Shown: positions 1 through 64,000 of the stretch, piece by piece | How the letters are laid out: each line of letters begins with the position of its first letter | Numbering within the stretch: position 1 is the first letter of the stretch | Source of the DNA: Trichococcus shcherbakoviae | Lineage (GTDB): Bacteria; Bacillota; Bacilli; Lactobacillales; Aerococcaceae | DNA length: 64,000 nucleotides | Direction: 5' to 3' | Assembly (NCBI RefSeq): GCF_963666195.1 | Contig: NZ_OY762653.1 | Location: forward strand, 1,054,001 to 1,118,000 | Position numbers and translations under genes: made by a program | The notes under the pieces: generated by a model | The model's database searches: none | What the model was told of the DNA's origin: nothing | The model's input: only the letters and a program-made list of their open reading frames with translations

Positions 1-1216
1 CACTCTTTAACTTTTGGGTGCTCTCATATTTGAATACTAATTTGCGCCCGTTGCTACAGGTAAATTCATCTTTTTCCTTGTCATATTCCATATTTTCCTT
101 GCGTCCAATTTGTTTTTTAAATTTTTTCGTCTTCACTATTTCATGATTCTGAGGTTTTATGAACGAGCTATACTTCTCTTCTGTTAGATAGACATAATTC
201 TCTTCACTTTCGTATCCAGAATCTGCCACGATGTTCTTGAATTTCTCTTTAAACGCTGCTTCTATCTTATGCAAGAAAGGCACGAACGTGCCATAATCTG
301 TACTACTTGAATAAACACCTACTTGGACAATGTACTCTGCTTCCACACCAATCTGAACATTATAAGCCGGTTTTAATTGACCATTACGCATATGGTCATC
401 TTTCAGTCGCATGAATGTGGCATCTGTATCGCTTTTAGAAAAACTATTTCGATCGCCAAATTTATCAAAGCAGTATTCATAGTACGTTTTTCGGTCTATA
501 TATTCGCTTAGAGTCTCATAATTCCTTTGTAGTGGCGTCTTTCGTTTGCCACTCCCATGCACAAAAGTGAGGTTAGTTTCCTGTTTTTCCTTCTCAAGTA
601 GTAAAAGACAGTCTTTCATAAAGGTAAGCGTAAGTGGTTGTGGAATATCCTTGTCAGCATAAAGAGTTTGGAGAAACAGATTCGCTTTTTCCATTAGCTT
701 TACATTGTACTTTTCCACCGACTTTCGCCATACGAATGTATACCGGTTCGCATTTGCTTCTACTTTCGTTCCATCTACATAAAGGGTTTCGAAAGTAATC
801 TCCTGTATCTTTTGTAGTAAGCGAGTGAACTGATTGAACAAATAATCAATTGATTTAGGCAGGCGATCTTTTTTGAAACGTGCAATCGTGTTGTGATCGG
901 GGACAGGTTGCCCTTGAAGGAGGTACATAAAATTAATGTCGCGTCGGCAGGACTTCTCGATTGCTCGGCTCGAAAAAATATGATTCATCGCGCCGTATAT
1001 GACAACTTTGAAAAGATTTTTCGGTGAAACCGCTGGTTTTCTTCCCAAAGGGGAGTAGGCCAGGTGTAATTTCGAATAATCGAGCTCCTCTAATATTTGG
1101 CTCAGGAGTCTCACCGAATCATCCTCGGGAATGAGTACGTCATAATAATGGGGTAAAACCAGTTGTGTAAAGCTCCCGCGTTTGCTATACTCTGGTTGTG
1201 TGAAATCGTTTTCCAT
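1..1216 (-). CDS. IS1182-family transposase, 3' end missing
   Basis: The reading frame is open from ATG at 1216 to the window edge (405 codons), so the protein is cut at its C-terminus. The N-terminus has the DUF772-type region, including VPDHNTIARFKK. The middle has TDATFMRLKDDHMRNGQLKP and YNVQIGVE, followed by VADSGYESEENY, which match the spaced acidic residues of the IS1182 DDE core. It would catalyse cut-and-paste movement of its own element. The neighbouring SHOCT gene is unrelated and ends in its own terminator. The family is clear from the motifs; activity cannot be judged because the end is missing. Confidence 0.85.
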   Translation of the reverse strand, partial: MENDFTQPEYSKRGSFTQLVLPHYYDVLIPEDDSVRLLSQILEELDYSKLHLAYSPLGRKPAVSPKNLFKVVIYGAMNHIFSSRAIEKSCRRDINFMYLLQGQPVPDHNTIARFKKDRLPKSIDYLFNQFTRLLQKIQEITFETLYVDGTKVEANANRYTFVWRKSVEKYNVKLMEKANLFLQTLYADKDIPQPLTLTFMKDCLLLLEKEKQETNLTFVHGSGKRKTPLQRNYETLSEYIDRKTYYEYCFDKFGDRNSFSKSDTDATFMRLKDDHMRNGQLKPAYNVQIGVEAEYIVQVGVYSSSTDYGTFVPFLHKIEAAFKEKFKNIVADSGYESEENYVYLTEEKYSSFIKPQNHEIVKTKKFKKQIGRKENMEYDKEKDEFTCSNGRKLVFKYESTQKLKS

Positions 1217-1317
1217 AATTCTATTTTACACCAAAGGAGAATTCTTCGTGAATTCTCCTTTTTGTATTTTTTAAACAAAAACAAAGAGGCCATCTCATTT
1301 TATTTTGAGACAGCCCC
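1..1317 (-). mobile_element. IS1182-family insertion sequence, truncated by the window edge
   Basis: The element holds the transposase CDS at 1-1216. Its likely outer end is near 1317, where the minus strand reads GGGGCTGTCTCAAAATAAAA, which resembles IS1182-group termini as I remember them. A hairpin (GGAGAATTC / GAATTCTCC, 1239-1264) lies between this end and the transposase start. The other end is outside the window, so neither paired inverted repeats nor a target duplication can be checked. The right boundary is inferred. Confidence 0.6.
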
Positions 1318-1318
1318 A

Positions 1319-1425
1319 AGCAGCGCTCGCTTTCATCCGGAGTTGTCCGATAATCCGTAAGTATCGGACAAGCAGCGCTCGCTTTCATCCGTAGTTGTCC
1401 GATATCCTGTAAGTATCAGACACCA
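1319..1425. repeat. Palindrome array, 52-bp period (GTTGTCCGAT family)
   Basis: Two units begin at 1342 and 1394, exactly 52 bp apart. Each has arms GTTGTCCGAT and ATCGGACAA(C) around an 11-nt loop, followed by a linker starting GCAGCGCTCGC. The second unit has one arm mismatch (ATCAGACA). The same palindrome and period recur at 54818-55062. The array lies between the IS end and a terminator. Confidence 0.85.
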
Positions 1426-1439
1426 ACAGCACGCCCACA

Positions 1440-1488
1440 AAAAAACATGGAGCTGTCTCGAAAACGAGACAGCTCCATGTTTTTTTTA
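1440..1488. terminator. Bidirectional intrinsic terminator of the GCTGTCTC type
   Basis: A perfect 16-bp stem (ACATGGAGCTGTCTCG paired with its complement) around an AAAA loop has an A-run on one side and a T-run on the other. It lies 3' of the SHOCT gene. The CTGTCTC/GAGACAG core recurs in terminators beside the other palindrome arrays. Confidence 0.9.
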
Positions 1489-1528
1489 ATATATTCTGTA
1501 TCGCGACTCCGAGGAACCGAATGCTTGC

Positions 1529-2026
1529 TCACATTTCCGAAAGTCTGTCCTTAACGCTCTCGTACTCTTCCTGCGTGATGAGGCCTTCCGCCAATATTTC
1601 TTTTAAGCAGTGGATTTCCGCTTCCAGGTAATCTGGCAAAACGGGTTGCGGATTCTTTAAGGAAGTCTCTTTTTCATCCGGACGCAATCCTTGGATTTTG
1701 TCCAAAACGACATGGAAATGAGGCTCTTTCTTTGCAGCAGCGTTGGTGGACATTTCCACAAACCAGCCATCAAACTTCATCCTTAATTCCTCTTTCCGCA
1801 TTTGCGTGTACTGGATGCTGAACACATCCTCTTTATGCTTGTCCTCAGCCATCGCTTTGGATTTGATCAGGTATATTTTTTCGTCGGTCACCAACACATA
1901 TTTTTTCGGATTCTCTTTCATCCCGAAATGAAGGTACTCCCCTTCAGAACAATACTGCTCAGCTAATTGCAGAATAACATCTTGGCACGTTACGGACACA
2001 ACTGTCTTCTCACCAATCTTCACCAT
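1529..2026 (-). CDS. SHOCT-domain protein with PH-like N-terminal region
   Basis: A 165-residue protein of unknown function. The last 30 residues (EIHCLKEILAEGLITQEEYE) match the SHOCT short C-terminal domain, an amphipathic element usually at the end of membrane-associated or oligomerising bacterial proteins. The first ~110 residues are rich in beta strands, with KYVLVTDEKIYLIKS resembling bacterial PH-like domains (inference). There is no signal peptide or membrane segment. ATG at 2026 is chosen because AAGGGG lies 7-8 nt upstream; an in-frame upstream start at 2065 has no ribosome site. It is monocistronic, ending in the terminator at 1440-1488. Confidence 0.75.
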   Translation of the reverse strand: MVKIGEKTVVSVTCQDVILQLAEQYCSEGEYLHFGMKENPKKYVLVTDEKIYLIKSKAMAEDKHKEDVFSIQYTQMRKEELRMKFDGWFVEMSTNAAAKKEPHFHVVLDKIQGLRPDEKETSLKNPQPVLPDYLEAEIHCLKEILAEGLITQEEYESVKDRLSEM

Positions 2027-2214
2027 GTTACCACCCCTTCTGCTTAATCCCCCGGAAACATTCAATCACTCATTTGCTCGGTCTGTAGTCTATGCGGTCC
2101 TACATTTATGGCTGAAATGCTATACCCCTATTATCGCATCCGGAACAACAAAAGTGCTGTTCTTCCGGTGTGCTTCGGCAAGTATTTCCGCCGAGGAACA
2201 CTGCCCCACCCATC

Positions 2215-2264
2215 CAAAAAAACAGCAACGCAGAGGACCGGAAAAGGACCTTCGCATTGCTGTT
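2215..2264 (-). terminator. Terminator of the M20 peptidase gene
   Basis: On the minus strand a long stem (AACAGCAATGCGAAGGTCC with GGTCCTCTGCGTTGCTGTT, one bulge) is followed by a run of seven T. It lies 26 bp past the peptidase stop codon. Confidence 0.9.
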
Positions 2265-2289
2265 CTATTTATAGTATTTCATGTCTGCA

Positions 2290-3453
2290 TCATTTTACGG
2301 AAAGACGATCTGTGCTTTTGCAGAACATTTTCCGCCTGCTCATTTCTGCTATGACTGCCGTCAAAAGATCCAAGCGTTGCTTAATGGAATCCAGCTCCAC
2401 ATATTCATGATCGGTATGGAAAGCGCCGCCGATCAGACCGATGCTGCAGACCGTCGGAACACCGACACTGGTCGTGAAGTTGGCGTCGGATACGCCTCCC
2501 GATTTCTTGAACGAAACGAACGTGTCCATTTGCTTGCCGACATCCTCGAAGACGCTCCGCAACGCTTTCGCTCCCGGCACATCGACCATAGGTGGCCGCT
2601 TACCGATGGCTTCTATTTCGATGCCGATCTCCATTTCGGTTGCATGACTCTGCAATTCCTCCAACATAACAAAGAAGGCCGTGACGTCCGTGGGATTTGA
2701 GTAACGGTAGTCCAATTCCATCTGGGCGTGCTCGGGGACGACATTCGGTACGCTACCGCCTTGGATGGTGCCCGCGTTGACCGACACACCGGCATCGTAA
2801 TCAATCAAAGTATTCATGCGAACGATCCAATGAGCCAATTCGTTGATGGCACTGCGCCCTTCCTGGGGAGCGTCGCCGGCGTGGGAGGGCCGGCCCTTGA
2901 AATGGATCTTCAGTTTTTCGATGCCTTTCCTTTCCTTGATCATCGAACCGTCCGCTGAACTCGGCTCCATGACGAAGGCGAACTTGGCCGTTTTTGCTTT
3001 CGCGATGATCACTTCGCGGGAATAAAAGGAGCTGATCTCCTCATCCGGATTGTGGATCACACAGATATTGAGGCTTTGCTTCAGTTCTGCGGGCAAGTTT
3101 TCCAGCAAATAAGCCGTCAACAGGCTGCAGCCTTTCATGTCATAGACGCCAGGCCCATAAAGCCGCTCTCCTTCTATCTTGAAAGGCCGTCTGCTCGCTT
3201 CGCCATCCAGGAACACAGTATCAGTGTGGCCGATGAAGAGCAGATCGATGGGTTCGTCTGGAGCATTCGTCGCCACCAATACCGGCCCCACCTCCGGACC
3301 GACCGAAACCAGCTCGGTCAGAAAACCTTGCTGCCTATATTTCTCTTCCAAAAACGCCGCCACTTCCCGTGTGCCCGCAGGATTTCTGCTGCCACTGTCG
3401 ATATTGACGATCGTCTCCAATTCACGTAAATACTGATTCCTATCGAAGCCCAT
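2290..3453 (-). CDS. M20-family metallopeptidase, glutamate carboxypeptidase-like
   Basis: A cytosolic zinc hydrolase expected to cleave an amide or peptide bond of an amino-acid conjugate. Metal and catalytic motifs appear in family order: GHTDTVF near residue 75, DMKG near 107, the DEEISS glutamate pair near 140, MEP near 164 and the C-terminal HTDHEYV histidine near 350. The dimerisation domain lies in between (GRPSHAGDAPQEGRSAI). Length (387) is typical of carboxypeptidase G2-like M20 enzymes. ATG at 3453 is preferred because AAGGGGG lies 8 nt upstream; the ATG at 3459 almost touches that site. The gene stands alone with its own terminator. The substrate cannot be told from the sequence. 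Confidence 0.85.
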   Translation of the reverse strand: MGFDRNQYLRELETIVNIDSGSRNPAGTREVAAFLEEKYRQQGFLTELVSVGPEVGPVLVATNAPDEPIDLLFIGHTDTVFLDGEASRRPFKIEGERLYGPGVYDMKGCSLLTAYLLENLPAELKQSLNICVIHNPDEEISSFYSREVIIAKAKTAKFAFVMEPSSADGSMIKERKGIEKLKIHFKGRPSHAGDAPQEGRSAINELAHWIVRMNTLIDYDAGVSVNAGTIQGGSVPNVVPEHAQMELDYRYSNPTDVTAFFVMLEELQSHATEMEIGIEIEAIGKRPPMVDVPGAKALRSVFEDVGKQMDTFVSFKKSGGVSDANFTTSVGVPTVCSIGLIGGAFHTDHEYVELDSIKQRLDLLTAVIAEMSRRKMFCKSTDRLSVK

Positions 3454-3594
3454 GAACATTCCCCCTTGGCGAAATTATAGCATCCACCCTAGCTTAAAAT
3501 ATACTGTTTTATTCGAGTGTTCTCAAATTAACCCTGACATTACGTGTATCCTTATTTGACGAAGCCTCTATCCAATCGCTTTTTTACTGACAAA

Positions 3595-3644
3595 TACCGG
3601 GCACTGTTGCTCGCCTATAATCGCGGCTGCAGCGCCCGGTAATC
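3595..3644 (-). terminator. Possible terminator of the helicase gene
   Basis: On the minus strand TACCGGGCGCTG and CAGTGCCCGGTA form an 11-bp stem with one mismatch around a loop of about 25 nt, just past the helicase stop codon. The T tract (ATTTGTC) is poor, so termination may be weak. Confidence 0.45.
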
Positions 3645-3659
3645 TTTCAATAACAGGAT

Positions 3660-6521
3660 TTACTTGATAGAAAGTTCCGGTTCAAATTCCTGATACAATT
3701 CCCAAGGCACTTCCTTTTCCAGTTTGTATTGGATTTCGATCGGTTTTTCGTTCCGATGGGACATTGGCGTGATTTCACCGAGATAGATGAACTTGGAAGT
3801 GACATTGTCTATCTGTTTAAATTTGCGGGCAAACAGATGCAACGTCACGCCGCGGTTTTCGGAATTGACGAAATCTTGGCCGCGATCCGTAGCAACTTTT
3901 GTGCTGTTCGGTGACTCCCACTGGAATTGCTTGGTGCTGATGAATTTGTCCTTATAGTTGACCCGTTCTTCAACATCCTCGCCTTTATGGAGATCGACAA
4001 AGAAGAAATAATGGTTGATTTCATCATTCTTCAGGACCCCTTGTCCCCTGAAAGATGAATGGGTCTTTTTATAGTTGGATACCAATGCAATGTCCCGCAT
4101 GGTATATTCCTCGTAAAGTTTCAGATGAGGAATCCCATAATTCAGGGTACCGAAAGCCTTCAAGTAGCGCATCCGTCCATAATGCAGGATATCCGTGATA
4201 AAGAAACGATAGGTCTCATCAGCAAGGATTTTCGCAAACTCCGGTGTACGCTGCAGCGTTAGATTGTGATCCATGGAAACGATAGGTCTCGTTTTATCTC
4301 TTTCTCCTTTATCCGCAAATTCCATGGCCAAGGTGCGGAAGGCATGCAGCACAGTGGCCTCATCCACTGAATCAACGTATTCCAACAGCTCGCTTTTCGC
4401 TTCCGCCAACGTACACGTCTCATGCATCAACAAGTATTCCAAAATGATCCATTCATGCGGACGGATCAAAGGCAGCCATTGGGAAAGTGTCGACAGAATA
4501 TTCATAAACAGAGTGTCTGAAGTCAAAGTTTGCACATATTCATTGTTCTCTTCTACTCTGTTGATAAACTCCAGATAATTTCTTGAGGACACTGTTCCGG
4601 CTCTATGAAAATAAGTGACCGGATCGGGAGCAGCGTCCACTTTCAAATAGTCCTGTAACGACCAAGGGATTTTCCCGCTATTCAGGTTTTTGAACTCCAG
4701 ATAACTGTTTTTCAAGTAAGCCAGACTCGAAAACTTCTCCCGTTCGAGCTGTTCCAGAATCTGTTGCTTGCTGATCTCATCCAACTGGATATGGGTCGCT
4801 CCCGGCAAATCCGAAAAATTGCGTTTCACTGACGTTTTAACGCTGTCCTTGTCGTAAAAGCGGCGCCCGTTCAGCGCGATCGCAATCAGGAAGCTTTTGC
4901 TGTAGTTGCCGATGAAGTCCAAGACCGTCAGGAATTCCTTGTTGTCTTTTTTGCGCAAGCCGCGGCCTAATTGCTGGGTGAAGACGATGGAAGATTGGGT
5001 CGGTCGCAGCATCATGACCAGATTGACGCCGGGAATATCAATCCCTTCATTGAAAATATCCACGGTGAAGATCACCTCCAGATCAGAATCTTCCGCTTCC
5101 AGTAATTTCGTGTAGGCTTCTCTTCTGGTTACTTTATCGCCACCAGATAAAGCGATGCTCGGGATACCCCGTTCATTGAATTCCGCCGCCATAAATTCTG
5201 CGTGCGCAATCGTCATACAGAAGCCTAACGCTTTTCGCTTCAAGCCATCATGCCCATAGTAGTTCATTTTTTCGACGATGAAGTCCACTCGCCGATGAAC
5301 ACTGAGGCGCTGGGCAATTTGATCAGGCGTCAGCTTCTCCGAATCCTTTAAGTCGACACCCGATTCATCAGTGATGCCAAAATAGTGGAACGGCACCAGC
5401 AAATCGTATTCCAAAGCCTCGCGCAGCCGAATTTCAACAGGCACATTGTTATCGAACAAGTCAAAGATGTTGCCGCCATCCGTCCGCTCTGGAGTCGCAG
5501 TCATCCCTAACAGAAATTTGGGATTAAAATGCTCGAGAACCTCCATATATCTCGGACTTGTCGCATGATGCGCTTCATCCACGATGATATAGTCGAAATG
5601 CCCCGGGTCATATTCTGCATAAATATTCTTCATGCTCTGGATTGTCGCAAACAAATAATCAGACTGATGCTCTTTGGATGTCCCCGATAAAATGCCGGTC
5701 GATTTATCCTTCAGATTGATGATTTTTTTGAAAGACGACATCGCACTATGCAGGATGTCTTCCCGATGCACCAGAAATAAAAGCCGCTCTGGGTTTGCCT
5801 GCTTCACATCAAAAGCAGCTAGGAACGTTTTGCCGGTTCCGGTGGCAGCCACCACTAACGCCTTCTCCTGGTGTTTTTCCCGCAGCCGCATCAGCTTTTC
5901 TATCGCTAATTCCTGCATCATGTTTGGTTTGATCGAGGGTCCGCGCGTGAATTGGAAAACCATAGGATAAGACTCTTGGACAACGAGGTCTTTTTTGCGA
6001 TCCGTCAAGAAGCTTGCGTAGTCATCGATGAAGGCGTCGTCCAATATTTCACTGCTCTCCCAAATCAGGTTGTAGGCTTCCATGATTTCCGAGATGAATT
6101 CCTCGTCCTCATTGTCGTCCTTGGTGATGATTTGAAGATTCCATTCGATGTTACTTTTCAAGGCGCTTTGGGTAATGTTAGAAGAGCCGACGATGACTTT
6201 GTAATAATTGGTATATTCAAAAATATAGGCTTTAGGATGGAAGCCGGTTTGATGAGTAGCGACAAAGATGCGGGTATCAATATGCTGAAATGCCTTTAAT
6301 CGGGTCAACGCGTACGGTTCCGTAAAATTCAGGTAAGTCCCCGTCAGTATTTTTCCCGACGCACCATTCTGTGCCGCTTTCTGGATCGGATCCAACAATA
6401 ATTGCAGTCCGGAAAAGTTGATGAAGGCCACGTTCAAATAAAAGCGTTGGCATGTTTCCAATGATTGGACCAGTTCGTCCAATAAGGTCCCTTTTTTGCT
6501 GTTGGTTATCAACGAATACAT
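3660..6521 (-). CDS. PLD-nuclease / superfamily 2 helicase / DUF3427 protein
   Basis: A 953-residue multidomain protein. Residues ~1-180 form a phospholipase D-like domain with HPKAYIF (H95, K97) and VGSSNIT (112-118). Residues ~195-560 form an SF2 helicase: Walker A AATGTGKT (225-232), VDEAHH (314-319), GMTATPERTDG (339-349) and the arginine-finger region QQLGRGLRKK. The C-terminal third corresponds to the DUF3427 region. This architecture is widespread in Firmicutes and resembles restriction-type or DNA-repair helicases; a role in defence against foreign DNA is plausible but not shown. It is a single-gene unit with no methylase nearby. Start ATG at 6521 follows GAGGTGAAGCC. Confidence 0.85.
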   Translation of the reverse strand: MYSLITNSKKGTLLDELVQSLETCQRFYLNVAFINFSGLQLLLDPIQKAAQNGASGKILTGTYLNFTEPYALTRLKAFQHIDTRIFVATHQTGFHPKAYIFEYTNYYKVIVGSSNITQSALKSNIEWNLQIITKDDNEDEEFISEIMEAYNLIWESSEILDDAFIDDYASFLTDRKKDLVVQESYPMVFQFTRGPSIKPNMMQELAIEKLMRLREKHQEKALVVAATGTGKTFLAAFDVKQANPERLLFLVHREDILHSAMSSFKKIINLKDKSTGILSGTSKEHQSDYLFATIQSMKNIYAEYDPGHFDYIIVDEAHHATSPRYMEVLEHFNPKFLLGMTATPERTDGGNIFDLFDNNVPVEIRLREALEYDLLVPFHYFGITDESGVDLKDSEKLTPDQIAQRLSVHRRVDFIVEKMNYYGHDGLKRKALGFCMTIAHAEFMAAEFNERGIPSIALSGGDKVTRREAYTKLLEAEDSDLEVIFTVDIFNEGIDIPGVNLVMMLRPTQSSIVFTQQLGRGLRKKDNKEFLTVLDFIGNYSKSFLIAIALNGRRFYDKDSVKTSVKRNFSDLPGATHIQLDEISKQQILEQLEREKFSSLAYLKNSYLEFKNLNSGKIPWSLQDYLKVDAAPDPVTYFHRAGTVSSRNYLEFINRVEENNEYVQTLTSDTLFMNILSTLSQWLPLIRPHEWIILEYLLMHETCTLAEAKSELLEYVDSVDEATVLHAFRTLAMEFADKGERDKTRPIVSMDHNLTLQRTPEFAKILADETYRFFITDILHYGRMRYLKAFGTLNYGIPHLKLYEEYTMRDIALVSNYKKTHSSFRGQGVLKNDEINHYFFFVDLHKGEDVEERVNYKDKFISTKQFQWESPNSTKVATDRGQDFVNSENRGVTLHLFARKFKQIDNVTSKFIYLGEITPMSHRNEKPIEIQYKLEKEVPWELYQEFEPELSIK

Positions 6522-6652
6522 GGCTTCACCTCGCTTGTGTCTTTACTCATCAGTTTATCATATCGATAATATTTTACTAGATCATGTAGAGATAATTATT
6601 CTATATACGCATATCTTATTTGTGTCTCTTTTTTCCTTTCGAGGTGTATTCT

Positions 6653-6702
6653 TTTACATCTGCCTCCAACTGCTCTAAACTGAATAATAGTAAACGTTAT
6701 CA
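6653..6702 (+). promoter_or_regulatory. Promoter of the aldo/keto reductase gene with cre-like operator
   Basis: TTTACA (6653-6658), a 17-bp spacer and TAAACT (6676-6681) form a sigma-A-type promoter. TAGTAAACGTTATCA (6688-6702) overlaps the expected transcription start and matches the cre consensus with one mismatch, so CcpA or another LacI-type repressor may act here. Inference from sequence only. Confidence 0.5.
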
Positions 6703-6719
6703 TATCAGGAGGTTATTTA

Positions 6720-7538
6720 ATGACAACTAAAGATGTATTCACTTTTTACAACGGTGTGACGATTCCCTCCATCGGTTTCGGCACATGGCAAATCCCTAAC
6801 GAAGAAGCCTATGCAGCGGTGACGATGGCTTTGAAGAATGGCTATACGCACATCGATACGGCACATGCCTATCACAACGAAGAAAATGTGGGAAAAGCGA
6901 TCCGCGATTTTGGCATTGCCCGCGAAGAAGTGTTCGTGACCAGCAAATTGCCGGCGCAAATCAAAGATTTTGACGGTGCGCTGCAGCATTTCGAGGAAAC
7001 CATGAACAATCTCGGTCTGGATTATTTGGACCTTTACTTGATCCATGCGCCATGGCCATGGGATGAGATCGGCAAGGACTGCACCGAAGGCAACATCCAA
7101 GTTTGGAAAGCCATGGAACAGCTCTATGACGAAGGCCGAATCCGCGCCATCGGGGTTTCGAACTTCTCCATCAAAGACCTGCAAGCGATCCTGGACAATT
7201 GCGACATCGTACCGATGGCAAACCAGATCCCTTTCTACATCGGCCGCGACCAGAAGGACTTGCTGACTTTCTGCAAGACACACAAAATCGTCGTCGAAGC
7301 CTATTCACCTTTAGCTACCGGCGCTATTCTGGATAGCCCGGAAATCAAGCAGATGGCCGAAAAATACGGCGTGACGCCGGCGCAATTATCCATCCGTTAC
7401 TGCCTGGAGAAGGATACCTTGCCTTTGCCGAAGTCCACGCACGAAGCGCGCATCATCGAGAATGCGCAGCTGGATTTCAGCATTTCACCGGAAGATGTGG
7501 CGATTCTGGATGCCCTGAAAGATGTCCGCGCAAACTAA
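6720..7538 (+). CDS. Aldo/keto reductase (2,5-diketo-gluconate reductase-like)
   Basis: A 272-residue NADPH-dependent oxidoreductase of the AKR (beta/alpha)8 fold that reduces aldehydes or ketones in the cytosol. The catalytic tetrad is visible as D46, Y51, K76 and H109. The cofactor-binding tail carries LPLPKSTHEARIIEN, the usual KS..R loop, and IGVSNFSIKDL is the family signature. AGGAGG lies 8 nt before the ATG. A cre-like site overlaps the promoter, suggesting carbon-catabolite control. It is monocistronic and shares a bidirectional terminator with the convergent MFS gene. The physiological substrate is not deducible. Confidence 0.9.
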   Translation: MTTKDVFTFYNGVTIPSIGFGTWQIPNEEAYAAVTMALKNGYTHIDTAHAYHNEENVGKAIRDFGIAREEVFVTSKLPAQIKDFDGALQHFEETMNNLGLDYLDLYLIHAPWPWDEIGKDCTEGNIQVWKAMEQLYDEGRIRAIGVSNFSIKDLQAILDNCDIVPMANQIPFYIGRDQKDLLTFCKTHKIVVEAYSPLATGAILDSPEIKQMAEKYGVTPAQLSIRYCLEKDTLPLPKSTHEARIIENAQLDFSISPEDVAILDALKDVRAN

Positions 7539-7547
7539 ATAACCAAC

Positions 7548-7595
7548 AAAAAAATCCTTAAAATGGGATTCGTGCCCATTTTAAGGATTTTTCTG
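7548..7595. terminator. Bidirectional terminator between convergent genes
   Basis: AAAATCCTTAAAATGGG and CCCATTTTAAGGATTTTT pair around ATTCGTG. A- and T-runs on the two sides allow it to end both the reductase transcript and the convergent MFS transcript. Confidence 0.9.
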
Positions 7596-7598
7596 TTT

Positions 7599-8789
7599 TT
7601 ACAAATGATAATTTTTACGGGGAGGCATAAGGCCGAAGGAAACAAGCCCCACGACAACAGCACCTGCTAACGATGCAGCGCCTGTCCACATGATCGCCAT
7701 GATCGACGCACTTCCCACGACGATCCCCCCGATGGCCGCACCTGCAGCAAACCCGAACTGGATGAAAGTGCTGTTCAGGCTCAGCATGATGCCGGACGCT
7801 TCGGGAGCGATGGAGACCAGATTAAAGTTCAGCGTCGGTCCGCATGCCCAGGCGGCGATGGACCAGATCATCAGCATGGAAACGATGAGAATCACCGATC
7901 CGGAAAAGATCGGGATGAGCATCAACGCAAGGGCTTGGGCTATGATTCCACCCACCAGCGTGTGGGCGGCACCAAATCGATCCGCCAAAAAGCCTCCAAG
8001 CTTGGATCCGATCAGACTCGCAATTCCGAGGAAAAGGAGAATCATACTGATGCGTGATTCCATCGACGGCATGACCGCCAGCAGAAATGGAGTCGTGTAC
8101 GAATTGACCACCGAATAGGCGAAAAACATTAAAAACGACACGCTGAGTGCCATAAATATTTTCGGGTTCTTCAGCAATGCCAGTTGCGCGCTGAGCGGTA
8201 TTGGCGCTTCTCCTGCCGCAGCCGGAATCATCCGGATCACGGCGAGTATGGACAGCAGCGTCAGGATGCCGATGACCACAAAAATGATCCTCCAGTCAAA
8301 AGCAGCAACCATGACACGGGCAATCGGAACACCGATGACCAGAGCGGCGCTGGCTCCCATCGCAAGATTCGACAAGGCCATGGCCTGCCGTCCGGGAGGA
8401 GCCATCTTGGCAACGAGCGCATAAGCGCTGATGTTGTAGATCCCGGTCCCAACACCAAGCAGGCTACGGGAAACCATCAGGAATCCGAACCCTGGCAGGG
8501 CCACCGTGGAAATCGTGCTGATCAGTACTGCAGCAAGCCCGATCAGCAGTTGCTTGCGTCTGTCCATCTTCGCGGTCGCCATCATGAAAATCGGAGTGCC
8601 GATGGCGGCGGCCAATGAAAAGGCTGTGATGACCTGCCCCACTGTCGATACCGAAACCCCCACTGAGAATGCCACTTTATCCAGGATACCCCCGATGACG
8701 AACTGCAACGTGCCGACCAGGAAACTGATGAATGTCAGCAAATAGATTTTGCCTTTGATATCCGTTGTGTTCTCAATTGTTTTTTCCAT
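7599..8789 (-). CDS. MFS transporter, AraJ/DHA1-like
   Basis: A roughly 396-residue membrane protein with about twelve hydrophobic segments and the MFS loop 2-3 region MMATAKMDRRKQLLIG. The family includes sugar-efflux and drug-efflux pumps of the DHA1/AraJ type; the substrate is unknown. The start is uncertain: GTG at 8804 overlaps the only good ribosome site (AAAGGAG), whereas ATG at 8789 lies 14 nt from it; I list the ATG. It is monocistronic. The 5' side abuts two palindrome arrays separating it from the upstream dehydrogenase gene. Confidence 0.8.
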   Translation of the reverse strand: MEKTIENTTDIKGKIYLLTFISFLVGTLQFVIGGILDKVAFSVGVSVSTVGQVITAFSLAAAIGTPIFMMATAKMDRRKQLLIGLAAVLISTISTVALPGFGFLMVSRSLLGVGTGIYNISAYALVAKMAPPGRQAMALSNLAMGASAALVIGVPIARVMVAAFDWRIIFVVIGILTLLSILAVIRMIPAAAGEAPIPLSAQLALLKNPKIFMALSVSFLMFFAYSVVNSYTTPFLLAVMPSMESRISMILLFLGIASLIGSKLGGFLADRFGAAHTLVGGIIAQALALMLIPIFSGSVILIVSMLMIWSIAAWACGPTLNFNLVSIAPEASGIMLSLNSTFIQFGFAAGAAIGGIVVGSASIMAIMWTGAASLAGAVVVGLVSFGLMPPRKNYHL

Positions 8790-8915
8790 CGTAGTTTTGA
8801 TCACTCCTTTGGTTGTATTGTTATTAGGGCAATCATTGGAAAGGAATATGTCGACCTGTGTTTACAAGGAAATTTTACCATAATTGAGCACAACGGGATA
8901 ATTTTGAGGTGAAAA

Positions 8916-9052
8916 AAAACATGGGTAACTATCGTGAATCCATGTTTTCGGATAATTTCGCGACTGAAAACATGAATAACTTTCGTGAATTCATGTTTCT
9001 GGATGATATCGCGACCGAAACCATGAATAACTCAAATGAATCCATGTTTCCA
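8916..9052. repeat. Palindrome array, 51-bp period (AAACATG family)
   Basis: Three units start at 8917, 8968 and 9019, each exactly 51 bp apart. Each is a palindrome AAACATG...CATGTTT of about 31 nt followed by a linker such as TCGGATAATTTCGCGACTGA. Because 51 is divisible by three, a 74-codon frame runs through the array, but it is only the repeat translated. The palindrome differs from the arrays elsewhere while the period is nearly the same. Confidence 0.9.
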
Positions 9053-9089
9053 GGTCTGTTTCCATCAAAAAAAGCAAAAACGGTCGCTC

Positions 9090-9230
9090 GCCCAGCTCCG
9101 GTGAGGCGCACGCTCACCGAATTTCTTCGGTAATTTTCAGCCGCAACTCCGACGAGGCTGCGCTCATCGGAGTACGCAAGCGAAATGTGGTCCGAACTAC
9201 GGCGAAGGCACCGTTCACCTGAGCTGGGGC
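9090..9230. repeat. Palindrome array, ~51-bp period (CTCCGG family)
   Basis: Units begin at 9096, 9147 and 9197 (spacing 51 and 50). The best unit is CTCCGACGAG...CATCGGAG, a 27-nt hairpin. Linkers end in CCGCAA or CCGAA just before the next palindrome. The same family recurs at 20765-20860, 40263-40402 and 56749-56884. It directly abuts the AAACATG array. Confidence 0.85.
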
Positions 9231-9284
9231 CCCCGCCGGCCTCAAAACGTTCGCAAAGATAGTTACCGGACAAACAGAAAAGAC

Positions 9285-9332
9285 AAAAAAACCAGAGTGC
9301 CGCCTCGCAAAGAGACGGCCCCTGGTAGCTTT
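9285..9332 (-). terminator. Terminator of the Gfo/Idh/MocA gene
   Basis: On the minus strand CCAGGGGCCGTCTC and GAGGCGGCACTCTGG pair around TTTGC and are followed by seven T. The GCCGTCTC core resembles the terminators beside the other palindrome arrays. Confidence 0.85.
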
Positions 9333-9346
9333 CATTTTATTTCTCC

Positions 9347-10363
9347 TCAGATCATACCCGCTATCCCTGTTTCGATGATTTCCATCTGCAGCAGGGTTTC
9401 TTCGTCCTTGGTGACTTTTTCCGCACCGTTCACGATTGCGTTGTACAAATCGTCGTAGACTCTGGCGTAATCGCCTTTTTCGGAGACAACTTTCTCTTCA
9501 TTGTAGACCCCTTCATCATCCATATACGTCAGAACCCCGTAATGTTCAGGCAGGTCGACACCGAAATCGGAATTGTTCGGCATGTGGAACAGCTTCAGAT
9601 GCTCTTCTTGGCGGTCTCGGGTCTGTTTCACGAACATGCCCTTTTTGCCGTAAGCGACAAAACTCGGACGCTCTTTCAGCCTGAAGAAGCTGGATTTGAT
9701 GGAAACCTTCAGATTCTGATAATGGAAATCCAAATCGAAGTAATCGTTCATCCGGCCCGGCCCCAACAATTGGCGCACATCATAGTGGATTTTGTCCGGT
9801 TTGCCGAAATAGGAAAGGACCTGATCGATGGTATGGCTACCGATTCCGTACAGGTAGCTTGTATCCTTGGTGAAGCTGTCGATCGCTAAAGGAATTTCCG
9901 GACGATAATAATCGATGGCTATCTCGACTTCCAACAGATCGCCTAATTTGCCGCTTTCGATGACTTTCTGCGTCGTCAGGAAGTCCGAATCATAGCGTCT
10001 GTTCTGGTAACACTGGACCAGCAAGCCCTTTTCTTTCGCGTAAGCAAAAATGGCGGCCGCTTCTTCGGATGTTGCCATGAAGGGTTTTTCGACCAGTACA
10101 TTTTTGCCGTGATCCAAAGCTTGTTTGGCGAACTCGTAGTGGGAATTCGTATGCGTGCAGATGACCACCAACTGGATGTCATCATCCTCCAGCACATCCG
10201 CAATATTCCCGGTGTAGTGGATGCCCTCGATTTTTTCCCAATCACTCTTCTCCGGATTCCGGCTATAGATTGTTTTGACTTTGATGTTGCTTCTTGATAA
10301 AGAAAATGGCAGATGATAACGGTTCGTGCTTTTTCCGTTTCCGATGTATCCGATTGTCAGCAT
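9347..10363 (-). CDS. Gfo/Idh/MocA-family oxidoreductase
   Basis: A 338-residue NAD(P)-dependent dehydrogenase of sugars, inositols or related polyols. The Rossmann entry is TIGYIGNGKST near residue 3; the EKPFM motif near residue 95 carries the lysine that contacts cofactor and substrate. The second domain follows (AIDYYRPEIPLAI, GIGSHTIDQVLSYFG). Length and the YHLPF/NPEKSDW region resemble the YdgJ/YhhX subgroup. AGGAGG lies 8 nt before ATG. Monocistronic, with its own terminator. The substrate is unknown. Confidence 0.85.
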   Translation of the reverse strand: MLTIGYIGNGKSTNRYHLPFSLSRSNIKVKTIYSRNPEKSDWEKIEGIHYTGNIADVLEDDDIQLVVICTHTNSHYEFAKQALDHGKNVLVEKPFMATSEEAAAIFAYAKEKGLLVQCYQNRRYDSDFLTTQKVIESGKLGDLLEVEIAIDYYRPEIPLAIDSFTKDTSYLYGIGSHTIDQVLSYFGKPDKIHYDVRQLLGPGRMNDYFDLDFHYQNLKVSIKSSFFRLKERPSFVAYGKKGMFVKQTRDRQEEHLKLFHMPNNSDFGVDLPEHYGVLTYMDDEGVYNEEKVVSEKGDYARVYDDLYNAIVNGAEKVTKDEETLLQMEIIETGIAGMI

Positions 10364-10571
10364 ATTTTCTCCTCCTAAATGATTGTATCTTCCTCTCTAT
10401 ATTGTAGCGGTATATATCGGAATGTAAACAAATCCGGGTTGAATCGGTACAAAAGTGCGGTCTTTTTTGGTTCGGGTGCTGCCTTTTGTACCAAATGTTC
10501 AGCGCAGATTGTTCCGTTTGTGTATTTCCTGTTGCAATATTAGTGGATTTTAGTAAAGTTGAAAATAAATA

Positions 10572-10600
10572 TTGTGAGAGTCGCTCCGGCCCTGTATAAT
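10572..10600 (+). promoter_or_regulatory. Promoter of the DUF1576 gene
   Basis: TTGTGA (10572-10577), a 17-bp spacer and a perfect TATAAT (10595-10600). The predicted start is about 10607, leaving a leader of roughly 115 nt before the gene at 10722, in which I see no riboswitch fold. Confidence 0.75.
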
Positions 10601-10607
10601 TAAATGT

Positions 10608-10623
10608 AAGTTAACGTTTACAT
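10608..10623 (-). promoter_or_regulatory. cre operator (CcpA-type) at the DUF1576 promoter
   Basis: On the minus strand ATGTAAACGTTAACTT fits the full cre consensus WTGNAANCGNWNNCW. It starts one base past the expected transcription start of the promoter just upstream, the position expected for strong repression by CcpA or a LacI-type relative. Confidence 0.7.
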
Positions 10624-10721
10624 GAGTTTGTCAGCTTGGGTTCTTTCCGCAGCACTAAACAGCAATTTTCATATTTTATTTTCATTTACTAGTTTCAACA
10701 CTATAAGATTGGGGGACACTA

Positions 10722-12062
10722 ATGATACAGAAAAGACAGCCTACTATGAGTGGCGCAGAGGAACTCTACGAGCGATTAAAATTTAGGTTATTGACCGGCT
10801 TTGCCCTATTGATGGGCGGTGTGGCCTTCCTGTTCAACAGCCCACGCGAAATTTATGAAGGCAACCTCACCATACTGGCCTCTCCGGCTAATCTTTTTAC
10901 GGATTACATGGCGTTGACGAATGTCGGCGCGGCCTTGTTCAACGTTGCCTTGATGACTTTGCAGGCTCTCTGGATTGTCCGGATGGCGGATGCCAAGATT
11001 AACGGTCCGGTCATAGCCGGCATTTTGACAATTGCGGGATTCGCTTTTTTTGGCAAGAACTTATTCAATTCCATGCCAATCAGCATCGGTGCCTTCACTT
11101 ATGCAAGAGTCACAAAAGTACCGATGCACAAATCATTGCTGGCCGCCCTTTTCGGAACCGCCTTGGCACCACTGGTCAGTGAACTCTCCTTCAGCCTAGG
11201 CATCGGTCAACCCTATGGTGTGCTTCTTGGGCTGGGCGCCGGTTTCATTTCCGGCTTCCTGATCCCCCCCTTGGCGCATCATTTCGTTACCTTCACAAGA
11301 GGATTCAGCCTCTATAACGTCGGCTTCACCTGCGGCATCATCGGAACGGTCTTCATCTCTTTGATGCGCAACTTCGGCTTCGAGATCAAAACAGCAAATA
11401 TCCTTGCCAGCGGCTACAATGGCCCATTTTCAGTGCTGCTCTTTTCATTGTTCAGTGGCATGTTCCTGATTGGCTTGTGGCTCAACGGATGGAGCTTCAA
11501 GGGGTTGAAGCGAATCATGCGCCATTCGGGCCAATTGTCTACTGATTACCTGGAGCTTGGCGGTTTGGGTGCGACGCTCATCAACATGTCTTTTCTTGGA
11601 TTCCTGTCTACGACTTACATTCTTTTGATGGGGGGAGAAATCAACGGTCCCGTTTTGGGAGGAATCTTCACAGTCATAGGTTTTGGAGCCTTCGGGAAAA
11701 ACGTCAAGAATGTCCTGCCGATCCTGATTGGGGTCACTCTGATGGGCCGACTCAACTATCAGGACAATCAGTCAACCATCGTGCTGATTTCGGCACTGTT
11801 CGGTACAACCTTGGCACCTTTGGCCGGTCGCTACGGGAACATAGCGGGCATCATCGCCGGAGTCATGCATCTGACGTTGGTCATGAATATCGGCTATCTC
11901 CATGGCGGCGTCAACCTCTACAATAATGGCTTTTCGGGCGGACTTGTCGCTTCGATATTGGTTCCAATCCTGGAAGCATTTCACCTTCACCGGGCCAACC
12001 AACGGGCTTTGCGTGGGCCAGTCGATCCGGCTGATGAAGTAGAAGTGGAACACCTTAAGTAG
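10722..12062 (+). CDS. DUF1576-family integral membrane protein with internal duplication
   Basis: A 446-residue polytopic membrane protein of the DUF1576 family, no established function. Two halves are related: INGPVIAGILTIAGFAFFGK near residue 93 is echoed by INGPVLGGIFTVIGFGAFGK near residue 303, and each half later has an ALFGTALAP / ALFGTTLAP motif, suggesting inverted or tandem repeats as in secondary transporters. GGGGG lies 8 nt before ATG. The promoter has a cre site across its start, so expression probably responds to carbon supply. A substrate-transport role is inference. Confidence 0.8.
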   Translation: MIQKRQPTMSGAEELYERLKFRLLTGFALLMGGVAFLFNSPREIYEGNLTILASPANLFTDYMALTNVGAALFNVALMTLQALWIVRMADAKINGPVIAGILTIAGFAFFGKNLFNSMPISIGAFTYARVTKVPMHKSLLAALFGTALAPLVSELSFSLGIGQPYGVLLGLGAGFISGFLIPPLAHHFVTFTRGFSLYNVGFTCGIIGTVFISLMRNFGFEIKTANILASGYNGPFSVLLFSLFSGMFLIGLWLNGWSFKGLKRIMRHSGQLSTDYLELGGLGATLINMSFLGFLSTTYILLMGGEINGPVLGGIFTVIGFGAFGKNVKNVLPILIGVTLMGRLNYQDNQSTIVLISALFGTTLAPLAGRYGNIAGIIAGVMHLTLVMNIGYLHGGVNLYNNGFSGGLVASILVPILEAFHLHRANQRALRGPVDPADEVEVEHLK

Positions 12063-12094
12063 CATAAATATTCAACCAGTTTTTTAGAAGTTCA

Positions 12095-12148
12095 AAAAGA
12101 GATGCCTAACGAAAGGATTTTACTTCCTTCATTAGGCATCTCTTTTTT
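12095..12148. terminator. Bidirectional terminator
   Basis: AAAAAGAGATGCCTAACGAA pairs with the TTAGGCATCTCTTTTTT side around a 14-nt loop. It ends the DUF1576 gene and, on the other strand, overlaps the last bases of the TauE/SafE gene. Confidence 0.85.
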
Positions 12149-12887
12149 AGATGAACAGACGGATCGCAGCAATCGCGGTCATGATCATGATGATGCGTTT
12201 GTACCACACTTCGTTTATCTTCCTGACGAAAGTGATTCCCACCCAACTGCCGAATGCGATGAACGGAATCATCAGCAGCATGTACCGGAGTGTTCCCCAG
12301 GTGACGGTGCCCCACATGAAGATATGGAAAGGCAATTTCACAATGTTCATCAACAGGAAGAACCAGGCAGTTGTTCCGATCATCTTATTCTTGGAGATGT
12401 CTTGCGACAGCAAATAGACGTTGAAAATTGGCCCCGCCGCATTCCCGACCATCGATGAAAAACCGCTGACAGCCCCAACCATCCAGTGGAAGATTGGATT
12501 TTTCGGAAGCTGTAAAACTCTTTTGGTCACCTCTCTGTAGACCAACAGCCCCAAGCAAATCAACACGACGATACCCAATAAAGCTTTAAACTGCTTGTCA
12601 TCGAGATAATTGCCTGTGATGGCTCCTATGGCGATACCAATTACGGCTGCGGGCAACAATTTCAGGACGTCACTGAATTTACCTTGTTTGCCGTACTGAA
12701 AGATGGCGATAAGATCCCCTAGCATCAGCATCGGCAACATAATGCCGGCTGACGCCTTACCTCCGAACAAAACCGCAACGAGTGCCACTGCCGGTATTGT
12801 CGCACCTTGTATGCCTGTTTTCGAAAAACCGATGATGATCGCGGCAATGATCAACATTACCCATTCAATCCCGTTCAAACCCAACAT
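12147..12887 (-). CDS. Sulfite exporter TauE/SafE family permease
   Basis: A 246-residue protein with about eight hydrophobic segments of the TauE/SafE (formerly DUF81) family, which move small anions such as sulfite, sulfoacetate or organosulfur compounds. The two half-repeats are visible as FSKTGIQGATIPAVALVAVL near residue 22 and FSSMVGNAAGPIFNVYLL near residue 143. GGAGGGGGG lies upstream of ATG. Monocistronic, sharing a terminator with the convergent DUF1576 gene. Substrate unknown. Confidence 0.85.
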   Translation of the reverse strand: MLGLNGIEWVMLIIAAIIIGFSKTGIQGATIPAVALVAVLFGGKASAGIMLPMLMLGDLIAIFQYGKQGKFSDVLKLLPAAVIGIAIGAITGNYLDDKQFKALLGIVVLICLGLLVYREVTKRVLQLPKNPIFHWMVGAVSGFSSMVGNAAGPIFNVYLLSQDISKNKMIGTTAWFFLLMNIVKLPFHIFMWGTVTWGTLRYMLLMIPFIAFGSWVGITFVRKINEVWYKRIIMIMTAIAAIRLFI

Positions 12888-13321
12888 TCTGTAACCCCCC
12901 CTCCAACGATTCTTTCATTTTACCGATTATCCCCAAAAATGACAATGACTCAGAGACCACAATCCAGAAAACGCTTAATCACCTCGGTTACTAGAAAAAA
13001 GTACGTGTGAATTGGGTTTGGCGGTCATCCAAACCTCGCAATCAACAACAAAAAGTGTTAAAATGTAACCAAAGACTTATGACCACAATGACTGTTCCCT
13101 CCACCATCGCTCTTCAACGAGCCCACTTGCTTCATAACCATTTTTGTAACCGCCTTCACCGCTGCGCTTCTAACGACTTTGCAAGATATTCCCACATCCG
13201 ATAGACTTTCTGAAACGTGTTCGCCCCTGCTTCAGGATGGCCTTTCCTTGTGTATTTTTCAGATCCATCACCTTTCTTGCGCCCAAAACTCAAAAAAAAT
13301 CTGTAAAGGGTGTGACACACC
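12888..13321. other. 434-bp intergenic stretch without recognised gene
   Basis: This gap between two divergent genes holds no convincing reading frame with a ribosome site. It should contain the promoters of the TauE/SafE gene and the ROK regulator gene, but I could not pick a clear -35/-10 pair or operator. Confidence 0.5.
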
Positions 13322-14479
13322 ATGATCGTCAACCGTAACACAATCAGGGAACAGAACGAAACCATCGTTTTGACAGCAATCATCAATCATCCCAATACCT
13401 CAAGAGCGGCCATCTCTCATGATTCCGGACTCAATAAGGCAACCGTATCTGAAATTGTCAAAAAACTGCTTAAGGAAAAACTTGTCGTCGAACTCGGGAC
13501 AGGTCAAAGTTCTGTTGTTGGCGGGAGAAAACCGGTGTTGTTGAAGGTGAATGCGAATGGCGGATACGCGATGAGTTTGACCATTACACAAACAAAGATT
13601 TCTTCTCTCGTCTGCAATCTTCAAGGCAGAATCGTCGCGCATTATGATTTGGTCAGAAAAGTGGAGGCCAGCAATATCATCGACAGCATCGAGGAAGTGG
13701 TCGTCTACCACAGGAAGAATCTCAATAAGACGCCATTTCGCTTCGTGGGTATTGTTGTCTCTATCGACGGCTTTGTGCATGAAGATGAGATAGTAGCATC
13801 AACTAACAAAATGTTAGAGCATCTGACCGCCAAACATCTAGAGAGCGACGCAATCAACTGCCCGATTTTCCTGGAGAACCAGAATAATCTAGCGGTGATT
13901 GCCGAAGCTGTATTCGCCCATTCTCCGGGGAATATCATCAGTATCGATCTGGATGAAGGCATCGGTTCCGGCATCTTGCTGCAGAACCGGTTGTTCCGAA
14001 GCAAAAACAGCTTGGCGGGCAATCTGGGGCACACGATCCTCTATCCATTCGGGAAAGACTGCGACTGCGGCAAACAAGGCTGCCTGAACCAATATTGTTC
14101 AACGAGTGCTTTGGTTGCGGAAATCAGGGACCTCAAGAAGGCTCCCGCACTTAAGCTTGCCGATCTGATTACCTTGTATAAAACAGGCGATGCAGATGCC
14201 AAAAATGTAGTGGAACATCTCGTGCTGCATATGAGCATCGCGATCAGCAATGTCGTCAGTCTGTTCGATCCGGAAAAAGTCTATCTGAATGGCGACCTCT
14301 TCCGTGCATTGCCGGAATGTGTGACAGCAATCCAAACGGAATTGAACCGGAAGTCCGGACAAAACGTTCCGGTGAGTTTGTCCACACTGGGGGAAAACGG
14401 CGCACTTTTGGGCGGTATCGCATTGGCACTCCAGCATTTCTTCCAGGTTCTGCAATTGCAGTTGCATTTTGAAGATTGA
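13322..14479 (+). CDS. ROK-family transcriptional repressor (NagC/XylR-like)
   Basis: A 385-residue DNA-binding regulator. An N-terminal winged helix-turn-helix (residues ~18-60, SRAAISHDSGLNKATVSEIV) is joined to a ROK sugar-kinase-like sensor domain. The ROK zinc site CDCGKQGCLNQYC lies near residue 243, and IDLDEGIGSGI and GNLGHTI are the ROK signature segments. Such proteins release their operators on binding a sugar or sugar phosphate. AAAGGG lies 11 nt before ATG. It is followed by a terminator and then an MFS gene in the same direction, a possible target (inference). Confidence 0.88.
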   Translation: MIVNRNTIREQNETIVLTAIINHPNTSRAAISHDSGLNKATVSEIVKKLLKEKLVVELGTGQSSVVGGRKPVLLKVNANGGYAMSLTITQTKISSLVCNLQGRIVAHYDLVRKVEASNIIDSIEEVVVYHRKNLNKTPFRFVGIVVSIDGFVHEDEIVASTNKMLEHLTAKHLESDAINCPIFLENQNNLAVIAEAVFAHSPGNIISIDLDEGIGSGILLQNRLFRSKNSLAGNLGHTILYPFGKDCDCGKQGCLNQYCSTSALVAEIRDLKKAPALKLADLITLYKTGDADAKNVVEHLVLHMSIAISNVVSLFDPEKVYLNGDLFRALPECVTAIQTELNRKSGQNVPVSLSTLGENGALLGGIALALQHFFQVLQLQLHFED

Positions 14480-14517
14480 ATTTTCGGATGAATGGAGCCG
14501 AAAATCCGCCTCTTTCT

Positions 14518-14554
14518 GTCGTCACATCCTCACGGGTGTGACGTTTTTTTTGAC
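14518..14554 (+). terminator. Terminator of the ROK gene
   Basis: GTCGTCACA and TGTGACG pair around TCCTCACGGG and are followed by TTTTTTTT. Confidence 0.85.
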
Positions 14555-14716
14555 ACTCCCTTGCTTTTTGTTGATTATTAATATAAGATTTTATATAAAT
14601 AAACATGTATCCGGTTTCGTGAAACGACATTCCATACTGTGGAATGCCTTTTTGTTATATGGAAAACCTGGCATGAATCACATTTTACTTATCACGATGT
14701 AGAGAGGAACTATTAT

Positions 14717-15955
14717 ATGACCTTACGCCACTATCTATCTTTTTTATCTGCGGCCTTTTTGATCATGGCCATGTACATTGCCGGAAATGCGGTTGGTTTC
14801 TTCGTTGAGCCGATTACCATGGAATTAGGCTTCACTCGCAGTGCTTTTTCGCTTTACATCAGCCTGTCGACTTTGACCGGCGTCTTCGTGCTTCCCCTGA
14901 TCGGACAATTTCTACCTAAATTTGGCGCAAAGCGCTTACTGATCGGAGGAGGACTCTGGGTTTCGCTTGGATTTGTTTGGTTGGCATTTGCCACCCATTT
15001 ATGGCAATTTTATCTAGGAGGCATCTTCCTCGGTCTATTCATGATGCCAATCACCATGTTTCTGGCGATTTTGTTGATTAATAATTGGTTCACCGCCAAA
15101 AAAGGATTGATGATGGGCTTATTGAATGCCTCCGGAGGACTTGCGGGAGCCATCGTTTCGATGATCATGCCGACATTTCTGGATAATTTCGGTTGGCGCA
15201 TGGGTTATTTTTTGATTGCAGGACTTTTCGCGCTCTTAACTGTCCCGAACGCCCTCTTTTTGTTGGTGGAAAATCCAGGTAGTATCGGCCTGAACGCTTA
15301 TGGGGATGAACTGTCCGCTCAAACCCAAAACAATGAACCTATACATGCTCTGTCCATCCCTTATGAAGAAGCCAAAAAGATGAAATCGTTTTACATCCTA
15401 TTCATAGGCATTTTCCTTTCCGCTTTCGGAGGCGGAATGATGCAACATCTGCCGGCGCACTTTAGTGGCCTGGAGTTCACATCCGGACAGGTCGGCTCGT
15501 TGTTCTCGCTCGTCATGGCTGGCATGATCATCGCCAACATTTCGGTGGGAGCCCTCAATGATAAAATCGATTCGACCATCACGCTTACAGTTGTTGTTGT
15601 CTGCATGGTGATTGCCTTGTTCTTCCTTGCGACCACCCGCTCTTTCCTGGCCTTGTCGATCGTCATGTTCATCCTCGCGTTCGGACTCGGTGGACCAGCG
15701 GTGTTGACACCATTGGTCGTGAGCGAAGTCTTCGGTATCGGGGATTACCCGCGTATCTGGTCCATCCTTGGTATGGCGCCTTCCATAGGGATGTCCATCT
15801 CCGGCCCGCTTTGGGGAGCTGTTTATGACGTAACTGGCTCATATGCAATCGGCATGTATGCGATGATGGGCTTGGCCATAATCTACGGCATCTGTTACCT
15901 TTTTGCATTGAAAAATGGCCCGTTAAAACAGCCACTTAACGTAACCAGCATCTAA
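14717..15955 (+). CDS. MFS transporter, monocarboxylate/OFA-like
   Basis: A 412-residue protein with twelve predicted hydrophobic segments. The N-terminal half (NAVGFFVEPITMELGFTRSA, and NWFTAKKGLMMGLLNASGG in loop 4-5) resembles the oxalate/formate antiporter and monocarboxylate-type MFS group. ATG at 14717 is chosen because AGAGGA lies 8 nt upstream; the longer frame from 14639 has no ribosome site. It follows the ROK gene after a terminator, so it is probably a separate unit. The group II intron lies 8 bp past the stop codon on the opposite strand. Substrate unknown. Confidence 0.82.
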   Translation: MTLRHYLSFLSAAFLIMAMYIAGNAVGFFVEPITMELGFTRSAFSLYISLSTLTGVFVLPLIGQFLPKFGAKRLLIGGGLWVSLGFVWLAFATHLWQFYLGGIFLGLFMMPITMFLAILLINNWFTAKKGLMMGLLNASGGLAGAIVSMIMPTFLDNFGWRMGYFLIAGLFALLTVPNALFLLVENPGSIGLNAYGDELSAQTQNNEPIHALSIPYEEAKKMKSFYILFIGIFLSAFGGGMMQHLPAHFSGLEFTSGQVGSLFSLVMAGMIIANISVGALNDKIDSTITLTVVVVCMVIALFFLATTRSFLALSIVMFILAFGLGGPAVLTPLVVSEVFGIGDYPRIWSILGMAPSIGMSISGPLWGAVYDVTGSYAIGMYAMMGLAIIYGICYLFALKNGPLKQPLNVTSI

Positions 15956-15964
15956 AATCAGGTA

Positions 15965-16034
15965 ATCGAGTAGGAGGAGCCAAAGGCTCCGACCTCTCAC
16001 ACCACCGTGCGTACGGTTCCGTACACGGCGGTTC
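15965..16034 (-). ncRNA. Group II intron domains V and VI
   Basis: Domain V is 16034-16000 on the minus strand: GAACCGCCGTGTACG, a GAAC-type tip, then CGTACGCACGGTGGTG. Domain VI follows (TCGGAGCCTTTGGCTCC) and ends in CTACTCGAT. These are the catalytic core and branch-site region of the ribozyme. The same sequence occurs at 45321-45390. Confidence 0.85.
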
Positions 16035-16479
16035 AATAACTTAAGTATCTACGCTGGTATAGTTGATTGAGGTCTTTCAGACCCCAACTAGCCAGCCTTT
16101 TTTTGTTAATGGCCCGGTGAATGGTCTGGTTCTTAGACATTCTCCAGTAGCCTTTACGGGAATTCGCAACTTTCCAAGCTTCTTCTCTATCAATGCCATA
16201 ACGCATCAATCCGTAGAAGCGGGTAGAGACTCTTTTCCATCTCTTCCAAATTAGCTGCCTTAGTCGATGATTCAGCCATTGAGCCGTTTCCCTGATAAAG
16301 TTTTTCATATCACCAATGCCATAGTAGTTTATCCATCCTTGCGTATACTGATTGATTTCTTTTACTATGTCTTGAAAGGTTCCTGGTCGTTTCCGACTGG
16401 TTAGCTGTTTTAATCGTTTTCGGAATTTCTGTTTAGCCGTCTTATGTGGACGGCTTCTGACTTTCCCATCGTTTTCCAA
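16033..16479 (-). CDS. ltrA: Group II intron maturase (second half, -1 frame)
   Basis: This frame encodes the maturase (domain X / GIIM) half of the intron protein: KEINQYTQGWINYYG, then RLRQLIWKRWK and the C-terminal LNQLYQRRYLSY. Its first four codons (from TTG at 16479) are not family sequence; similarity begins at GKVRSRPHKTAKQ, exactly where a -1 shift from the upstream frame would enter. I therefore read it as the 3' part of a single 453-residue reverse transcriptase-maturase made by frameshifting, not as an independent gene. A fixed frameshift mutation is the alternative. Confidence 0.8.
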   Translation of the reverse strand: MENDGKVRSRPHKTAKQKFRKRLKQLTSRKRPGTFQDIVKEINQYTQGWINYYGIGDMKNFIRETAQWLNHRLRQLIWKRWKRVSTRFYGLMRYGIDREEAWKVANSRKGYWRMSKNQTIHRAINKKRLASWGLKDLNQLYQRRYLSY

Positions 16480-17393
16480 ATGGTGAACCCAAGGAATTTA
16501 GCACTACCTGGGGTAGTGACTTTACTCTTATCGGTATTCACCGTCAGTTTCAGTTTCTTCTCAAGGAAGGTAGTGACACTAGCTAGCACCCGTTCTCCCG
16601 CACGAGGAGTCTTGGTGTATATGCAGAAATCATCCGCATAACGAACGAAGCGATGGCCACGTTTTTCCAATTCCCTATCCAGCTGATTGAGATAGATATT
16701 GGCTAATAGCGGGGAAATTACCCCTCCTTGAGGGGTGCCTTTGTAGGATTGGATAAACACATCCTGTTCCATGATGCCAGAACGAAGAAAACTCCAGATT
16801 AACTTCAGTACAATCTCGTCTTGTATGAATTCCCTCAGATACACCATCAGTTTTTGATGATTGACTGTATCGAAATAATTCTTCAAGTCACAATCGACGA
16901 TTGTTTTGTATCCTTCTTCAATGTATTTCTCAGCTTGTTTAATTGCATCATGCGCGCTTCTTCCTTTTCGAAAACCGAAACTATACCTGGAAAAGTTTGG
17001 GTCAAACAGCGGTTCAATTATCTGTAAGATAGCCTGTTGAACAACTCTATCTCTCACTACAGGAATTCCCAGATTACGCATACTGCCATTTTCCTTGGGT
17101 ATGGATACCCGCTTGACCGGTTGTGGCTTGTAGGTCCCATCCAACAATTTTGCAATGATCGCCTTTTGGTACTTGCCCATATGTTCATCTATTTCCTGAA
17201 CCGTGATGCCATCAATACCTGCAGCGCCTTTGTTTTTGTAGACTTTCTCGCAGGCAATGACTAAATTCCTTGGTGTTGCGATTCTCTCGATTAACGTGAT
17301 ACCATCTTGTTTCTTCATATCCATGCTGTATCTCTCTACGCTTCTCCATATCTCTTTCGTTTCCAACTTATCCCTTCTGGAGATAGCCGCCAT
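16410..17393 (-). CDS. ltrA: Group II intron reverse transcriptase (first half, 0 frame)
   Basis: The 327-codon frame carries RT motifs RT0-RT7: AAGIDGITVQEIDEHM, RDRVVQQAILQIIEPLFDP, FGFRKGRSAHDAIKQA, the GTPQGGVISPLLANIYL motif and the catalytic YADD in VRYADDFCIYT. With its maturase half it would promote intron splicing and reverse-transcribe the intron into new terminator sites. After KFLGFTIWKTMGK the frame runs into unrelated residues and stops at 16410. The -1 frame continues the protein from GKVRSRPHK. ATG at 17393 lacks a strong ribosome site, so the exact start is uncertain. Confidence 0.85.
   Translation of the reverse strand: MAAISRRDKLETKEIWRSVERYSMDMKKQDGITLIERIATPRNLVIACEKVYKNKGAAGIDGITVQEIDEHMGKYQKAIIAKLLDGTYKPQPVKRVSIPKENGSMRNLGIPVVRDRVVQQAILQIIEPLFDPNFSRYSFGFRKGRSAHDAIKQAEKYIEEGYKTIVDCDLKNYFDTVNHQKLMVYLREFIQDEIVLKLIWSFLRSGIMEQDVFIQSYKGTPQGGVISPLLANIYLNQLDRELEKRGHRFVRYADDFCIYTKTPRAGERVLASVTTFLEKKLKLTVNTDKSKVTTPGSAKFLGFTIWKTMGKSEAVHIRRLNRNSEND
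16435..16467 (-). promoter_or_regulatory. Candidate -1 programmed frameshift signal in the intron protein gene
   Basis: On the minus strand the 0 frame reads ATG GGA AAG, so G GGA AAG (16467-16461) is a canonical X XXY YYZ slippery heptamer. A 5-nt spacer (TCAGA) leads to a perfect 7-bp hairpin, AGCCGTC / GACGGCT with a 7-nt loop (16455-16435). Slipping back one base gives GGG AAA GTC, which enters the maturase frame exactly. The same signal is present in copy 2 at 47241-47209. Confidence 0.7.
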
Positions 17394-17830
17394 TTCGGTC
17401 TATACCACGACGTTTTCTGTAGTGCCGAGATACATTCACCTCCTTGTTTCTATCAAGATTATTATTGTTCAGCCCTTCGTGACCCTATGGTCACTACTAT
17501 GGCTTCTGCTGACTTCTTATGACAAGCTTTACTCCATGATTCCTCATGTCCATAAGACCTCCCCGGGTAAGAATGATAACCTTCCACTCGTGTCACTGCC
17601 TCATTTACTGTAAGAGATTCGTGCAGTATAGGATTTTACTTTGTACAGCAAGCTCGTCCGTCTCTATCCAGCCTTATATGAGATTTCTGTTCGTCAGTGC
17701 GAGTATTTGCGTCCGACTTCCTTCAGATTCCACCTCACGGTGGACACCCTTGTCATTCGCTAACAGTTCCTACTGCAAAGCCTGTAGTGGACTTTCACCA
17801 CCAAGTTATCACCCATGCCGGGCACACTGT

Positions 17831-17866
17831 TGAAAAAACGCACAGTCGGCTGACTGTGCGTTTTTG
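17831..17866 (-). terminator. Terminator of the GTPase gene and group II intron target
   Basis: On the minus strand ACGCACAGTC and GACTGTGCGT pair around AGCC, followed by TTTTTTCAACA and then directly the intron 5' end. The stem-loop plus T-run is the insertion site of intron copy 1. Confidence 0.9.
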
Positions 17867-17872
17867 TTTTTT

Positions 17873-19063
17873 CTATTTTTTTAGCCATTTTTTCAATGGA
17901 TTTTTCTTCTTCAGGTTAGCCAAGACCTCTTTGACATCCTGATCCTTGGTTCCCATTTTCAGGCGCTCTTGCATTTTTTCGCGCATCAGCGTCTCGATGT
18001 TGCTGAGGTCCGGATACTTGCCGTCCTTTTCACCTTTTGCCACAACGGTCAGCACCTCGATGTAGCTCATCGCCAGCGCGGTCGTCAACACGGCAGCCGT
18101 GGCGCCGCTGATGACCCCTCCGACGATCGTCCCCGCACCGGGAATCAGCTTCAGCAGGTTGGACACGATGTACCGACCTAAATAAGTGGCTCCCCCTGTT
18201 CCGCCGACAGCGCCTATCACGCTGGTGATGGTGGCTTTATCCATCGAAATACCGAAAATGGCAGTAATGTGGGCCAGCATGCCGATCTGCATCGGCACAA
18301 GGACAGTCGCATCTGAAAAAGGGATCGGCGTGAACCCAACACCGAATGTGGTCACAATGTATTTTGTCGCCCAACTTCGGGATGCTTTCGCTTTACGCGC
18401 GATGTCCACCTGTTGGGCGTTGTTAAAAGCCTCTTTCGTCTCCTCCGGCAGCAACGCAAACGTCCGCTCGATCAATTCCTTCAATCCGCTCTGCGGAAGC
18501 ACCAGTTCATCCGTGATGGCGTAAGGTTCCGCCATCACGTTCAGCACCCCGGCAATCGGCAAGTTCAGATTTTCAATGTATTGCTTCAGCTCGTTCGCAG
18601 GCTGACCGATCGATTGCGTCAGGACGACCAACACCGGCAATAATCCGGAAAGTTCTTCCATAAAGGCGATCTCCGATTCCTCGATGCGGGAGGAATGCGC
18701 ATTGATGCAATAATAGACCAAATGGATCGCATTATCGGCCCCTTCCTTTTGGCTCTTCTTGATGGCATCGATGATTTCCCGTTTTACCTCGGTTTGAATC
18801 GGATGGCCCAATTCCAACCCGCGCGTATCATACAGCACAATCGGCATGCCTTCCCTCGCGATCCGCCGCAAGTGTTTCGTGACAGGTTTTCCGATTCCGG
18901 TCTCAGCCATCCGTTCCCGGAAGACATTGTTGATCAGCGTACTTTTCCCGACACCCGTCTTCCCCGCCAGCAGGATATTGACGGGATGCATGTTTTCCAC
19001 TTCTTCTTTTGTCTTGTTCAGTATCTCCTGGACCACATTCAAATCAAGGTTTCCTCTTCCCAT
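17873..19063 (-). CDS. Dynamin/Era-like GTPase with DUF697-type C-terminal domain
   Basis: A 396-residue protein. The G domain (residues ~25-200) has a P-loop AGKTGVGKST near 33, switch II DTRG near 79 and VVLTQS in place of the usual TKxD, so base specificity may be relaxed. The C-terminal half is glycine-rich and hydrophobic (SVIGAVGGTGGATYLGRYI, LIPGAGTIVGGVISGATAAV), as in DUF697/YcjF-like membrane-associated GTPases. A basic tail (LKKKNPLKKWLKK) could contact lipid. AGGAGG lies 7 nt before ATG. It follows the TetR gene by 49 bp and is probably co-transcribed. Cellular role unknown; membrane stress is a common guess. Confidence 0.78.
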   Translation of the reverse strand: MGRGNLDLNVVQEILNKTKEEVENMHPVNILLAGKTGVGKSTLINNVFRERMAETGIGKPVTKHLRRIAREGMPIVLYDTRGLELGHPIQTEVKREIIDAIKKSQKEGADNAIHLVYYCINAHSSRIEESEIAFMEELSGLLPVLVVLTQSIGQPANELKQYIENLNLPIAGVLNVMAEPYAITDELVLPQSGLKELIERTFALLPEETKEAFNNAQQVDIARKAKASRSWATKYIVTTFGVGFTPIPFSDATVLVPMQIGMLAHITAIFGISMDKATITSVIGAVGGTGGATYLGRYIVSNLLKLIPGAGTIVGGVISGATAAVLTTALAMSYIEVLTVVAKGEKDGKYPDLSNIETLMREKMQERLKMGTKDQDVKEVLANLKKKNPLKKWLKK

Positions 19064-19112
19064 GACGCTTCCTCCTGTCGCTCAAACACAAACATGCTAA
19101 TTTATGGTACGA

Positions 19113-19718
19113 TCACGTTCCTCTGGTTATTTCCACCACGCTTTGGGAAATGAAATAATATCCGTACTCTCCCATCCGTTCCGGCGAGTCTTTCATGCCG
19201 TTCGTCACCCAGGAGTAGATCATCCCTTGGTAGGCGAAGGAAACGGCGGTGATCCAGTGTTCATAAGGTATAACAGTCTTTTTCGACCGGAGCTGATCTT
19301 CCAAACGTCCCCTCAGATAAGTGTTGAATTTGAGCGGAAAAGAGTAGCTGCTTCGCCCGTTGAAAAGAACACTGAAGAAGCGCTCGTTTTCTTTGATGTA
19401 ACTGAAGATATCCGTGAACGCCTCGACCGTCTTTTGCCTGAATTCCGTTTCCGTTGCCCCGGATAAAGCTGTTTTCGTGATGGCTTTCCCTCTGTCCTGA
19501 AGTTCCAGAATCAGCGCATCGATATTCTTTTCCAACAAATCATGTTTATCGACATAATGCAGGTAAAAAGTTCCCCGATTCACTTTTGCCCGTCCGGTAA
19601 GTTCCCTCACCGTCACTTCTTCGATGGATTTTTCTTCCAACAGAGTTATCAACGCATGCAAAAGGTTTTTCTTTGTGGCTATGACGCGCTTGTCCTGCGA
19701 TTGTTTATTAGGATTCAT
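19113..19718 (-). CDS. TetR/AcrR-family transcriptional regulator
   Basis: A 201-residue regulator. The N-terminal helix-turn-helix is typical of TetR proteins: IEEVTVRELTGRAKVNRGTF followed by YLHYVDKHDLLEKNID. The ligand-binding half resembles the YfiR/DhaS-type C-terminal domain and ends in a hydrophobic helix. ATG at 19718 has AGGAGC 5 nt upstream; a frame running 45 codons further upstream lacks a ribosome site. The GTPase gene lies 49 bp downstream on the same strand, so both probably form an operon and the regulator may control itself and that gene (inference). Confidence 0.85.
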   Translation of the reverse strand: MNPNKQSQDKRVIATKKNLLHALITLLEEKSIEEVTVRELTGRAKVNRGTFYLHYVDKHDLLEKNIDALILELQDRGKAITKTALSGATETEFRQKTVEAFTDIFSYIKENERFFSVLFNGRSSYSFPLKFNTYLRGRLEDQLRSKKTVIPYEHWITAVSFAYQGMIYSWVTNGMKDSPERMGEYGYYFISQSVVEITRGT

Positions 19719-19851
19719 TGTTAGCTCCTGCTTCCAGAGTCTGATTCGGAATTCTTTTCTGATATAGACTTCCAAAATGCTAATATGATTATAGTATAGC
19801 CACCCCGAGATAACAAGTTTAACGGCCGCCCTTCCGGGAATCCTCCACGGC

Positions 19852-19897
19852 AAAAAAACTGCTCCAGCCCATTGAATGGACCGAAGCAGTTTTTTTC
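19852..19897 (-). terminator. Terminator of the yugP-like gene
   Basis: On the minus strand AACTGCTTCGGTCCATT pairs with the ATGGGCTGGAGCAGTT side, followed by TTTTTTT. Confidence 0.85.
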
Positions 19898-19930
19898 CGA
19901 TAGAAGGCAGGCTTACACTATTGCCGTCAA

Positions 19931-20629
19931 TTAATCGTCGTTGCTTCCGCCGCCGAAAAGCAACAGCAGACGGAGCAGTTGCAGGAAGCTCATGAAGGCC
20001 GCCGCGACATACGTCATGGCTGCTGCGACAAGAACTTTGCGGGCTTTCGGCACTTCTTGCGCATTCAGGATGCCACCGTTCGACAGAATCTTCAGCGCGC
20101 GTCCGGATGCATTGAATTCGACAGGCAATGTGACCACTTGGAACAAAAAGCTGAACGAGAAGAAGAGGATCCCCAAATTGAGGAACGTCTGGTTCATGCC
20201 CGCAAATACGCCGATCATGATCATCGGCATGGATACCATCTGACCAAAATTGGCGGCTGGGAACAACCCGGCACGCAAGCGCAACGGAATGTAATTTTTT
20301 TGGTCCTGGATTGCGTGACCGACTTCATGGGCAGCGACGCCGATAGCCGCAACCGAAGTCGAGTTGGCTGTCGTGTCTGAAAGACGCAACACTTTGGCGC
20401 GCGAGTCATAGTGGTCCGTCAAATCCCCGCGGACGCGTTCGATCTGCACATCATGGATGCCCGATTGCTCAAGGATGAAGCGTGCTGCATCCGTAGCGGT
20501 GTAACCGTTTTGGCTTTTCACTTGGTTATAGGTATTGAAAGTACGTTTGACGAATCCCGAAGCAATCATGGAAACCACGATACCTAGGATGATCAATATA
20601 TAGGTGCTATCGAAGAATGGATACAACAT
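19931..20629 (-). CDS. Membrane zinc metallopeptidase, YugP-like
   Basis: A 232-residue membrane protein of the Zn_peptidase_2 (YugP) family. An N-terminal membrane helix (FDSTYILIILGIVVSMIASG) is followed by a cytosolic or extracellular zinc site HEVGHAIQ near residue 100. Further hydrophobic segments occur near 135-165 and 200-225. Such proteins are predicted membrane proteases with no firmly known substrate. Length matches the family. The gene is a single unit with its own terminator; the 5' region towards the PatB gene contains a palindrome array. Confidence 0.88.
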   Translation of the reverse strand: MLYPFFDSTYILIILGIVVSMIASGFVKRTFNTYNQVKSQNGYTATDAARFILEQSGIHDVQIERVRGDLTDHYDSRAKVLRLSDTTANSTSVAAIGVAAHEVGHAIQDQKNYIPLRLRAGLFPAANFGQMVSMPMIMIGVFAGMNQTFLNLGILFFSFSFLFQVVTLPVEFNASGRALKILSNGGILNAQEVPKARKVLVAAAMTYVAAAFMSFLQLLRLLLLFGGGSNDD

Positions 20630-20764
20630 GTCTCATCAACCTTTCTTTTATTTACTCTACAGTATAGCATCCGATTGTGAAGAAAGGATGAAGGATGCTT
20701 ACGTTGGTGTAATTTTATCAAATTCTTTAGATATTGTTGTTGGCAAAACCAGATCCCGGTTGGT

Positions 20765-20860
20765 CGGAGGAGGTTGTCTGGAGCGATCCTCTACTCCTGT
20801 AAGGAATCCGCCCGCCGGAGGACGCGGCTGAACTCCGGCCAACCCTCCGTTCACCGGAGC
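20765..20860. repeat. Degenerate palindrome array (CTCCGG family)
   Basis: CGGAGG occurs at 20765 and 20816, 51 bp apart. A good unit CTCCGGCC...TTCACCGGAG lies at 20833-20859. Spacing to the last unit is irregular (39 bp), so this copy is decayed. It sits between the PatB gene's 3' side and the start of the yugP-like gene. Confidence 0.7.
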
Positions 20861-20891
20861 AGCGCGCTGCTCGTGGGTTTCCCGCAAATCA

Positions 20892-20928
20892 AAGGCTGCC
20901 CCACAACGAGACAGCCACAGTTTTTCTA
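20892..20928 (-). terminator. Terminator of the PatB/MalY gene, GCTGTCTC type
   Basis: On the minus strand GGCTGTCTCG and the GGGGCAGCC side pair imperfectly just past the gene, followed by TTTGATTT. The T tract is moderate. The GGCTGTCTC core matches terminators next to the other arrays. Confidence 0.6.
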
Positions 20929-20934
20929 TTGATT

Positions 20935-22125
20935 TTATTTCCGGTATTTTTGCATGGCTGTGACTAGGCGTTCCATCGCTTCCATCAGCGTTTTCGTTGG
21001 AGCACCTAGGCTGATTCTTTCGTATCCGCGACCTTCATCCCCGAAGATGTAGCCTTCATCCAGGAACACTTGCGCCTCCTGCTCCGTGATTTCTTCCAAT
21101 TGCTTGTGCGACAAACCGAAGGCACTGAAATCCATCCATTGCAGGTAGGTGCCTTCCAGATCGAAGACAGTCACTTCCGGCAGTTCCTTCGCCAGGAAAT
21201 CCTTTAGCGTTTCGTGATTATGCCAGATCAAAGCTTTGAATTCTTCAAGCCAGTCCTCGGCTGCCGTGTAGGCGATCTCTGTCGCCTTCAAGCCGATAAC
21301 ATTGGTTCCTCCGCCGATGCCGGTCATTTCCATATCCATCTTGAAAGCTGTGTGGAGCTTTGGATTCGAAATGATGACGTTGGAATTGCGCAGGCCCGCG
21401 ATATTGAAGGACTTGCTGGCGGCGGTTGCCGTGATGCAGATGTCCGCTGCTGCTTCAGAAATGGCTGCCATCGGTGTGAAGACATGACCGGGCATGATCA
21501 GATCGTGGTGGATTTCATCCGCCAAAATCACGACATCATTGGCGGCGCAGATATCGACCACTTTCGCCAGTTCCGCTTTGGTCCAGACGCGGCCGACTGG
21601 ATTATGCGGGTTGCTGAAGAGCATCAGTTTGGTGTTCGGATCTTTGGCTTTATCGGCCAAGCCCTCAAAATCGATTTCGTAACGATCGCCGTTGCGGACC
21701 AACGAATTGTTGATGAGCCTGCGTTTCGTGTTCTTGATCGACTTCATGAACGGATAATAGACCGGCCCCATGTAAAGGACGCCATCACCCGGTTCTGTGT
21801 ATGCCCGGATTGCGGAATAGAACGCCGCGATGATGCCCGGTGTGCAGATGATCCATTCCTTCTTGATTTTCCAATCATGGCGGTTCCCCATCCAATTAAT
21901 GATTGCCCTGTAATAGTCTTCGGTCGGCAAATCATAGCCCATAACGGCCGTTTCGATATATTCCTGCAGCCCTTTGACGATCTCCGGTGCTGTCTTTATG
22001 TCCAAATCCGCTACAGAAAAAGGATAAACATCCTTCCCCACATTCGGATTGCTTCTGTACATGGCTGCCCATTTTTCGGACCCGGTGTTGCTCCGATTGA
22101 CGGGTGTTTCGAAATCATAATTCAT
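20935..22125 (-). CDS. PLP-dependent aminotransferase, PatB/MalY (C-S lyase) type
   Basis: A 396-residue fold-type I PLP enzyme. The Schiff-base lysine is in TATAASKSFNIAGLR near residue 235, and SNPHNPVGRVWTKAEL and ILADEIHHDLI carry the cofactor-binding Asn and Asp. Sequence and length match MalY/PatB, which cleave cystathionine or cysteine conjugates to homocysteine or thiol, pyruvate and ammonia. GGAGG lies 8-10 nt before ATG. It is monocistronic. Given methionine genes elsewhere in the window, a role in transsulfuration is plausible, but a plain aminotransferase activity cannot be excluded. Confidence 0.85.
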   Translation of the reverse strand: MNYDFETPVNRSNTGSEKWAAMYRSNPNVGKDVYPFSVADLDIKTAPEIVKGLQEYIETAVMGYDLPTEDYYRAIINWMGNRHDWKIKKEWIICTPGIIAAFYSAIRAYTEPGDGVLYMGPVYYPFMKSIKNTKRRLINNSLVRNGDRYEIDFEGLADKAKDPNTKLMLFSNPHNPVGRVWTKAELAKVVDICAANDVVILADEIHHDLIMPGHVFTPMAAISEAAADICITATAASKSFNIAGLRNSNVIISNPKLHTAFKMDMEMTGIGGGTNVIGLKATEIAYTAAEDWLEEFKALIWHNHETLKDFLAKELPEVTVFDLEGTYLQWMDFSAFGLSHKQLEEITEQEAQVFLDEGYIFGDEGRGYERISLGAPTKTLMEAMERLVTAMQKYRK

Positions 22126-22205
22126 CTACTCATCCTCCAAACATTTGACTTACTTTTCATTCTATCACTCGTTTTGACAATTGCCACCCCTAATCAGATT
22201 TTAAT

Positions 22206-22246
22206 CCAAAAAAAATGGAGAACCCGTTTCGGATCCTCCATTATTC
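22206..22246 (-). terminator. Terminator of the CoA-disulfide reductase / Acr3 unit
   Basis: On the minus strand ATGGAGGATCCG and CGGGTTCTCCAT pair around AAA and are followed by eight T. Confidence 0.88.
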
Positions 22247-22270
22247 TCACGTACATTCAGAGACTTATCT

Positions 22271-23938
22271 TCAGCTTTTTCTCTTCAGCATTTTGAGGTA
22301 ACTTTGATAATTTTTGTTGCCGCCGGAAAGGTTGTAGACTTCCTGGAAACCTAAATTGATCAAGACATTCTGAGCGGCATTTCCGGTCACGCCTTTGTTG
22401 CAGTAGGTAACTGTCGGGATATCTTTGGAAAGCTCACCGGCGCGTGCACGCAGTTCCCCTAACGGGATGTGGATTGCATTTTGGACGTGACCCTTCTCGA
22501 AGTCCTTGGCGGAACGCGTATCGACCACCTGGATAGATTCGCCTTTACGTTGTGTTTCGACCACCTGGGCCGGCGTCATCAGAGGGTTTCCATGCAAGGC
22601 GTTATCCAATGCCATGCCTGTATAATGGATAGGATCTTTTGTCGTTGCGAACGGCGGAGCATAAGCCAGATCGAGATGGAACAGATCTACAGCTTTTGCC
22701 TTGAAGGTGATGGCCGTGGCAAGGACATCGATCCGTTTGTCCACACCTTGCGTTCCTAAGATTTGCGCACCCAAAACGCGTCCGGAAGCTTTATCAGCCA
22801 ATGCCTTGATGATCAGTTCCTTGCCGCCAAGGTATTCGGCGTGGTCCGGCTTGATGTTGTAAAGGACTTCCACGGAATAACCGGCTGCCTTCGCCTCTCT
22901 TTCGGTCATGCCTGTCTGGCCGACATGCAGATTGAATACGCGGAAAATGCCGGTACCCAGCACCCCGCGGTGTTCCAGATTCCCACCTGTAATCACGTCT
23001 CCGGCGATACGTCCCATCTTGTTGGCCGTAGAGCCCAATGGACGGTAAATCGGTTTGCCTGTGATGACCGAGAAACTTTCGGCGACGTCTCCGACCGCAT
23101 AAACATCCGGGATGTTCGTCTGCATTTTACTGTTGACGGCAACTGCACCCGTCGCTCCGATCGTGACGCCGATTTCCTTCGGCAGTTGGATATTCGGACG
23201 CACGCCGGCAGCCAGGATGACGATATCCGTTTCGATGGTGGCGCCTTTTGTAGTCACCACTTTTTTGACGGTCCCCTTACCTTCGATGGTCTTGACCGTA
23301 TCACCGAGGTGCAAATGCACCCCATTGGCCATCAGCACTTCTTCCACACGAAAAGCCATATCCGCATCCATCGGCGGCATCACTTGATTTTCCAGTTGAA
23401 CGATGGAGACATCCCAACCTTTATACACGAGTTGTTCGGCCATTTCCAGACCGATGAACCCGGCACCGATGATCAGCGCTTTTTTTGGTTGGTTCGCTTC
23501 CGAATAACTTTCAATGTCACGAAGGTCCTGGATGTTACGGACGTGGAAGACATTATCATATTCAGCCTGATCGAAAGGCGGAGGCGTCAGCGGAGCCGCA
23601 CCTGTCGCGAAAACCAATACATCATAAGCGTCCTCTTTGATTTCGCCGGTCTTAAGATCTTTAACTTGAATCTTTTTGGCGTCATGATCCACTTTCGTCA
23701 CTTTATGTTCCGTAAAAATGGAGACATCATATCTCTTTTTGAACCATTTCGCATCCCGCGGCGTCAGGCGATCCACTGAATCGACTTCCCCACCGATTTT
23801 GTAGGGTATACCGCAGACAGAATAGGAAATGTCCTTCCCTTGGTCATAGACGACTATTTCCGCTTCCTCAGTGTTTCTGCGCGCTTTGGCCGCAACGGAG
23901 GTACCCGCCGCTACCGAACCGATTACGATGATTTTCAT
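22271..23938 (-). CDS. CoA-disulfide reductase with C-terminal rhodanese domain
   Basis: A 555-residue flavoprotein fusion. Residues 1-~445 are a pyridine-nucleotide disulfide oxidoreductase with the FAD motif GSVAAGTSVA (7-16) and the single active cysteine C42 in SYSVCGIPY, as in CoA-disulfide reductases. VYAVGDVAES is the second FAD contact and YAPPFATTKDP the dimer interface. Residues ~455-555 form a rhodanese domain with active cysteine in TYCNKGVTG. Such fusions reduce CoA-disulfides, persulfides or polysulfides with NAD(P)H. AAAGGAG precedes ATG. It lies 29 bp after acr3, so it is probably part of the arsenic operon and may supply thiol redox balance there. Confidence 0.9.
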   Translation of the reverse strand: MKIIVIGSVAAGTSVAAKARRNTEEAEIVVYDQGKDISYSVCGIPYKIGGEVDSVDRLTPRDAKWFKKRYDVSIFTEHKVTKVDHDAKKIQVKDLKTGEIKEDAYDVLVFATGAAPLTPPPFDQAEYDNVFHVRNIQDLRDIESYSEANQPKKALIIGAGFIGLEMAEQLVYKGWDVSIVQLENQVMPPMDADMAFRVEEVLMANGVHLHLGDTVKTIEGKGTVKKVVTTKGATIETDIVILAAGVRPNIQLPKEIGVTIGATGAVAVNSKMQTNIPDVYAVGDVAESFSVITGKPIYRPLGSTANKMGRIAGDVITGGNLEHRGVLGTGIFRVFNLHVGQTGMTEREAKAAGYSVEVLYNIKPDHAEYLGGKELIIKALADKASGRVLGAQILGTQGVDKRIDVLATAITFKAKAVDLFHLDLAYAPPFATTKDPIHYTGMALDNALHGNPLMTPAQVVETQRKGESIQVVDTRSAKDFEKGHVQNAIHIPLGELRARAGELSKDIPTVTYCNKGVTGNAAQNVLINLGFQEVYNLSGGNKNYQSYLKMLKRKS

Positions 23939-23967
23939 AATAAATTCTCCTTTTCAGTTAAAGTGGC

Positions 23968-25053
23968 TTATTTTACCGTTTTTACAGGATTCACTACACT
24001 TTTTTCTTTTCCAGGAAACCAATGTCTTGTCGAATTGGCAATTTTCACCAAAATCAGCATCACCGGCACTTCAGTCAAGACACCCACAACCGTCGCCAAT
24101 GCTGCTGGAGAATCCATTCCGAACAACGCGATGGCAACCGCCACCGATAATTCAAAAAAGTTCGATGCGCCGATCATCCCGGCTGGTGCGGCGATTGCGT
24201 GTGGAAGCTTCAAGGCCTTGCTTGCAAAATAGGCAATGAAGAAAATCAGGAATGTCTGCAGGATCAAAGGCACTGCGATCATCAAAATGTGCAACGGGTT
24301 CTCCAGAATGACCTCTCCTTGGAAAGAGAACAGCAAGACCAGCATCAACAACAGCCCAGCTGTAGTTGCGCCATCAAATTTCGAAAGAAAATCCTTCTCG
24401 AAATAAGTGACTCCTTTTTTCTTTGTGACGAAGATCCGCGTCAGGACTCCTCCGACCAAGGGAATAACAACGAACAAGACAACGGACAGGATCAAGGTGT
24501 CCCAAGGCACCGTTACATTGCTGACGCCCAATAAAAATTTGACGATCGGAATGAAGGCTACCAGGATAATCAGATCATTGGTCGCAACCTGAACGACAGT
24601 GTATGCCGGATTGCCCTTTGTCAATTGGCTCCAGACAAATACCATAGCCGTACACGGCGCAGCTCCCAGCAGAATCGACCCTGCCAAATATTCCGTCGCC
24701 AACTCGGGCGTAATGAAATTCTTAAAGACGATAAAGAAGAAGAAAGCGGAAATCGCGTACATGGTAAAAGGTTTGATCAGCCAGTTCACTGCCCAGGTGA
24801 CATAAAGTCCTTTCGGATTATTCCCGACGTCCCGGACGCTTTGGAAATCTACCTTCATCATCATCGGGTAGATCATGACCCATATCAGCACGGCCGTTGG
24901 GATTGAGACGTTCGCATATTCGAATTTCCCGAAGAATTCAGGTATGACCGGCAGATATTTTCCGACCAGAACCCCCGCCACCATACAGATTGCTACCCAG
25001 ACACTCAAATATTTATTGAAGAACGAGATGCTTGTTTGCTCTTTTCCACTCAT
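23968..25053 (-). CDS. acr3: Acr3-family arsenite efflux permease
   Basis: A 361-residue membrane protein with ten predicted segments, of the BART/Acr3 superfamily. The conserved cysteine is C134 in GAAPCTAMVFVWS, essential in characterised Acr3 proteins. FNKYLSVWVAICMVAGVLVG opens the first segment and NDLIILVAFIP is another signature. It extrudes arsenite (and possibly antimonite) using proton motive force. An arsR gene ends 53 bp upstream and the CoA-disulfide reductase gene starts 29 bp downstream, making arsR-acr3-cdr one unit. Expression should be released by metalloid binding to ArsR. Confidence 0.93.
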   Translation of the reverse strand: MSGKEQTSISFFNKYLSVWVAICMVAGVLVGKYLPVIPEFFGKFEYANVSIPTAVLIWVMIYPMMMKVDFQSVRDVGNNPKGLYVTWAVNWLIKPFTMYAISAFFFFIVFKNFITPELATEYLAGSILLGAAPCTAMVFVWSQLTKGNPAYTVVQVATNDLIILVAFIPIVKFLLGVSNVTVPWDTLILSVVLFVVIPLVGGVLTRIFVTKKKGVTYFEKDFLSKFDGATTAGLLLMLVLLFSFQGEVILENPLHILMIAVPLILQTFLIFFIAYFASKALKLPHAIAAPAGMIGASNFFELSVAVAIALFGMDSPAALATVVGVLTEVPVMLILVKIANSTRHWFPGKEKSVVNPVKTVK

Positions 25054-25105
25054 TATATTATACCTCCATTTATAGTTTTGCGCTCTTTATAGCACTGTTA
25101 TTGCG

Positions 25106-25450
25106 TCATTTGATTTTTTCTTTTTCTTCCGTTGTGCACACAGCTTTTGACCGCACCGGTTCACAGATGCAGGCCGGTGTATTGGCTATCAGTTCCGCGG
25201 TATCCATCTTGAATTTTTCGAAAGCGTCTTTATTCAGATCGTAATAATGCCACGTGCCGGATTTTTCCGTCGTCACCAGCCCCGCCTTCACCAACAGATT
25301 GATGTGATGGGATAAAGTTGGCTGGGTAAAATCGAAATGTTCCAGTATGTCGCAGGCACACATGGCCCCGCAGGAAAGCATATCGACAATTTTTACGCGC
25401 TTCGGGTCGGCCAAAGCCTTTGCGATTTTTGCATAATTTTCATAATCCAT
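25106..25450 (-). CDS. arsR: ArsR-family metalloid-responsive repressor, copy 1
   Basis: A 114-residue winged-helix repressor. The recognition helix is in TQPTLSHHINLLVKAGLV. The alpha-3 cysteine cluster is C27, C31 and C33 (LSCGAMCACDIL), corresponding to the ELCVCDL arsenic site. Additional cysteines C94, C96 and C105 at the C-terminus could add a second thiol site. AAAGGAG lies upstream of ATG. It heads the acr3 unit, with a terminator-like hairpin separating it from arsD. An imperfect AT-rich repeat (ATAGATAGAAAAACTTCTAT) just upstream could be its operator. Confidence 0.92.
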   Translation of the reverse strand: MDYENYAKIAKALADPKRVKIVDMLSCGAMCACDILEHFDFTQPTLSHHINLLVKAGLVTTEKSGTWHYYDLNKDAFEKFKMDTAELIANTPACICEPVRSKAVCTTEEKEKIK

Positions 25451-25496
25451 GATTGCTGATGCTCCTTTTTATATAGAAGTTTTTCTATCTATCGCT

Positions 25497-25548
25497 GAAA
25501 AAGAAACTCGAGCCGGGGTATCCCGAGACACGAGTATTCTTTATTTTT
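25497..25548 (-). terminator. Terminator-like hairpin between arsD and arsR
   Basis: On the minus strand ACTCGTGTCTCGGG and the CCCGGCTCGAGT side pair imperfectly around ATAC and are followed by TTCTTTTTC. Read-through is likely partial. Confidence 0.6.
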
Positions 25549-25549
25549 G

Positions 25550-26119
25550 CTAGCAACAGCCGCCCTGTCCACAACCGCATGAGCCCTTACTTGCTGTTGC
25601 AGCTTCCTCATGCTTATGGTGATGATGGTGTCCATGACCACCGCAGCCACAGCCGCCTTTTCCGCCATTGCCGCCGCAGCAGCCAGATTCTTCTTTTTCT
25701 TCTTTTTCTTCTTTTTTTTCTTTTTCTACTTTTTCTTCTTTTTCTACTTCTTCTGCTTCGGCAAATTCCTCCGAACCGCCACAACCACAGCCTCCGCAAC
25801 CACAAGAGCCTTCTGTCTCTTCAATGAAGCGGACGCCGATATAGCTTGTGATTTCATCGTTGGTCGGGTAGCTGCCGCTTTTAACGATTGCTCCATCCAC
25901 AACAGTGATTGGCAAGACGCTATTGCCTTCCGCCTCGATTTTTTCGTTAACGGCCTTGTTTAGCGTGAATTGATCCGCATCATCGGTCAAATTAAAAAGC
26001 AATGCCTCGTAATTCTCCAAGCCTTCCAAAGCCTCCATTACTGCTGCAATGCGCAGGGCATCCTGGCTGCTGAACAAGCTACTGCTTGTTTCCGGTTCAA
26101 AAATAGTAATGTTTGTCAT
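25550..26119 (-). CDS. arsD: ArsD-like protein with serine-substituted N-terminus and Cys/His-rich tail
   Basis: Residues 1-~97 follow ArsD, the arsenic metallochaperone/co-repressor: MTNITIFEPE, LPITVVDGAIVKSGSYPTN and ITSYIGV align with the family. The canonical arsenite cysteines after the FDPAMCC motif are absent; here the stretch is ETSSSLFSSQD and there is no cysteine before residue 106. Instead a 90-residue tail has 12 cysteines (CGCGGCGC at 106-113, CC at 147-148, CGC at 157-159, CGC at 181-183, CC at 188-189), a Glu/Lys-rich segment (121-145) and seven histidines (162-170). No arsA is nearby. AAGGGG precedes ATG. It may store or deliver metal, or sense metalloid differently. Confidence 0.85.
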   Translation of the reverse strand: MTNITIFEPETSSSLFSSQDALRIAAVMEALEGLENYEALLFNLTDDADQFTLNKAVNEKIEAEGNSVLPITVVDGAIVKSGSYPTNDEITSYIGVRFIEETEGSCGCGGCGCGGSEEFAEAEEVEKEEKVEKEKKEEKEEKEESGCCGGNGGKGGCGCGGHGHHHHHKHEEAATASKGSCGCGQGGCC

Positions 26120-26191
26120 GATTCATTTCCCCTTAGCTTGTTTGTATTTTGAATAGCTTTTGATAGCTTAAAATTTTTTTGTTACCTTTAC

Positions 26192-26220
26192 AATATAGAA
26201 CTTCTTCAATCTACAGTCAA
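26192..26220 (-). promoter_or_regulatory. Promoter of the arsD unit
   Basis: On the minus strand TTGACT (26220-26215), a 17-bp spacer and TATATT (26197-26192). The spacer holds AGAAGTTCTAT, similar to the AT-rich half sites seen upstream of both arsR genes. Confidence 0.75.
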
Positions 26221-26245
26221 ACACAAAATAGAATTTGTGCAAAGA

Positions 26246-26286
26246 AAGTGCCGGACAGAGAATAATTCCCCACCCGGCACTTCCGA
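26246..26286 (-). terminator. Terminator of the permease-thioredoxin unit
   Basis: On the minus strand AAGTGCCGG and CCGGCACTT pair around a loop of about 20 nt and are followed by TCTTTG. Weak T tract. Confidence 0.6.
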
Positions 26287-26292
26287 AAATTT

Positions 26293-26526
26293 TTATTTTT
26301 TCAACAATTCTGTGATTTCTTCCGTACTGGCGACTTTACCGTAGGAGACTACTTTCTCGTCGATGACCAATCCCGGTGTGCGCATGATGCCGTATTTCGC
26401 GATGTCCTTCATGTCGGTCACTTTTGTGATGGTCGCTTCCATCCCCAGTTCCTTCAAAGCCTCTTCCGTGTTCTTAGCCAAATTCACGCAATTTTTGCAG
26501 CCTATACCCAAAATTTTGATTTCCAT
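26293..26526 (-). CDS. Small thioredoxin-like redox protein (Thioredoxin_3 type), copy 1
   Basis: A 77-residue protein of the short thioredoxin-fold group that has the active site directly after strand 1: MEIKILGIGCKNCVNL, a CxxC pair at C10 and C13. The family cis-proline is in MRTPGLVIDEKVVSYG. It probably acts as a thiol reductant or metal/metalloid chaperone. GGAGG precedes ATG at 26526. It lies 35 bp after the ArsP-like permease gene and is surely co-transcribed with it. A close paralogue is at 27766-27999. Association of such proteins with PF03773 permeases and ArsR regulators is common. Confidence 0.88.
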   Translation of the reverse strand: MEIKILGIGCKNCVNLAKNTEEALKELGMEATITKVTDMKDIAKYGIMRTPGLVIDEKVVSYGKVASTEEITELLKK

Positions 26527-26561
26527 GATGATATTCCTCCTGCTTATTATTTTTGATTTGA

Positions 26562-27566
26562 TTACATAAAGATTGGTCCCAGGAAATTGAACACATAGCC
26601 GATGATGATGATACCGACTGCCACGATTCCGAAGAAGAGGCCCAACAATTTTGGTTTGACGACCTGCTTCAGCATGACCATCGACGGCAAGGACAATGCC
26701 GTTACACCCATCATGAAGGAAAGCACGGTTCCCAATCCGACCCCTTTTGCGACAAGTGCTTCGGAAATGGGCAGCGTCCCGAAAATATCTGCATACATCG
26801 GAACCCCGACGAATGTTGCCACCAATACCGAATACCATTTATCTTGGCCCAACAGAGCCGTTATAACGGACTCCGGAATCCAGTTGTGGATGGCGGCTCC
26901 GATGCCGACCCCAAGGAGCACATACAGCCATACTTTCTGGACGACTTCCTTCACTTGATCGACTGCATAATTGACACGATCCCTCCTTGTCAACTCTGCT
27001 TCCTCAAGTTCAATTGTCGGGCTACCGAACACAAAGGATTCGACCTGGTCCTCCATGTGCGCTTTCCCGATGAAGGTTCCGCCGACAACCGCAAGTATCA
27101 ATCCCACAACGACATACGCGATGGCGATTTTCCAGTTGAAGATGCTGGCCAAGAGGATAATCGATGCCAAATCAACAAGCGGTGAAGAGATCAGGAACGA
27201 AAACGTCACGCCCAACGGCAGTCCCGATCCGGTGAAGCCGATGAAAAGTGGAATCGAAGAACAGGAACAGAATGGTGTAATCGTCCCCAGCAACGCCGCC
27301 AGGATATTGGCGGTGATCCCATCAAAGCGTCCCAAGATTTTCTTCGTCCGCTCAGGCGGGAAAAAGCTTTGCACGTATGAAATGGAGAAAATCAGCACCG
27401 ACAACAGAATGAAGATTTTGATGACGTCGTAGATGAAGAAGTGGATGCTGGCGCCTACCCTGCTGGCGAGGTCCAATCCGAAGACATCCCGGACAAGCAC
27501 AGCGACCAAATCGCTGAGCCACTGCATTTTTAATAACTGATCATTTAACCATTGAAAAATTCCCAT
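26562..27566 (-). CDS. ArsP-like permease (PF03773)
   Basis: A 334-residue membrane protein with about eight to ten hydrophobic segments in two homologous halves, of the PF03773 permease family that includes the organoarsenical exporter ArsP. The conserved TPFCSCSSIPLF motif lies near residue 100 and resembles the metalloid-contacting cysteine region. The second-half counterpart is GVPMYADIFGTLPISEAL. A central loop (ESFVFGSPTIELEEAEL) is cytosolic. ATG at 27566 follows AGAAGG by about 11 nt; the GTG at 27578 overlaps that site. Its promoter is enclosed by a 25-bp perfect inverted repeat, so it is probably under ArsR control. Substrate is inferred to be a metalloid compound. Confidence 0.85.
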   Translation of the reverse strand: MGIFQWLNDQLLKMQWLSDLVAVLVRDVFGLDLASRVGASIHFFIYDVIKIFILLSVLIFSISYVQSFFPPERTKKILGRFDGITANILAALLGTITPFCSCSSIPLFIGFTGSGLPLGVTFSFLISSPLVDLASIILLASIFNWKIAIAYVVVGLILAVVGGTFIGKAHMEDQVESFVFGSPTIELEEAELTRRDRVNYAVDQVKEVVQKVWLYVLLGVGIGAAIHNWIPESVITALLGQDKWYSVLVATFVGVPMYADIFGTLPISEALVAKGVGLGTVLSFMMGVTALSLPSMVMLKQVVKPKLLGLFFGIVAVGIIIIGYVFNFLGPIFM

Positions 27567-27602
27567 GATGAACTGCACCTTCTATTTTGTATTTTTTCAC
27601 AT

Positions 27603-27664
27603 AACACATTGACATTTATCTATGTGTCAGTATACGCCCACACATAGATAAATGTCAATGTGTT
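27603..27664. promoter_or_regulatory. 25-bp perfect inverted repeat operator around the permease promoter
   Basis: The left arm 27603-27627 and right arm 27640-27664 are exact reverse complements (AACACATTGACATTTATC...) around a 12-nt centre CAGTATACGCCC. On the minus strand TTGACA (27658-27653), 18 bp and TATACT (27634-27629) form the permease promoter, so the arms cover the -35 and the start region. ArsR/SmtB proteins bind such long AT-rich dyads. A weaker plus-strand promoter (TTGACA, 16 bp, TATACG) is created by the symmetry. Confidence 0.85.
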
Positions 27665-27687
27665 GTTCTTGGGTAGTGAAAGGCTTC

Positions 27688-27735
27688 AAAAAAGCTGCGA
27701 TAATGCAGGAGCAGAACCCCAGTTTCGCAGCTTGT
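27688..27735 (-). terminator. Terminator of the arsR2-thioredoxin unit
   Basis: On the minus strand AAGCTGCGA and TCGCAGCTT form the stem ends of a longer imperfect hairpin followed by TTTTGAAG. It separates the arsR2 unit from the permease promoter. Confidence 0.75.
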
Positions 27736-27765
27736 TCATCCAAAGATAGGTGTTTTCTCTGTTCT

Positions 27766-27999
27766 TCACTTTTGCAGCAGTTCTGCAATGTGTTTGGGTG
27801 TCAAGATCCGCCCATATGAGACGACCTTTTCATTGATGACCAGGCCCGGAGTCTGCATGATGCCGTATTTTGCGATTTCTATCGGATCTTCCACTTTGAT
27901 GATGGTTGCTTCCATGCCGATTTTCTTCAGTGCTTCATGTGCATTGGCCTGCAGTTTCTCGCAGTTGCGGCACCCTGGTCCCAGTATTTTGATTTCCAT
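27766..27999 (-). CDS. Small thioredoxin-like redox protein (Thioredoxin_3 type), copy 2
   Basis: A 77-residue paralogue of the protein at 26293-26526, with MEIKILGPGCRNCEKL (CxxC at 10 and 13) and MQTPGLVINEKVVSYG. More than half the residues are shared between the two. ATG at 27999 is preferred because AGGGG lies 6 nt upstream; the ATG six bases earlier touches that site. It follows arsR2 by 22 bp and forms a two-gene unit ending in the terminator at 27688-27735. A thiol-transfer or metalloid-handling role is inferred from context. Confidence 0.88.
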   Translation of the reverse strand: MEIKILGPGCRNCEKLQANAHEALKKIGMEATIIKVEDPIEIAKYGIMQTPGLVINEKVVSYGRILTPKHIAELLQK

Positions 28000-28021
28000 T
28001 TCCATCCCCTGCTTTCTCGTG

Positions 28022-28312
28022 CTATACAGTGGTGCTTTGCTTTGCCATTGTCTGGAAAAAGTCCTTCAATTCATCCAATTTTTCATGATTCACGGAATAT
28101 TTGACCCAAATGCCGTCTTTTCTGCTGGCCACCAAGCCGCAGTCCTTCATCATCTTCATGTGATACGACAAGGTCGGTTGGGTGATCGAAAACTGATCCA
28201 ACAACGCACAGGCACACATTTCGCCTTCCGACAATAAATCCATGATTTCCAATCTAGTTTCGTCCGACAACACTTTCAGACATTTCGCGTATGTTTTGTA
28301 TTCAATCGTCAT
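28022..28312 (-). CDS. arsR: ArsR-family metalloid-responsive repressor, copy 2
   Basis: A 96-residue winged-helix repressor. The recognition helix is ITQPTLSYHMKMMKDCGLV. Cysteines C33 and C35 (EMCACALL) match the alpha-3 metalloid site, and C11 near the N-terminus may be the third ligand. ATG at 28312 has GAGGAAC upstream; the longer frame from 28348 has no ribosome site. It heads a unit with a small thioredoxin-like gene. The dyad-like TAGATAGATGTCTA 75-95 bp upstream could be its operator, related in sequence to the ATAGATAAATGTC arms at the permease promoter. Confidence 0.9.
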   Translation of the reverse strand: MTIEYKTYAKCLKVLSDETRLEIMDLLSEGEMCACALLDQFSITQPTLSYHMKMMKDCGLVASRKDGIWVKYSVNHEKLDELKDFFQTMAKQSTTV

Positions 28313-28498
28313 ACTCAGTTCCTCTTTTCCTGATATCTTTTGAGGCACCTAGCCCGTTCTGTCACCCTTGAAGCCTTCTCATAGACATCTATCTATATGA
28401 AGTATATACCCTCGCTGTTCCAAATGCAATTTCCTTCCTGAAAGGAAACAGATGCCAAGCCACCGAATCTAATAAATGAAAAAATAATTAAAAATAGT

Positions 28499-28527
28499 TT
28501 GACTCATTCTTATCCGCTTGTTATTAT
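28499..28527 (+). promoter_or_regulatory. Promoter of the methionine T-box leader
   Basis: TTGACT (28499-28504), a 17-bp spacer and TATTAT (28522-28527). Confidence 0.75.
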
Positions 28528-28554
28528 GTATATAAATTTCAAAATAAATCCACA

Positions 28555-28846
28555 TTGAAAAGATAAGTACGGATGGACGAAATGCACAGAGAACCTCGGT
28601 AGTTGAGAAGAGGACAGGGATGCTATCCAGAAAATGGTCTTCGAGTGAGTGGACGGCGAACGCTCTTTTTAGAACCTTAGCCCTCCACGGGAATGCCCGT
28701 TACAGCATCACAGTATCCCGGAACAGCGATTTGTTGCGGCGTACTGGTTAAGGGGAAAATCGAGAGGTTTTTCTGAACCAAGGTGGTAACACGATGAATC
28801 TTTCATACGTCCTTGCGCAGCACAATGCGCAAGGACGTATTTTTTT
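28555..28846 (+). ncRNA. T-box riboswitch upstream of the methionine synthase-like gene
   Basis: A 290-nt leader with the T-box sequence AACCAAGGTGGTAACACG (28776-28793) followed by a strong terminator, ACGTCCTTGCGCA / TGCGCAAGGACGT plus a T-run (28805-28846). The complex 5' stem includes AGAGAACC and an AGTGA-type distal element (CGAGTGAGTGG). The leader controls the downstream gene by sensing uncharged tRNA; methionine is inferred from that gene. GGATGC at 28618-28623 contains a possible ATG specifier, but I did not fold stem I. Confidence 0.85.
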
Positions 28847-28877
28847 ACAAAAAAACAAACGAGAGAAGGAAATTATC

Positions 28878-29996
28878 ATGACAACCCAAACAACTTTAAG
28901 CAGAACGAAAGCGCCCTTCCGCGCAGACCACGTAGGAAGCTTCCTGCGTCCCGAAAGCATCAAAAAAGCCCGCAAAGAGCTGGCTGAAGGCACAATCACG
29001 AAAGAAGCCCTGCGCGAAATCGAAAATGTCGAGATCACACGCATCATCGAAAAACAGATTGAGCTTGGCTATAAAGGCATAACGGACGGAGAATTCAGAC
29101 GCTCTTATTGGCATTTCGATTTTCTTGAGAACCTCCTTGGCTTTGAAGGTTACCTCGCGGCGCAAGGCAAACAATTCCACAACGTTGTGACAAGCGCCCA
29201 CAGCGTACGCAACATCGGCAAGATCGCCTTTAATCCGGAACACCCATTCTTCGCGGACTATGCTTTCTTGGCTGAAGCAGTCGGCGACAAAGCCGTTGCG
29301 AAAGTATCAATTCCGAGCCCGAATCAGTTGATCCGCCTCGGTTTCCGCAACGAAGAAGTTTATCCTACATTGGAGGAGTATGCTGCCGATCTGCAGCAAG
29401 CATACCGCGACACGATCCTGCACTTCTACTCGTTGGGTAACCGTTACATCCAGATTGATGACACTTTCTGGGGCGACCTTTGCTCGGAAAAAGCGCTGGA
29501 AATTTTCGGTTCTCAGGAAACTTATGATGAATTGAAACGCGTCGCTACTGAAAACGTCAAAAATATCCAGATCGGTCTGCCTGAAGATCTGGTCGTCACG
29601 ACGCATATCTGCCGCGGTAATTTCCGTTCGTCCTATTCGCAGGAAGGCGCTTATGAGCCTGTTGCGAAAGAACTGTTCGGCGAAACCGGCTTTGACGGCT
29701 TCTTCCTGGAATATGACACCGACCGCGCCGGCGGGTTCGAACCTTTGCGCTACTACAAAGGAGACGGCCAAATCATCTTGGGCCTGATCACTTCAAAAAC
29801 GCCGGAATTGGAAAATATCGACGAAGTCAAAGCGCGGATCGCCGAAGCTGCTAAATTCGTGCCTTTGGTGCAATTATGCCTGAGCCCGCAATGCGGTTTC
29901 GCTTCAACCGAAGAAGGAAACAATCTGACGGAAGAACAACAATGGGCTAAATTGGCATTGGTCAAACAAATCGCTGACGAAATCTGGGGCGACTGA
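28878..29996 (+). CDS. Cobalamin-independent methionine synthase-like protein (MetE C-terminal type)
   Basis: A 372-residue protein related to the C-terminal catalytic half of MetE and to the YxjG/YxjH group. DHVGSFLRP near residue 16 starts the barrel; the zinc ligands are visible as the histidine and cysteine of THICRGN and the final cysteine of SPQCGFAS. It probably methylates homocysteine (or another thiol) from a methyl donor not requiring the MetE N-domain. ATG at 28878 follows AGAAGG; upstream codons belong to the T-box terminator. T-box control implies induction on amino-acid, most likely methionine, starvation. Confidence 0.88.
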   Translation: MTTQTTLSRTKAPFRADHVGSFLRPESIKKARKELAEGTITKEALREIENVEITRIIEKQIELGYKGITDGEFRRSYWHFDFLENLLGFEGYLAAQGKQFHNVVTSAHSVRNIGKIAFNPEHPFFADYAFLAEAVGDKAVAKVSIPSPNQLIRLGFRNEEVYPTLEEYAADLQQAYRDTILHFYSLGNRYIQIDDTFWGDLCSEKALEIFGSQETYDELKRVATENVKNIQIGLPEDLVVTTHICRGNFRSSYSQEGAYEPVAKELFGETGFDGFFLEYDTDRAGGFEPLRYYKGDGQIILGLITSKTPELENIDEVKARIAEAAKFVPLVQLCLSPQCGFASTEEGNNLTEEQQWAKLALVKQIADEIWGD

Positions 29997-30041
29997 TAGC
30001 TTGTTGCACATTTGGTTTCGAGCACTCAAAAATCCCGACAG

Positions 30042-30088
30042 CAAAAAACGCAGCGCTACTCAGAAATTGAGTTGCGCTGCGTTTTTTG
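30042..30088 (+). terminator. Terminator of the methionine synthase-like gene
   Basis: AAAAAACGCAGCGC and GCGCTGCGTTTTTT pair, with an inner CTCAGAAATTGAG hairpin. Confidence 0.92.
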
Positions 30089-30325
30089 GCATGACAGCGA
30101 GCTTCCATTGACAGTACCCGCGTGTTCGTTGTTGATTTTCATGTGAATTTTTTCATTTATTACTTTCCAAAATATTAATAAGCTGTCATACTATATTCAG
30201 AGTATCACTGTATACTCTGAAGTTACTGAGAGAATTTACTCTTTTTCTTTAGACCTCCGAACCGGAACGGTGAAGCTGCAACTTCACCGTCCACTTTCTA
30301 AAGGATACCGTCCATCCAAGGACAG

Positions 30326-30358
30326 CAAAAAACGCCACCCAAAAAGTGGCGTTTTTTT
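30326..30358 (+). terminator. Orphan intrinsic terminator
   Basis: AAAAAACGCCAC and GTGGCGTTTTTTT pair around CCAAAAA. No reading frame precedes it. The 230 bp upstream contain two hairpins (CAGAGTATCACTGTATACTCTG near 30198 and CGGTGAAGCTGCAACTTCACCG near 30270), so a small RNA could end here (inference). Confidence 0.7.
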
Positions 30359-30458
30359 GATAGCGTTGTATACAATATTTTAACTCAAAAGTGCATCACC
30401 ATAGGTGTTTCACAAGTTTGCAAAGTGTTTCATGCATCCAAAAAGTTGTCCAGCTTCA

Positions 30459-30558
30459 CGGGTTAGCCCTTCGGAAATTAGACAAATCGTACCTATTGCG
30501 CTCTACGATGCTCAGTCGGCACGATTTCCTAAATTTCTTTCAGGGCTGAACGAACCCG
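30459..30558. repeat. 100-nt imperfect inverted repeat
   Basis: The left arm (CGGGTT, AGCCCT, GAAATTAGA, AAATCGT) and the right arm (ACGATTT, CTAAATTTC, AGGGCT, AACCCG) pair in order with small bulges around a 30-nt loop. It lies 27 bp past the serine hydrolase gene. It may be a structured RNA, an unusual 3' end or a decayed mobile repeat. Confidence 0.6.
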
Positions 30559-30584
30559 TTCCGCTTTTCTTATTCTATTTTCCC

Positions 30585-31592
30585 TTAACGTGATTCCTTC
30601 AGATAGATGGCGATCAGCTCATCGCGGACCGCTATCCATTCCGGCCTGCGGTCTTCGAGATGGACCCGGTTCGAAAGCAGCAAAAATCCTTTTTTCCGGT
30701 TCGGATCCAGTATCATGAATGTGCCGGTGTAACCGGTGTGCCACAACACAAAGTCTTCTCCATCCTGAAACAGGTTCCATCCCAAGGAGCGCGGTTGGCC
30801 GTGGACATTTCCCCAATCCCGCAGCAAGGCTTGAACACTTTCTTTCCGCAAAATCTGCTGGCCTTCCCATTCCCCGAAATGCAGCAGCATCTGGGAGAAC
30901 CGGATCAGATCATTCATCGGCGCAAACAAGCCAGCGCTTCCGCAATGACCGCCCAGGATCAAGGCTTTCGGATCGTGCACGCTACCGCGGATCACCCCTC
31001 TGGTCGGATGGTTTTGCGTCGGAACGCAGCGCATCGGATCAATTGGCTGATAGCTGCTCTCCGTCATGGCTAGCGGCTGCTTGATGCGTTCCTCAAAGTT
31101 TTCCTCAACCGATTTCCCTGTCAGCTTCTCGATGATGAAGCCTGCCAGGATCAAACCGGTGTCGGTATAGACCACTTCCCCCCCGAGGTTTTCTCCAGGC
31201 TCAAGGGAAATCAAGGCGGCAGAAAGGTCCTCGGCCGAAAGCGCATCGCGGTTTTTGATGTAGCCTTTCAGGTCTGACGTGTGCGTCAGCAGATGGCGGA
31301 TCGTCACCGAGCCAGACTGGAATGCCGGCAGATACGCTCGCACCGGATCTTCAAAGTTGATTTCCCCTTCTTCATACAGTTGGAGCAGCAGTGTTGTCGT
31401 GACGATCACCTTCGTCAAAGACGCAACGTCATAGAGCATGCCCTCCCGCAAGACTTCCCGCTCGGGCAGAATCGCCGCCGATCCAATCAGCCGGGTTTCC
31501 ATTTTTTCCTTATCGATAAAGGTATACGTCGCCCCTGGGAAAACAGCATCTTTCAGCATCTCAGCGATCTTCTTTTGGGTTCTTGGATACAT
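30585..31592 (-). CDS. Beta-lactamase-family serine hydrolase (class C PBP-like)
   Basis: A 335-residue protein of the PF00144 family. The SxxK motif is SLTK near residue 60 (VASLTKVIV), the second motif region is YTDTG near 150 and the C-terminal triad is HTGYTG near 283. There is no signal peptide, so it is probably a cytosolic esterase or peptidase rather than a true beta-lactamase. ATG at 31592 has GGAGGGG upstream; the ATG at 31613 lacks a site. It is a single gene; the 100-nt inverted repeat just beyond its stop could act as its 3' end. Substrate unknown. Confidence 0.82.
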   Translation of the reverse strand: MYPRTQKKIAEMLKDAVFPGATYTFIDKEKMETRLIGSAAILPEREVLREGMLYDVASLTKVIVTTTLLLQLYEEGEINFEDPVRAYLPAFQSGSVTIRHLLTHTSDLKGYIKNRDALSAEDLSAALISLEPGENLGGEVVYTDTGLILAGFIIEKLTGKSVEENFEERIKQPLAMTESSYQPIDPMRCVPTQNHPTRGVIRGSVHDPKALILGGHCGSAGLFAPMNDLIRFSQMLLHFGEWEGQQILRKESVQALLRDWGNVHGQPRSLGWNLFQDGEDFVLWHTGYTGTFMILDPNRKKGFLLLSNRVHLEDRRPEWIAVRDELIAIYLKESR

Positions 31593-31806
31593 CAGCAAGC
31601 CCCTCCTTTCCATAATTGTAGTTGTCTATCATTATAACGCATCCACAGCCTGATGCGCGGCAGCTTTCGAACGCTTTTTACAATTTCGAGGAAGAATGGT
31701 GCGAGATTTGCGAAGCACTTTTCAATTTAAGAAAGAAACAGCTTAATCACCGTTTCATGTGTTAGAATATTGTATACTAGTGAACTTATTGGGGGAATGC
31801 ATTTTT

Positions 31807-32997
31807 ATGGGGTATTTTAAGGAGCGTCTGTATCAACAATACGTGTTATTGTTCATCTTCTATTTTATGGCCATGTCAGCTTTATCATCATTGATCACCG
31901 TCTACATGCGTGACCTGGGGAAAAGCGGGTCGGAAATTTCATTCATCCTTATCCTTTCTAACATAATCGCACTCATCATCCAAGGACTTATCGGGTATTC
32001 AAACGAAAAATGGGGAACCCGCAAAACGGTCACCATCTATGTGTTGATTTCAGCTGTCATCAGCAGTGGGCTTTTTTTCTTCACAGGCAACTGGCTCTTC
32101 GGACTCGTTTATGGTTTGGCGAACGCCATCACCTTGGGGCTCGCGCCTCTGTTCGATGTGCTTGCGACCAACAGCCCTTACAGATTCGGCCAAATTCGCC
32201 TTTGGGGAACAATCGGCTATGCGGCTGGACAACAGATTTCAGGGATCATCTACGATTTTGTATCGCCGAAATCGATTTTTGTGCTCTATCTCGCCTGTTA
32301 TTTTGCAAGCATCGTGTTCCTTTATCTCTTACCTAAACCGGAGCAAACGGCTGCCTCTCCAGAGCATGCAGCCGAGAAGCAGGAGGAACCTTCTGGAGGC
32401 AATACACTCAAGAACATCTTCCAGAACAAACTGTTCATCACTTATCTGCTTTTGGCGTTCATCATTTTCGGCACGAACACGGTCAACACCAGTTATCTGC
32501 CGTTGCTTTTGACCGATACGGGCGCTCCAGTCGCACTTGTCAGCACGACCCTGACAGTGGCCCTGTTTGCGGAAGTCATCGCGATGGCTTTGTCGCACCG
32601 CTTCATGGACCATTTCACGAACAAGCAGCTGCTTCTGGCCATTCTATTCTTGTCGGGGACAGAGTATCTGATCAATTTCCTTTCGAGCGACTTTCTGGTG
32701 CTTTCCATTGCGACCGTCCTGACCAAGTTTTTCGCTTCCGGCACCTTTATCATGCTGAACCTCAAGATGGTCTCCACCTTGTTGAACCGGAAACTGATTG
32801 CTACGGGAACGGCAGTCGTCGCCATGCTTTCCAGGAACATCGGCACCATCTTCTTCCAGATGATGGCCGGCCCCATCATCGATCAGATCGGGCTGAATTA
32901 CCTTTATCTGCTCCTTTTCGTCTTTACGGTCATCGCTGCAGTGATCGCCTTGCTGTTCAAAGTACCTGCTCAGCCGAAAGAACGACTCTTTTCTTGA
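31807..32997 (+). CDS. MFS transporter (MFS_1-like, LacY/NupG-related)
   Basis: A 396-residue protein with twelve hydrophobic segments. The GYSNEKWGTRKTV loop 2-3 region, the FGQIRLWGTIGYAAGQ motif and the overall pattern fit the PF12832 MFS_1-like group, which includes sugar and nucleoside proton symporters. ATG at 31807 follows GGGGGA by 11 nt; the longer frame from 31759 lacks a ribosome site. Monocistronic, ending in a terminator shared with the convergent ATPase gene. Substrate unknown. Confidence 0.82.
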   Translation: MGYFKERLYQQYVLLFIFYFMAMSALSSLITVYMRDLGKSGSEISFILILSNIIALIIQGLIGYSNEKWGTRKTVTIYVLISAVISSGLFFFTGNWLFGLVYGLANAITLGLAPLFDVLATNSPYRFGQIRLWGTIGYAAGQQISGIIYDFVSPKSIFVLYLACYFASIVFLYLLPKPEQTAASPEHAAEKQEEPSGGNTLKNIFQNKLFITYLLLAFIIFGTNTVNTSYLPLLLTDTGAPVALVSTTLTVALFAEVIAMALSHRFMDHFTNKQLLLAILFLSGTEYLINFLSSDFLVLSIATVLTKFFASGTFIMLNLKMVSTLLNRKLIATGTAVVAMLSRNIGTIFFQMMAGPIIDQIGLNYLYLLLFVFTVIAAVIALLFKVPAQPKERLFS

Positions 32998-33011
32998 TGA
33001 TATCTTAATCG

Positions 33012-33054
33012 CAAAAACGGCCCGGGAATCCAAGTTCCCAGGCCGTTTTTTTAC
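33012..33054. terminator. Bidirectional terminator
   Basis: AAAAACGGCCCGGGAA and TTCCCAGGCCGTTTTTTT pair around TCCAAG. It serves the convergent MFS and P-type ATPase genes. Confidence 0.9.
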
Positions 33055-33068
33055 TGTGTCAAGATTAA

Positions 33069-35792
33069 TCAGTTCCTGACTCGTTTGATGATCAGCTTCG
33101 TCGCTTCCATCAACGCGACAGCGGTCAAGGCAAGTCCTGCCGCCATCCCGAAATGCACCAAACCGAATTCAGCCGGTATCGAGAAGATGCCGCGCACCGC
33201 CGGCAACAAAGTCGCTGCGTAGAGTGTGCTGCAGAACGCTACGGCATAGAGGACATATTTGTTCGCAAAGAAGCCTGCTCCGATGGCCGTCTGGGAATTC
33301 GAACGGGCCGGGAATGTCTGCAAAGTGCGCGCGATGATCAAGGTAGAGAAAGCCATGGCTATGCTCATCTCAGCCGAGTAGCCCCGTCCGATGTATTGAG
33401 AAAGGATTACGGCTGCCCCGATCAGCACCCCTCGGTAGATGACAGAAACGAGCGTATCTCCGGAGAAAATGCCCTCGTTTGGATCCCTTGGTTTGCGGTC
33501 CATCACGTCAGGCTCGCCCTTCTCCATCCCCAAAGCAATTGCCGGAATGGAATCATTGACCAAGTTGATGAACAGCAGTTGCAGGGCTGTGAACGGATTC
33601 ACCCAGTCCATCAGGAGCGCTGCGACGATTGCAATGATTGCCCCCAGATTACCCGAGAAGAGATAAGCGATGGCTTTCTTGATATTGTCATAGACGTTCC
33701 GTCCTACTCCGACCGCGCTGACGATGGAAACGAAATTGTCGTCGGTCAACACCATCGCTGCCGCCTCTTTCGCTACATCAGTTCCGCTACCCATGGCGAT
33801 GCCGATATCCGCCTGCTTCAAAGCCGGCGCATCATTCACCCCATCACCCGTCATTGCGGTGACATGGCCTTTGTTCTGCCATGCGCGGACAATCCGGATC
33901 TTGTTCTCGGGGGATACCCGGGCATAGACGGATACCCGCTCCAGGATGCCATCCAATTCCCGATCGCTGAGGTTGTCTAGTTCCTGGCCAGTCAAAGCGA
34001 GGTCCTCCTCATCCGCAATGCCGATGTCGCGGGCAATTGCGCGCGCCGTTGTTTTGTGGTCGCCGGTGATCATCACGGTCTTGATGCCGGCCTTCTTTGC
34101 TTCCTCAACCGCGGCGTATACCGCTTCGCGTGGCGGATCGATCATCGCCATAAGTCCGACCAGGATCAGATCGTGCTCCACGTTGAAATCGAGCGCCTCT
34201 TTTTCCTCCAGCGGCCCGTAGGCGAAAGCCAACACGCGCAGGGCGCGGCTTGAGAAATATTCGTTCTGTTCCTTGATTTCCCCCAGCAGCTCCTTCGTCA
34301 ACGGCAACACCTCACCGTTGATCAATATTTTGGTGCTGCGCCCAAACACGACATCGGGCCCGCCCTTAGTCAGGAGCAAGCGTTCGCCGTCGATCGTATG
34401 AACCGTTGACATCAGCTTCCGTTCCGAATCGAATGGCAGTTCAGCTTCGCGGGGATAGGCTGCCCGCAGCTCGCCAAACGGTTGGTTCATTTTGTTGCTG
34501 AAGGCGACCATGGCAATTTCCGTGGGATCCCCCAATTCCTGCCCTTCCATGTTGATGCTGGCATCGTTGGCCAAGACAGCGATCTGCATCAATCTCTGTT
34601 CATCAAATGACCACGTCCGCGGCTGATTGTTGAAGGTGCCTGATTGCCCATTCGCCAAATAGTGATCAACGATCGTCATCTTATTCTGCGTCAAAGTTCC
34701 GGTCTTGTCGGTGGCGATGATGCTGGTCGATCCCAATGTTTCCACTGCAGGCAACTTGCGGATGATCGCGTTTTGCTTGGCCATCTTTTTCGTCCCTATC
34801 GAAAGGACGATTGTCACAATCGACTGCAGGGCTTCCGGGATGGCGGCTACAGCCACGGCTACAGCGAACATGAATGCGCTCAACATGCCAGCTCCCATAT
34901 CAGTTGTGCCTTCCCCCAACATGCGTATGAACTGGATACCGAAAATGAGGCCGGAAAGCACCAGAATGCCTACGCCCAATTTTTTGCTGAAATGCTCCAG
35001 ATTCCTTTGCAGCGGCGTTTGCTTTGCCAGCGCATTTTCCAACAGGTTTGCCACTTTACCGATTTCCGTATCATTGGCAATACCCGTTACGAGGAACTCG
35101 CCGCGGCCATACACCGTCAGCGTCCCACTGTGCACCATATTGGAGCGATCCCCTATCGGGACGGCGCCGTTGATATCCTTCACCTCTTTGTCCGCAGGAA
35201 TGGACTCCCCGGTCAGCATCCCTTCATCCACCTTCAGCGAACCAGCTTCAACCAAGCGGCCATCCGCAGGGACATAATCGCCGGCATTCAAGCTGACGAT
35301 ATCGCCGACAACCAATTCTCTTGCCGGAATGGTCAGCCGAGCGCCAGCCCTTTTTACCTTAGCCATCGGAGCGGACAGGCTCTTCAAGGCATCCAGCGAA
35401 CCTTCAGCTTTGCGCGTCTGGATGATGCTGACGACCGCATTGATCATCAGCACAGCAAAGATAATCAAGGATTCCGCTGCATGCCCCATGGCCATCTGAA
35501 TTGCGGCGACAGCCAGCAACACTAGTACCATCGCATCCTTGAACGTCTCAACAAACAACTTCAGAACCGAATCACGTTCCTTCGTCGCTAATTCGTTGAA
35601 TCCACGTTCTGCCTGTCTGGTTTCGACGAACTGCTCATCGAGCCCTTCCCTAGTGCTGCCAGTTTCCGCAAAAATCGTCTCCAAGCTTTTCTGGTATGCC
35701 TCCAAGAAAGTTCCCCCCGGCTTGTTCTTGTGCGGATGACCCGCATTCCGTTTTGCTTCCAGCGTTTTTGTGCCTATTCTTTCGTTTTCCAT
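33069..35792 (-). CDS. P-type cation ATPase, probable Mn2+/Ca2+ exporter (type IIA, LMCA1/YoaB-like)
   Basis: A 907-residue P2A ATPase. The actuator motif is TGES near residue 205, the phosphorylation motif DKTGTLTQNKMT near 365, the nucleotide site KGGPDVVFG, then MITGDHKTTARAIARD and GDGVNDAPALK. Membrane segment 4 has AAIPEALQSIVTIVLSIG and segment 6 NLVNDSIPAIALGMEKGEPD, both as in Listeria LMCA1-type pumps. A hydrophilic N-terminal extension of ~55 residues precedes the usual start region. It is directly preceded by a yybP-ykoY manganese riboswitch, the arrangement known for Lactococcus YoaB, so Mn2+ export is the best guess; Ca2+ remains possible. AGGGGG precedes ATG. Confidence 0.92.
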   Translation of the reverse strand: MENERIGTKTLEAKRNAGHPHKNKPGGTFLEAYQKSLETIFAETGSTREGLDEQFVETRQAERGFNELATKERDSVLKLFVETFKDAMVLVLLAVAAIQMAMGHAAESLIIFAVLMINAVVSIIQTRKAEGSLDALKSLSAPMAKVKRAGARLTIPARELVVGDIVSLNAGDYVPADGRLVEAGSLKVDEGMLTGESIPADKEVKDINGAVPIGDRSNMVHSGTLTVYGRGEFLVTGIANDTEIGKVANLLENALAKQTPLQRNLEHFSKKLGVGILVLSGLIFGIQFIRMLGEGTTDMGAGMLSAFMFAVAVAVAAIPEALQSIVTIVLSIGTKKMAKQNAIIRKLPAVETLGSTSIIATDKTGTLTQNKMTIVDHYLANGQSGTFNNQPRTWSFDEQRLMQIAVLANDASINMEGQELGDPTEIAMVAFSNKMNQPFGELRAAYPREAELPFDSERKLMSTVHTIDGERLLLTKGGPDVVFGRSTKILINGEVLPLTKELLGEIKEQNEYFSSRALRVLAFAYGPLEEKEALDFNVEHDLILVGLMAMIDPPREAVYAAVEEAKKAGIKTVMITGDHKTTARAIARDIGIADEEDLALTGQELDNLSDRELDGILERVSVYARVSPENKIRIVRAWQNKGHVTAMTGDGVNDAPALKQADIGIAMGSGTDVAKEAAAMVLTDDNFVSIVSAVGVGRNVYDNIKKAIAYLFSGNLGAIIAIVAALLMDWVNPFTALQLLFINLVNDSIPAIALGMEKGEPDVMDRKPRDPNEGIFSGDTLVSVIYRGVLIGAAVILSQYIGRGYSAEMSIAMAFSTLIIARTLQTFPARSNSQTAIGAGFFANKYVLYAVAFCSTLYAATLLPAVRGIFSIPAEFGLVHFGMAAGLALTAVALMEATKLIIKRVRN

Positions 35793-35917
35793 TCGTTATC
35801 CCCCTGTTTTAGTCATCTGTTCTCATCTATTTTCATGGTTCACCGTTGTATCGTTTTCCCTATCCTTGCATCACGTTTCTGCCGCTTTCACCCCATTTTT
35901 TCCCGCAATTGAGAAAT

Positions 35918-36066
35918 AAAAAAGAGACTTACGCGCTACCGTTTCTCTCAAGAAACGGTAGGCGTAAGTCTCACTATTTAAGGCAATGCCAGAAGGTCCT
36001 CTCGGATCTACTTATTGTTGGCATTGCCGCAGCTCGGCTGCTAGTTACTCCCCTACGGAAAACTTC
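35918..36066 (-). ncRNA. yybP-ykoY manganese riboswitch
   Basis: On the minus strand the aptamer starts GTAGGGGAGTAACTAGCAGC, has a GGCAATGCC stem and closes with TAGTGAGACTTACGCC. An expression platform follows: GAGACTTACGC and GCGTAAGTCTC flank an inner ACCGTTTCTTGAGAGAAACGGT hairpin, ending in TTTTTT (35972-35918), a strong terminator. Mn2+ binding to this class normally favours read-through, inducing the ATPase. Confidence 0.9.
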
Positions 36067-36082
36067 TATTTAATTCTTTTTT

Positions 36083-36111
36083 ACTATAAACGACAGGTCA
36101 GCAGAAAGCAA
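36083..36111 (-). promoter_or_regulatory. Promoter of the manganese riboswitch
   Basis: On the minus strand TTGCTT (36111-36106), a 17-bp spacer and TATAGT (36088-36083). It lies in the gap after the upstream U32 gene. Confidence 0.65.
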
Positions 36112-36130
36112 ATTTGAAGTCTTCGCTTTT

Positions 36131-37369
36131 TTATTTCTTTTTGCGGATCATATCGAAACGTTCAACGACGAAAGGAACTTTCATCTTCACGGTCATCATG
36201 GCGTTAGGCGCACGGTCGATCGCTTCATCGTGTTCGTTCCAGATAGCTTCCACAGTCAGTATGTTGTGGCGCAATCCCGGCCCGTAGAATTCGATTTCGT
36301 CTCCGACACCGAAATTGTTCCGTTGCTGGATCGTAGCCATCTGCGTTTCCGGATCGTAGGCCATCACTTGGCCGACGAAACCATAGCGCGGAATTTTGCG
36401 GCGTTGGCCGAAGAGTTGTTCATCCTCGGTCGGATCCTTGTAGAAGAAACCGGTAGCCAATTCGCGCTGCGCGACTTTCCACAACTCATCCACCCATTCC
36501 TGCTTCAGTTCATAATGATCGGGATCGGCGCAATAAGCATCCACGGCTTTGCGATAGACATTGACTACAGTCGACACGTAGTGGATCGATTTCATGCGCC
36601 CTTCGATTTTCAGGCTGTCGACGCCGCTCTCGATCAGGTCGGGCAGGTGCTCCAGCATCGACAAGTCGACTGCACTCATGGAGAATTTCTCTTCGATGCC
36701 TTCTTCGCCGGCACCTACAGGGTTCTGTTGTCCCAACAACGGCATATCGAACAAGCCATATTTCCAACGGCAAGACTGCGCGCAGCCTCCGCGGTTGGCA
36801 TCACGGTTCGACATGTGGTTGGACAGGACACAACGGCCCGAATAGGAGATGCACATCGCCCCGTGGACGAAGGCTTCAATTTCGACATCGGTCTTCTCAT
36901 TCATTTCCTGGATTTCTGCCATTGATACTTCACGGGCCAAAACAACGCGTTCCAACCCTTCGCTCGCCCAAAAATTGAGCGTCTGGTAGTTTGTCGCGGA
37001 AGCCTGGGTCGACAAATGGATCGGCAAGCCGGGTGCATCGGTCACGGCAATTTCCATCAACGCGGGATCCGAAATCAGGACCGCATCGATACCGATATCA
37101 CGGATAGTGCGGAAGAATTCACCTGCGCCTTCCTCGTTGCCTTCATGGGTGACCATATTCGCGGCGACATAGATCTTCGAACCGTGGCTATGCGCAAAAG
37201 CGACTGCTTCCGCCATTTCCTCATAGTCGAAGTTGCCTGCGCGGCTGCGCAAGCCGTACGCTTCTCCGCCGATATAGACGGCATCAGCTCCGTAGTGGAT
37301 GGCTGTCTTCAATTTTTCCAATGTTCCGCCCGGGGCCAAGACCTCGGGCTTCTTTGTTATTGTTCGCAT
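36131..37369 (-). CDS. U32-family protein, tRNA hydroxylation TrhP2/YrrO-like
   Basis: A 412-residue U32 protein. EVLAPGGTLEKLKTAIHYGADAVY is the N-terminal barrel and the U32 signature EAFVHGAMCISYSGRCVLS carries the first cysteines; further cysteines follow in GGCAQSCRWKYG. In Bacillus the YrrN/YrrO pair makes 5-hydroxyuridine at tRNA position 34 using prephenate-derived chemistry. This gene follows its partner by 36 bp, in the same order as yrrN-yrrO. ATG at 37369 is preferred over the GTG at 37381, which touches the AGAGA ribosome site. Assignment is by family and gene order. Confidence 0.87.
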   Translation of the reverse strand: MRTITKKPEVLAPGGTLEKLKTAIHYGADAVYIGGEAYGLRSRAGNFDYEEMAEAVAFAHSHGSKIYVAANMVTHEGNEEGAGEFFRTIRDIGIDAVLISDPALMEIAVTDAPGLPIHLSTQASATNYQTLNFWASEGLERVVLAREVSMAEIQEMNEKTDVEIEAFVHGAMCISYSGRCVLSNHMSNRDANRGGCAQSCRWKYGLFDMPLLGQQNPVGAGEEGIEEKFSMSAVDLSMLEHLPDLIESGVDSLKIEGRMKSIHYVSTVVNVYRKAVDAYCADPDHYELKQEWVDELWKVAQRELATGFFYKDPTEDEQLFGQRRKIPRYGFVGQVMAYDPETQMATIQQRNNFGVGDEIEFYGPGLRHNILTVEAIWNEHDEAIDRAPNAMMTVKMKVPFVVERFDMIRKKK

Positions 37370-37405
37370 GTGTGTATACACTCTCTTTCTTTCAGTATCA
37401 AAGTA

Positions 37406-38329
37406 TCAGACGACTTCGTTCGGATCCTTGGAATAGAACCCGGAATCCAGCTCACGGTTGGCGGGATGCAAAGCGTGCAATTCGGCATCCAAACGTTCAG
37501 CCAATTCCTCCGTCCATTTTCCTTCCGCAAGGGCTTCACGCGCCTCCACGAACAGTTTCGCGATTGCGACAAAATTCTCGCCTAGGGTGAACAATCCATC
37601 CAGCATCCATTGCGATACGCCAATAGCAGTCAGTTCGCCCAGATGAGGCATCAGATCAAGGTCATTGTTGGCGAAGATGTGCGTTCCGTTGCGGTCCTGA
37701 TAGATGGAATAATGGGAATCCACTTTTTTAGGCTCGGAAATGAACAACCCGCGCTCTTTGTTCACAGCTTCCTCTTTCTCGATGAAATTGAAATAATTTT
37801 CAAGCAGGTTGCGTTTCGATTGATGGATGCAAGTGGCACCGTACACCAACACTTCGACCGGCACCAAAGCGCCCGGAATCAACTTCTTCATTTCCTCGAA
37901 AGGCACTTCACGGGCCAGCACGGAACCGACCGCTCCCCTTTTCGCCCAGAAATTTATCTGTCCGCTTGAAGTCACCATGACTTGTGCGTCATAACGGTAA
38001 GGGATGAACAAATCCTGTTCCCGCATGACCTGCACTACGCCAGGGTCGCCCAACGTGATGCTGTCGACTTCCGCTTCACGTAGGAAAGCCAGATATTCGG
38101 CCACTTGATTGATCCGATCGTTATGGAAGATCGCGTTCACCGCGGCACTGACTTGCGCGCCTTTCGCGTGCGCATAGGCAATGACCTCACGCTGTTCCTC
38201 TCTGGTGAAGGAATACGGCAAACGAAGGCCGTACTCATCCTCTCCTATATATAGTATATCTACACCGCAATCCACCAATTCCTTGGCTTGCGCTACTGAC
38301 TCGGCTGTTGCAATCAGCTCGATCATCAT
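37406..38329 (-). CDS. U32-family protein, TrhP1/YrrN-like
   Basis: A 307-residue partner of the U32 gene downstream. The barrel starts IELIATAESVAQAKELVDCG. The position of the U32 signature reads EVLVYGATCIHQSKRNLLEN, so only one of the signature cysteines remains, consistent with YrrN-type subunits that lack the complete cluster. GGGAGG precedes the double ATG at 38329. It leads a two-gene operon with the cysteine-complete protein. Expected role: tRNA wobble uridine hydroxylation together with that partner. Confidence 0.85.
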   Translation of the reverse strand: MMIELIATAESVAQAKELVDCGVDILYIGEDEYGLRLPYSFTREEQREVIAYAHAKGAQVSAAVNAIFHNDRINQVAEYLAFLREAEVDSITLGDPGVVQVMREQDLFIPYRYDAQVMVTSSGQINFWAKRGAVGSVLAREVPFEEMKKLIPGALVPVEVLVYGATCIHQSKRNLLENYFNFIEKEEAVNKERGLFISEPKKVDSHYSIYQDRNGTHIFANNDLDLMPHLGELTAIGVSQWMLDGLFTLGENFVAIAKLFVEAREALAEGKWTEELAERLDAELHALHPANRELDSGFYSKDPNEVV

Positions 38330-38574
38330 ACATTCCTCCCTTATTCGAGTTCCTTGATAAGATTATCACATTACTTATAAAAAGTGAATGACTGTTTTCC
38401 CTAAGTTTTCAGAAAATTGTTGTGCAGAATAGTCACGGCTTGTTAAGGCAATCATTAGATTCCGCCTTGGATAAAGCTATATCAGGCTCCCCGTATTCTT
38501 TCACGCACCAAGAATGGTATAATATCAATTGTGAAAATGGAATGACATCCACCAACCATCAGGAGGAATATTCA

Positions 38575-40122
38575 ATGAAAAAACTTGTCAACAGCCAACA
38601 GATGAAAAAAATCGACGCCTTTACGATCGATGAGATCGGCATCCCAGCCATGGTGCTGATGGAAAATGCAGCGAATCAGGTCGTCACAGCCATGGAAGAA
38701 CGCATCTCAAGAGAGGACATCATCCTCGTGATCTGCGGTTCAGGCAACAACGGCGGCGACGGAATGGCGGCAGCCCGCATTTTGTTGAACCACGGCTTCC
38801 AAGTGGATGTATTCCTGATCGGCGAACGCAAAAAATTGTCCGCTGAGTCCAAAAAACAACTAGACATCATCGAAAACTTGGAAATGGTCATCTGGGATGA
38901 CGTCAGCGAAATCAATTTCAAAGGCTACACTGTCTTGGTCGATGCTATTTTCGGCATCGGATTGGATAGGCCCGCAGAAGGGAAATACGCGGAGACGATC
39001 CAACTCATGAACGAGTTCCACGGATACGTCTTTGCCGTCGACATCCCATCCGGCATCTCGGCCGACAATGGACAAGTGCTGGGCACCGCTGTCCGGGCGG
39101 ATGTGACCATCACTTTCGGGATCGAAAAAATCGGCCAGCTGCTTTACCCCGGTTCTTTGCACACCGGAAAACTGATTGTCAGTGATATCGGTTTCCCGCC
39201 GAGCGCCATGGATGTCATTTCTTCGAATGTGCTGTTTTATGAAGAGAGCGATCTTTTTTCGCTTCCGAGACGCGCGGCCTATTCGAACAAAGGTACTTAC
39301 GGCCGGGTCGTGATCATCGCCGGATCCGCAAACATGTGCGGGGCTGCCTTCCTTTCGGCAAAAGCTGCCTATCGTACGGGCGCCGGGCTGGTCCAGATTG
39401 TCACTCCGGATGAAAACCGCGCCATCCTTCAGATGCAACTGCCTGAAGCCATCCTGACAACTTACCAGCCGGACGGGTTGGATAAGGAGAGTGAGCGCCT
39501 GAAAATCATCACGGCGGTTTCCTGCGCCGATGCGATTGTTGTCGGGCCAGGAATCGGGAAGTCCGATGCCGCCCGCACAGTGGTCGATCTGGTTCTCAAA
39601 AACAGCCAGATACCTCTGATCCTCGATGCGGATGCCTTGAATATCCTTTCCGATCGTTTCAACGAAGCGGCGTTGGCGGGTAACGATTCCCGTGCCCGCA
39701 TCAGCGCAGTAGCGCAGACCGTTCCGGAGGGAAGCATCCTTACCCCTCATTTGAAGGAACTGGCGCGTCTTTTGGATAAGGATCTGGCGGATATAAAAGC
39801 GGATCTTCTGGGGACTGCAGATTTTTGCACGGCTGATTCGGATCTGACTTTTGTCATGAAGGATGCCCGGACTGTCGTAGCCCACCAGGATGAACGTTTC
39901 ATCAACGCTACCGGCAACAACGGCATGGCGACTGGCGGTTCAGGCGATGTCCTCACCGGCATCATCGCCGGCTTGTTGGCTCAAGGCTCGACCCCTTCCG
40001 AGGCGGCCAAACTGGGCGTCTACATCCACGGTTTGGCGGGCGATATCACCGCCCAGGAAAAATCCGAATACAGCTTGATGGCTTCTGATCTTATCGAAGC
40101 TTTGCCAGCGGTATTGCGCTGA
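38575..40122 (+). CDS. nnr: Bifunctional NAD(P)H-hydrate epimerase / ADP-dependent dehydratase
   Basis: A 515-residue two-domain repair enzyme for hydrated NADH and NADPH. Residues 1-~215 are the YjeF_N epimerase (MVLMENAANQVV, GSGNNGGDGMAAARIL). Residues ~225-510 are the ribokinase-like dehydratase (GTYGRVVIIAGSANMCGAA, NNGMATGGSGDVLTGIIAG). Length and order match E. coli Nnr. AGGAGG lies 8 nt before ATG at 38575; the in-frame upstream extension has no ribosome site. Monocistronic, with a strong terminator. It keeps the nicotinamide pool usable. Confidence 0.95.
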   Translation: MKKLVNSQQMKKIDAFTIDEIGIPAMVLMENAANQVVTAMEERISREDIILVICGSGNNGGDGMAAARILLNHGFQVDVFLIGERKKLSAESKKQLDIIENLEMVIWDDVSEINFKGYTVLVDAIFGIGLDRPAEGKYAETIQLMNEFHGYVFAVDIPSGISADNGQVLGTAVRADVTITFGIEKIGQLLYPGSLHTGKLIVSDIGFPPSAMDVISSNVLFYEESDLFSLPRRAAYSNKGTYGRVVIIAGSANMCGAAFLSAKAAYRTGAGLVQIVTPDENRAILQMQLPEAILTTYQPDGLDKESERLKIITAVSCADAIVVGPGIGKSDAARTVVDLVLKNSQIPLILDADALNILSDRFNEAALAGNDSRARISAVAQTVPEGSILTPHLKELARLLDKDLADIKADLLGTADFCTADSDLTFVMKDARTVVAHQDERFINATGNNGMATGGSGDVLTGIIAGLLAQGSTPSEAAKLGVYIHGLAGDITAQEKSEYSLMASDLIEALPAVLR

Positions 40123-40145
40123 TTATTTAATGCGAAATAAACGAA

Positions 40146-40194
40146 ACGCCCAAGGATCCCGGCAGTCTGCTGCCGGGATCCTTGGGCGTTGTTG
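40146..40194. terminator. Strong bidirectional hairpin after nnr
   Basis: AACGCCCAAGGATCCCGGCAG and its complement form a 21-bp perfect stem around TCTG. The T-run is short (TTGTTTGG). Confidence 0.8.
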
Positions 40195-40262
40195 TTTGGA
40201 GCAATGTGTGGGTGCTTCCAGGTGCGGCGGCCTGAGAAGATCATTCCCCCCAAGCTGCTCAG

Positions 40263-40402
40263 CTCCGGCGGGCAATCTGTTGGCCGGAGGAGACTTATTT
40301 CCAGAATGCCGAACTCCGGCGAAGCCGCGTGGACCGGAGGTGACATTTTGGTGGGATTCTCTTCTCCGGCGTAAGTTCTCCTCACCGGAGGAGAACCCGA
40401 TT
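40263..40402. repeat. Palindrome array, ~51-bp period (CTCCGG family)
   Basis: Units start at 40263, 40314 and 40364 (spacing 51 and 50). Each is a 27-31-nt hairpin CTCCGG...CCGGAG; linkers are unrelated to each other. It lies between convergent genes and immediately past the stop of the adenosyltransferase gene, so it may form that transcript's 3' end. Confidence 0.88.
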
Positions 40403-40416
40403 CTTGGCTTCCTCTA

Positions 40417-41022
40417 TTATTCCGGTTTCGCCTTGGAACTGTCCTTATCTCCGGAAATGCGGAACACTTTTTCGCTGCGCTCGTACGGCACGTCAGGAAC
40501 GCCTTTGCGGGCATTGGCGACCCGGGCCACGACAAACAGATAGTCAGAAAGCCGGTTGATGAACTTCAGGACGAACGGATTCACTTCTTCCGGCTCTTGC
40601 TCCATGAAGGTGACGATCCGGCGTTCCGCGTCGCGGGTCGTCGTCCGCAAAATGTGGAACCAGCTTGCCAGTTCCGTTCCGCCCGGTATGATGAAGTACT
40701 GGGTCTCCTCTGGTTCTTCGCTGTAGCCATCGATTTTCTTCTCCAACCAGTCGATGTGATCTTGGGTGAGCTTGTACTCCCGGTGCCCTTTAGGGATCGA
40801 CAGATCTGAGGAACAATCGAACAGGAACTGTTGGATGAGCGCCATGTCCTCCTGGATGTCCTCGCCACAATCATTTTTCGTGCGGACAAGGCCGAACCAT
40901 GAATTCAGACTATCGAGCGCGCCGAAAGCTTCGATCCTCTCGGCATTTTTCGGAAGAGCTTTCCCACCTCCGATGCGTGTGTTGCCTTTATCGCCGGTCC
41001 GTGTATAGATGCTGTATTTCAT
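40417..41022 (-). CDS. PduO-type ATP:cob(I)alamin adenosyltransferase
   Basis: A 201-residue protein that attaches the adenosyl group of ATP to reduced corrinoids. The N-terminal YTRTGDKGNTRIGGGKAL is the ATP-binding signature; ILRTTTRDAERRIVTF and FINRLSDYLFVVARVAN carry the conserved Arg/Glu/Asp residues of the five-helix bundle. The C-terminus extends slightly past the core (SGDKDSSKAKPE). AGGAGG lies 10 nt before ATG. No cobalamin synthesis or B12-dependent gene is in the window, so it probably serves imported corrinoid. Confidence 0.92.
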   Translation of the reverse strand: MKYSIYTRTGDKGNTRIGGGKALPKNAERIEAFGALDSLNSWFGLVRTKNDCGEDIQEDMALIQQFLFDCSSDLSIPKGHREYKLTQDHIDWLEKKIDGYSEEPEETQYFIIPGGTELASWFHILRTTTRDAERRIVTFMEQEPEEVNPFVLKFINRLSDYLFVVARVANARKGVPDVPYERSEKVFRISGDKDSSKAKPE

Positions 41023-41235
41023 TTGTTGCCGTCCTCCTCTGGTGTTGCTTTTTGTTCTGTCATTTTAACACATTTCATTCCGGGACCCCTCAAACGAGCA
41101 ATCGTACGACAGAATTTCCCGGAAATAGGACCTTTGCAGTATGGCTTTCAAAGGGAACTCTGGTAAACTAAAAATAGAAACCCGCTATGCCGCTATACGG
41201 GCCAAATCCGGCTACGGCGTAAGAAAGGACAGCAT

Positions 41236-42516
41236 ATGCAAAAGAAAGAAACGAAAATAACAATACCCGAAGATACGCGCCTCATCTCCTTTTTGGGCGG
41301 CAAGACAATCATCTATATCCTGTCCACCCTGATTCTGATCGGCGTGCTCATCTTTACGATGGATACCATTTCATTCATTTTCAAACCGTTGCAGGTCATT
41401 TTTTCGACCATCGTGGCACCCGTGATTTTAGCAATCGTCTTCTATTATATATTCAATCCGATGGTGTCCTTCCTTGAAAGAAGGAAAATCAACCGGGGAA
41501 TGGCGACCTCTATCGTCTTTGTACTCTTCATTTTGATGCTGGTCTATGGGCTTGTCCTTTTGGTTCCTATTCTGTCCAGCCAACTCACCAATTTGGTCAA
41601 TGAATTTCCTACCTACATTGAACAGATGAATGCCTATTTTGACAATCTGCTCGCGAACAGTACCTTCAAGGACTACTATGAGCAAGCGCAAACTTGGTTG
41701 GACAGCACAGTGGGCAGTATCCCTGAGATGATTCTGGCCTGGATCGGCAACTCGAGCGAAAAAATCATGAACATCTTTTCCACCATTTCCAGCGTAGTGG
41801 TCGTAACAGTCACTTTCCCGGTCATCCTTTTCTTCATGCTGAAGGACCAAGGAAAGTTCCAACCTTTTGTCATGAAGAACATCCCGCCTGTTTTCCGCGC
41901 TGATATCGAAAAGATATCCAGACAGATGTCGCTTCAGGTCGGTTCCTATGTTCAAGGCCAGCTGCTCGTTGCCTTGAGTCTGGGTGCCTTGCTGATAGTC
42001 GGTTATTTGATCATCGGTTTGGAATATGCATTCGTTCTCGCCTTGATTGCTACCTTTACGGCGGTCATCCCTTTCATCGGAGCGACCATCGGGGTCATCC
42101 CGGCCTTGTTCGTCGCTGCCTTCACGTCTCCGGCCATGCTCCTGAAAATGGCCGTCGTCTGGGCTTTGGCGCAATTCATCCAAGGCAACATCATCGAACC
42201 TAGCATCATGGGCCGAAATTTGAAGATGCATCCGCTGACGATCATCATCGTTTTGCTGATCATGGGAAATCTGCTTGGCTTTATCGGAATGATCTTAGGT
42301 GTGCCGCTCTTCGCGATGCTGAAGATCCTGCTCGAACATGTACTCGAAAAATTCAAGCTGCGTTACAATCGTTATTTTGGCGAAGTGGCCGGTCCATTCG
42401 AGCTGGACGAGGAAGAGCCTGTCTTGGTGAACGGCTCCACCCCCGTCAAGGATTTCGCGACTGTGGATGTTGCCCGGGATACTCCCGAGAACGTTAACGA
42501 TACTGAAGAAGAATAA
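41236..42516 (+). CDS. AI-2E family transporter (PerM/YtvI-like)
   Basis: A 426-residue membrane protein with about eight segments in the family pattern: two near the N-terminus, a soluble alpha-helical domain (residues ~110-190), then the C-terminal block with PFIGATIGVIPALFVA and GNIIEPSIMGRNLKMHPLTI. The family was named after E. coli TqsA, but members also include ion antiporters, so transport of autoinducer is not implied. The acidic tail (FELDEEEP...NDTEEE) is cytosolic. AAAGGA lies upstream of ATG. Single gene with terminator. Confidence 0.88.
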   Translation: MQKKETKITIPEDTRLISFLGGKTIIYILSTLILIGVLIFTMDTISFIFKPLQVIFSTIVAPVILAIVFYYIFNPMVSFLERRKINRGMATSIVFVLFILMLVYGLVLLVPILSSQLTNLVNEFPTYIEQMNAYFDNLLANSTFKDYYEQAQTWLDSTVGSIPEMILAWIGNSSEKIMNIFSTISSVVVVTVTFPVILFFMLKDQGKFQPFVMKNIPPVFRADIEKISRQMSLQVGSYVQGQLLVALSLGALLIVGYLIIGLEYAFVLALIATFTAVIPFIGATIGVIPALFVAAFTSPAMLLKMAVVWALAQFIQGNIIEPSIMGRNLKMHPLTIIIVLLIMGNLLGFIGMILGVPLFAMLKILLEHVLEKFKLRYNRYFGEVAGPFELDEEEPVLVNGSTPVKDFATVDVARDTPENVNDTEEE

Positions 42517-42518
42517 CA

Positions 42519-42557
42519 GAAAAAGGTTCGTGGCCCTTGCGGGGTCACGAACCTTTT
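42519..42557. terminator. Bidirectional terminator
   Basis: AAAAAGGTTCGTGGCCC and GGGTCACGAACCTTTTT pair around TTGCG, between convergent genes. Confidence 0.92.
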
Positions 42558-42559
42558 TG

Positions 42560-43555
42560 CTATAAGAAATAGTTCCATACCAGATACACAAGATAGAACA
42601 GTATCAAAATGCGCCCTTCTTTTCTGCTGATGACATCGCGTTTGTTGTTATAGGAAAAGTATCCCAAAACTGACAGCAGAATAGCCAAAGCCGGAAAATG
42701 GATCTGATAGAAATCCGGACTGACGATAATTCCTCCCGGTGTCAATCCTAATGCCACACCAAGAACGAACAAAGTATTCAACAAGTTGGAACCCATGATG
42801 TTCCCCATCGCCAAAGCGCCGTAGCCTTTTTTTACGGAAACAATGGTTGTGCTTATTTCCGGCAGTCCGGTTCCGAAGGCCACAACTGTGGAAGCGATGA
42901 CCGAATCAGGGATGCCAATCCGGGCAGCACCGATTTCCACTGTACTTACCAATACAGAGGCACTCGTAATCACAAAGCCTGCACTGATGAGCAACTTAAT
43001 CAATTTGACCAGAATCGGGAGACCTTTTTCCTTGTCTTCTTCAATGACAGCCTCTTGATCGGGCAGCTTCCCTTCCCGCACCGTCCAATAGAAGTAAACG
43101 GGGGTCAAAATCAGAAAAAAAATGCCAATCCACTGCGGTATCTTCCCTTGGCCATCCGCATGAAAAATCGGCAGTGAGGAGAGGATCAACAAAAGCGAAA
43201 GCCCCGACAAAACGGTGTGTTTATGCGCCGTTTTCCGATTGACGGGTATGCTTCCGTAGAGCGCTCCGATTCCCAGAATGAAGCTGGTGTTCACGAATGT
43301 CGAACCGATGACATTCCCCAAAGCCAGAATGCCGTTACCCTTCAAGGACGAGGAGATAGATACCGCCAGTTCCGGCAACGATGTTCCCAAAGAAACAATC
43401 GTCGCGCCGATCACAAGCTGGGACATCCCCCACTCCAAAGACAACGAAACGGCTTCATCGACCAGGATATCTGTCGCCTTGGACAGCACCCAAATACAGA
43501 GGACAAGCACTGCAACCAACAAATATCCGTTCATCTGTTCCAATAGCAGTGCCAT
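42560..43555 (-). CDS. CaCA-family calcium/sodium antiporter (YrbG-like)
   Basis: A 331-residue membrane protein with about ten segments in two inverted halves. The alpha repeats are GATIVSLGTSLPELAVSISS near residue 51 and STVVAFGTGLPEISTTIVSV near 205, followed by GNVIGSTFVNTSFILGIGAL and GNIMGSNLLNTLFVLGVALG. These hold the ion-coordinating Glu and Asn residues of Na+/Ca2+ (or K+-independent) exchangers. AAAGGAG lies 8 nt before ATG. Single gene. Ion preference cannot be determined from the sequence. Confidence 0.92.
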   Translation of the reverse strand: MALLLEQMNGYLLVAVLVLCIWVLSKATDILVDEAVSLSLEWGMSQLVIGATIVSLGTSLPELAVSISSSLKGNGILALGNVIGSTFVNTSFILGIGALYGSIPVNRKTAHKHTVLSGLSLLLILSSLPIFHADGQGKIPQWIGIFFLILTPVYFYWTVREGKLPDQEAVIEEDKEKGLPILVKLIKLLISAGFVITSASVLVSTVEIGAARIGIPDSVIASTVVAFGTGLPEISTTIVSVKKGYGALAMGNIMGSNLLNTLFVLGVALGLTPGGIIVSPDFYQIHFPALAILLSVLGYFSYNNKRDVISRKEGRILILFYLVYLVWNYFL

Positions 43556-43592
43556 TGTCCCACTCCTTTACATGCGTATTTTATCATTCCAT

Positions 43593-44315
43593 CTAGTAAG
43601 TCACTTGCTGATAGTCCGCTGGTATTTCAAAAGCATCCTCCGACACGTTATCGGACAATTCGAGGATTTCCATGACCGATTCAAATGATTCATCGATCGT
43701 CTTGATTTTCTTCAGGTCGGCGCCATCAAAATAGTAGAAGATTTGTGTACCGCTCTCCGTGCGATATTCCTCGTACACCAAGCCGTCTTCCTCACCGCTG
43801 CCGATGTATTCGATGTCATCCACTTCGACCGGCTCGCTTGATTCCGATATTTCCGGGAGGGTCTCATCCCCTTCGGCCGTTGTCTGGGGCATTACGATCA
43901 CCGTTTTGCTGGCATGGTCGATCATATAGATATTGCCGTCCATCATCACCATTACGGTGTCGGTCTCTGCGGACTTAGAATGCATTGCGGTCCGGTCTCC
44001 TGAAACGGTCATCATTGTCTCGGATTCCATCACTTCGCCTTCATATGTTGTTGTGGAGCGGAAAGCCATATAGTAATTGCCGCTGCCCATGATATCGATG
44101 TAGCTTTTCGATAGTTTGCCCAGACGATCACCGACTTCAGTGGATTCTGCCGACGTTGTTTCCGTTTCGCTGCTCGCGGTACTGGCTGCCGAACCGCTCT
44201 GTGCTGTTGCTTGAGATGAATTTTCTTCTTCAGACGTTTCCTGCGTTTGGCTGCAACTTGCCAGAAAAAGACTGACCAGCAAAACTGTCCAATATTTTTT
44301 TCTATCCTTAAGCAT
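43593..44315 (-). CDS. Lipoprotein of unknown function
   Basis: A 240-residue secreted lipoprotein. The lipobox is VSLFLASC near residue 20, giving a lipidated cysteine after a short basic N-terminus (MLKDRKKYW). A low-complexity Ser/Thr/Glu-rich spacer (residues ~25-62) leads to a beta-rich domain: YYMAFRSTTTYEGEVMESET and repeating strand segments suggest a LolA/LppX-like curved sheet, but this is a guess. ATG at 44315 has AAGGGG 9 nt upstream; codons further upstream lack a site. Its neighbours do not explain its role. Confidence 0.75.
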   Translation of the reverse strand: MLKDRKKYWTVLLVSLFLASCSQTQETSEEENSSQATAQSGSAASTASSETETTSAESTEVGDRLGKLSKSYIDIMGSGNYYMAFRSTTTYEGEVMESETMMTVSGDRTAMHSKSAETDTVMVMMDGNIYMIDHASKTVIVMPQTTAEGDETLPEISESSEPVEVDDIEYIGSGEEDGLVYEEYRTESGTQIFYYFDGADLKKIKTIDESFESVMEILELSDNVSEDAFEIPADYQQVTY

Positions 44316-44543
44316 CCTAAACAACCCCTTCGAATAATGTTGATCCTGTTGTTGTATTTCCGATTGGCGCGGCGGTGTTACTGTCATCCTTATTATAGCT
44401 CATATCCAGCACGTTTTAAAATTTGGGATAAGCAGTCGAGCTGCACTCAGCAGGCCTTTCCCGACGCGGTTTTTTCATTTCAGCCTTGAAGGTTGCGCAT
44501 GCTATACTTAACAAAAGAACAACATCTTACTGGGGGAATAGCT

Positions 44544-45320
44544 ATGTGTCTGATTTCGTTGCAACTCAGCCAAAACGCTTCTTACAAATTGATTCTCGTG
44601 GCCAATCGGGATGAGCAATATGACCGCCCATCCTTGCCTGCGCACTTCTGGCCGGAGTATCCCGATTTGTTGGCGGGGAAAGATTTGAGCGCCCGCGGCA
44701 CTTGGCTCGGGATCACCAAACAAGGAAGGATCGCTGCAGTGACCAATAGTTATTTGACGACCACCCAGGAATCCGACAAAAAACTGTCCCGCGGCAACCT
44801 GGTGATGGATTACCTGACCGGCAGCATGGGCCCCAACGAATATTTGGATCAGGTCAGGCAACAGCGGACCGACTACAACGGCTTCAATCTGATTGTCGGT
44901 TCGAGCGACAGTCTCCATCATTACAACAATATTTTGGACGAAATCAGCATCATTCAAACAGGCAACCATGCCGTCAGCAACGCCACGCTCGATACACCAT
45001 GGCCAAAAGTCACCCTCACCAAAGCGGCAATGGCCGAACTGGCTTCTTCATCCGAGTTGGACGAAGAGGCCATCTTCCGCATCATGGCGGACCGGACGCC
45101 CCCGTCGGATGACCAACTGCCTGATTTGCCGCTGGATTTGCCGATTTTGCGTGCCGTTTCCGCCAATTTCATCCGGACGGAACGCTACGGCACCCGTTCC
45201 ACGACACTGATCCTCATTGACCATTCCGATCGGGTGACTTTCGTGGAAAGATCTTACCTGCAGGACGGGACCAGCAGTGACGTCCGTTTCAACTTTCAAT
45301 TGATGGCTGAAGAAAAATGA
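44544..45320 (+). CDS. NRDE-family protein (TANGO2-like)
   Basis: A 258-residue protein with the NRDE motif in VANRDEQYDRPS near residue 22 and the family start MCLI, where Cys2 could be an N-terminal nucleophile. LLAGKDLSARGTWLGITKQG is the second signature. Members may be Ntn-type hydrolases; TANGO2 proteins are linked to haem or lipid handling, but no bacterial function is established. ATG at 44544 follows GGGGGA. The TGA stop overlaps the 3' boundary of intron copy 2 on the other strand, so this gene's original terminator region is displaced by the intron. Confidence 0.85.
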   Translation: MCLISLQLSQNASYKLILVANRDEQYDRPSLPAHFWPEYPDLLAGKDLSARGTWLGITKQGRIAAVTNSYLTTTQESDKKLSRGNLVMDYLTGSMGPNEYLDQVRQQRTDYNGFNLIVGSSDSLHHYNNILDEISIIQTGNHAVSNATLDTPWPKVTLTKAAMAELASSSELDEEAIFRIMADRTPPSDDQLPDLPLDLPILRAVSANFIRTERYGTRSTTLILIDHSDRVTFVERSYLQDGTSSDVRFNFQLMAEEK

Positions 45321-45388
45321 ATCGAGTAGGAGGAGCCAAAGGCTCCGACCTCTCACACCACCGTGCGTACGGTTCCGTACACGGCGGT

Positions 45389-45557
45389 TCAATAACTTAA
45401 GTATCTACGCTGGTATAGTTGATTGAGGTCTTTCAGACCCCAACTAGCCAGCCTTTTTTTGTTAATGGCCCGGTGAATGGTCTGGTTCTTAGACATTCTC
45501 CAGTAGCCTTTACGGGAATTCGCAACTTTCCAAGCTTCTTCTCTATCAATGCCATAA
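45389..45557 (-). pseudogene. 3' remnant of the intron maturase gene, copy 2
   Basis: This is the last part of the maturase (from DREEAWKVANSRKGYWRMSK to LYQRRYLSY), cut off from its 5' part by the IS at 45558-46972. It matches 16033-16201 of copy 1. Confidence 0.88.
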
Positions 45558-45640
45558 TGGATAGGTTACACTTAACTGGACAAATTCATTGAGGTCTATA
45601 TAATAGAACTTAATATAATCAAAAGGAGAATATAATCCCC

Positions 45641-45925
45641 ATGACACCACGTCCAAGAAGAACCTATACCGATGACTTCAAAAACCAGATGGTACTCCTC
45701 TACCAAAACGGCAAGCCGCGAAAAGACATATTGGCCGAGTATGAGTTGACCGCATCAGCTTTCGACAAATGGGTACGCCAATCCCAATCGTCGGGCTCAT
45801 TTAAGGAAAAAGACAACCGTACTCCCGAACAGGAAGAAATGATACGCCTACGTAAAGAAAATGAGCGCCTAAGGATGGAAAATGATATTTTAAAGCAAGC
45901 GGCGCTGATACTCGGACAAAAATAA
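45641..45925 (+). CDS. IS3-family transposase OrfA
   Basis: A 94-residue helix-turn-helix protein: RRTYTDDFKNQMVLLYQNGK opens the DNA-binding domain (DILAEYELTASAFDKWVRQ) and the C-terminus is a leucine-zipper helix (EEMIRLRKENERLRMENDIL). It binds the IS ends. The frame ends CAA AAA TAA; orfB lies in the -1 frame, so the run of five A may allow the OrfAB fusion by frameshifting, as in most IS3 elements. AAGGAG precedes ATG. Confidence 0.93.
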   Translation: MTPRPRRTYTDDFKNQMVLLYQNGKPRKDILAEYELTASAFDKWVRQSQSSGSFKEKDNRTPEQEEMIRLRKENERLRMENDILKQAALILGQK

Positions 45926-45966
45926 AAGTTATCCAGGCAAATGCCGGTAAATACCCAGTATCAGCG

Positions 45967-46767
45967 ATGTGCGAATGCCTAGATATCGCCAGAAGTACCT
46001 ATTACTACGAAGCCAAGAGTAGCCCATCCGATGATGAATCGCTAACAGAAGAAATCCAGGAAATCTTCCGAGCCAATCGGCGTACCTATGGCACGCGGCG
46101 GATCAAGAAAGAGCTGTCCAAAAAAGGTAAAGTCGTTTCTCGCAGGAAAATCAGCCGCATCATGAAGAAGTTGGGACTACAATCCTGTTACACGGTAGCC
46201 CACTATAGGGTCCATCAACCGAAGAGCAATGAATCGGATCTGGGGAATACGCTGAACCGTGAATTCAAAACAGCCAATCCACATGGCGCAATCGTTAGTG
46301 ACCTGACTTACGTCAGAGTTGGGAAGAAGTGGAACTACTTGTGTGTCCTGCTCGATCTGTACAACCGAGAAATCATCGGTTATTCGTGTGGTGAGTACAA
46401 AACGGCAGAGTTGGTCCTGCAAGCTTTCCATACAGTCAAGGCCCCTTTGTCGTCCATTCAGCTCTTTCATACGGACAGGGGCAGCGAGTTCGATAATCAA
46501 CTGATTTCTAAACTATTGGATACTTTCGACATCGTCCGCTCCCTCAGCGCCAAAGGTTGCCCTTACGACAACGCTGTTGCCGAAGCGACCTTCAAATCAA
46601 TCAAGACAGAATTCGTATACCAAGAAACATTCGAAACAATAGCAGAACTTCAGATTAAGTGGTTTGACTATGTGCATTGGTACAATCATATCCGTCTGCA
46701 CAGCACATTGGACTACATGGCCCCTGTGGAGTACCGCCGCCAATTGGCGGAAGCAAACTGCGAATAA
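45967..46767 (+). CDS. IS3-family transposase OrfB (DDE integrase domain)
   Basis: A 266-residue integrase-like protein. HTH_21 is at the N-terminus (RTYGTRRIKKELSKKGKVVS). The catalytic triad is in SDLTYVRVGKKWNYLCVLLD (first Asp), FHTDRGSEFDN (second Asp) and CPYDNAVAEATFKSIKTEF (Glu). The -1 frame is open upstream from the end of orfA (KVIQANAGKYPVSA), so the active form is probably the OrfAB fusion rather than this product alone. No inactivating change is visible, so the element may be active. Confidence 0.93.
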   Translation: MCECLDIARSTYYYEAKSSPSDDESLTEEIQEIFRANRRTYGTRRIKKELSKKGKVVSRRKISRIMKKLGLQSCYTVAHYRVHQPKSNESDLGNTLNREFKTANPHGAIVSDLTYVRVGKKWNYLCVLLDLYNREIIGYSCGEYKTAELVLQAFHTVKAPLSSIQLFHTDRGSEFDNQLISKLLDTFDIVRSLSAKGCPYDNAVAEATFKSIKTEFVYQETFETIAELQIKWFDYVHWYNHIRLHSTLDYMAPVEYRRQLAEANCE

Positions 46768-46783
46768 AACAAGACGAGGCTGG

Positions 46784-46912
46784 CTTGCGTACCATTGACA
46801 TGGAGGGGCGGCAGGATAGGCTTTGGGGCTGGCCCATATTTCGATTCTTGAAAATTTGGAGACAGGCCAGTTTATCCTACCGCCAGAGGCTCCGTGTCAA
46901 TGGCAGCCGTGT
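46784..46912. repeat. Large imperfect hairpin in the IS right end
   Basis: CCATTGACATGGAG...GGCGGCAGGATA pairs with TATCCTACCGCC...GGCTCCGTGTCAATGG over about 28 positions with one bulge, around a ~55-nt loop. It lies between orfB and the right terminal repeat. Confidence 0.7.
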
Positions 46913-46972
46913 ATACCCTCAAATCATTTTTGACACCTTATTATTTTTGTCCGAAAAAGTGTTGACAGTCCA

Positions 46973-47253
46973 TAACGCATCAATCCGTAGAAGCGGGTAG
47001 AGACTCTTTTCCATCTCTTCCAAATTAGCTGCCTTAGTCGATGATTCAGCCATTGAGCCGTTTCCCTGATAAAGTTTTTCATATCACCAATGCCATAGTA
47101 GTTTATCCATCCTTGCGTATACTGATTGATTTCTTTTACTATGTCTTGAAAGGTTCCTGGTCGTTTCCGACTGGTTAGCTGTTTTAATCGTTTTCGGAAT
47201 TTCTGTTTAGCCGTCTTATGTGGACGGCTTCTGACTTTCCCATCGTTTTCCAA
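46973..47253 (-). pseudogene. 5' remnant of the intron maturase frame, copy 2
   Basis: Corresponds to the first half of the -1 frame of copy 1 (from TTG at 47253 through GKVRSRPHK to FYGLMRYG). The IS interrupts it after MRYG, and the frame then reads a few IS-derived residues before stopping at 46924. The GIIM region is incomplete, so the product cannot be a full maturase. Confidence 0.88.
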
Positions 47254-48167
47254 ATGGTGAACCCAAGGAATTTAGCACTACCTGGGGTAGTGACTTTACT
47301 CTTATCGGTATTCACCGTCAGTTTCAGTTTCTTCTCAAGGAAGGTAGTGACACTAGCTAGCACCCGTTCTCCCGCACGAGGAGTCTTGGTGTATATGCAG
47401 AAATCATCCGCATAACGAACGAAGCGATGGCCACGTTTTTCCAATTCCCTATCCAGCTGATTGAGATAGATATTGGCTAATAGCGGGGAAATTACCCCTC
47501 CTTGAGGGGTGCCTTTGTAGGATTGGATAAACACATCCTGTTCCATGATGCCAGAACGAAGAAAACTCCAGATTAACTTCAGTACAATCTCGTCTTGTAT
47601 GAATTCCCTCAGATACACCATCAGTTTTTGATGATTGACTGTATCGAAATAATTCTTCAAGTCACAATCGACGATTGTTTTGTATCCTTCTTCAATGTAT
47701 TTCTCAGCTTGTTTAATTGCATCATGCGCGCTTCTTCCTTTTCGAAAACCGAAACTATACCTGGAAAAGTTTGGGTCAAACAGCGGTTCAATTATCTGTA
47801 AGATAGCCTGTTGAACAACTCTATCTCTCACTACAGGAATTCCCAGATTACGCATACTGCCATTTTCCTTGGGTATGGATACCCGCTTGACCGGTTGTGG
47901 CTTGTAGGTCCCATCCAACAATTTTGCAATGATCGCCTTTTGGTACTTGCCCATATGTTCATCTATTTCCTGAACCGTGATGCCATCAATACCTGCAGCG
48001 CCTTTGTTTTTGTAGACTTTCTCGCAGGCAATGACTAAATTCCTTGGTGTTGCGATTCTCTCGATTAACGTGATACCATCTTGTTTCTTCATATCCATGC
48101 TGTATCTCTCTACGCTTCTCCATATCTCTTTCGTTTCCAACTTATCCCTTCTGGAGATAGCCGCCAT
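47184..48167 (-). CDS. ltrA: Group II intron reverse transcriptase (first half, 0 frame), copy 2
   Basis: Identical in all 327 residues to the frame at 16410-17393, including YADD and GTPQGG motifs and the same abrupt loss of family similarity after TIWKTMGK. With frameshifting at 47241-47235 the fusion would still be cut by the IS in the maturase part. The RT half may be made but maturation would rely on copy 1. Sequence identity implies a recent duplication. Confidence 0.85.
   Translation of the reverse strand: MAAISRRDKLETKEIWRSVERYSMDMKKQDGITLIERIATPRNLVIACEKVYKNKGAAGIDGITVQEIDEHMGKYQKAIIAKLLDGTYKPQPVKRVSIPKENGSMRNLGIPVVRDRVVQQAILQIIEPLFDPNFSRYSFGFRKGRSAHDAIKQAEKYIEEGYKTIVDCDLKNYFDTVNHQKLMVYLREFIQDEIVLKLIWSFLRSGIMEQDVFIQSYKGTPQGGVISPLLANIYLNQLDRELEKRGHRFVRYADDFCIYTKTPRAGERVLASVTTFLEKKLKLTVNTDKSKVTTPGSAKFLGFTIWKTMGKSEAVHIRRLNRNSEND
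47209..47241 (-). promoter_or_regulatory. Candidate -1 frameshift signal, copy 2
   Basis: The same slippery heptamer G GGA AAG (47241-47235), 5-nt spacer and 7-bp stem-loop AGCCGTC / GACGGCT (47229-47209) as in copy 1. Confidence 0.7.
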
Positions 48168-48605
48168 TTCGGTCTATACCACGACGTTTTCTGTAGTGCC
48201 GAGATACATTCACCTCCTTGTTTCTATCAAGATTATTATTGTTCAGCCCTTCGTGACCCTATGGTCACTACTATGGCTTCTGCTGACTTCTTATGACAAG
48301 CTTTACTCCATGATTCCTCATGTCCATAAGACCTCCCCGGGTAAGAATGATAACCTTCCACTCGTGTCACTGCCTCATTTACTGTAAGAGATTCGTGCAG
48401 TATAGGATTTTACTTTGTACAGCAAGCTCGTCCGTCTCTATCCAGCCTTATATGAGATTTCTGTTCGTCAGTGCGAGTATTTGCGTCCGACTTCCTTCAG
48501 ATTCCACCTCACGGTGGACACCCTTGTCATTCGCTAACAGTTCCTACTGCAAAGCCTGTAGTGGACTTTCACCACCAAGTTATCACCCATGCCGGGCACA
48601 CTGCA

Positions 48606-48653
48606 ACAAAAGATGCGGCCGGGATTCCGATTCCCGGCCGCATCTTTTTTGTT
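48606..48653 (-). terminator. gpmA terminator and group II intron target
   Basis: On the minus strand AAAAAAGATGCGGCCGGGAATC and its complementary arm GATTCCCGGCCGCATCTTTT form a 17-bp stem, followed by GTTGCA and the intron 5' end at 48601. Confidence 0.92.
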
Positions 48654-49338
48654 AAAGATAGTATTTTCTGATGATCGTCAGGTCATCATTCAACTCATAG
48701 ACCAATGGTTGTCCGGTAGGGATTTCCAAAGCCATAATCTCATCATCGGGTATCTCTTCAAGATATTTGATCAATGCCCGCAAGGAGTTCCCGTGGGCCG
48801 CCACCAGTACCGTTTTTCGGTCCAGAACCGCTGGAGCGATCTGATCTTCCCAAAACGGTATGACACGTTCCAAAGTGGTCTCCAAATTTTCCCCCATCGG
48901 AATGATCCGTTTCTGCAGGTTGGCGTAGCGGCGATCCTTGACCGGCGACAGCGGATTATCCGGATCCATCAGCGGCGGCAACGTGTTATAGGAGCGCCGC
49001 CATTTCAGAACCTGGTCTTCTCCATATTTTTCGGCTGTTTCCTGTTTGTTCAGTCCTTGCAGATCGCCATAGTGCCGCTCATTGAGTCGCCAGCTTTTCA
49101 CTTCCGGTATCCATAATTGATCCATTTCATCCAGAACAATATGGCAGGTCTTGATCGCTCGTTGCAGTACGGATGTGAACGCCATATCAAATTCAATCCC
49201 GGCTTCCTTGAGTTTCCGGCCGGCTTCTTTCGCTTCCGTGACACCCTGTTCACTCAAGTCGACATCCGTCCAGCCCGTAAACAGGTTCAACAAGTTCCAC
49301 TCGCTTGCCCCATGACGAATCAAAATTATTTTCCTCAT
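48652..49338 (-). CDS. gpmA: 2,3-bisphosphoglycerate-dependent phosphoglycerate mutase
   Basis: A 228-residue glycolytic enzyme interconverting 3- and 2-phosphoglycerate. The catalytic histidine is in [10 protein letters not shown] near residue 8, followed by [15 protein letters not shown]; the second histidine is in [15 protein letters not shown] near 180, and [15 protein letters not shown] and RRSYNTLPP complete the dPGM pattern. The start at 49338 gives exactly the usual family length; an ATG six bases upstream (49344) is closer to GGAAAG and is possible. Its terminator carries group II intron copy 2. It is followed upstream by the trp operon, from which it is separate. Confidence 0.94.
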
Positions 49339-49412
49339 CACCATCACCACTTTCCGCCTGTATTTTTCTTTCATTATACTGCTACAAGCGGTGCGGTTCA
49401 CGTTTAAGGCCT

Positions 49413-50189
49413 TCAGTTGCCACCGCGGATGGCTTTCACCATTTCCGCTACGAAGGCACCTACCGGTTTGGGCGAATCTTTTCCGTATTTTTCCATGATG
49501 TTGATGATTGCGGAACCGATGATGACGCCATCACCGACTTCGCTCATGGCTTTGGCTTGTTGCGCGTTGGAAATCCCGAAGCCGATGGCGCAAGGGATAT
49601 CGCTGATTTTGCGGATTTCGGCCAGCATGCTGCCGATGTCGGTCGTGATGTCGCTGCGGACGCCGGTTACCCCCAAGGAAGAAACGACATACAAGAAGCC
49701 TTCCGCTTCTTTGGCAATCATGGCGATACGTTCCGCAGATGAAGGAGCCACCATGGAAATGTAGGTAATGCCATGTTCCCGGCAAGCATCCTGGATGAAG
49801 CCCTTCTCCTCGAACGGAACGTCCGGGATGATGATGCCGTCGACACCGGTCTCTTTGCAGCGCGCCATGAATTTATCGATGCCGTAGACGAACACCGGGT
49901 TGATGTAGGTCATGAAGACGAAAGGTGTATCGATTTCGGTGCGCAATTCAGTGACCATCTGGAAAATATCGTCCGTATTGATGCCGTTCGCCAAAGCCCG
50001 CTCATCCGCCTTTTGGATGGCAGGACCTTCCGCAACCGGATCGGAGAACGGGATGCCGATTTCGACGATGTCCGCTCCGTTCGCAACGATTTCCCTGATC
50101 AGTTCCTTCGTGGTTTCCAAGTCAGGATCCCCTGCAGTCACGAAAGGTATGAATGCCTTGTGCTTGAAGGCAGCTGTGATTTTATTCAT
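49413..50189 (-). CDS. trpA: Tryptophan synthase alpha subunit
   Basis: A 258-residue TIM-barrel lyase that cleaves indole-3-glycerol phosphate to indole and glyceraldehyde-3-phosphate. The catalytic glutamate is in [20 protein letters not shown] and the catalytic aspartate in [12 protein letters not shown]; phosphate contacts are in GFGISNAQQ and [11 protein letters not shown] at 50189 has GGGAGTG upstream and overlaps the trpB stop by 8 bp, indicating coupled translation. It is the last gene of trpDCFBA. A reading frame extended upstream is only antisense to trpB. Confidence 0.95.
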
Positions 50190-51363
50190 GGATGTCCACT
50201 CCCTTGTATCTTGCGATTGCTGCGACGTCCTTGTCGCCACGGCCCGACAAACAGATGACGATGATTTTTTCCGGATCCAACGTCGGCGCCAAATCCATGG
50301 CGTGCGCGATCGCATGCGAACTTTCGATTGCCGGGATGATCCCTTCCATCCGCGCCAGGTATTCAAAGGCAGCGACAGCCTCGTCATCGGTCACCGAAAC
50401 GTACTCAGCGCGGCCGCGGTCATAGAGATCCGCATGCTCGGGCCCGATGCCCGGGTAGTCCAAACCTGCAGATATCGAGTAAACGGGAGCGATCTGGCCG
50501 TATTCATCCTGGCAGAAATACGATTTCATGCCGTGGAAAATGCCCGGCGTACCGGTTGCGATTGTCGCAGCCGTATCTTGCGTGTGGATGCCTCTGCCGG
50601 CAGCTTCGCAGCCGATCAGCCGCACGCTTTCGTCGCCGATGAAGTCGTAGAAAGTCCCGATCGCATTCGAACCGCCGCCGACGCAAGCCATCACGACATC
50701 CGGTAGCCTGCCTTCCGCCTCGGCCATCTGGGCTTTGGTCTCTTCCCCGATGATCTTCTGGAAATCGCGGACCATTGTCGGGAATGGATGCGGCCCCATG
50801 ACCGAGCCGATGCAGTAATGCGACTCTTCAAACGTGGAAGCCCAATCCTTCATCGCTTCGTTGACCGCGTCCTTGAGGGTGGCGGTCCCGCTCGTCACGG
50901 GAATCACTTTCGTGCCCAACAATTCCATCCGGAACACATTCAAAGCTTGGCGTTGGGTATCCTCTTCGCCCATGTAAACGACGCACTCCATATCCAAAAG
51001 CGCAGCTGCTGTGGCCGTTGCCACGCCATGTTGGCCGGCGCCTGTCTCGGCGATGATCCGTTTCTTGCCCATCTTTTTGGCCAGCAACACTTGGCCGAGC
51101 GCATTGTTGATCTTATGCGAGCCCGTGTGGTTAAGGTCTTCGCGTTTCAGGTAGACTTTCGCCCCGCCGAGGTTCTTCGTCATCTTTTCCGCGAAATAGA
51201 GGCGGGATGGCCTGCCTGCGTAGTTGTCCAACAGATCGTTCAATTCTTTTTTGAATTCCGGATCCTCACTGAATCGGAAAAAAGCTTCCGACAATTCTAA
51301 GCAAGCGTTCATCAACGTTTCGGGAATGAACTGTCCCCCGTGTGCACCAAAATAACTTTTCAT
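50182..51363 (-). CDS. trpB: Tryptophan synthase beta subunit
   Basis: A 393-residue PLP enzyme joining indole and serine to tryptophan. The Schiff-base lysine is K84 in [13 protein letters not shown], the catalytic glutamate lies in [13 protein letters not shown], and the phosphate loop is [21 protein letters not shown] is the N-terminal signature of the TrpB1 type. It overlaps trpF by 4 bp (ATGA) and trpA by 8 bp. Together with TrpA it forms the channelled alpha2-beta2 complex. Controlled by the upstream Trp T-box. Confidence 0.96.
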
Positions 51364-51971
51364 TTTATTGACCTCCCAATGATTTCCATTACTGCTTTGA
51401 TTTTTTCAAAATCCTTCACGCCGTCCGTTTCGACGCCGCTCGAGATGTCCACTGCGTATGGTTGAACTTTTTGGATGGCTGCTTCGAGGTTGCCTGCATG
51501 CAGGCCGCCCGCCAGGAAGAATGGGTGCGTCGCTTCTTTCAGCAAATCCCAGTTGAATGTCTTTCCCGTTCCGCCGGCCACACCGCTTTGGTACGTGTCA
51601 TAGAGGAGGATATCGGCAGCGTATTCCTTCTTGACATCGGCGGCGTCCTTGACCGCGACCGCTTTGATGATCGGAAGCGTGATCCGCTTGCCCAACTCTT
51701 CTATATAAGTGTTATCCTCATCGCCGTGGAGCTGCACGATCTGGATTGCCCGGCTCTCAACGATTGCGACGATGTTTTCGATCGGTTCGTTGACGAAGAC
51801 GCCGACTGCCGGAATGGCATCAATCAAGGCTGCCCTGATTTGCAGCGCCTGCTCCAACGAAATCTGGCGCTTGCTGGGAGCGAAAATGAAGCCTGCAAAA
51901 TCCGGGCGCAGCTCGTTCAGCATTTCGGCATCCGCTACTCGCTTCAGGCCGCAGATTTTCACCTTGACCAT
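51360..51971 (-). CDS. trpF: Phosphoribosylanthranilate isomerase
   Basis: A 203-residue TIM barrel that performs the Amadori rearrangement of phosphoribosylanthranilate. The catalytic cysteine is in [14 protein letters not shown] near residue 7, and the catalytic aspartate lies in [18 protein letters not shown]. The C-terminal phosphate site is [15 protein letters not shown]. It overlaps trpC by one base and trpB by four, so the operon is tightly coupled. Length is normal. Confidence 0.95.
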
Positions 51972-52753
51972 CAGCCGATTCCCCGCAGGCGATCGAGCAT
52001 GCCTTTTTTGTCTGGAGAAACCATCATCGTTTCGCCGATCAGGATGGCATCGACGTTGCCCTCTTCCAATTCGATGACTTGCTGTCTTTGCGAAATGCCG
52101 CTTTCGGCCACGAAAAGGATATCATCAGGCACCAGTGCACGCAGCCTGATGGATTGCTGGATGTCCACTTTGAAAGTCTTCAAGTCTCTGTTGTTGACGC
52201 CGACGATCTTCGGATTCGTCCGCAACGCTTTCAGGAGTTCTTCTTCGGTGTGGGCCTCCACCAGGGCTGAAAGCCCCAGTTCGCGGGCCAAGCGTTGGAA
52301 AGCATCCAACTCTTCCTCGTTCAGGATGGTCGCGATCAACAGTACGGCATCCGCGCCGATGACCTTCGCCTCATAGATTTGGTAGGCATCGATGATGAAA
52401 TCTTTCCGGATGACCGGAAGCGATACTGCCTGTTTTATTTCCGTCAGGAAGCGGTTTTCGCCTTGGAAAAAATCGGGCTCTGTCAATACCGAGATTGCGG
52501 ATGCTCCCGCTTCTTCGTAGGCCTTGGCGATTTCGAGGTATGGGAAATCCTCCACAATCACGCCTTTCGAAGGGGATGCCTTCTTGCATTCGCAGATGAA
52601 ACGGATCCCTTCACCGGTCAGCGCCTGCTCGAATGGGAAATCCTGATTGATCGGCATCGCCAAGGCGGCTTGCTTCATTTCTTCCAATGGGATTGCCTGT
52701 TTGGCTTTTTCCACGCGTATTTTTGTCGCTGCTATGATCTCGTCCAATATCAT
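51971..52753 (-). CDS. trpC: Indole-3-glycerol phosphate synthase
   Basis: A 260-residue TIM barrel that closes the indole ring. The catalytic lysines and glutamates are in FICECKKASPSKG near residue 52 and VIRKDFIIDAYQIYEAK near 110; GVNNRDLKTFKVD and FVAESGISQRQQV are family signatures. ATG at 52753 overlaps the trpD stop by 4 bp. The N-terminal extension helix (LDEIIAATKIRVEKAKQ) binds substrate. Confidence 0.95.
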   Translation of the reverse strand: MILDEIIAATKIRVEKAKQAIPLEEMKQAALAMPINQDFPFEQALTGEGIRFICECKKASPSKGVIVEDFPYLEIAKAYEEAGASAISVLTEPDFFQGENRFLTEIKQAVSLPVIRKDFIIDAYQIYEAKVIGADAVLLIATILNEEELDAFQRLARELGLSALVEAHTEEELLKALRTNPKIVGVNNRDLKTFKVDIQQSIRLRALVPDDILFVAESGISQRQQVIELEEGNVDAILIGETMMVSPDKKGMLDRLRGIG

Positions 52754-53817
52754 TTTGTCGCCTCCTGTGATGCAGTGATAAATTGCTTTAATTTCCCCAG
52801 TGCCGCTCCGCTGTCAATGAGTTCGGCAGCACATTTGATGCCGTCAGCGATCGTATAATCGTCGTTGGCCAGATAAATGGCCATACCGGCGTTCAAAAGT
52901 ACGGTATCGCGCTTCGGTCCCTTTTCGCCGCTCAAGATAGCCAAGGCGATTGCGGCATTCTCAGCCGGTTCTCCGCCCACCAGATCTTCGTTAGTGCAGT
53001 ACTCGAAACCGTAATCTTTCGGATCGAACTTGAAGTGGGTGACTTTGCCGTCACGAAGCTCCGCGACTTCCGATGTTGTGGTCAAAGTGATTTCATCCAG
53101 ACCGTCATTTCCGCCGAATACCAATGCCCGTTCCATCTGCAATTGGTTCAGTACCTCAGCCATCGTATCCACTAGCGCGACATCGTATACACCGAGTAAT
53201 TGCATGTTCGCATTGGCCGGGTTCGCCAATGGCCCCAGGACGTTGAAGATCGTCCGGACGCCCATTTCTTTCCTGACGGGTGCCGCATGCTTCATCGATG
53301 GATGGTATTTTTGGGCGTACATGAAGCACATCCCGATTTCTTCCAGCATCGCTTCGCTGTGTTGCGCACTGGCTTCGATGTTCACGCCTAATTCTTCCAG
53401 CACATCCGCGCTGCCGCATTTGCTTGAGGAGCTGCGGTTGCCGTGTTTCGCCACCGGGATCCCTGCGGCTGCGATGACAAAGGATGAGACGGTTGAGATA
53501 TTGAAAGTGAAGGATTGATCGCCGCCGGTTCCGACGATGTCCAATGCCGTCTTCTTGGTTCGTACTTTATTGGAAAAATCCCGCATCACTTCAGCGGAAG
53601 CACTGATTTCTCCGGCCGTCTCGCCTTTCATCCGCATAGCAGTCAGGTAAGATGCAATCTGGACCGGACTGGCTTGACCGCTCATGATTTGGTGCATGAT
53701 GGTCTTCGTCAATTGCGGAGAAAGCTCTTCTTTTTTCACTAGTTTATCGATAGCGGCTTTCATGCTGTCTTGCGGGAGAATTTCTTCGGTCTGTTTCGTC
53801 TCTTTTATCTCTAGCAT
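52750..53817 (-). CDS. trpD: Anthranilate phosphoribosyltransferase
   Basis: A 355-residue enzyme that joins anthranilate and PRPP. The PRPP-binding motif is DIVGTGGDQSFTFNIST near residue 100; KHGNRSSSSKCGSADVLEELG and VRTIFNVLGPLANPA are family hallmarks. About 20 extra residues (MLEIKETKQTEEILPQDSMK) precede the usual start. ATG at 53817 has GAGG 8 nt upstream; the longer frame overlaps the T-box terminator and is not used. It is the first gene of the operon: trpE and trpG are absent here, so anthranilate must come from elsewhere in the genome or from outside. Confidence 0.94.
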   Translation of the reverse strand: MLEIKETKQTEEILPQDSMKAAIDKLVKKEELSPQLTKTIMHQIMSGQASPVQIASYLTAMRMKGETAGEISASAEVMRDFSNKVRTKKTALDIVGTGGDQSFTFNISTVSSFVIAAAGIPVAKHGNRSSSSKCGSADVLEELGVNIEASAQHSEAMLEEIGMCFMYAQKYHPSMKHAAPVRKEMGVRTIFNVLGPLANPANANMQLLGVYDVALVDTMAEVLNQLQMERALVFGGNDGLDEITLTTTSEVAELRDGKVTHFKFDPKDYGFEYCTNEDLVGGEPAENAAIALAILSGEKGPKRDTVLLNAGMAIYLANDDYTIADGIKCAAELIDSGAALGKLKQFITASQEATK

Positions 53818-53842
53818 TTCATTCACCTCATCATTTTTTGTG

Positions 53843-54118
53843 TACAAAAAAAGCCCTTGTCCCCCCTTTAAAGGGACAAGAGCTTGTATTCTCCTGCGAT
53901 ACCACCCAAATTGACGATAATAATCGCCCACTCGTTCACATACCAACATATGTGCCTGTCTGTTAACGGACCAGGTTCCCCGTTTGCCCCTACTCTTTTC
54001 AAGGCAACCCTCTCAAGTCCATTCGGCATCCCCTTCGCTATCGCACTCTCACTGGCGGCGACTCTCTGGAAACAAGGTATGATGCGTACTTCTCTTGATT
54101 ATCGGTTTTATTAGATGG
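53843..54118 (-). ncRNA. Tryptophan T-box riboswitch
   Basis: On the minus strand the T-box sequence AATTTGGGTGGTATCGC (53912-53896) fits the consensus. The terminator CTCTTGTCCCTTT / AAAGGGGGGACAAGGGC plus T-run is at 53884-53846. In the 5' region GAATGGACTTGAG offers TGG at 54021-54019, the expected Trp specifier codon. Uncharged tRNA-Trp should favour the antiterminator and switch on trpDCFBA. Confidence 0.92.
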
Positions 54119-54154
54119 AAATGATTTTTCTAACGTTTTCTTAATGTTGGGATT

Positions 54155-54183
54155 ATTTTAACGCATCGCTGACCTTCCGTCAA
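54155..54183 (-). promoter_or_regulatory. Promoter of the trp operon
   Basis: On the minus strand TTGACG (54183-54178), a 17-bp spacer and TAAAAT (54160-54155), about 40 bp before the T-box leader folds. Confidence 0.85.
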
Positions 54184-54272
54184 CTGTTTTATTTAAAAAA
54201 ATTGGCAAGCTCGAATGTTTCCCGCTCCGGTGCGGTTTTGGTAGAATGGATACACAATAACTTGGAAAGGAT

Positions 54273-54791
54273 GTGTTCCGACTGAAACAATCCGACAAAC
54301 TTTACTCGATGGCACCCGTCATCGATTCCCAAGCCCATGTCCTGATTCTGGGATCGATGCCCGGCGCAAAGTCGCTGGAAGCACAGCACTACTACGGGAA
54401 TCCGAGGAACCATTTCTGGGAAATCATTTTCTCCATACTCGGGGAAGATGATCCGGTGACCTACGAAGACCGCCTATCGCTGCTGAAAAAGCATCACGTC
54501 GCCCTCTGGGATGTCATCCACTCCTGTTACCGTGAGGGCAGCCTCGATTCGGCCATCAAAGAGGAATATCCTAACGATCTGAACAGCCTTCTGCGCGATC
54601 ATCCCCAGATCAGGGCCATCGCCTTCAATGGCGGAAAAGCTTACCGTAGCTACAAAAAGCACTTCGGTCTGGCTGAGGACTCCGGCTTGGTCTACCTGCC
54701 GCTCCCCTCGACCAGCCCCATGCGCGGCAAACATGTCAAATCGTTGCCGGAAAAACTGGAAGCTTGGTCGGTGTTGGAGGAGTATCTTTGA
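54273..54791 (+). CDS. DNA-deoxyinosine glycosylase / MUG-like uracil-DNA glycosylase
   Basis: A 172-residue DNA repair enzyme of the uracil-DNA glycosylase superfamily. Motif 1 is ILGSMPGAKSLEAQHYYGNPRNHFWEII (residues ~25-52, quoted in part by GSMPGAKS and NPRNHFW), and motif 2 is LPSTSPMRG near 146. These match the group annotated as hypoxanthine or uracil glycosylases. The track start is GTG at 54273 close to GGAAAGG; a shift of a few codons is possible because the spacing is short. Single gene; a palindrome array follows its stop directly. Confidence 0.85.
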   Translation: MFRLKQSDKLYSMAPVIDSQAHVLILGSMPGAKSLEAQHYYGNPRNHFWEIIFSILGEDDPVTYEDRLSLLKKHHVALWDVIHSCYREGSLDSAIKEEYPNDLNSLLRDHPQIRAIAFNGGKAYRSYKKHFGLAEDSGLVYLPLPSTSPMRGKHVKSLPEKLEAWSVLEEYL

Positions 54792-54817
54792 TGAATACGG
54801 AAGTCCGAATATATCCG

Positions 54818-55062
54818 AAGATGTCCGATATCGCTGATGAATCGGACAACCGACATTTGGCTTGGGCACTCGTTGTCCGATATTACTGTTGAATCGGACA
54901 ACCGCTGTTCGGCGTGGACGCTCGTTGTCCGATATCGCTGATGAATCGGACAACCGACATTTGGCTTGGGCACTCGTTGTCCGATATTACCGTTGAATCG
55001 GACAACCGACGTTTGGCTTGGGCACTCGTTGTCCGATATTACTGTTGAATCGGACAACCACA
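54818..55062. repeat. Palindrome array, 52-bp period (GTTGTCCGAT family), five units
   Basis: Units start at 54820 (degenerate first base), 54872, 54924, 54976 and 55028, each 52 bp apart. Each has perfect 10-bp arms GTTGTCCGAT / ATCGGACAAC and an 11-nt loop alternating between ATATCGCTGATGA-like and ATATTACTGTTGA-like forms. Linkers (CGACATTTGGCTTGGGCACTC and variants) are near-identical, unlike CRISPR spacers. It lies between convergent genes. Confidence 0.93.
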
Positions 55063-55075
55063 GCCCAATCATCAT

Positions 55076-55107
55076 GCAAAAAGGCTGCCTCGAGAGACAG
55101 CCTCCTT
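55076..55107. terminator. Terminator of the GCTGTCTC type
   Basis: AAAAAGGCTGCCTCG and the GAGACAGCCTCCTTCTT side pair. It ends the MFS gene (minus strand) next to the five-unit array. Confidence 0.75.
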
Positions 55108-55126
55108 CTTCAATTTATCAATCCCC

Positions 55127-56344
55127 TCATTTTCGGTGAAATTGTTTTCTTGCGATCACAGCGAAAGTTCCACCTACAATCATAATCGCTAGCCCCATCG
55201 TAAGATAGGCGATCCGGAAATCCAACAGATCGATGACGCCGCCGATTACTGGGAAAAGGATTATCATGCAGAGGCTGTAGGCCATGCTGTTCGCACTCAA
55301 AAGCGTCGCCCGTTCTTCGGAAGTGATCAACTGATTGATGTAGGCGCTCGCGATCGTCGGCGACACCGCGGAAAAAATGATCGAAAGTACAAATCCAGCA
55401 AAGATCAGCAGCTGATTCCCCAATGCCGAGAGCAGTAACGACAACGAAACAACTACGGGAAAAACATAAGGAATACGGTTTTTGCGGAGTTTTTGCTCGA
55501 TGGATGGAGAAAATTTTGCTCCAAAGATGCCGAACAGGGCGGCTGCAAACAGATAGAGACTCGTACCCTTGCCGCTGTAGCCCAACAGAGACAGATATTT
55601 CTGGAAATAGAAATAATAAGTCGCCGCAAAGCTGTCCAGCAAGGCAAAAAAAAGTATCCAGGCCCGAAGCTCTTTATGCCGCTTCAGCAACTGCCAAGCA
55701 TTCCCCAATATACGGGTGTAGGACTGCCCCACTTTTTCGGAAAATCCGACTGTTTCATCCAACTGCGGATCCAGTCGCTTGATTGGCTCTACCATGCGGT
55801 AAATCAGGAACATATTCAGTAAGCAGAGCATGATATTAACCATATATACGGCTTGGAAATAAGTATCAGCCAAAATACCGGCAAGAATCACCCCGCTTTG
55901 GGCACTGATTTCGATCAGGAAATTGATGTGCGCCAGCTTGTCCAGATAGCCGCTTTCCTCGTCCAATCCTTTCATGCTTTCGAAGACCAGCGCTTCGTAG
56001 GTCCCCGAGTTGAAGTTGTAGGAAAGCGCCGAGAACGCGAAAGCAACTGCAAAATGTGAGAAACTCTGACCATAAATCATCCCAATCGAGCTGATGATGG
56101 CCATCACTTTTCCGAACAACAGGATTTTTTTGTAGCCAAAACGGTCCGCCAAAGCACCTGAAGGCACTTCGAACACAAAACTCGTTATATGGAAGATAGC
56201 CTCCAGAAAGCCTATTTGCACCAATGTCATCCCTTTGAATGAACTCAGATATAGGAGCCATAAAGAGGTGATGCCAAAATATTGGATGAAGGCATATTTT
56301 TTCGCCAGAGATATATTTTTATGTAATGATGTATGATTGTCCAT
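55127..56344 (-). CDS. MFS efflux transporter behind a leader-peptide attenuator
   Basis: A 405-residue membrane protein with twelve hydrophobic segments. The loop 2-3 motif is GALADRFGYKKILLFG, and FGITSLWLLYLSSFKGMTLV opens the first segment. It resembles small drug-efflux MFS pumps of Firmicutes, including tetracycline-type ones, but substrate cannot be assigned. AGAAGGG precedes ATG. Upstream lie a 43-codon leader frame and an attenuator hairpin with a T-run ending just before the ribosome site, the arrangement known for pumps and ribosome-protection genes induced by translation inhibitors. It is monocistronic. Confidence 0.82.
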   Translation of the reverse strand: MDNHTSLHKNISLAKKYAFIQYFGITSLWLLYLSSFKGMTLVQIGFLEAIFHITSFVFEVPSGALADRFGYKKILLFGKVMAIISSIGMIYGQSFSHFAVAFAFSALSYNFNSGTYEALVFESMKGLDEESGYLDKLAHINFLIEISAQSGVILAGILADTYFQAVYMVNIMLCLLNMFLIYRMVEPIKRLDPQLDETVGFSEKVGQSYTRILGNAWQLLKRHKELRAWILFFALLDSFAATYYFYFQKYLSLLGYSGKGTSLYLFAAALFGIFGAKFSPSIEQKLRKNRIPYVFPVVVSLSLLLSALGNQLLIFAGFVLSIIFSAVSPTIASAYINQLITSEERATLLSANSMAYSLCMIILFPVIGGVIDLLDFRIAYLTMGLAIMIVGGTFAVIARKQFHRK

Positions 56345-56367
56345 TTGAAAGTCCCTTCTTTTCTTGC

Positions 56368-56397
56368 AAAAAAATAGCTATGGGAGGCCCCATAGCC
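56368..56397 (-). terminator. Attenuator hairpin before the MFS pump gene
   Basis: On the minus strand GGCTATGGG and CCCATAGCT pair around GCCT and are followed by ATTTTTTTG. It ends 24 nt before the ATG of the pump gene, so it would stop transcription unless prevented by ribosome position on the leader frame. Confidence 0.85.
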
Positions 56398-56413
56398 GGA
56401 CTTATCGCTTTGT

Positions 56414-56545
56414 TCAGGATAAGCAGCAAGAAGCGTATTGTTGTTTGAATTTTTTTGATTTTTGGGCAGACTCCACCCCTTGAATTGCCGCATCGGAAAA
56501 AATACCATGCATCAAGGTCAAAAAAATTCTCAATTTCGCTCTCAT
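56414..56545 (-). CDS. Leader peptide of the MFS pump (43 residues)
   Basis: A short frame starting ATG at 56545 with AGGAG 7 nt upstream. It begins MRAKLRIFLTLMHGIF and ends KQQYASCCLS, and stops 18 nt before the attenuator stem. A sigma-A promoter lies 37 nt upstream. Size, ribosome site and position before a terminator are those of regulatory leader peptides; the hydrophobic N-terminal half could also mean a small membrane peptide. No homologue is recognised. Confidence 0.65.
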   Translation of the reverse strand: MRAKLRIFLTLMHGIFSDAAIQGVESAQKSKKFKQQYASCCLS

Positions 56546-56581
56546 GACCGCTCTCCTCTCTTAGTAATAATAACTAGGAAT

Positions 56582-56610
56582 AGTATAACATTCCATCTTT
56601 TTAGCCGCAA
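56582..56610 (-). promoter_or_regulatory. Promoter of the leader peptide-MFS unit
   Basis: On the minus strand TTGCGG (56610-56605), a 17-bp spacer and TATACT (56587-56582). Confidence 0.7.
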
Positions 56611-56618
56611 TCAATAGG

Positions 56619-56664
56619 CAAAAAGCCCGAAACTGTCTCAATTGCGGACAGTTCCGGGCTTTTC
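56619..56664 (-). terminator. Terminator of metY, GCTGTCTC-like
   Basis: On the minus strand AAAAGCCCGGAACTGTCCGC and the TGAGACAGTTTCGGGCTTTTT side pair. It lies about 250 bp past the metY stop, beyond the palindrome array, so the array is in the transcribed 3' region. Confidence 0.88.
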
Positions 56665-56748
56665 GCATGTATGCTCTGATATGTGGGTGGTACCTGAACT
56701 CTGGCTGGCAACTGCGGTCAGGATGAAAGACCCGGTATAAGAACGTTC

Positions 56749-56884
56749 CTCCGGTGTGGCTGCCGCTAATCGGAAGACAACGGATAATTTCGGCTTCAAC
56801 TCCGACTAAAGTGCGCTAATCGGAGAACACAACTCGAAATGATGCCCGAACTCCGGCGAAGCCTCCGTTCACCGGCGAAGCCGG
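56749..56884. repeat. Palindrome array, 51-bp period (CTCCGG family)
   Basis: Units start at 56749, 56800 and 56851, exactly 51 bp apart. CTCCGACTAA...CTAATCGGAG and CTCCGGCGAAGCC...TTCACCGG are the palindromes; linkers end in TTCAA or CCGAA. It lies between the metY stop codon and its terminator. Confidence 0.9.
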
Positions 56885-56915
56885 CGTGGTGCTTGTTTTT
56901 CCGGAAATATCTGTG

Positions 56916-58196
56916 TTAGATCTGTCCGAAAGCTTGATCCAGGTCGGCGATGATGTCATCGGCATTTTCGATTCCGATGGACAGACGGATCATGTCCCCG
57001 GAAACGCCTGCAGCAATGAGGTCTTCGTCGCTCAGTTGCGCGTGGGTCGTGCTGGCCGGATGGATGACCAAGGATTTTGCATCGGCAACGTTCGCAAGCA
57101 GCGAGAATAACTCCAACTTGTCGATCCACTCGATGCCGGCTTGTTTGCCGCCCTCGATGCCGAAAGTGAAGATCGATCCGGTGCCTTTAGGGAAGTATTT
57201 GTCGGCAAGCGCCTTGTACTTGCTATCCGGCAGTTCCGGATAATTCACCCAGGATACTTTCGGGTGGTTCGCCAAATATGCAACGACTTTGCGGGTATTT
57301 TCGACATGGCGTTCAACGCGCAATGACAAAGTTTCAATCCCTTGCAGCAACAGGAACGAATCGATCGGTCCGATGCAGGCTCCCGTATCGCGCAGCAGTT
57401 GCACGCGGATTTTGGTCGTGAATGCGCCAGGTCCCAGATCGGTATAGACCAACCCGTTGTAATGCGCATCCGGCGTCGTGAAGCCAGGATACCTTCCGCT
57501 GGCTGCGAAATCAAATTTACCGGATTCGACGACGACTCCGCCCATTGTTGTGCCATGTCCGCCCAGGAATTTTGTAGCGGAGTGGACCACAACATCGGCG
57601 CCGAATTCGAACGGACGGATCAGGTAAGGTGTACCGAATGTATTGTCCACAATCAAAATGATGCCGTGGTTATGCGCGATTTCAGCGACTTTTTCGATAT
57701 CGATCAGGTTGGTGCTCGGGTTTCCGATCGATTCGATGAAGATGGCTTTCGTCTTTTCCGTGATGGCAGCTTCGAAGTTAGCCCCATCTTCAGGATCCAC
57801 AAAAGTTGTTTTGATGCCCAAATTAGGCAAGGTCGCACTGAATAGATTGTAGGTGCCGCCGTAGAGCGTGCTGGCCGCGATGATTTCATCGCCCGCATGC
57901 GCAACGTTCAGGATAGCGTACGTGATAGCAGCCGAGCCTGAAGCGACTGTAACTGCGGATGTGCCGCCCTCAAGCGCCGCAACCCGTGCATCCACGACTG
58001 CTGTTGTCGGGTTCGTTAAACGAGTGTAGACATTTCCGGCATCCGTCAAAGCAAAACGGCCGGCAGCCTGTTCCGCGCTATCGAAGACGAAGGCGGTAGT
58101 TTGGTAGATAGGCACCGCACGGGCTCCGGTAACGGGGTCCGGCACTTGGCCTGCATGTACTTGCAACGTTTCAAAACTGTAATTTTTCTCTGTCAT
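56916..58196 (-). CDS. metY: O-acetylhomoserine sulfhydrylase
   Basis: A 426-residue PLP enzyme that makes homocysteine from O-acetylhomoserine and sulfide. The Schiff-base lysine is in [16 protein letters not shown] near residue 206; [22 protein letters not shown] and [21 protein letters not shown] are the Cys/Met-metabolism PLP signatures. Length is longer than MetB/MetC enzymes and typical of MetY. AAGGGG precedes ATG. It is controlled by a T-box leader and followed by a palindrome array inside its 3' region. With the methionine synthase-like enzyme it supports methionine synthesis. Confidence 0.93.
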
Positions 58197-58305
58197 TTGT
58201 CATCTTCCCCTTCTGATTTCCGATTTATTCTTGCATAGCGGTTGCTCTTGGTGTCATTGTCGATTAGCCGAGGTTGCTTCTGTTCGTTTCTCTGATTTTG
58301 CAAAA

Positions 58306-58595
58306 AGAAAAAAGCCCTCGTCCCTATATTCCAATTGATTGAAATACAGGGACGAAAGCTCTTCGTGTTACCACCCATGTTCGTAGGGACCTCGCGATCC
58401 TTACCTTAAAAAGTACGCAAGCTGCCGCTTGTTATACTTCTGTGCGCTATCGTGCACAAATCGAAGCAACACTATCCGCATTGCTTTGCTCCGAGACCAT
58501 CTTCGCTTTTTTTCATCATACCCCTTTTCACCTGCCGGGGCTCTCTGGAATGACGATTGAAAGGTACTCTTCTCTTCATCGCTCTTCTATTAGAA
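58306..58595 (-). ncRNA. T-box riboswitch upstream of metY (methionine)
   Basis: On the minus strand the T-box sequence AACATGGGTGGTAACACG is at 58381-58364, followed by a terminator (GCTTTCGTCCCTGTAT / ATAGGGACGAGGGC plus T-run, 58360-58308). The 5' half has GGTATGATGAAAA, containing a likely ATG specifier. Uncharged tRNA-Met should allow read-through into metY. Confidence 0.9.
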
Positions 58596-58603
58596 TTTAA
58601 TTA

Positions 58604-58632
58604 AATATACCATCCGTTTTTAACCTTGTCAA
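58604..58632 (-). promoter_or_regulatory. Promoter of the metY T-box
   Basis: On the minus strand consensus TTGACA (58632-58627), a 17-bp spacer and TATATT (58609-58604). Confidence 0.88.
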
Positions 58633-58708
58633 ACATTTTATCAGATTGAGCATATTCGATTTGTTTCGCGAGGGCATGCTTTATAATTAGCACAAGGGGT
58701 GATTAGAA

Positions 58709-59041
58709 ATGAAATTGACATTTACTGAAAATGCCACGCAACGACTGGAAAAATTGGGGATGACCAAAGAACTCTCTTTGTACATGAGCACCATCTACGG
58801 CTGCGGCGGACCGGACAGCAGCATGTTCACAATCCGAGCGTATGATGAGGGAAACCCGAACTACGACACTGTTTTGGACACCAACTTTGGCGCCGTCAAA
58901 GCCACAAAGGACAGTCTGCAGCAACTGGATGAGGACAACATCATCGATTTCAATGACAGTAGCTTCTCTTTCGTCCTGAAAAGCAACCGCGGCCTGCTGA
59001 ACCCGAACATGAACTATGAAAATATGAAGTTGAAAAATTGA
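58709..59041 (+). CDS. HesB/IscA-like protein of the Fe-S biosynthesis family
   Basis: A 110-residue protein of the short YqkB/HesB-like group (Fe-S_biosyn fold): it begins MKLTFTENATQRLEKLG, and IYGCGGPDSSMFTIRAYDEG and the C-terminal FSFVLKSNRGLLNP follow the family pattern. Only one cysteine is present (GCGG), so the usual three-cysteine cluster site of A-type carriers is missing. Function is therefore doubtful; no suf or isc gene is near. AAGGGG precedes ATG. Single gene with terminator. Confidence 0.8.
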   Translation: MKLTFTENATQRLEKLGMTKELSLYMSTIYGCGGPDSSMFTIRAYDEGNPNYDTVLDTNFGAVKATKDSLQQLDEDNIIDFNDSSFSFVLKSNRGLLNPNMNYENMKLKN

Positions 59042-59080
59042 GAGAAGCGGCAATAGACTAAGTGTCCATTCCTTCCGACA

Positions 59081-59121
59081 GCAGTTCCCGGCGAAGCATG
59101 ATTTCGCCGGGAACTTTTTTA
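59081..59121 (+). terminator. Terminator of the HesB-like gene
   Basis: AGTTCCCGGCGAA and TTCGCCGGGAACT pair around GCATGAT, followed by TTTTTT. Confidence 0.93.
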
Positions 59122-59262
59122 AACAAGCAAAAATACTAAAATCAGTAGTACAAACCAAGGGTATGGTCAGCGCTACTGATCTTAGTACATTTAATGTTCC
59201 TCTTGCTCTGAAATGAAAAGCTCGTTGGCTGAGTCGTCCCTTGTGGGGATTGCCGAAGACAT

Positions 59263-60732
59263 TTATTCAGCCTCGTTTGAATCACCTTGTTTCATTGCTG
59301 CAATTTTAATTTGAATACTTTCCATTGTTTCCTTATCCAATGGGTAGAATTTCATGAACGTCAATGCAATGAGTGTACCGACTAATGGCAAAACAGAAAT
59401 CATTACAATACCAGCCATGCGCAATTGTGGCGAAAGTGGCGTGTCAGCCGTTGGATAAGCTTGCGCAAATCCTACAGCGGCTAGGATCCAACCAATGGAC
59501 ATTGGCGCAAAGGATGACGCGACTGAGTCGGTCAAGGAGAACATGGTGCTCAACATTCCGGAAACATAACGTCCGGAAACACTTGTTTCGTAGTCGGAAA
59601 CATCCGCAGCCATTGTCAAGGCCAAGCCTGACGGAGTGGATGCGAATCCTTTCGCACAAGCAAAAACGACTGTGAAGGCAACTGTCCATAACGATAGGTT
59701 AGAGAAGCTCAGGTCACCTGGATTCGCAAAGAAAAGCAAGCCGCCTAATAGGACCAATGAAACAACGGCACCCTGCAAGTAACGGACATAAGAGTAACGC
59801 AACCCTCTTTTTTGAGCAATGGTTGCCGCAAAGGTTGTAAACAAAAGGTTAGGCAAAATCAGCACTAACGAGATTGTTCCTGATAAGCCAAAGTTACCGA
59901 AGATGATACCGAACAAGATCATCAACACAACTTGATCGCCGAACATTTGCGCATTGAACTTCACAAAAGCTGCTGCCATGGTCAACATTTGCAGAGGTCG
60001 GTTGCCTTTGATGATTGCCCAGTAATCTTTGAACGACGTTTTGGTCGTTTTTTCGCCAATTCCGAAGAATTGTTTGTTGTCTTTCTGGGCAATACCAATA
60101 ACTGCCAAAATTCCTAAGATAGCTGAGATGATCATGACTCCTGGGATAAATACTTTGAAAAATTCCGGTGTGAAACCGCCGTATTTTGGCGCTAAGAAGT
60201 TTGCAACCACAATTTGACCACCCGTGAACAATAAAGTCGTTACCCAACCATCAACGATATTGAAGATAGGCCGTTGTTTTGGATCATTTGTCAAAGCAGC
60301 TTGACCGGCTTTTGTAACCGTCGCTTGCAAGGAATAACCGATTTTGTGCACGACTAACGCAAGCAGGAAAATCGGAATTTTCATTCCTTCACCCATTCCA
60401 TGAATATTGAATAATATCAGGAATGAAATAACAGTAATAATATTGCCTAGAACCATGATGGGACGATATTTGCCGAATTTAGTATCCGTTTTATCAATCA
60501 AAACTCCGATAGCCGGATCAATGACGCCATCAAAAATACGGATGTACCCCATAATTTGACTGACGAATAGCGCGGTTAAGCCTACAAGACCTGTGGCATA
60601 GTAGACGACAAAACCAAAAGCGAACAAATAAATATTTGTTGATGAGTTATTCAAAGTGAATAACACGATCTGCCAAAGTTTAGCGCGATTGTATTTCGTC
60701 TCTTCTTGAAGCGTTGAAGTATTTTTTGACAT
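59263..60732 (-). CDS. GPH-family glycoside/sugar cation symporter, copy A
   Basis: A 489-residue transporter with twelve segments. The GPH signatures are visible: NIYLFAFGFVVYYATGLVG in the first segment, IRIFDGVIDPAIGVLIDKTDTKFGKYRP after segment 2 and a C-terminal SDYETSVSGRYVSGMLSTMF. Such proteins take up glycosides, pentosides or hexuronides with Na+ or H+. ATG at 60732 has GGAGGGG upstream. It has its own promoter with a cre site across the -35. A close paralogue starts beyond the right edge (63565 onwards), and a third, more distant GPH gene is at 61851. Substrate unknown. Confidence 0.88.
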   Translation of the reverse strand: MSKNTSTLQEETKYNRAKLWQIVLFTLNNSSTNIYLFAFGFVVYYATGLVGLTALFVSQIMGYIRIFDGVIDPAIGVLIDKTDTKFGKYRPIMVLGNIITVISFLILFNIHGMGEGMKIPIFLLALVVHKIGYSLQATVTKAGQAALTNDPKQRPIFNIVDGWVTTLLFTGGQIVVANFLAPKYGGFTPEFFKVFIPGVMIISAILGILAVIGIAQKDNKQFFGIGEKTTKTSFKDYWAIIKGNRPLQMLTMAAAFVKFNAQMFGDQVVLMILFGIIFGNFGLSGTISLVLILPNLLFTTFAATIAQKRGLRYSYVRYLQGAVVSLVLLGGLLFFANPGDLSFSNLSLWTVAFTVVFACAKGFASTPSGLALTMAADVSDYETSVSGRYVSGMLSTMFSLTDSVASSFAPMSIGWILAAVGFAQAYPTADTPLSPQLRMAGIVMISVLPLVGTLIALTFMKFYPLDKETMESIQIKIAAMKQGDSNEAE

Positions 60733-60819
60733 AACAATCCCCTCCATATTAATAATTTCAAAATTTCTTCACCAAATTCGATTATCACATTATGAAACTA
60801 AGTTATAATATATAAGGAA

Positions 60820-60848
60820 ATGATACCATCGGAAGTAAGCGGTTACAA
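60820..60848 (-). promoter_or_regulatory. Promoter of GPH symporter A with overlapping cre site
   Basis: On the minus strand TTGTAA (60848-60843), a 17-bp spacer and TATCAT (60825-60820). TTGTAACCGCTTACT (60848-60834) fits the cre consensus fully and covers the -35, so CcpA should repress on preferred sugars. Confidence 0.78.
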
Positions 60849-60925
60849 CTTTTTTATTGTTAATACTTTGTGAACGCTTTTTTCTTGGAAAAGTGATCTA
60901 CACCTGCTTTTGACAATGAATATAA

Positions 60926-60960
60926 AAAAAACTGCCCCCATATTACGGGGAGCAGTCTGT
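60926..60960 (-). terminator. Terminator of the creatininase-family gene
   Basis: On the minus strand ACTGCTCCCCG and the TGGGGGCAGT side pair around TAATA, followed by eight T. Confidence 0.92.
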
Positions 60961-60968
60961 GAAACTAT

Positions 60969-61823
60969 TTAAATGTTTTTGTGTCGATTGTAGGCAGCCG
61001 GCACGTGTGGGTAACGATCGTAAACCTCTTCAAGATAATCTTCTTGAATCGCCATTTCCTTAAGTAAAGTTGGAAAATCAATTGCATCCACCATCTTATT
61101 CAGCAGTACCATTCCCTCTTCTGCCATGCGGTCTCGCGTTTCAATATCAGGTATCGCAGAGGTTGCCATATGGTCTGAATGTTCCTTGAAATAATAACCT
61201 GTTGCTCCCGATTGAAAGGCTTGGGCACTTAGGTTACCGAAAACTGATGGAGTCTGGGTAACTGGTTCTGCATAATCACAGCTCAGCAATATATCATCCA
61301 AACGATTACGTAACTTGTAAGCCCCAAGAATCATCTTATCCAAATTGAGCATCATCTCTTTCGGATCTGAAAAAACGCCGGATTTCTGGGCGGTTATCAT
61401 GCCATCAATATAGAGGATGGCTACGCCTGTTTCATCAAAGAAATCACGCACAACCGGATTCATTGAGATATGAGCTGGGCCGTGCAGACTAATGAAGATT
61501 TGCTTTTTGAAGCCTGATCGCAATAAGGACTGTGCCAGACCCTGCAGCATATCGGCACTTTCCCTAACGGTTAATTGGATGGTTCCCTTGCCTGAGGCGG
61601 TTGCCCCTGAATAAATATACGGGACATGCGGAAGGACAAGTGAGTTTGTCCTTTCTGCCATCAACAAGGCAATCCCCTCAGCCAATATTGTTTCGCAATC
61701 CAATGGTAGGCCGCCATGGAGTTCGGTTGGTCCAAAAGGCACGATGATGACATCGCTCTCCTTTAAGTAAGCCTCCACTTCATCATTGACCAAAACATTC
61801 AATAAGTGACTTCTTAATTTCAT
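60969..61823 (-). CDS. Creatininase-family hydrolase
   Basis: A 284-residue protein of the creatininase/creatinine amidohydrolase family. The N-terminal metal motif reads PFGPTELHGGLPLDCET (E34, H36), a variant of the usual EQHGPHLP...TD with one residue fewer. The usual NGHGGN is SLHGPAHIS here. Family members include creatininase, MftE and hydrolases that open 3-dehydro-inosose rings. It starts 27 bp after the GPH gene upstream and shares its transcript, so a substrate imported by that transporter (a sugar, inosose or related ring compound) is more likely than creatinine. GAGGTG precedes ATG. Confidence 0.8.
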   Translation of the reverse strand: MKLRSHLLNVLVNDEVEAYLKESDVIIVPFGPTELHGGLPLDCETILAEGIALLMAERTNSLVLPHVPYIYSGATASGKGTIQLTVRESADMLQGLAQSLLRSGFKKQIFISLHGPAHISMNPVVRDFFDETGVAILYIDGMITAQKSGVFSDPKEMMLNLDKMILGAYKLRNRLDDILLSCDYAEPVTQTPSVFGNLSAQAFQSGATGYYFKEHSDHMATSAIPDIETRDRMAEEGMVLLNKMVDAIDFPTLLKEMAIQEDYLEEVYDRYPHVPAAYNRHKNI

Positions 61824-61850
61824 AAGTGCACCTCGCTATTATGCTCCTGG

Positions 61851-63311
61851 TTAATCATTTTTCTTATCAAATTCCTCAAGTCTTGCCAGACGAGCTGAAG
61901 TCATCGCCTCACGTGTTTCATCAGTAATGTTCCAAATGAATTTGAATGAAACCCATGATAATAAAGCACAAACGGCTGGACCAACAAGGTTCATTAGAAC
62001 TAATCCTTCAACAGCTTCAGCTGATTGCGCTTGACCAGCTTGAGCGGCCTGTTGGCTGTAACCAATCCAACCAATCATCAAGACAACAAGGGATTGCGCC
62101 AACATTTGGCCAAGACGTCTTGTCAGCGAGAAGTTACCGTAGATGGAACCTTCGGAGCGTTTGCCAGTGATGTATTCGTTGTAGTCAATGGATTCTGAAA
62201 CAAGACCCCATTGAAGTTGAACGGACATCAGCATGAAAGCAATACCGACGCTGGCAGAAACCATGTATAGGACTGGTGGCAAGTCACCCACTAATTTCCA
62301 GAAGTACAAGCCAATAAAGATAGCGGCACTCAATAGTAAATAAGTACGGATTACTTTAACTGTAGATCCAATGAATTTTACCAAGTATGGAGCGATAAGT
62401 AACAGCACTACTGGTAACCCTTGACCGATTAATGCAGCAGTTCCCATTAAACCAATATCACCAAATACATCGCCATAAATATAAGGAAGCGTTGTATTGA
62501 ATAAGGTTGAACCAAAAACGATTACAATCGAGTGTAAACAAAGTGACAAGAACGCTTTGTTTTTAGCTAATGTAACAAAAATATCTGAGAATTTTGTCGG
62601 TTCTGCTTGTTCTTCTGCGGCAAGTTTCGCTGCAGCATTCCGTTCTTCAGTTCCCCAATAGTGGAAGAAGATCAGTGCACCACCTAAGATAGCCGCGAAG
62701 ATACCTGAAACCATATAACCGGTTGTGTTTTCACCTAAACGTGCAAGAATCAACGGTATAGACATTGAACTGATCAGACCACCGACTGTTGATCCCATAC
62801 CACGAGCCGAAGATAAAGTAGTTCTTTCTCTATCGTTTAAGGCCATTACCCCAAGAACTGATCCCATGGCAATGTTCATCATAGTGTAACCTAATTCGTA
62901 GATAACTTTTAATAGAAAAATAGCTACTAAACGCATCATACCATCAAACATTGAAGGTACGGAGAAGAATGCAATCAGACCGATAACAATCAATGGAATA
63001 GAGCGCAACATCCAAGGACGGAACTTATCTTTTTGGCCCTGTGATTTAGAGAAGGACTTATCCATGAAAGTACCCATCATCGGGTCATTGACCATATCCC
63101 AAATATTCCAAACGAGCAACAGTACAGATAGTGTTGCAAATGGTATGCCTAATACGTTTGTAAGATATCGGTTCATGAATGTTCCGATCAAGACTAGGGT
63201 AGCAACCCCACCGGCATCTCCGGCACCATAACCCAATTTATGCTTCAGGGTTAGACTGCTTTTCATTTCGTTTGCTGAATTTTGCTGCTTGACAATTTTT
63301 TCTTCTGCCAT
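61851..63311 (-). CDS. GPH-family glycoside/sugar cation symporter, copy B
   Basis: A 486-residue transporter with twelve segments. Signatures include LKHKLGYGAGDAGGVATLVLIG, WDMVNDPMMGTFMDKSFSKS and the C-terminal SIDYNEYITGKRSEGSIYGN. It belongs to the same superfamily as copies A and C but a different branch, nearer the XynP/YicJ type. GAGGGA precedes ATG. It leads a two-gene unit with the creatininase-family hydrolase, suggesting import of the hydrolase substrate. Confidence 0.88.
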   Translation of the reverse strand: MAEEKIVKQQNSANEMKSSLTLKHKLGYGAGDAGGVATLVLIGTFMNRYLTNVLGIPFATLSVLLLVWNIWDMVNDPMMGTFMDKSFSKSQGQKDKFRPWMLRSIPLIVIGLIAFFSVPSMFDGMMRLVAIFLLKVIYELGYTMMNIAMGSVLGVMALNDRERTTLSSARGMGSTVGGLISSMSIPLILARLGENTTGYMVSGIFAAILGGALIFFHYWGTEERNAAAKLAAEEQAEPTKFSDIFVTLAKNKAFLSLCLHSIVIVFGSTLFNTTLPYIYGDVFGDIGLMGTAALIGQGLPVVLLLIAPYLVKFIGSTVKVIRTYLLLSAAIFIGLYFWKLVGDLPPVLYMVSASVGIAFMLMSVQLQWGLVSESIDYNEYITGKRSEGSIYGNFSLTRRLGQMLAQSLVVLMIGWIGYSQQAAQAGQAQSAEAVEGLVLMNLVGPAVCALLSWVSFKFIWNITDETREAMTSARLARLEEFDKKND

Positions 63312-63564
63312 CAGATTTCCCTCTTTTCTCTATACTAATTGGTGAACTATTCTATATAAGTTGAATTTGTATTTTTCAAATCAGCTAATTATCCTACTAA
63401 GGATCATATTATTAAATAAGAGAAGATGAGCCCGATAGTTTATCATCATCATCTTCTCGGGCTGCATGATAGAGTTATTTTTGGTGTCTAGTTTAAGCTA
63501 ACTATCCACACAATCGCTGACATTATTATTTTTCCTCTTGATCAAAAATGAAAAGCTCGTATCT

Positions 63565-64000
63565 TTAGTCATTCATTGCAGGGATTGTATTAGGGATTGC
63601 TTGAGGCATTTCTGCATCACCATCACTTGGATCACCTTGTTTCATTTCTGCAATTTTTATTTGAATGCCTTCCATTGTTTCTTTATTCAATGGGTAGAAT
63701 TTCATAAATGCTAGAGCAATCAGTGTACCGACTAAAGGCAAAGCTGCAAGCAATACAATACCAGCCATGCGCAATTGTGGCGAAAGTGGCGTGTCAGCCG
63801 TTGGAAATACTTTTGCAAAACCTACAGCGGCTAAGACCCAACCAATCGACATTGGTGCGAACGATGATGCGACTGAGTCGGTCAAGGAGAACATGGTGCT
63901 CAACATACCGGAAACATAACGTCCGGAAATACTTGTTTCGTAGTCGGAGACATCCGCTGCCATCGTCAAGGCTAAGCCTGTTGGTGTGGATGTAAATCCT
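63565..64000 (-). CDS. GPH-family symporter, copy C, 5' part outside the window
   Basis: Only the C-terminal ~145 residues are visible; the frame is open to the window edge, reading GFTSTPTGLALTMAADVSDY before the internal methionine. SDYETSISGRYVSGMLSTMF, SFAPMSIGW and PLSPQLRMAGIV are nearly identical to copy A (59263-60732), and the nucleotide sequence is also very close, pointing to a recent duplication. The tail is longer than in copy A (GDPSDGDAEMPQAIPNT). Function as for copy A. Confidence 0.88.
   Translation of the reverse strand, partial: GFTSTPTGLALTMAADVSDYETSISGRYVSGMLSTMFSLTDSVASSFAPMSIGWVLAAVGFAKVFPTADTPLSPQLRMAGIVLLAALPLVGTLIALAFMKFYPLNKETMEGIQIKIAEMKQGDPSDGDAEMPQAIPNTIPAMND

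Follow-up and report, generated by a model that had tools for sequence, protein, structure and literature searches.

Programmed -1 ribosomal frameshifting as the probable route to the protein of a bacterial group IIC intron

Group II introns are regarded as the ancestors of spliceosomal introns and as relatives of the non-LTR retrotransposons, and programmed frameshifting is a classic form of dosage control in IS elements and retroviruses. The window analysed here (the whole stretch of 64,000 nt of Trichococcus shcherbakoviae DNA, contig NZ_OY762653.1) holds on its minus strand a group II intron whose reverse transcriptase (RT)-maturase is divided between two overlapping reading frames. This raises the question of whether the protein is the remnant of a broken gene or the product of a programmed change of frame, as a preliminary description of the locus had proposed. 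We consider that the intron-encoded protein is made by programmed -1 ribosomal frameshifting with a probability of about 0.92, judged from comparative sequence data.

The intron (copy A) lies at 15965..17827 (minus strand) and was recognized by Rfam matches; its 5' end (GTGTGCCCGGC) at 17827 and its 3' end (...CTACTCGAT) at ~15965 were set by eye from copies with different flanks. The Rfam matches above the gathering score are group-II-D1D4-3, D1D4-1 and the catalytic Intron_gpII (RF02001, RF01998 and RF00029). A terminator-like hairpin followed by T's (17834..17865, minus strand), located by eye from a self-complementary match and the sequence, adjoins the intron upstream of its 5' end. Insertion behind intrinsic terminators is described as a group IIC hallmark in PMC4424553. 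By its group II catalytic RNA domains and its insertion just downstream of intrinsic terminators, the element is classed as a group IIC intron. Elsewhere in the window a T-box leader is found at 53869-54111 (minus strand, Rfam RF00230).

The RT part of the protein (RVT_1) is encoded in the 0 frame by ORF1 (17393..16410, minus strand, 327 aa), which ends with a TAA at 16412..16410. The maturase (thumb/X) part with the GIIM domain is encoded by ORF2 (16033..16479, minus strand), which overlaps ORF1 in the -1 phase, comes to 148 aa from a TTG at 16479 and is joined to ORF1 from the GTC at 16461. RVT_1 and GIIM are the only Pfam domains of the split protein. At the junction the 0 frame reads ...ACG ATG GGA AAG TCA and contains the slippery heptamer G_GGA_AAG (16461..16467), followed by the spacer TCAGA (5 nt, 16460..16456) and by a hairpin, the presumed stimulator, AGCCGTC-CACATAA-GACGGCT (16435..16455; all on the minus strand), that starts 5 nt 3' of the heptamer. 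The hairpin consists of a perfect 7-bp stem (AGCCGTC 16455..16449 and GACGGCT 16441..16435) and a 7-nt loop (CACATAA 16448..16442) and is the sole structure in a fold of the 53 nt past the heptamer (-11.3 kcal/mol). These domains, coordinates and fold agree with the preliminary description, which had claimed that the RT-maturase passes into the -1 frame at G_GGA_AAG and that the heptamer is properly phased, with a 5-nt spacer and a perfect 7-bp stem-loop.

A tandem slip would give the fusion of 453 aa that had been proposed, if counted from 17393. The fusion aligns with the best solved relative, GsI-IIC RT (6ar1), over query residues 33-446 and chain residues 2-414 of 428 (E 7e-119), so that nearly the whole of GsI-IIC RT is covered with a single gap near the junction. 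The alignment of the fusion stands, but its length is probably overstated: because stops break the stretch 5' of MDMKKQDG in several relatives, translation probably begins at the ATG at 17324 or 17318, and the fusion would therefore be 430 or 428 aa long. Between 17393 and 17450 (minus strand) there is also a strong AAGGAGGTG Shine-Dalgarno sequence ~120 nt 5' of the probable start. It lies within a stretch that is conserved among relatives. A short ORF (MYLGTTENVVV) comes after it; this short ORF shares the frame of ORF1 and is closed by TAG in copies A and C.

Three copies of the intron are present in this genome, all with the same split; two (A and B) are identical and the third (copy C, L003) is 92% identical with both ORFs open. 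A 51-bp intron remnant was also found. Copy B (45321..48601, minus strand) is identical to copy A over 1634 + 238 bp, and its heptamer (47235..47241, minus strand, offset 30774) and hairpin (47209..47229, minus strand) show 100% identity to those of copy A. The ORF2 of copy B is interrupted by an IS3-family element (45558..46969, plus strand) with the repeat CCATAA, up to 6 bp, at its joints; its OrfA (45641-45925) and OrfB (45967-46767) occupy separate ORFs, an arrangement shared with elements that rely on frameshifting. Copies A, B and C each lie behind a terminator-like hairpin (assigned by eye) at different places, and the split form has therefore moved; the identity of copies at different sites implies that this mobility was recent.

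Introns whose cores exactly match those of T. flocculiformis DSM 2094 and T. pasteurii DSM 2381 occur in genomes of the same genus. The loci L003 (from ~3330) and L006 (G000:C1:1881026-1882872) were noted in connection with a flocculiformis-type copy. The T. pasteurii copy (L007/L035) retains an intact frameshift signal and is probably dead because of an in-frame stop in the RT, at ORF1 codon ~127. One further genome of the genus (G004) gave 27 DNA matches and 12 ORF2 matches, with many intron pieces, several of them at contig ends, which suggests that many intron copies were collapsed in the assembly. Decayed copies of the split type include L007 (internal stop), L010 and copy B.

Protein searches with ORF2, in which the signal was not demanded, were run on 13 genomes from the genus, 395 from the order and 398 from the class. 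Among the matches listed, ORF2 relatives were found in 6 of 13, at least 76 of 395 and at least 76 of 398 genomes, respectively (E up to 1e-20 for the class), and the junctions were read at up to 30 loci per search. A split at the same point was found in G000, G003, G007, G004, G155, G037, G321, G337, G053, G212, G389 and G633, with identities from 95% to ~50% and with 3-7 same-scoring copies in several genomes. All 13 distinct split junctions from the protein searches (12 + 1 from two sets) contain GGGAAAG and 12 of them contain a six-pair stem, the exception being G337; once the pattern-found contexts are added, the stem is present in 23 of 25, and the two broken ones are the G337 rows. The two G337 copies (L067, L165) keep GGGAAAG, but their stems are broken and the open RT frame that leads up to the site is just 109 codons long; they apparently represent a decaying branch. 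Comparison thus places the split at one site, shared with heptamer (13/13) and hairpin (12/13) by close and moderately distant homologues, and the earlier claim that a random indel is unlikely is supported by these signal-blind searches. Three more distant loci (L091, L110 and L113, with ORF2 identities of 50, 36 and 36%) have a net -1 phase without the heptamer; here the net phase alone was read.

A search pattern that demands the signal was drawn from the first ten sites and gave 52 sites in 20 of 460 genomes from four families (3/18, 9/261, 2/105 and 6/76). The reversed pattern gave no match over the same 460 genomes, and a second order-level pattern search over the same 261 genomes gave nothing further. 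In the phylum sample the only match was in the window's own genome (1/398), with one chance match for the reversed control. Such a search is blind to loss of the signal, and the frequency of loss is not readable from pattern-found sites. The exact pattern had no match in viral_contigs, and the 119 phage records with ORF1 relatives are all below 60% identity. At least 5000 plasmid records match; among the 60 matches listed, 10 have no annotated feature under the match, and the heptamer was found in none of the four of these loci that were read (L170-L173). Three of the four are in a single phase across the junction though broken elsewhere, and one (L173) has a +1 break.

Among single-frame relatives, GGGAAAG is present in 0 of 45 distinct sequences and the six-pair stem in 0 of 45 rows, with one row having 5 pairs and one having 4. 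The closest of these relatives, among the loci read, reach 66% identity over ORF2 (L089, L036-L038), and the residues at the place of the heptamer are varied (48 distinct rows). A tree was built from 57 rows (26 split and 31 single-frame) after too-short rows were dropped, including 10 of the 36 split contexts. A single branch (87/56; 85% of bootstrap trees) sets the split rows apart, and the single-frame relatives fall outside the split group. The tree is consistent with one origin of the split and also allows two. The split rows were partly gathered by pattern, so revertants may be missing from the tree.

Several observations suggest that the heptamer and hairpin are a selected nucleic acid signal. 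The heptamer reads GGG AAA G at 23 of 23 aligned sites, of which 10 were pattern-found, so that the unbiased figure is 13 of 13; it is unchanged, while 5 of the 14 pairs compared have saturated synonymous sites in the RT. Over the 23 distinct sites, 93.2% of the stem cells are paired, compared to 84.8% in shuffles (0/500 as high) and 15-43% in slid versions. The covariation score of the stem is 0.167 compared to 0.043 in shuffles (0/500 as high); two other covariation measures, both-sides-changed pairs and further pair types, did not exceed shuffles (362/500 and 64/500, respectively). Compensatory changes (U-A, C-G, A-U) occur at one inner stem pair, the column pair 30-40, which is AU in 16 sites, UA in 3, CG in 2, GU in 1 and broken in 1. 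Since most letters of the stem are fixed by the pattern, independent evidence from pattern-found sites is limited to the free pairs; the protein-found sites by themselves already show UA, CG, AU and GU at this pair. With 6-7 bp the stem is short, and 9 of the 23 sites leave its outermost pair open. Taken together, the comparison indicates that the downstream hairpin is conserved beyond coding need. A Shine-Dalgarno-like upstream stimulator occurs in 2 of 17 sequences and is not conserved. RNAalifold, applied to 17 sequences over 150 nt starting with the heptamer, found no larger downstream structure; it gave the one downstream hairpin and a weak 5-bp pairing in which the heptamer itself would take part.

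Coding selection was estimated from dN/dS in 14 hand-picked, partly overlapping pairs. In the RT (frame 0) dN/dS is 0.034-0.067 in 8 usable pairs; 5 pairs are saturated and a near-identical pair gives 0.261, which rests on four changes. In the maturase (frame -1) dN/dS is 0.042-0.143 in 10 usable pairs, 3 being saturated and one having a single change. Both the RT and the maturase are thus under strong purifying selection. Within the 20-codon overlap, frame -1 gives 0-0.29 in 13 pairs and 0.62 in one, and frame 0 gives 0.45-7.5 in seven pairs and is undefined in the other seven (no synonymous change), so that frame -1 is the more constrained there. The 0-frame stop falls right after AAG in 7 of 17 sequences, 16 codons on in 8 (the distance found in the window copy) and 19 codons on in 2. 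In G212 (7 copies) and G389 (5 copies) a -1 stop abuts GGG and the 0 stop comes directly after AAG, and the frame switch must therefore fall inside the heptamer.

The distribution of copies bears on whether the split protein is functional. All GIIM domains detected are of the split type in G037 (7/7), G321 (4/4), G155 (3/3), G053 (3/3) and G633 (2/2), and no single-frame maturase was detected in these five genomes. Where single-frame introns of other kinds coexist, the split-type share is 7/9 in G212, 5/20 in G389, 5/8 in G967, 1/10 in G969 and 3/4 in G000. The G037 copies have a common 3' end and different flanks; the G967 and G321 copies have both ends in common and are placed, as judged by eye, behind terminator-like sequences, although the upstream flank is identical in two of the five G967 copies. 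Because split copies have spread without a detected single-frame maturase, it seems that mobility is supported by the split protein itself, unless every lineage has lost single-frame helpers.

In the mechanism that we propose, the majority of ribosomes would stay in frame 0 through the RT part and terminate 0, 16 or 19 codons past AAG depending on the lineage. The product would be an RT fragment that lacks the thumb/maturase part. A fraction of ribosomes would pause at the hairpin, where the two tRNAs on GGA-AAG could re-pair with GGG-AAA, and translation in frame -1 would then yield the complete RT-maturase needed for splicing and retromobility. The likely effect would be a low, fixed dose of active protein; by analogy with IS3-type elements, the shift would hold this protein at a low level and thereby restrict mobility. 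The sequence comparison shows the split, its site and coding selection in both frames and points to a selected signal; the ribosomal nature of the shift, its efficiency, its purpose and which product would be the commoner are points that we infer. We regard as possible but rather unlikely a more elaborate lineage-wide switch between two products, in which the 0-frame RT-only protein would have its own job (assisting the RT-maturase, competing with it or repressing it) and pausing at the hairpin would time ribosome clearance so that the intron RNA could fold, associate in cis with the nascent maturase and undergo splicing.

If RT and maturase were instead two proteins acting together, with the second made by its own or coupled initiation, both frames would be open and selected, as they are. 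A possible start near the junction is present in 8 of 36 contexts, including the window copies (a TTG four codons before GGG) and L090, L135 and L136 (an ATG 17 codons before GGG). However, ATG, GTG and TTG, the start codons counted (rarer ones are outside the count), are absent from frame -1 before codon +21 in 28 of the 36 contexts, not all of which are independent, and the G212 lineage has none in the first 60 codons. Separate initiation of ORF2 was rejected for most lineages on this absence, and the phased heptamer and hairpin would be left unexplained; we therefore consider a split enzyme very unlikely.

Transcriptional slippage, in which RNA polymerase would add a base at GGGAAAG and part of the mRNA would be in a single frame, would likewise yield the fusion, and PMC3711429 argues for it in several transposase families. 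The runs here are just 3 G + 3 A, compared to the A-rich transposase sites in the same source (PMC3711429); the direction and codon phase are fixed and the hairpin stands at ribosomal spacing, and slippage of this kind seems just as improbable as a split enzyme. The least probable explanation is that a dying or dead copy gained or lost one base, or that the sequence contains an error, with the heptamer and hairpin present by chance. Group II intron proteins are often interrupted or incomplete (~30% of 1,949 representative proteins in PMC8919778), real decay is present (the IS in copy B, and L091, L110 and L113 (net -1) and L173 (+1), broken without GGGAAAG there) and a one-base loss in a G/A run would leave a run anyway, but this explanation was rejected, since homologues from independent genomes are split at this site (26 full-length rows, down to ~50% identity), selection is not relaxed (dN/dS ~0.03-0.14 on either side in usable pairs), multicopy families are without a detected single-frame maturase and the hairpin has compensating changes.

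Programmed -1 frameshifting here would be a known form of recoding in a known class of element, conserved over a lineage, a combination for which we found no report among the open-access papers listed. The statement of the preliminary description that no described case was known for a group II intron protein agrees with this search of open-access full text; subscription journals were largely outside it, and an unseen report is possible. PMC8919778 mentions 'read-through or frameshift mechanisms' in general terms as something that might apply to broken intron proteins. If our reading is true, programmed frameshifting is extended to a mobile ribozyme, which bears on how group II introns limit their own spread, and it suggests that automatic annotation may label functional elements as frameshifted pseudogenes. 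A natural series (identical copies, close and distant relatives and single-frame outgroups) is at hand for the effect of recoding on retromobility.

The single-frame group IIC introns, such as those encoding GsI-IIC RT (PDB 6ar1) and the Oceanobacillus proteins L036-L038, have the same group II RNA domains and the same RT and maturase build, and they also insert just behind terminator-like hairpins. The split introns differ from them in that the frame is divided by a -1 site, the heptamer and full stem of which are found in none of the 45. The GGGAAAG sequence is also the frameshift site of the phage lambda G/GT genes. As described in PMC5009743, G_GGA_AAG is highly shift-prone in E. coli, and lambda G/GT has a low-level -1 shift that gives two products with a common N-terminus in a ratio of 30:1; unlike the intron, G/GT is no mobile retroelement and the ratio serves tail assembly. 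Frame changes are presented as typical of IS elements in PMC5009743 and PMC3711429. The IS3/IS911 elements, with their frameshifted OrfAB transposase, are likewise mobile and have overlapping ORFs, a slippery motif with a downstream structure and a full enzyme made only by a change of frame (PMC4066793 and PMC3711429), but they encode a DNA transposase with A-rich slippery runs, whereas here a retroelement with a ribozyme uses G_GGA_AAG. In retroviral gag-pol, the RT product of the element is also limited by a -1 shift (PMC5009743), whereas in the intron the shift would fall inside the enzyme, between its RT and maturase parts, and in a bacterial host.
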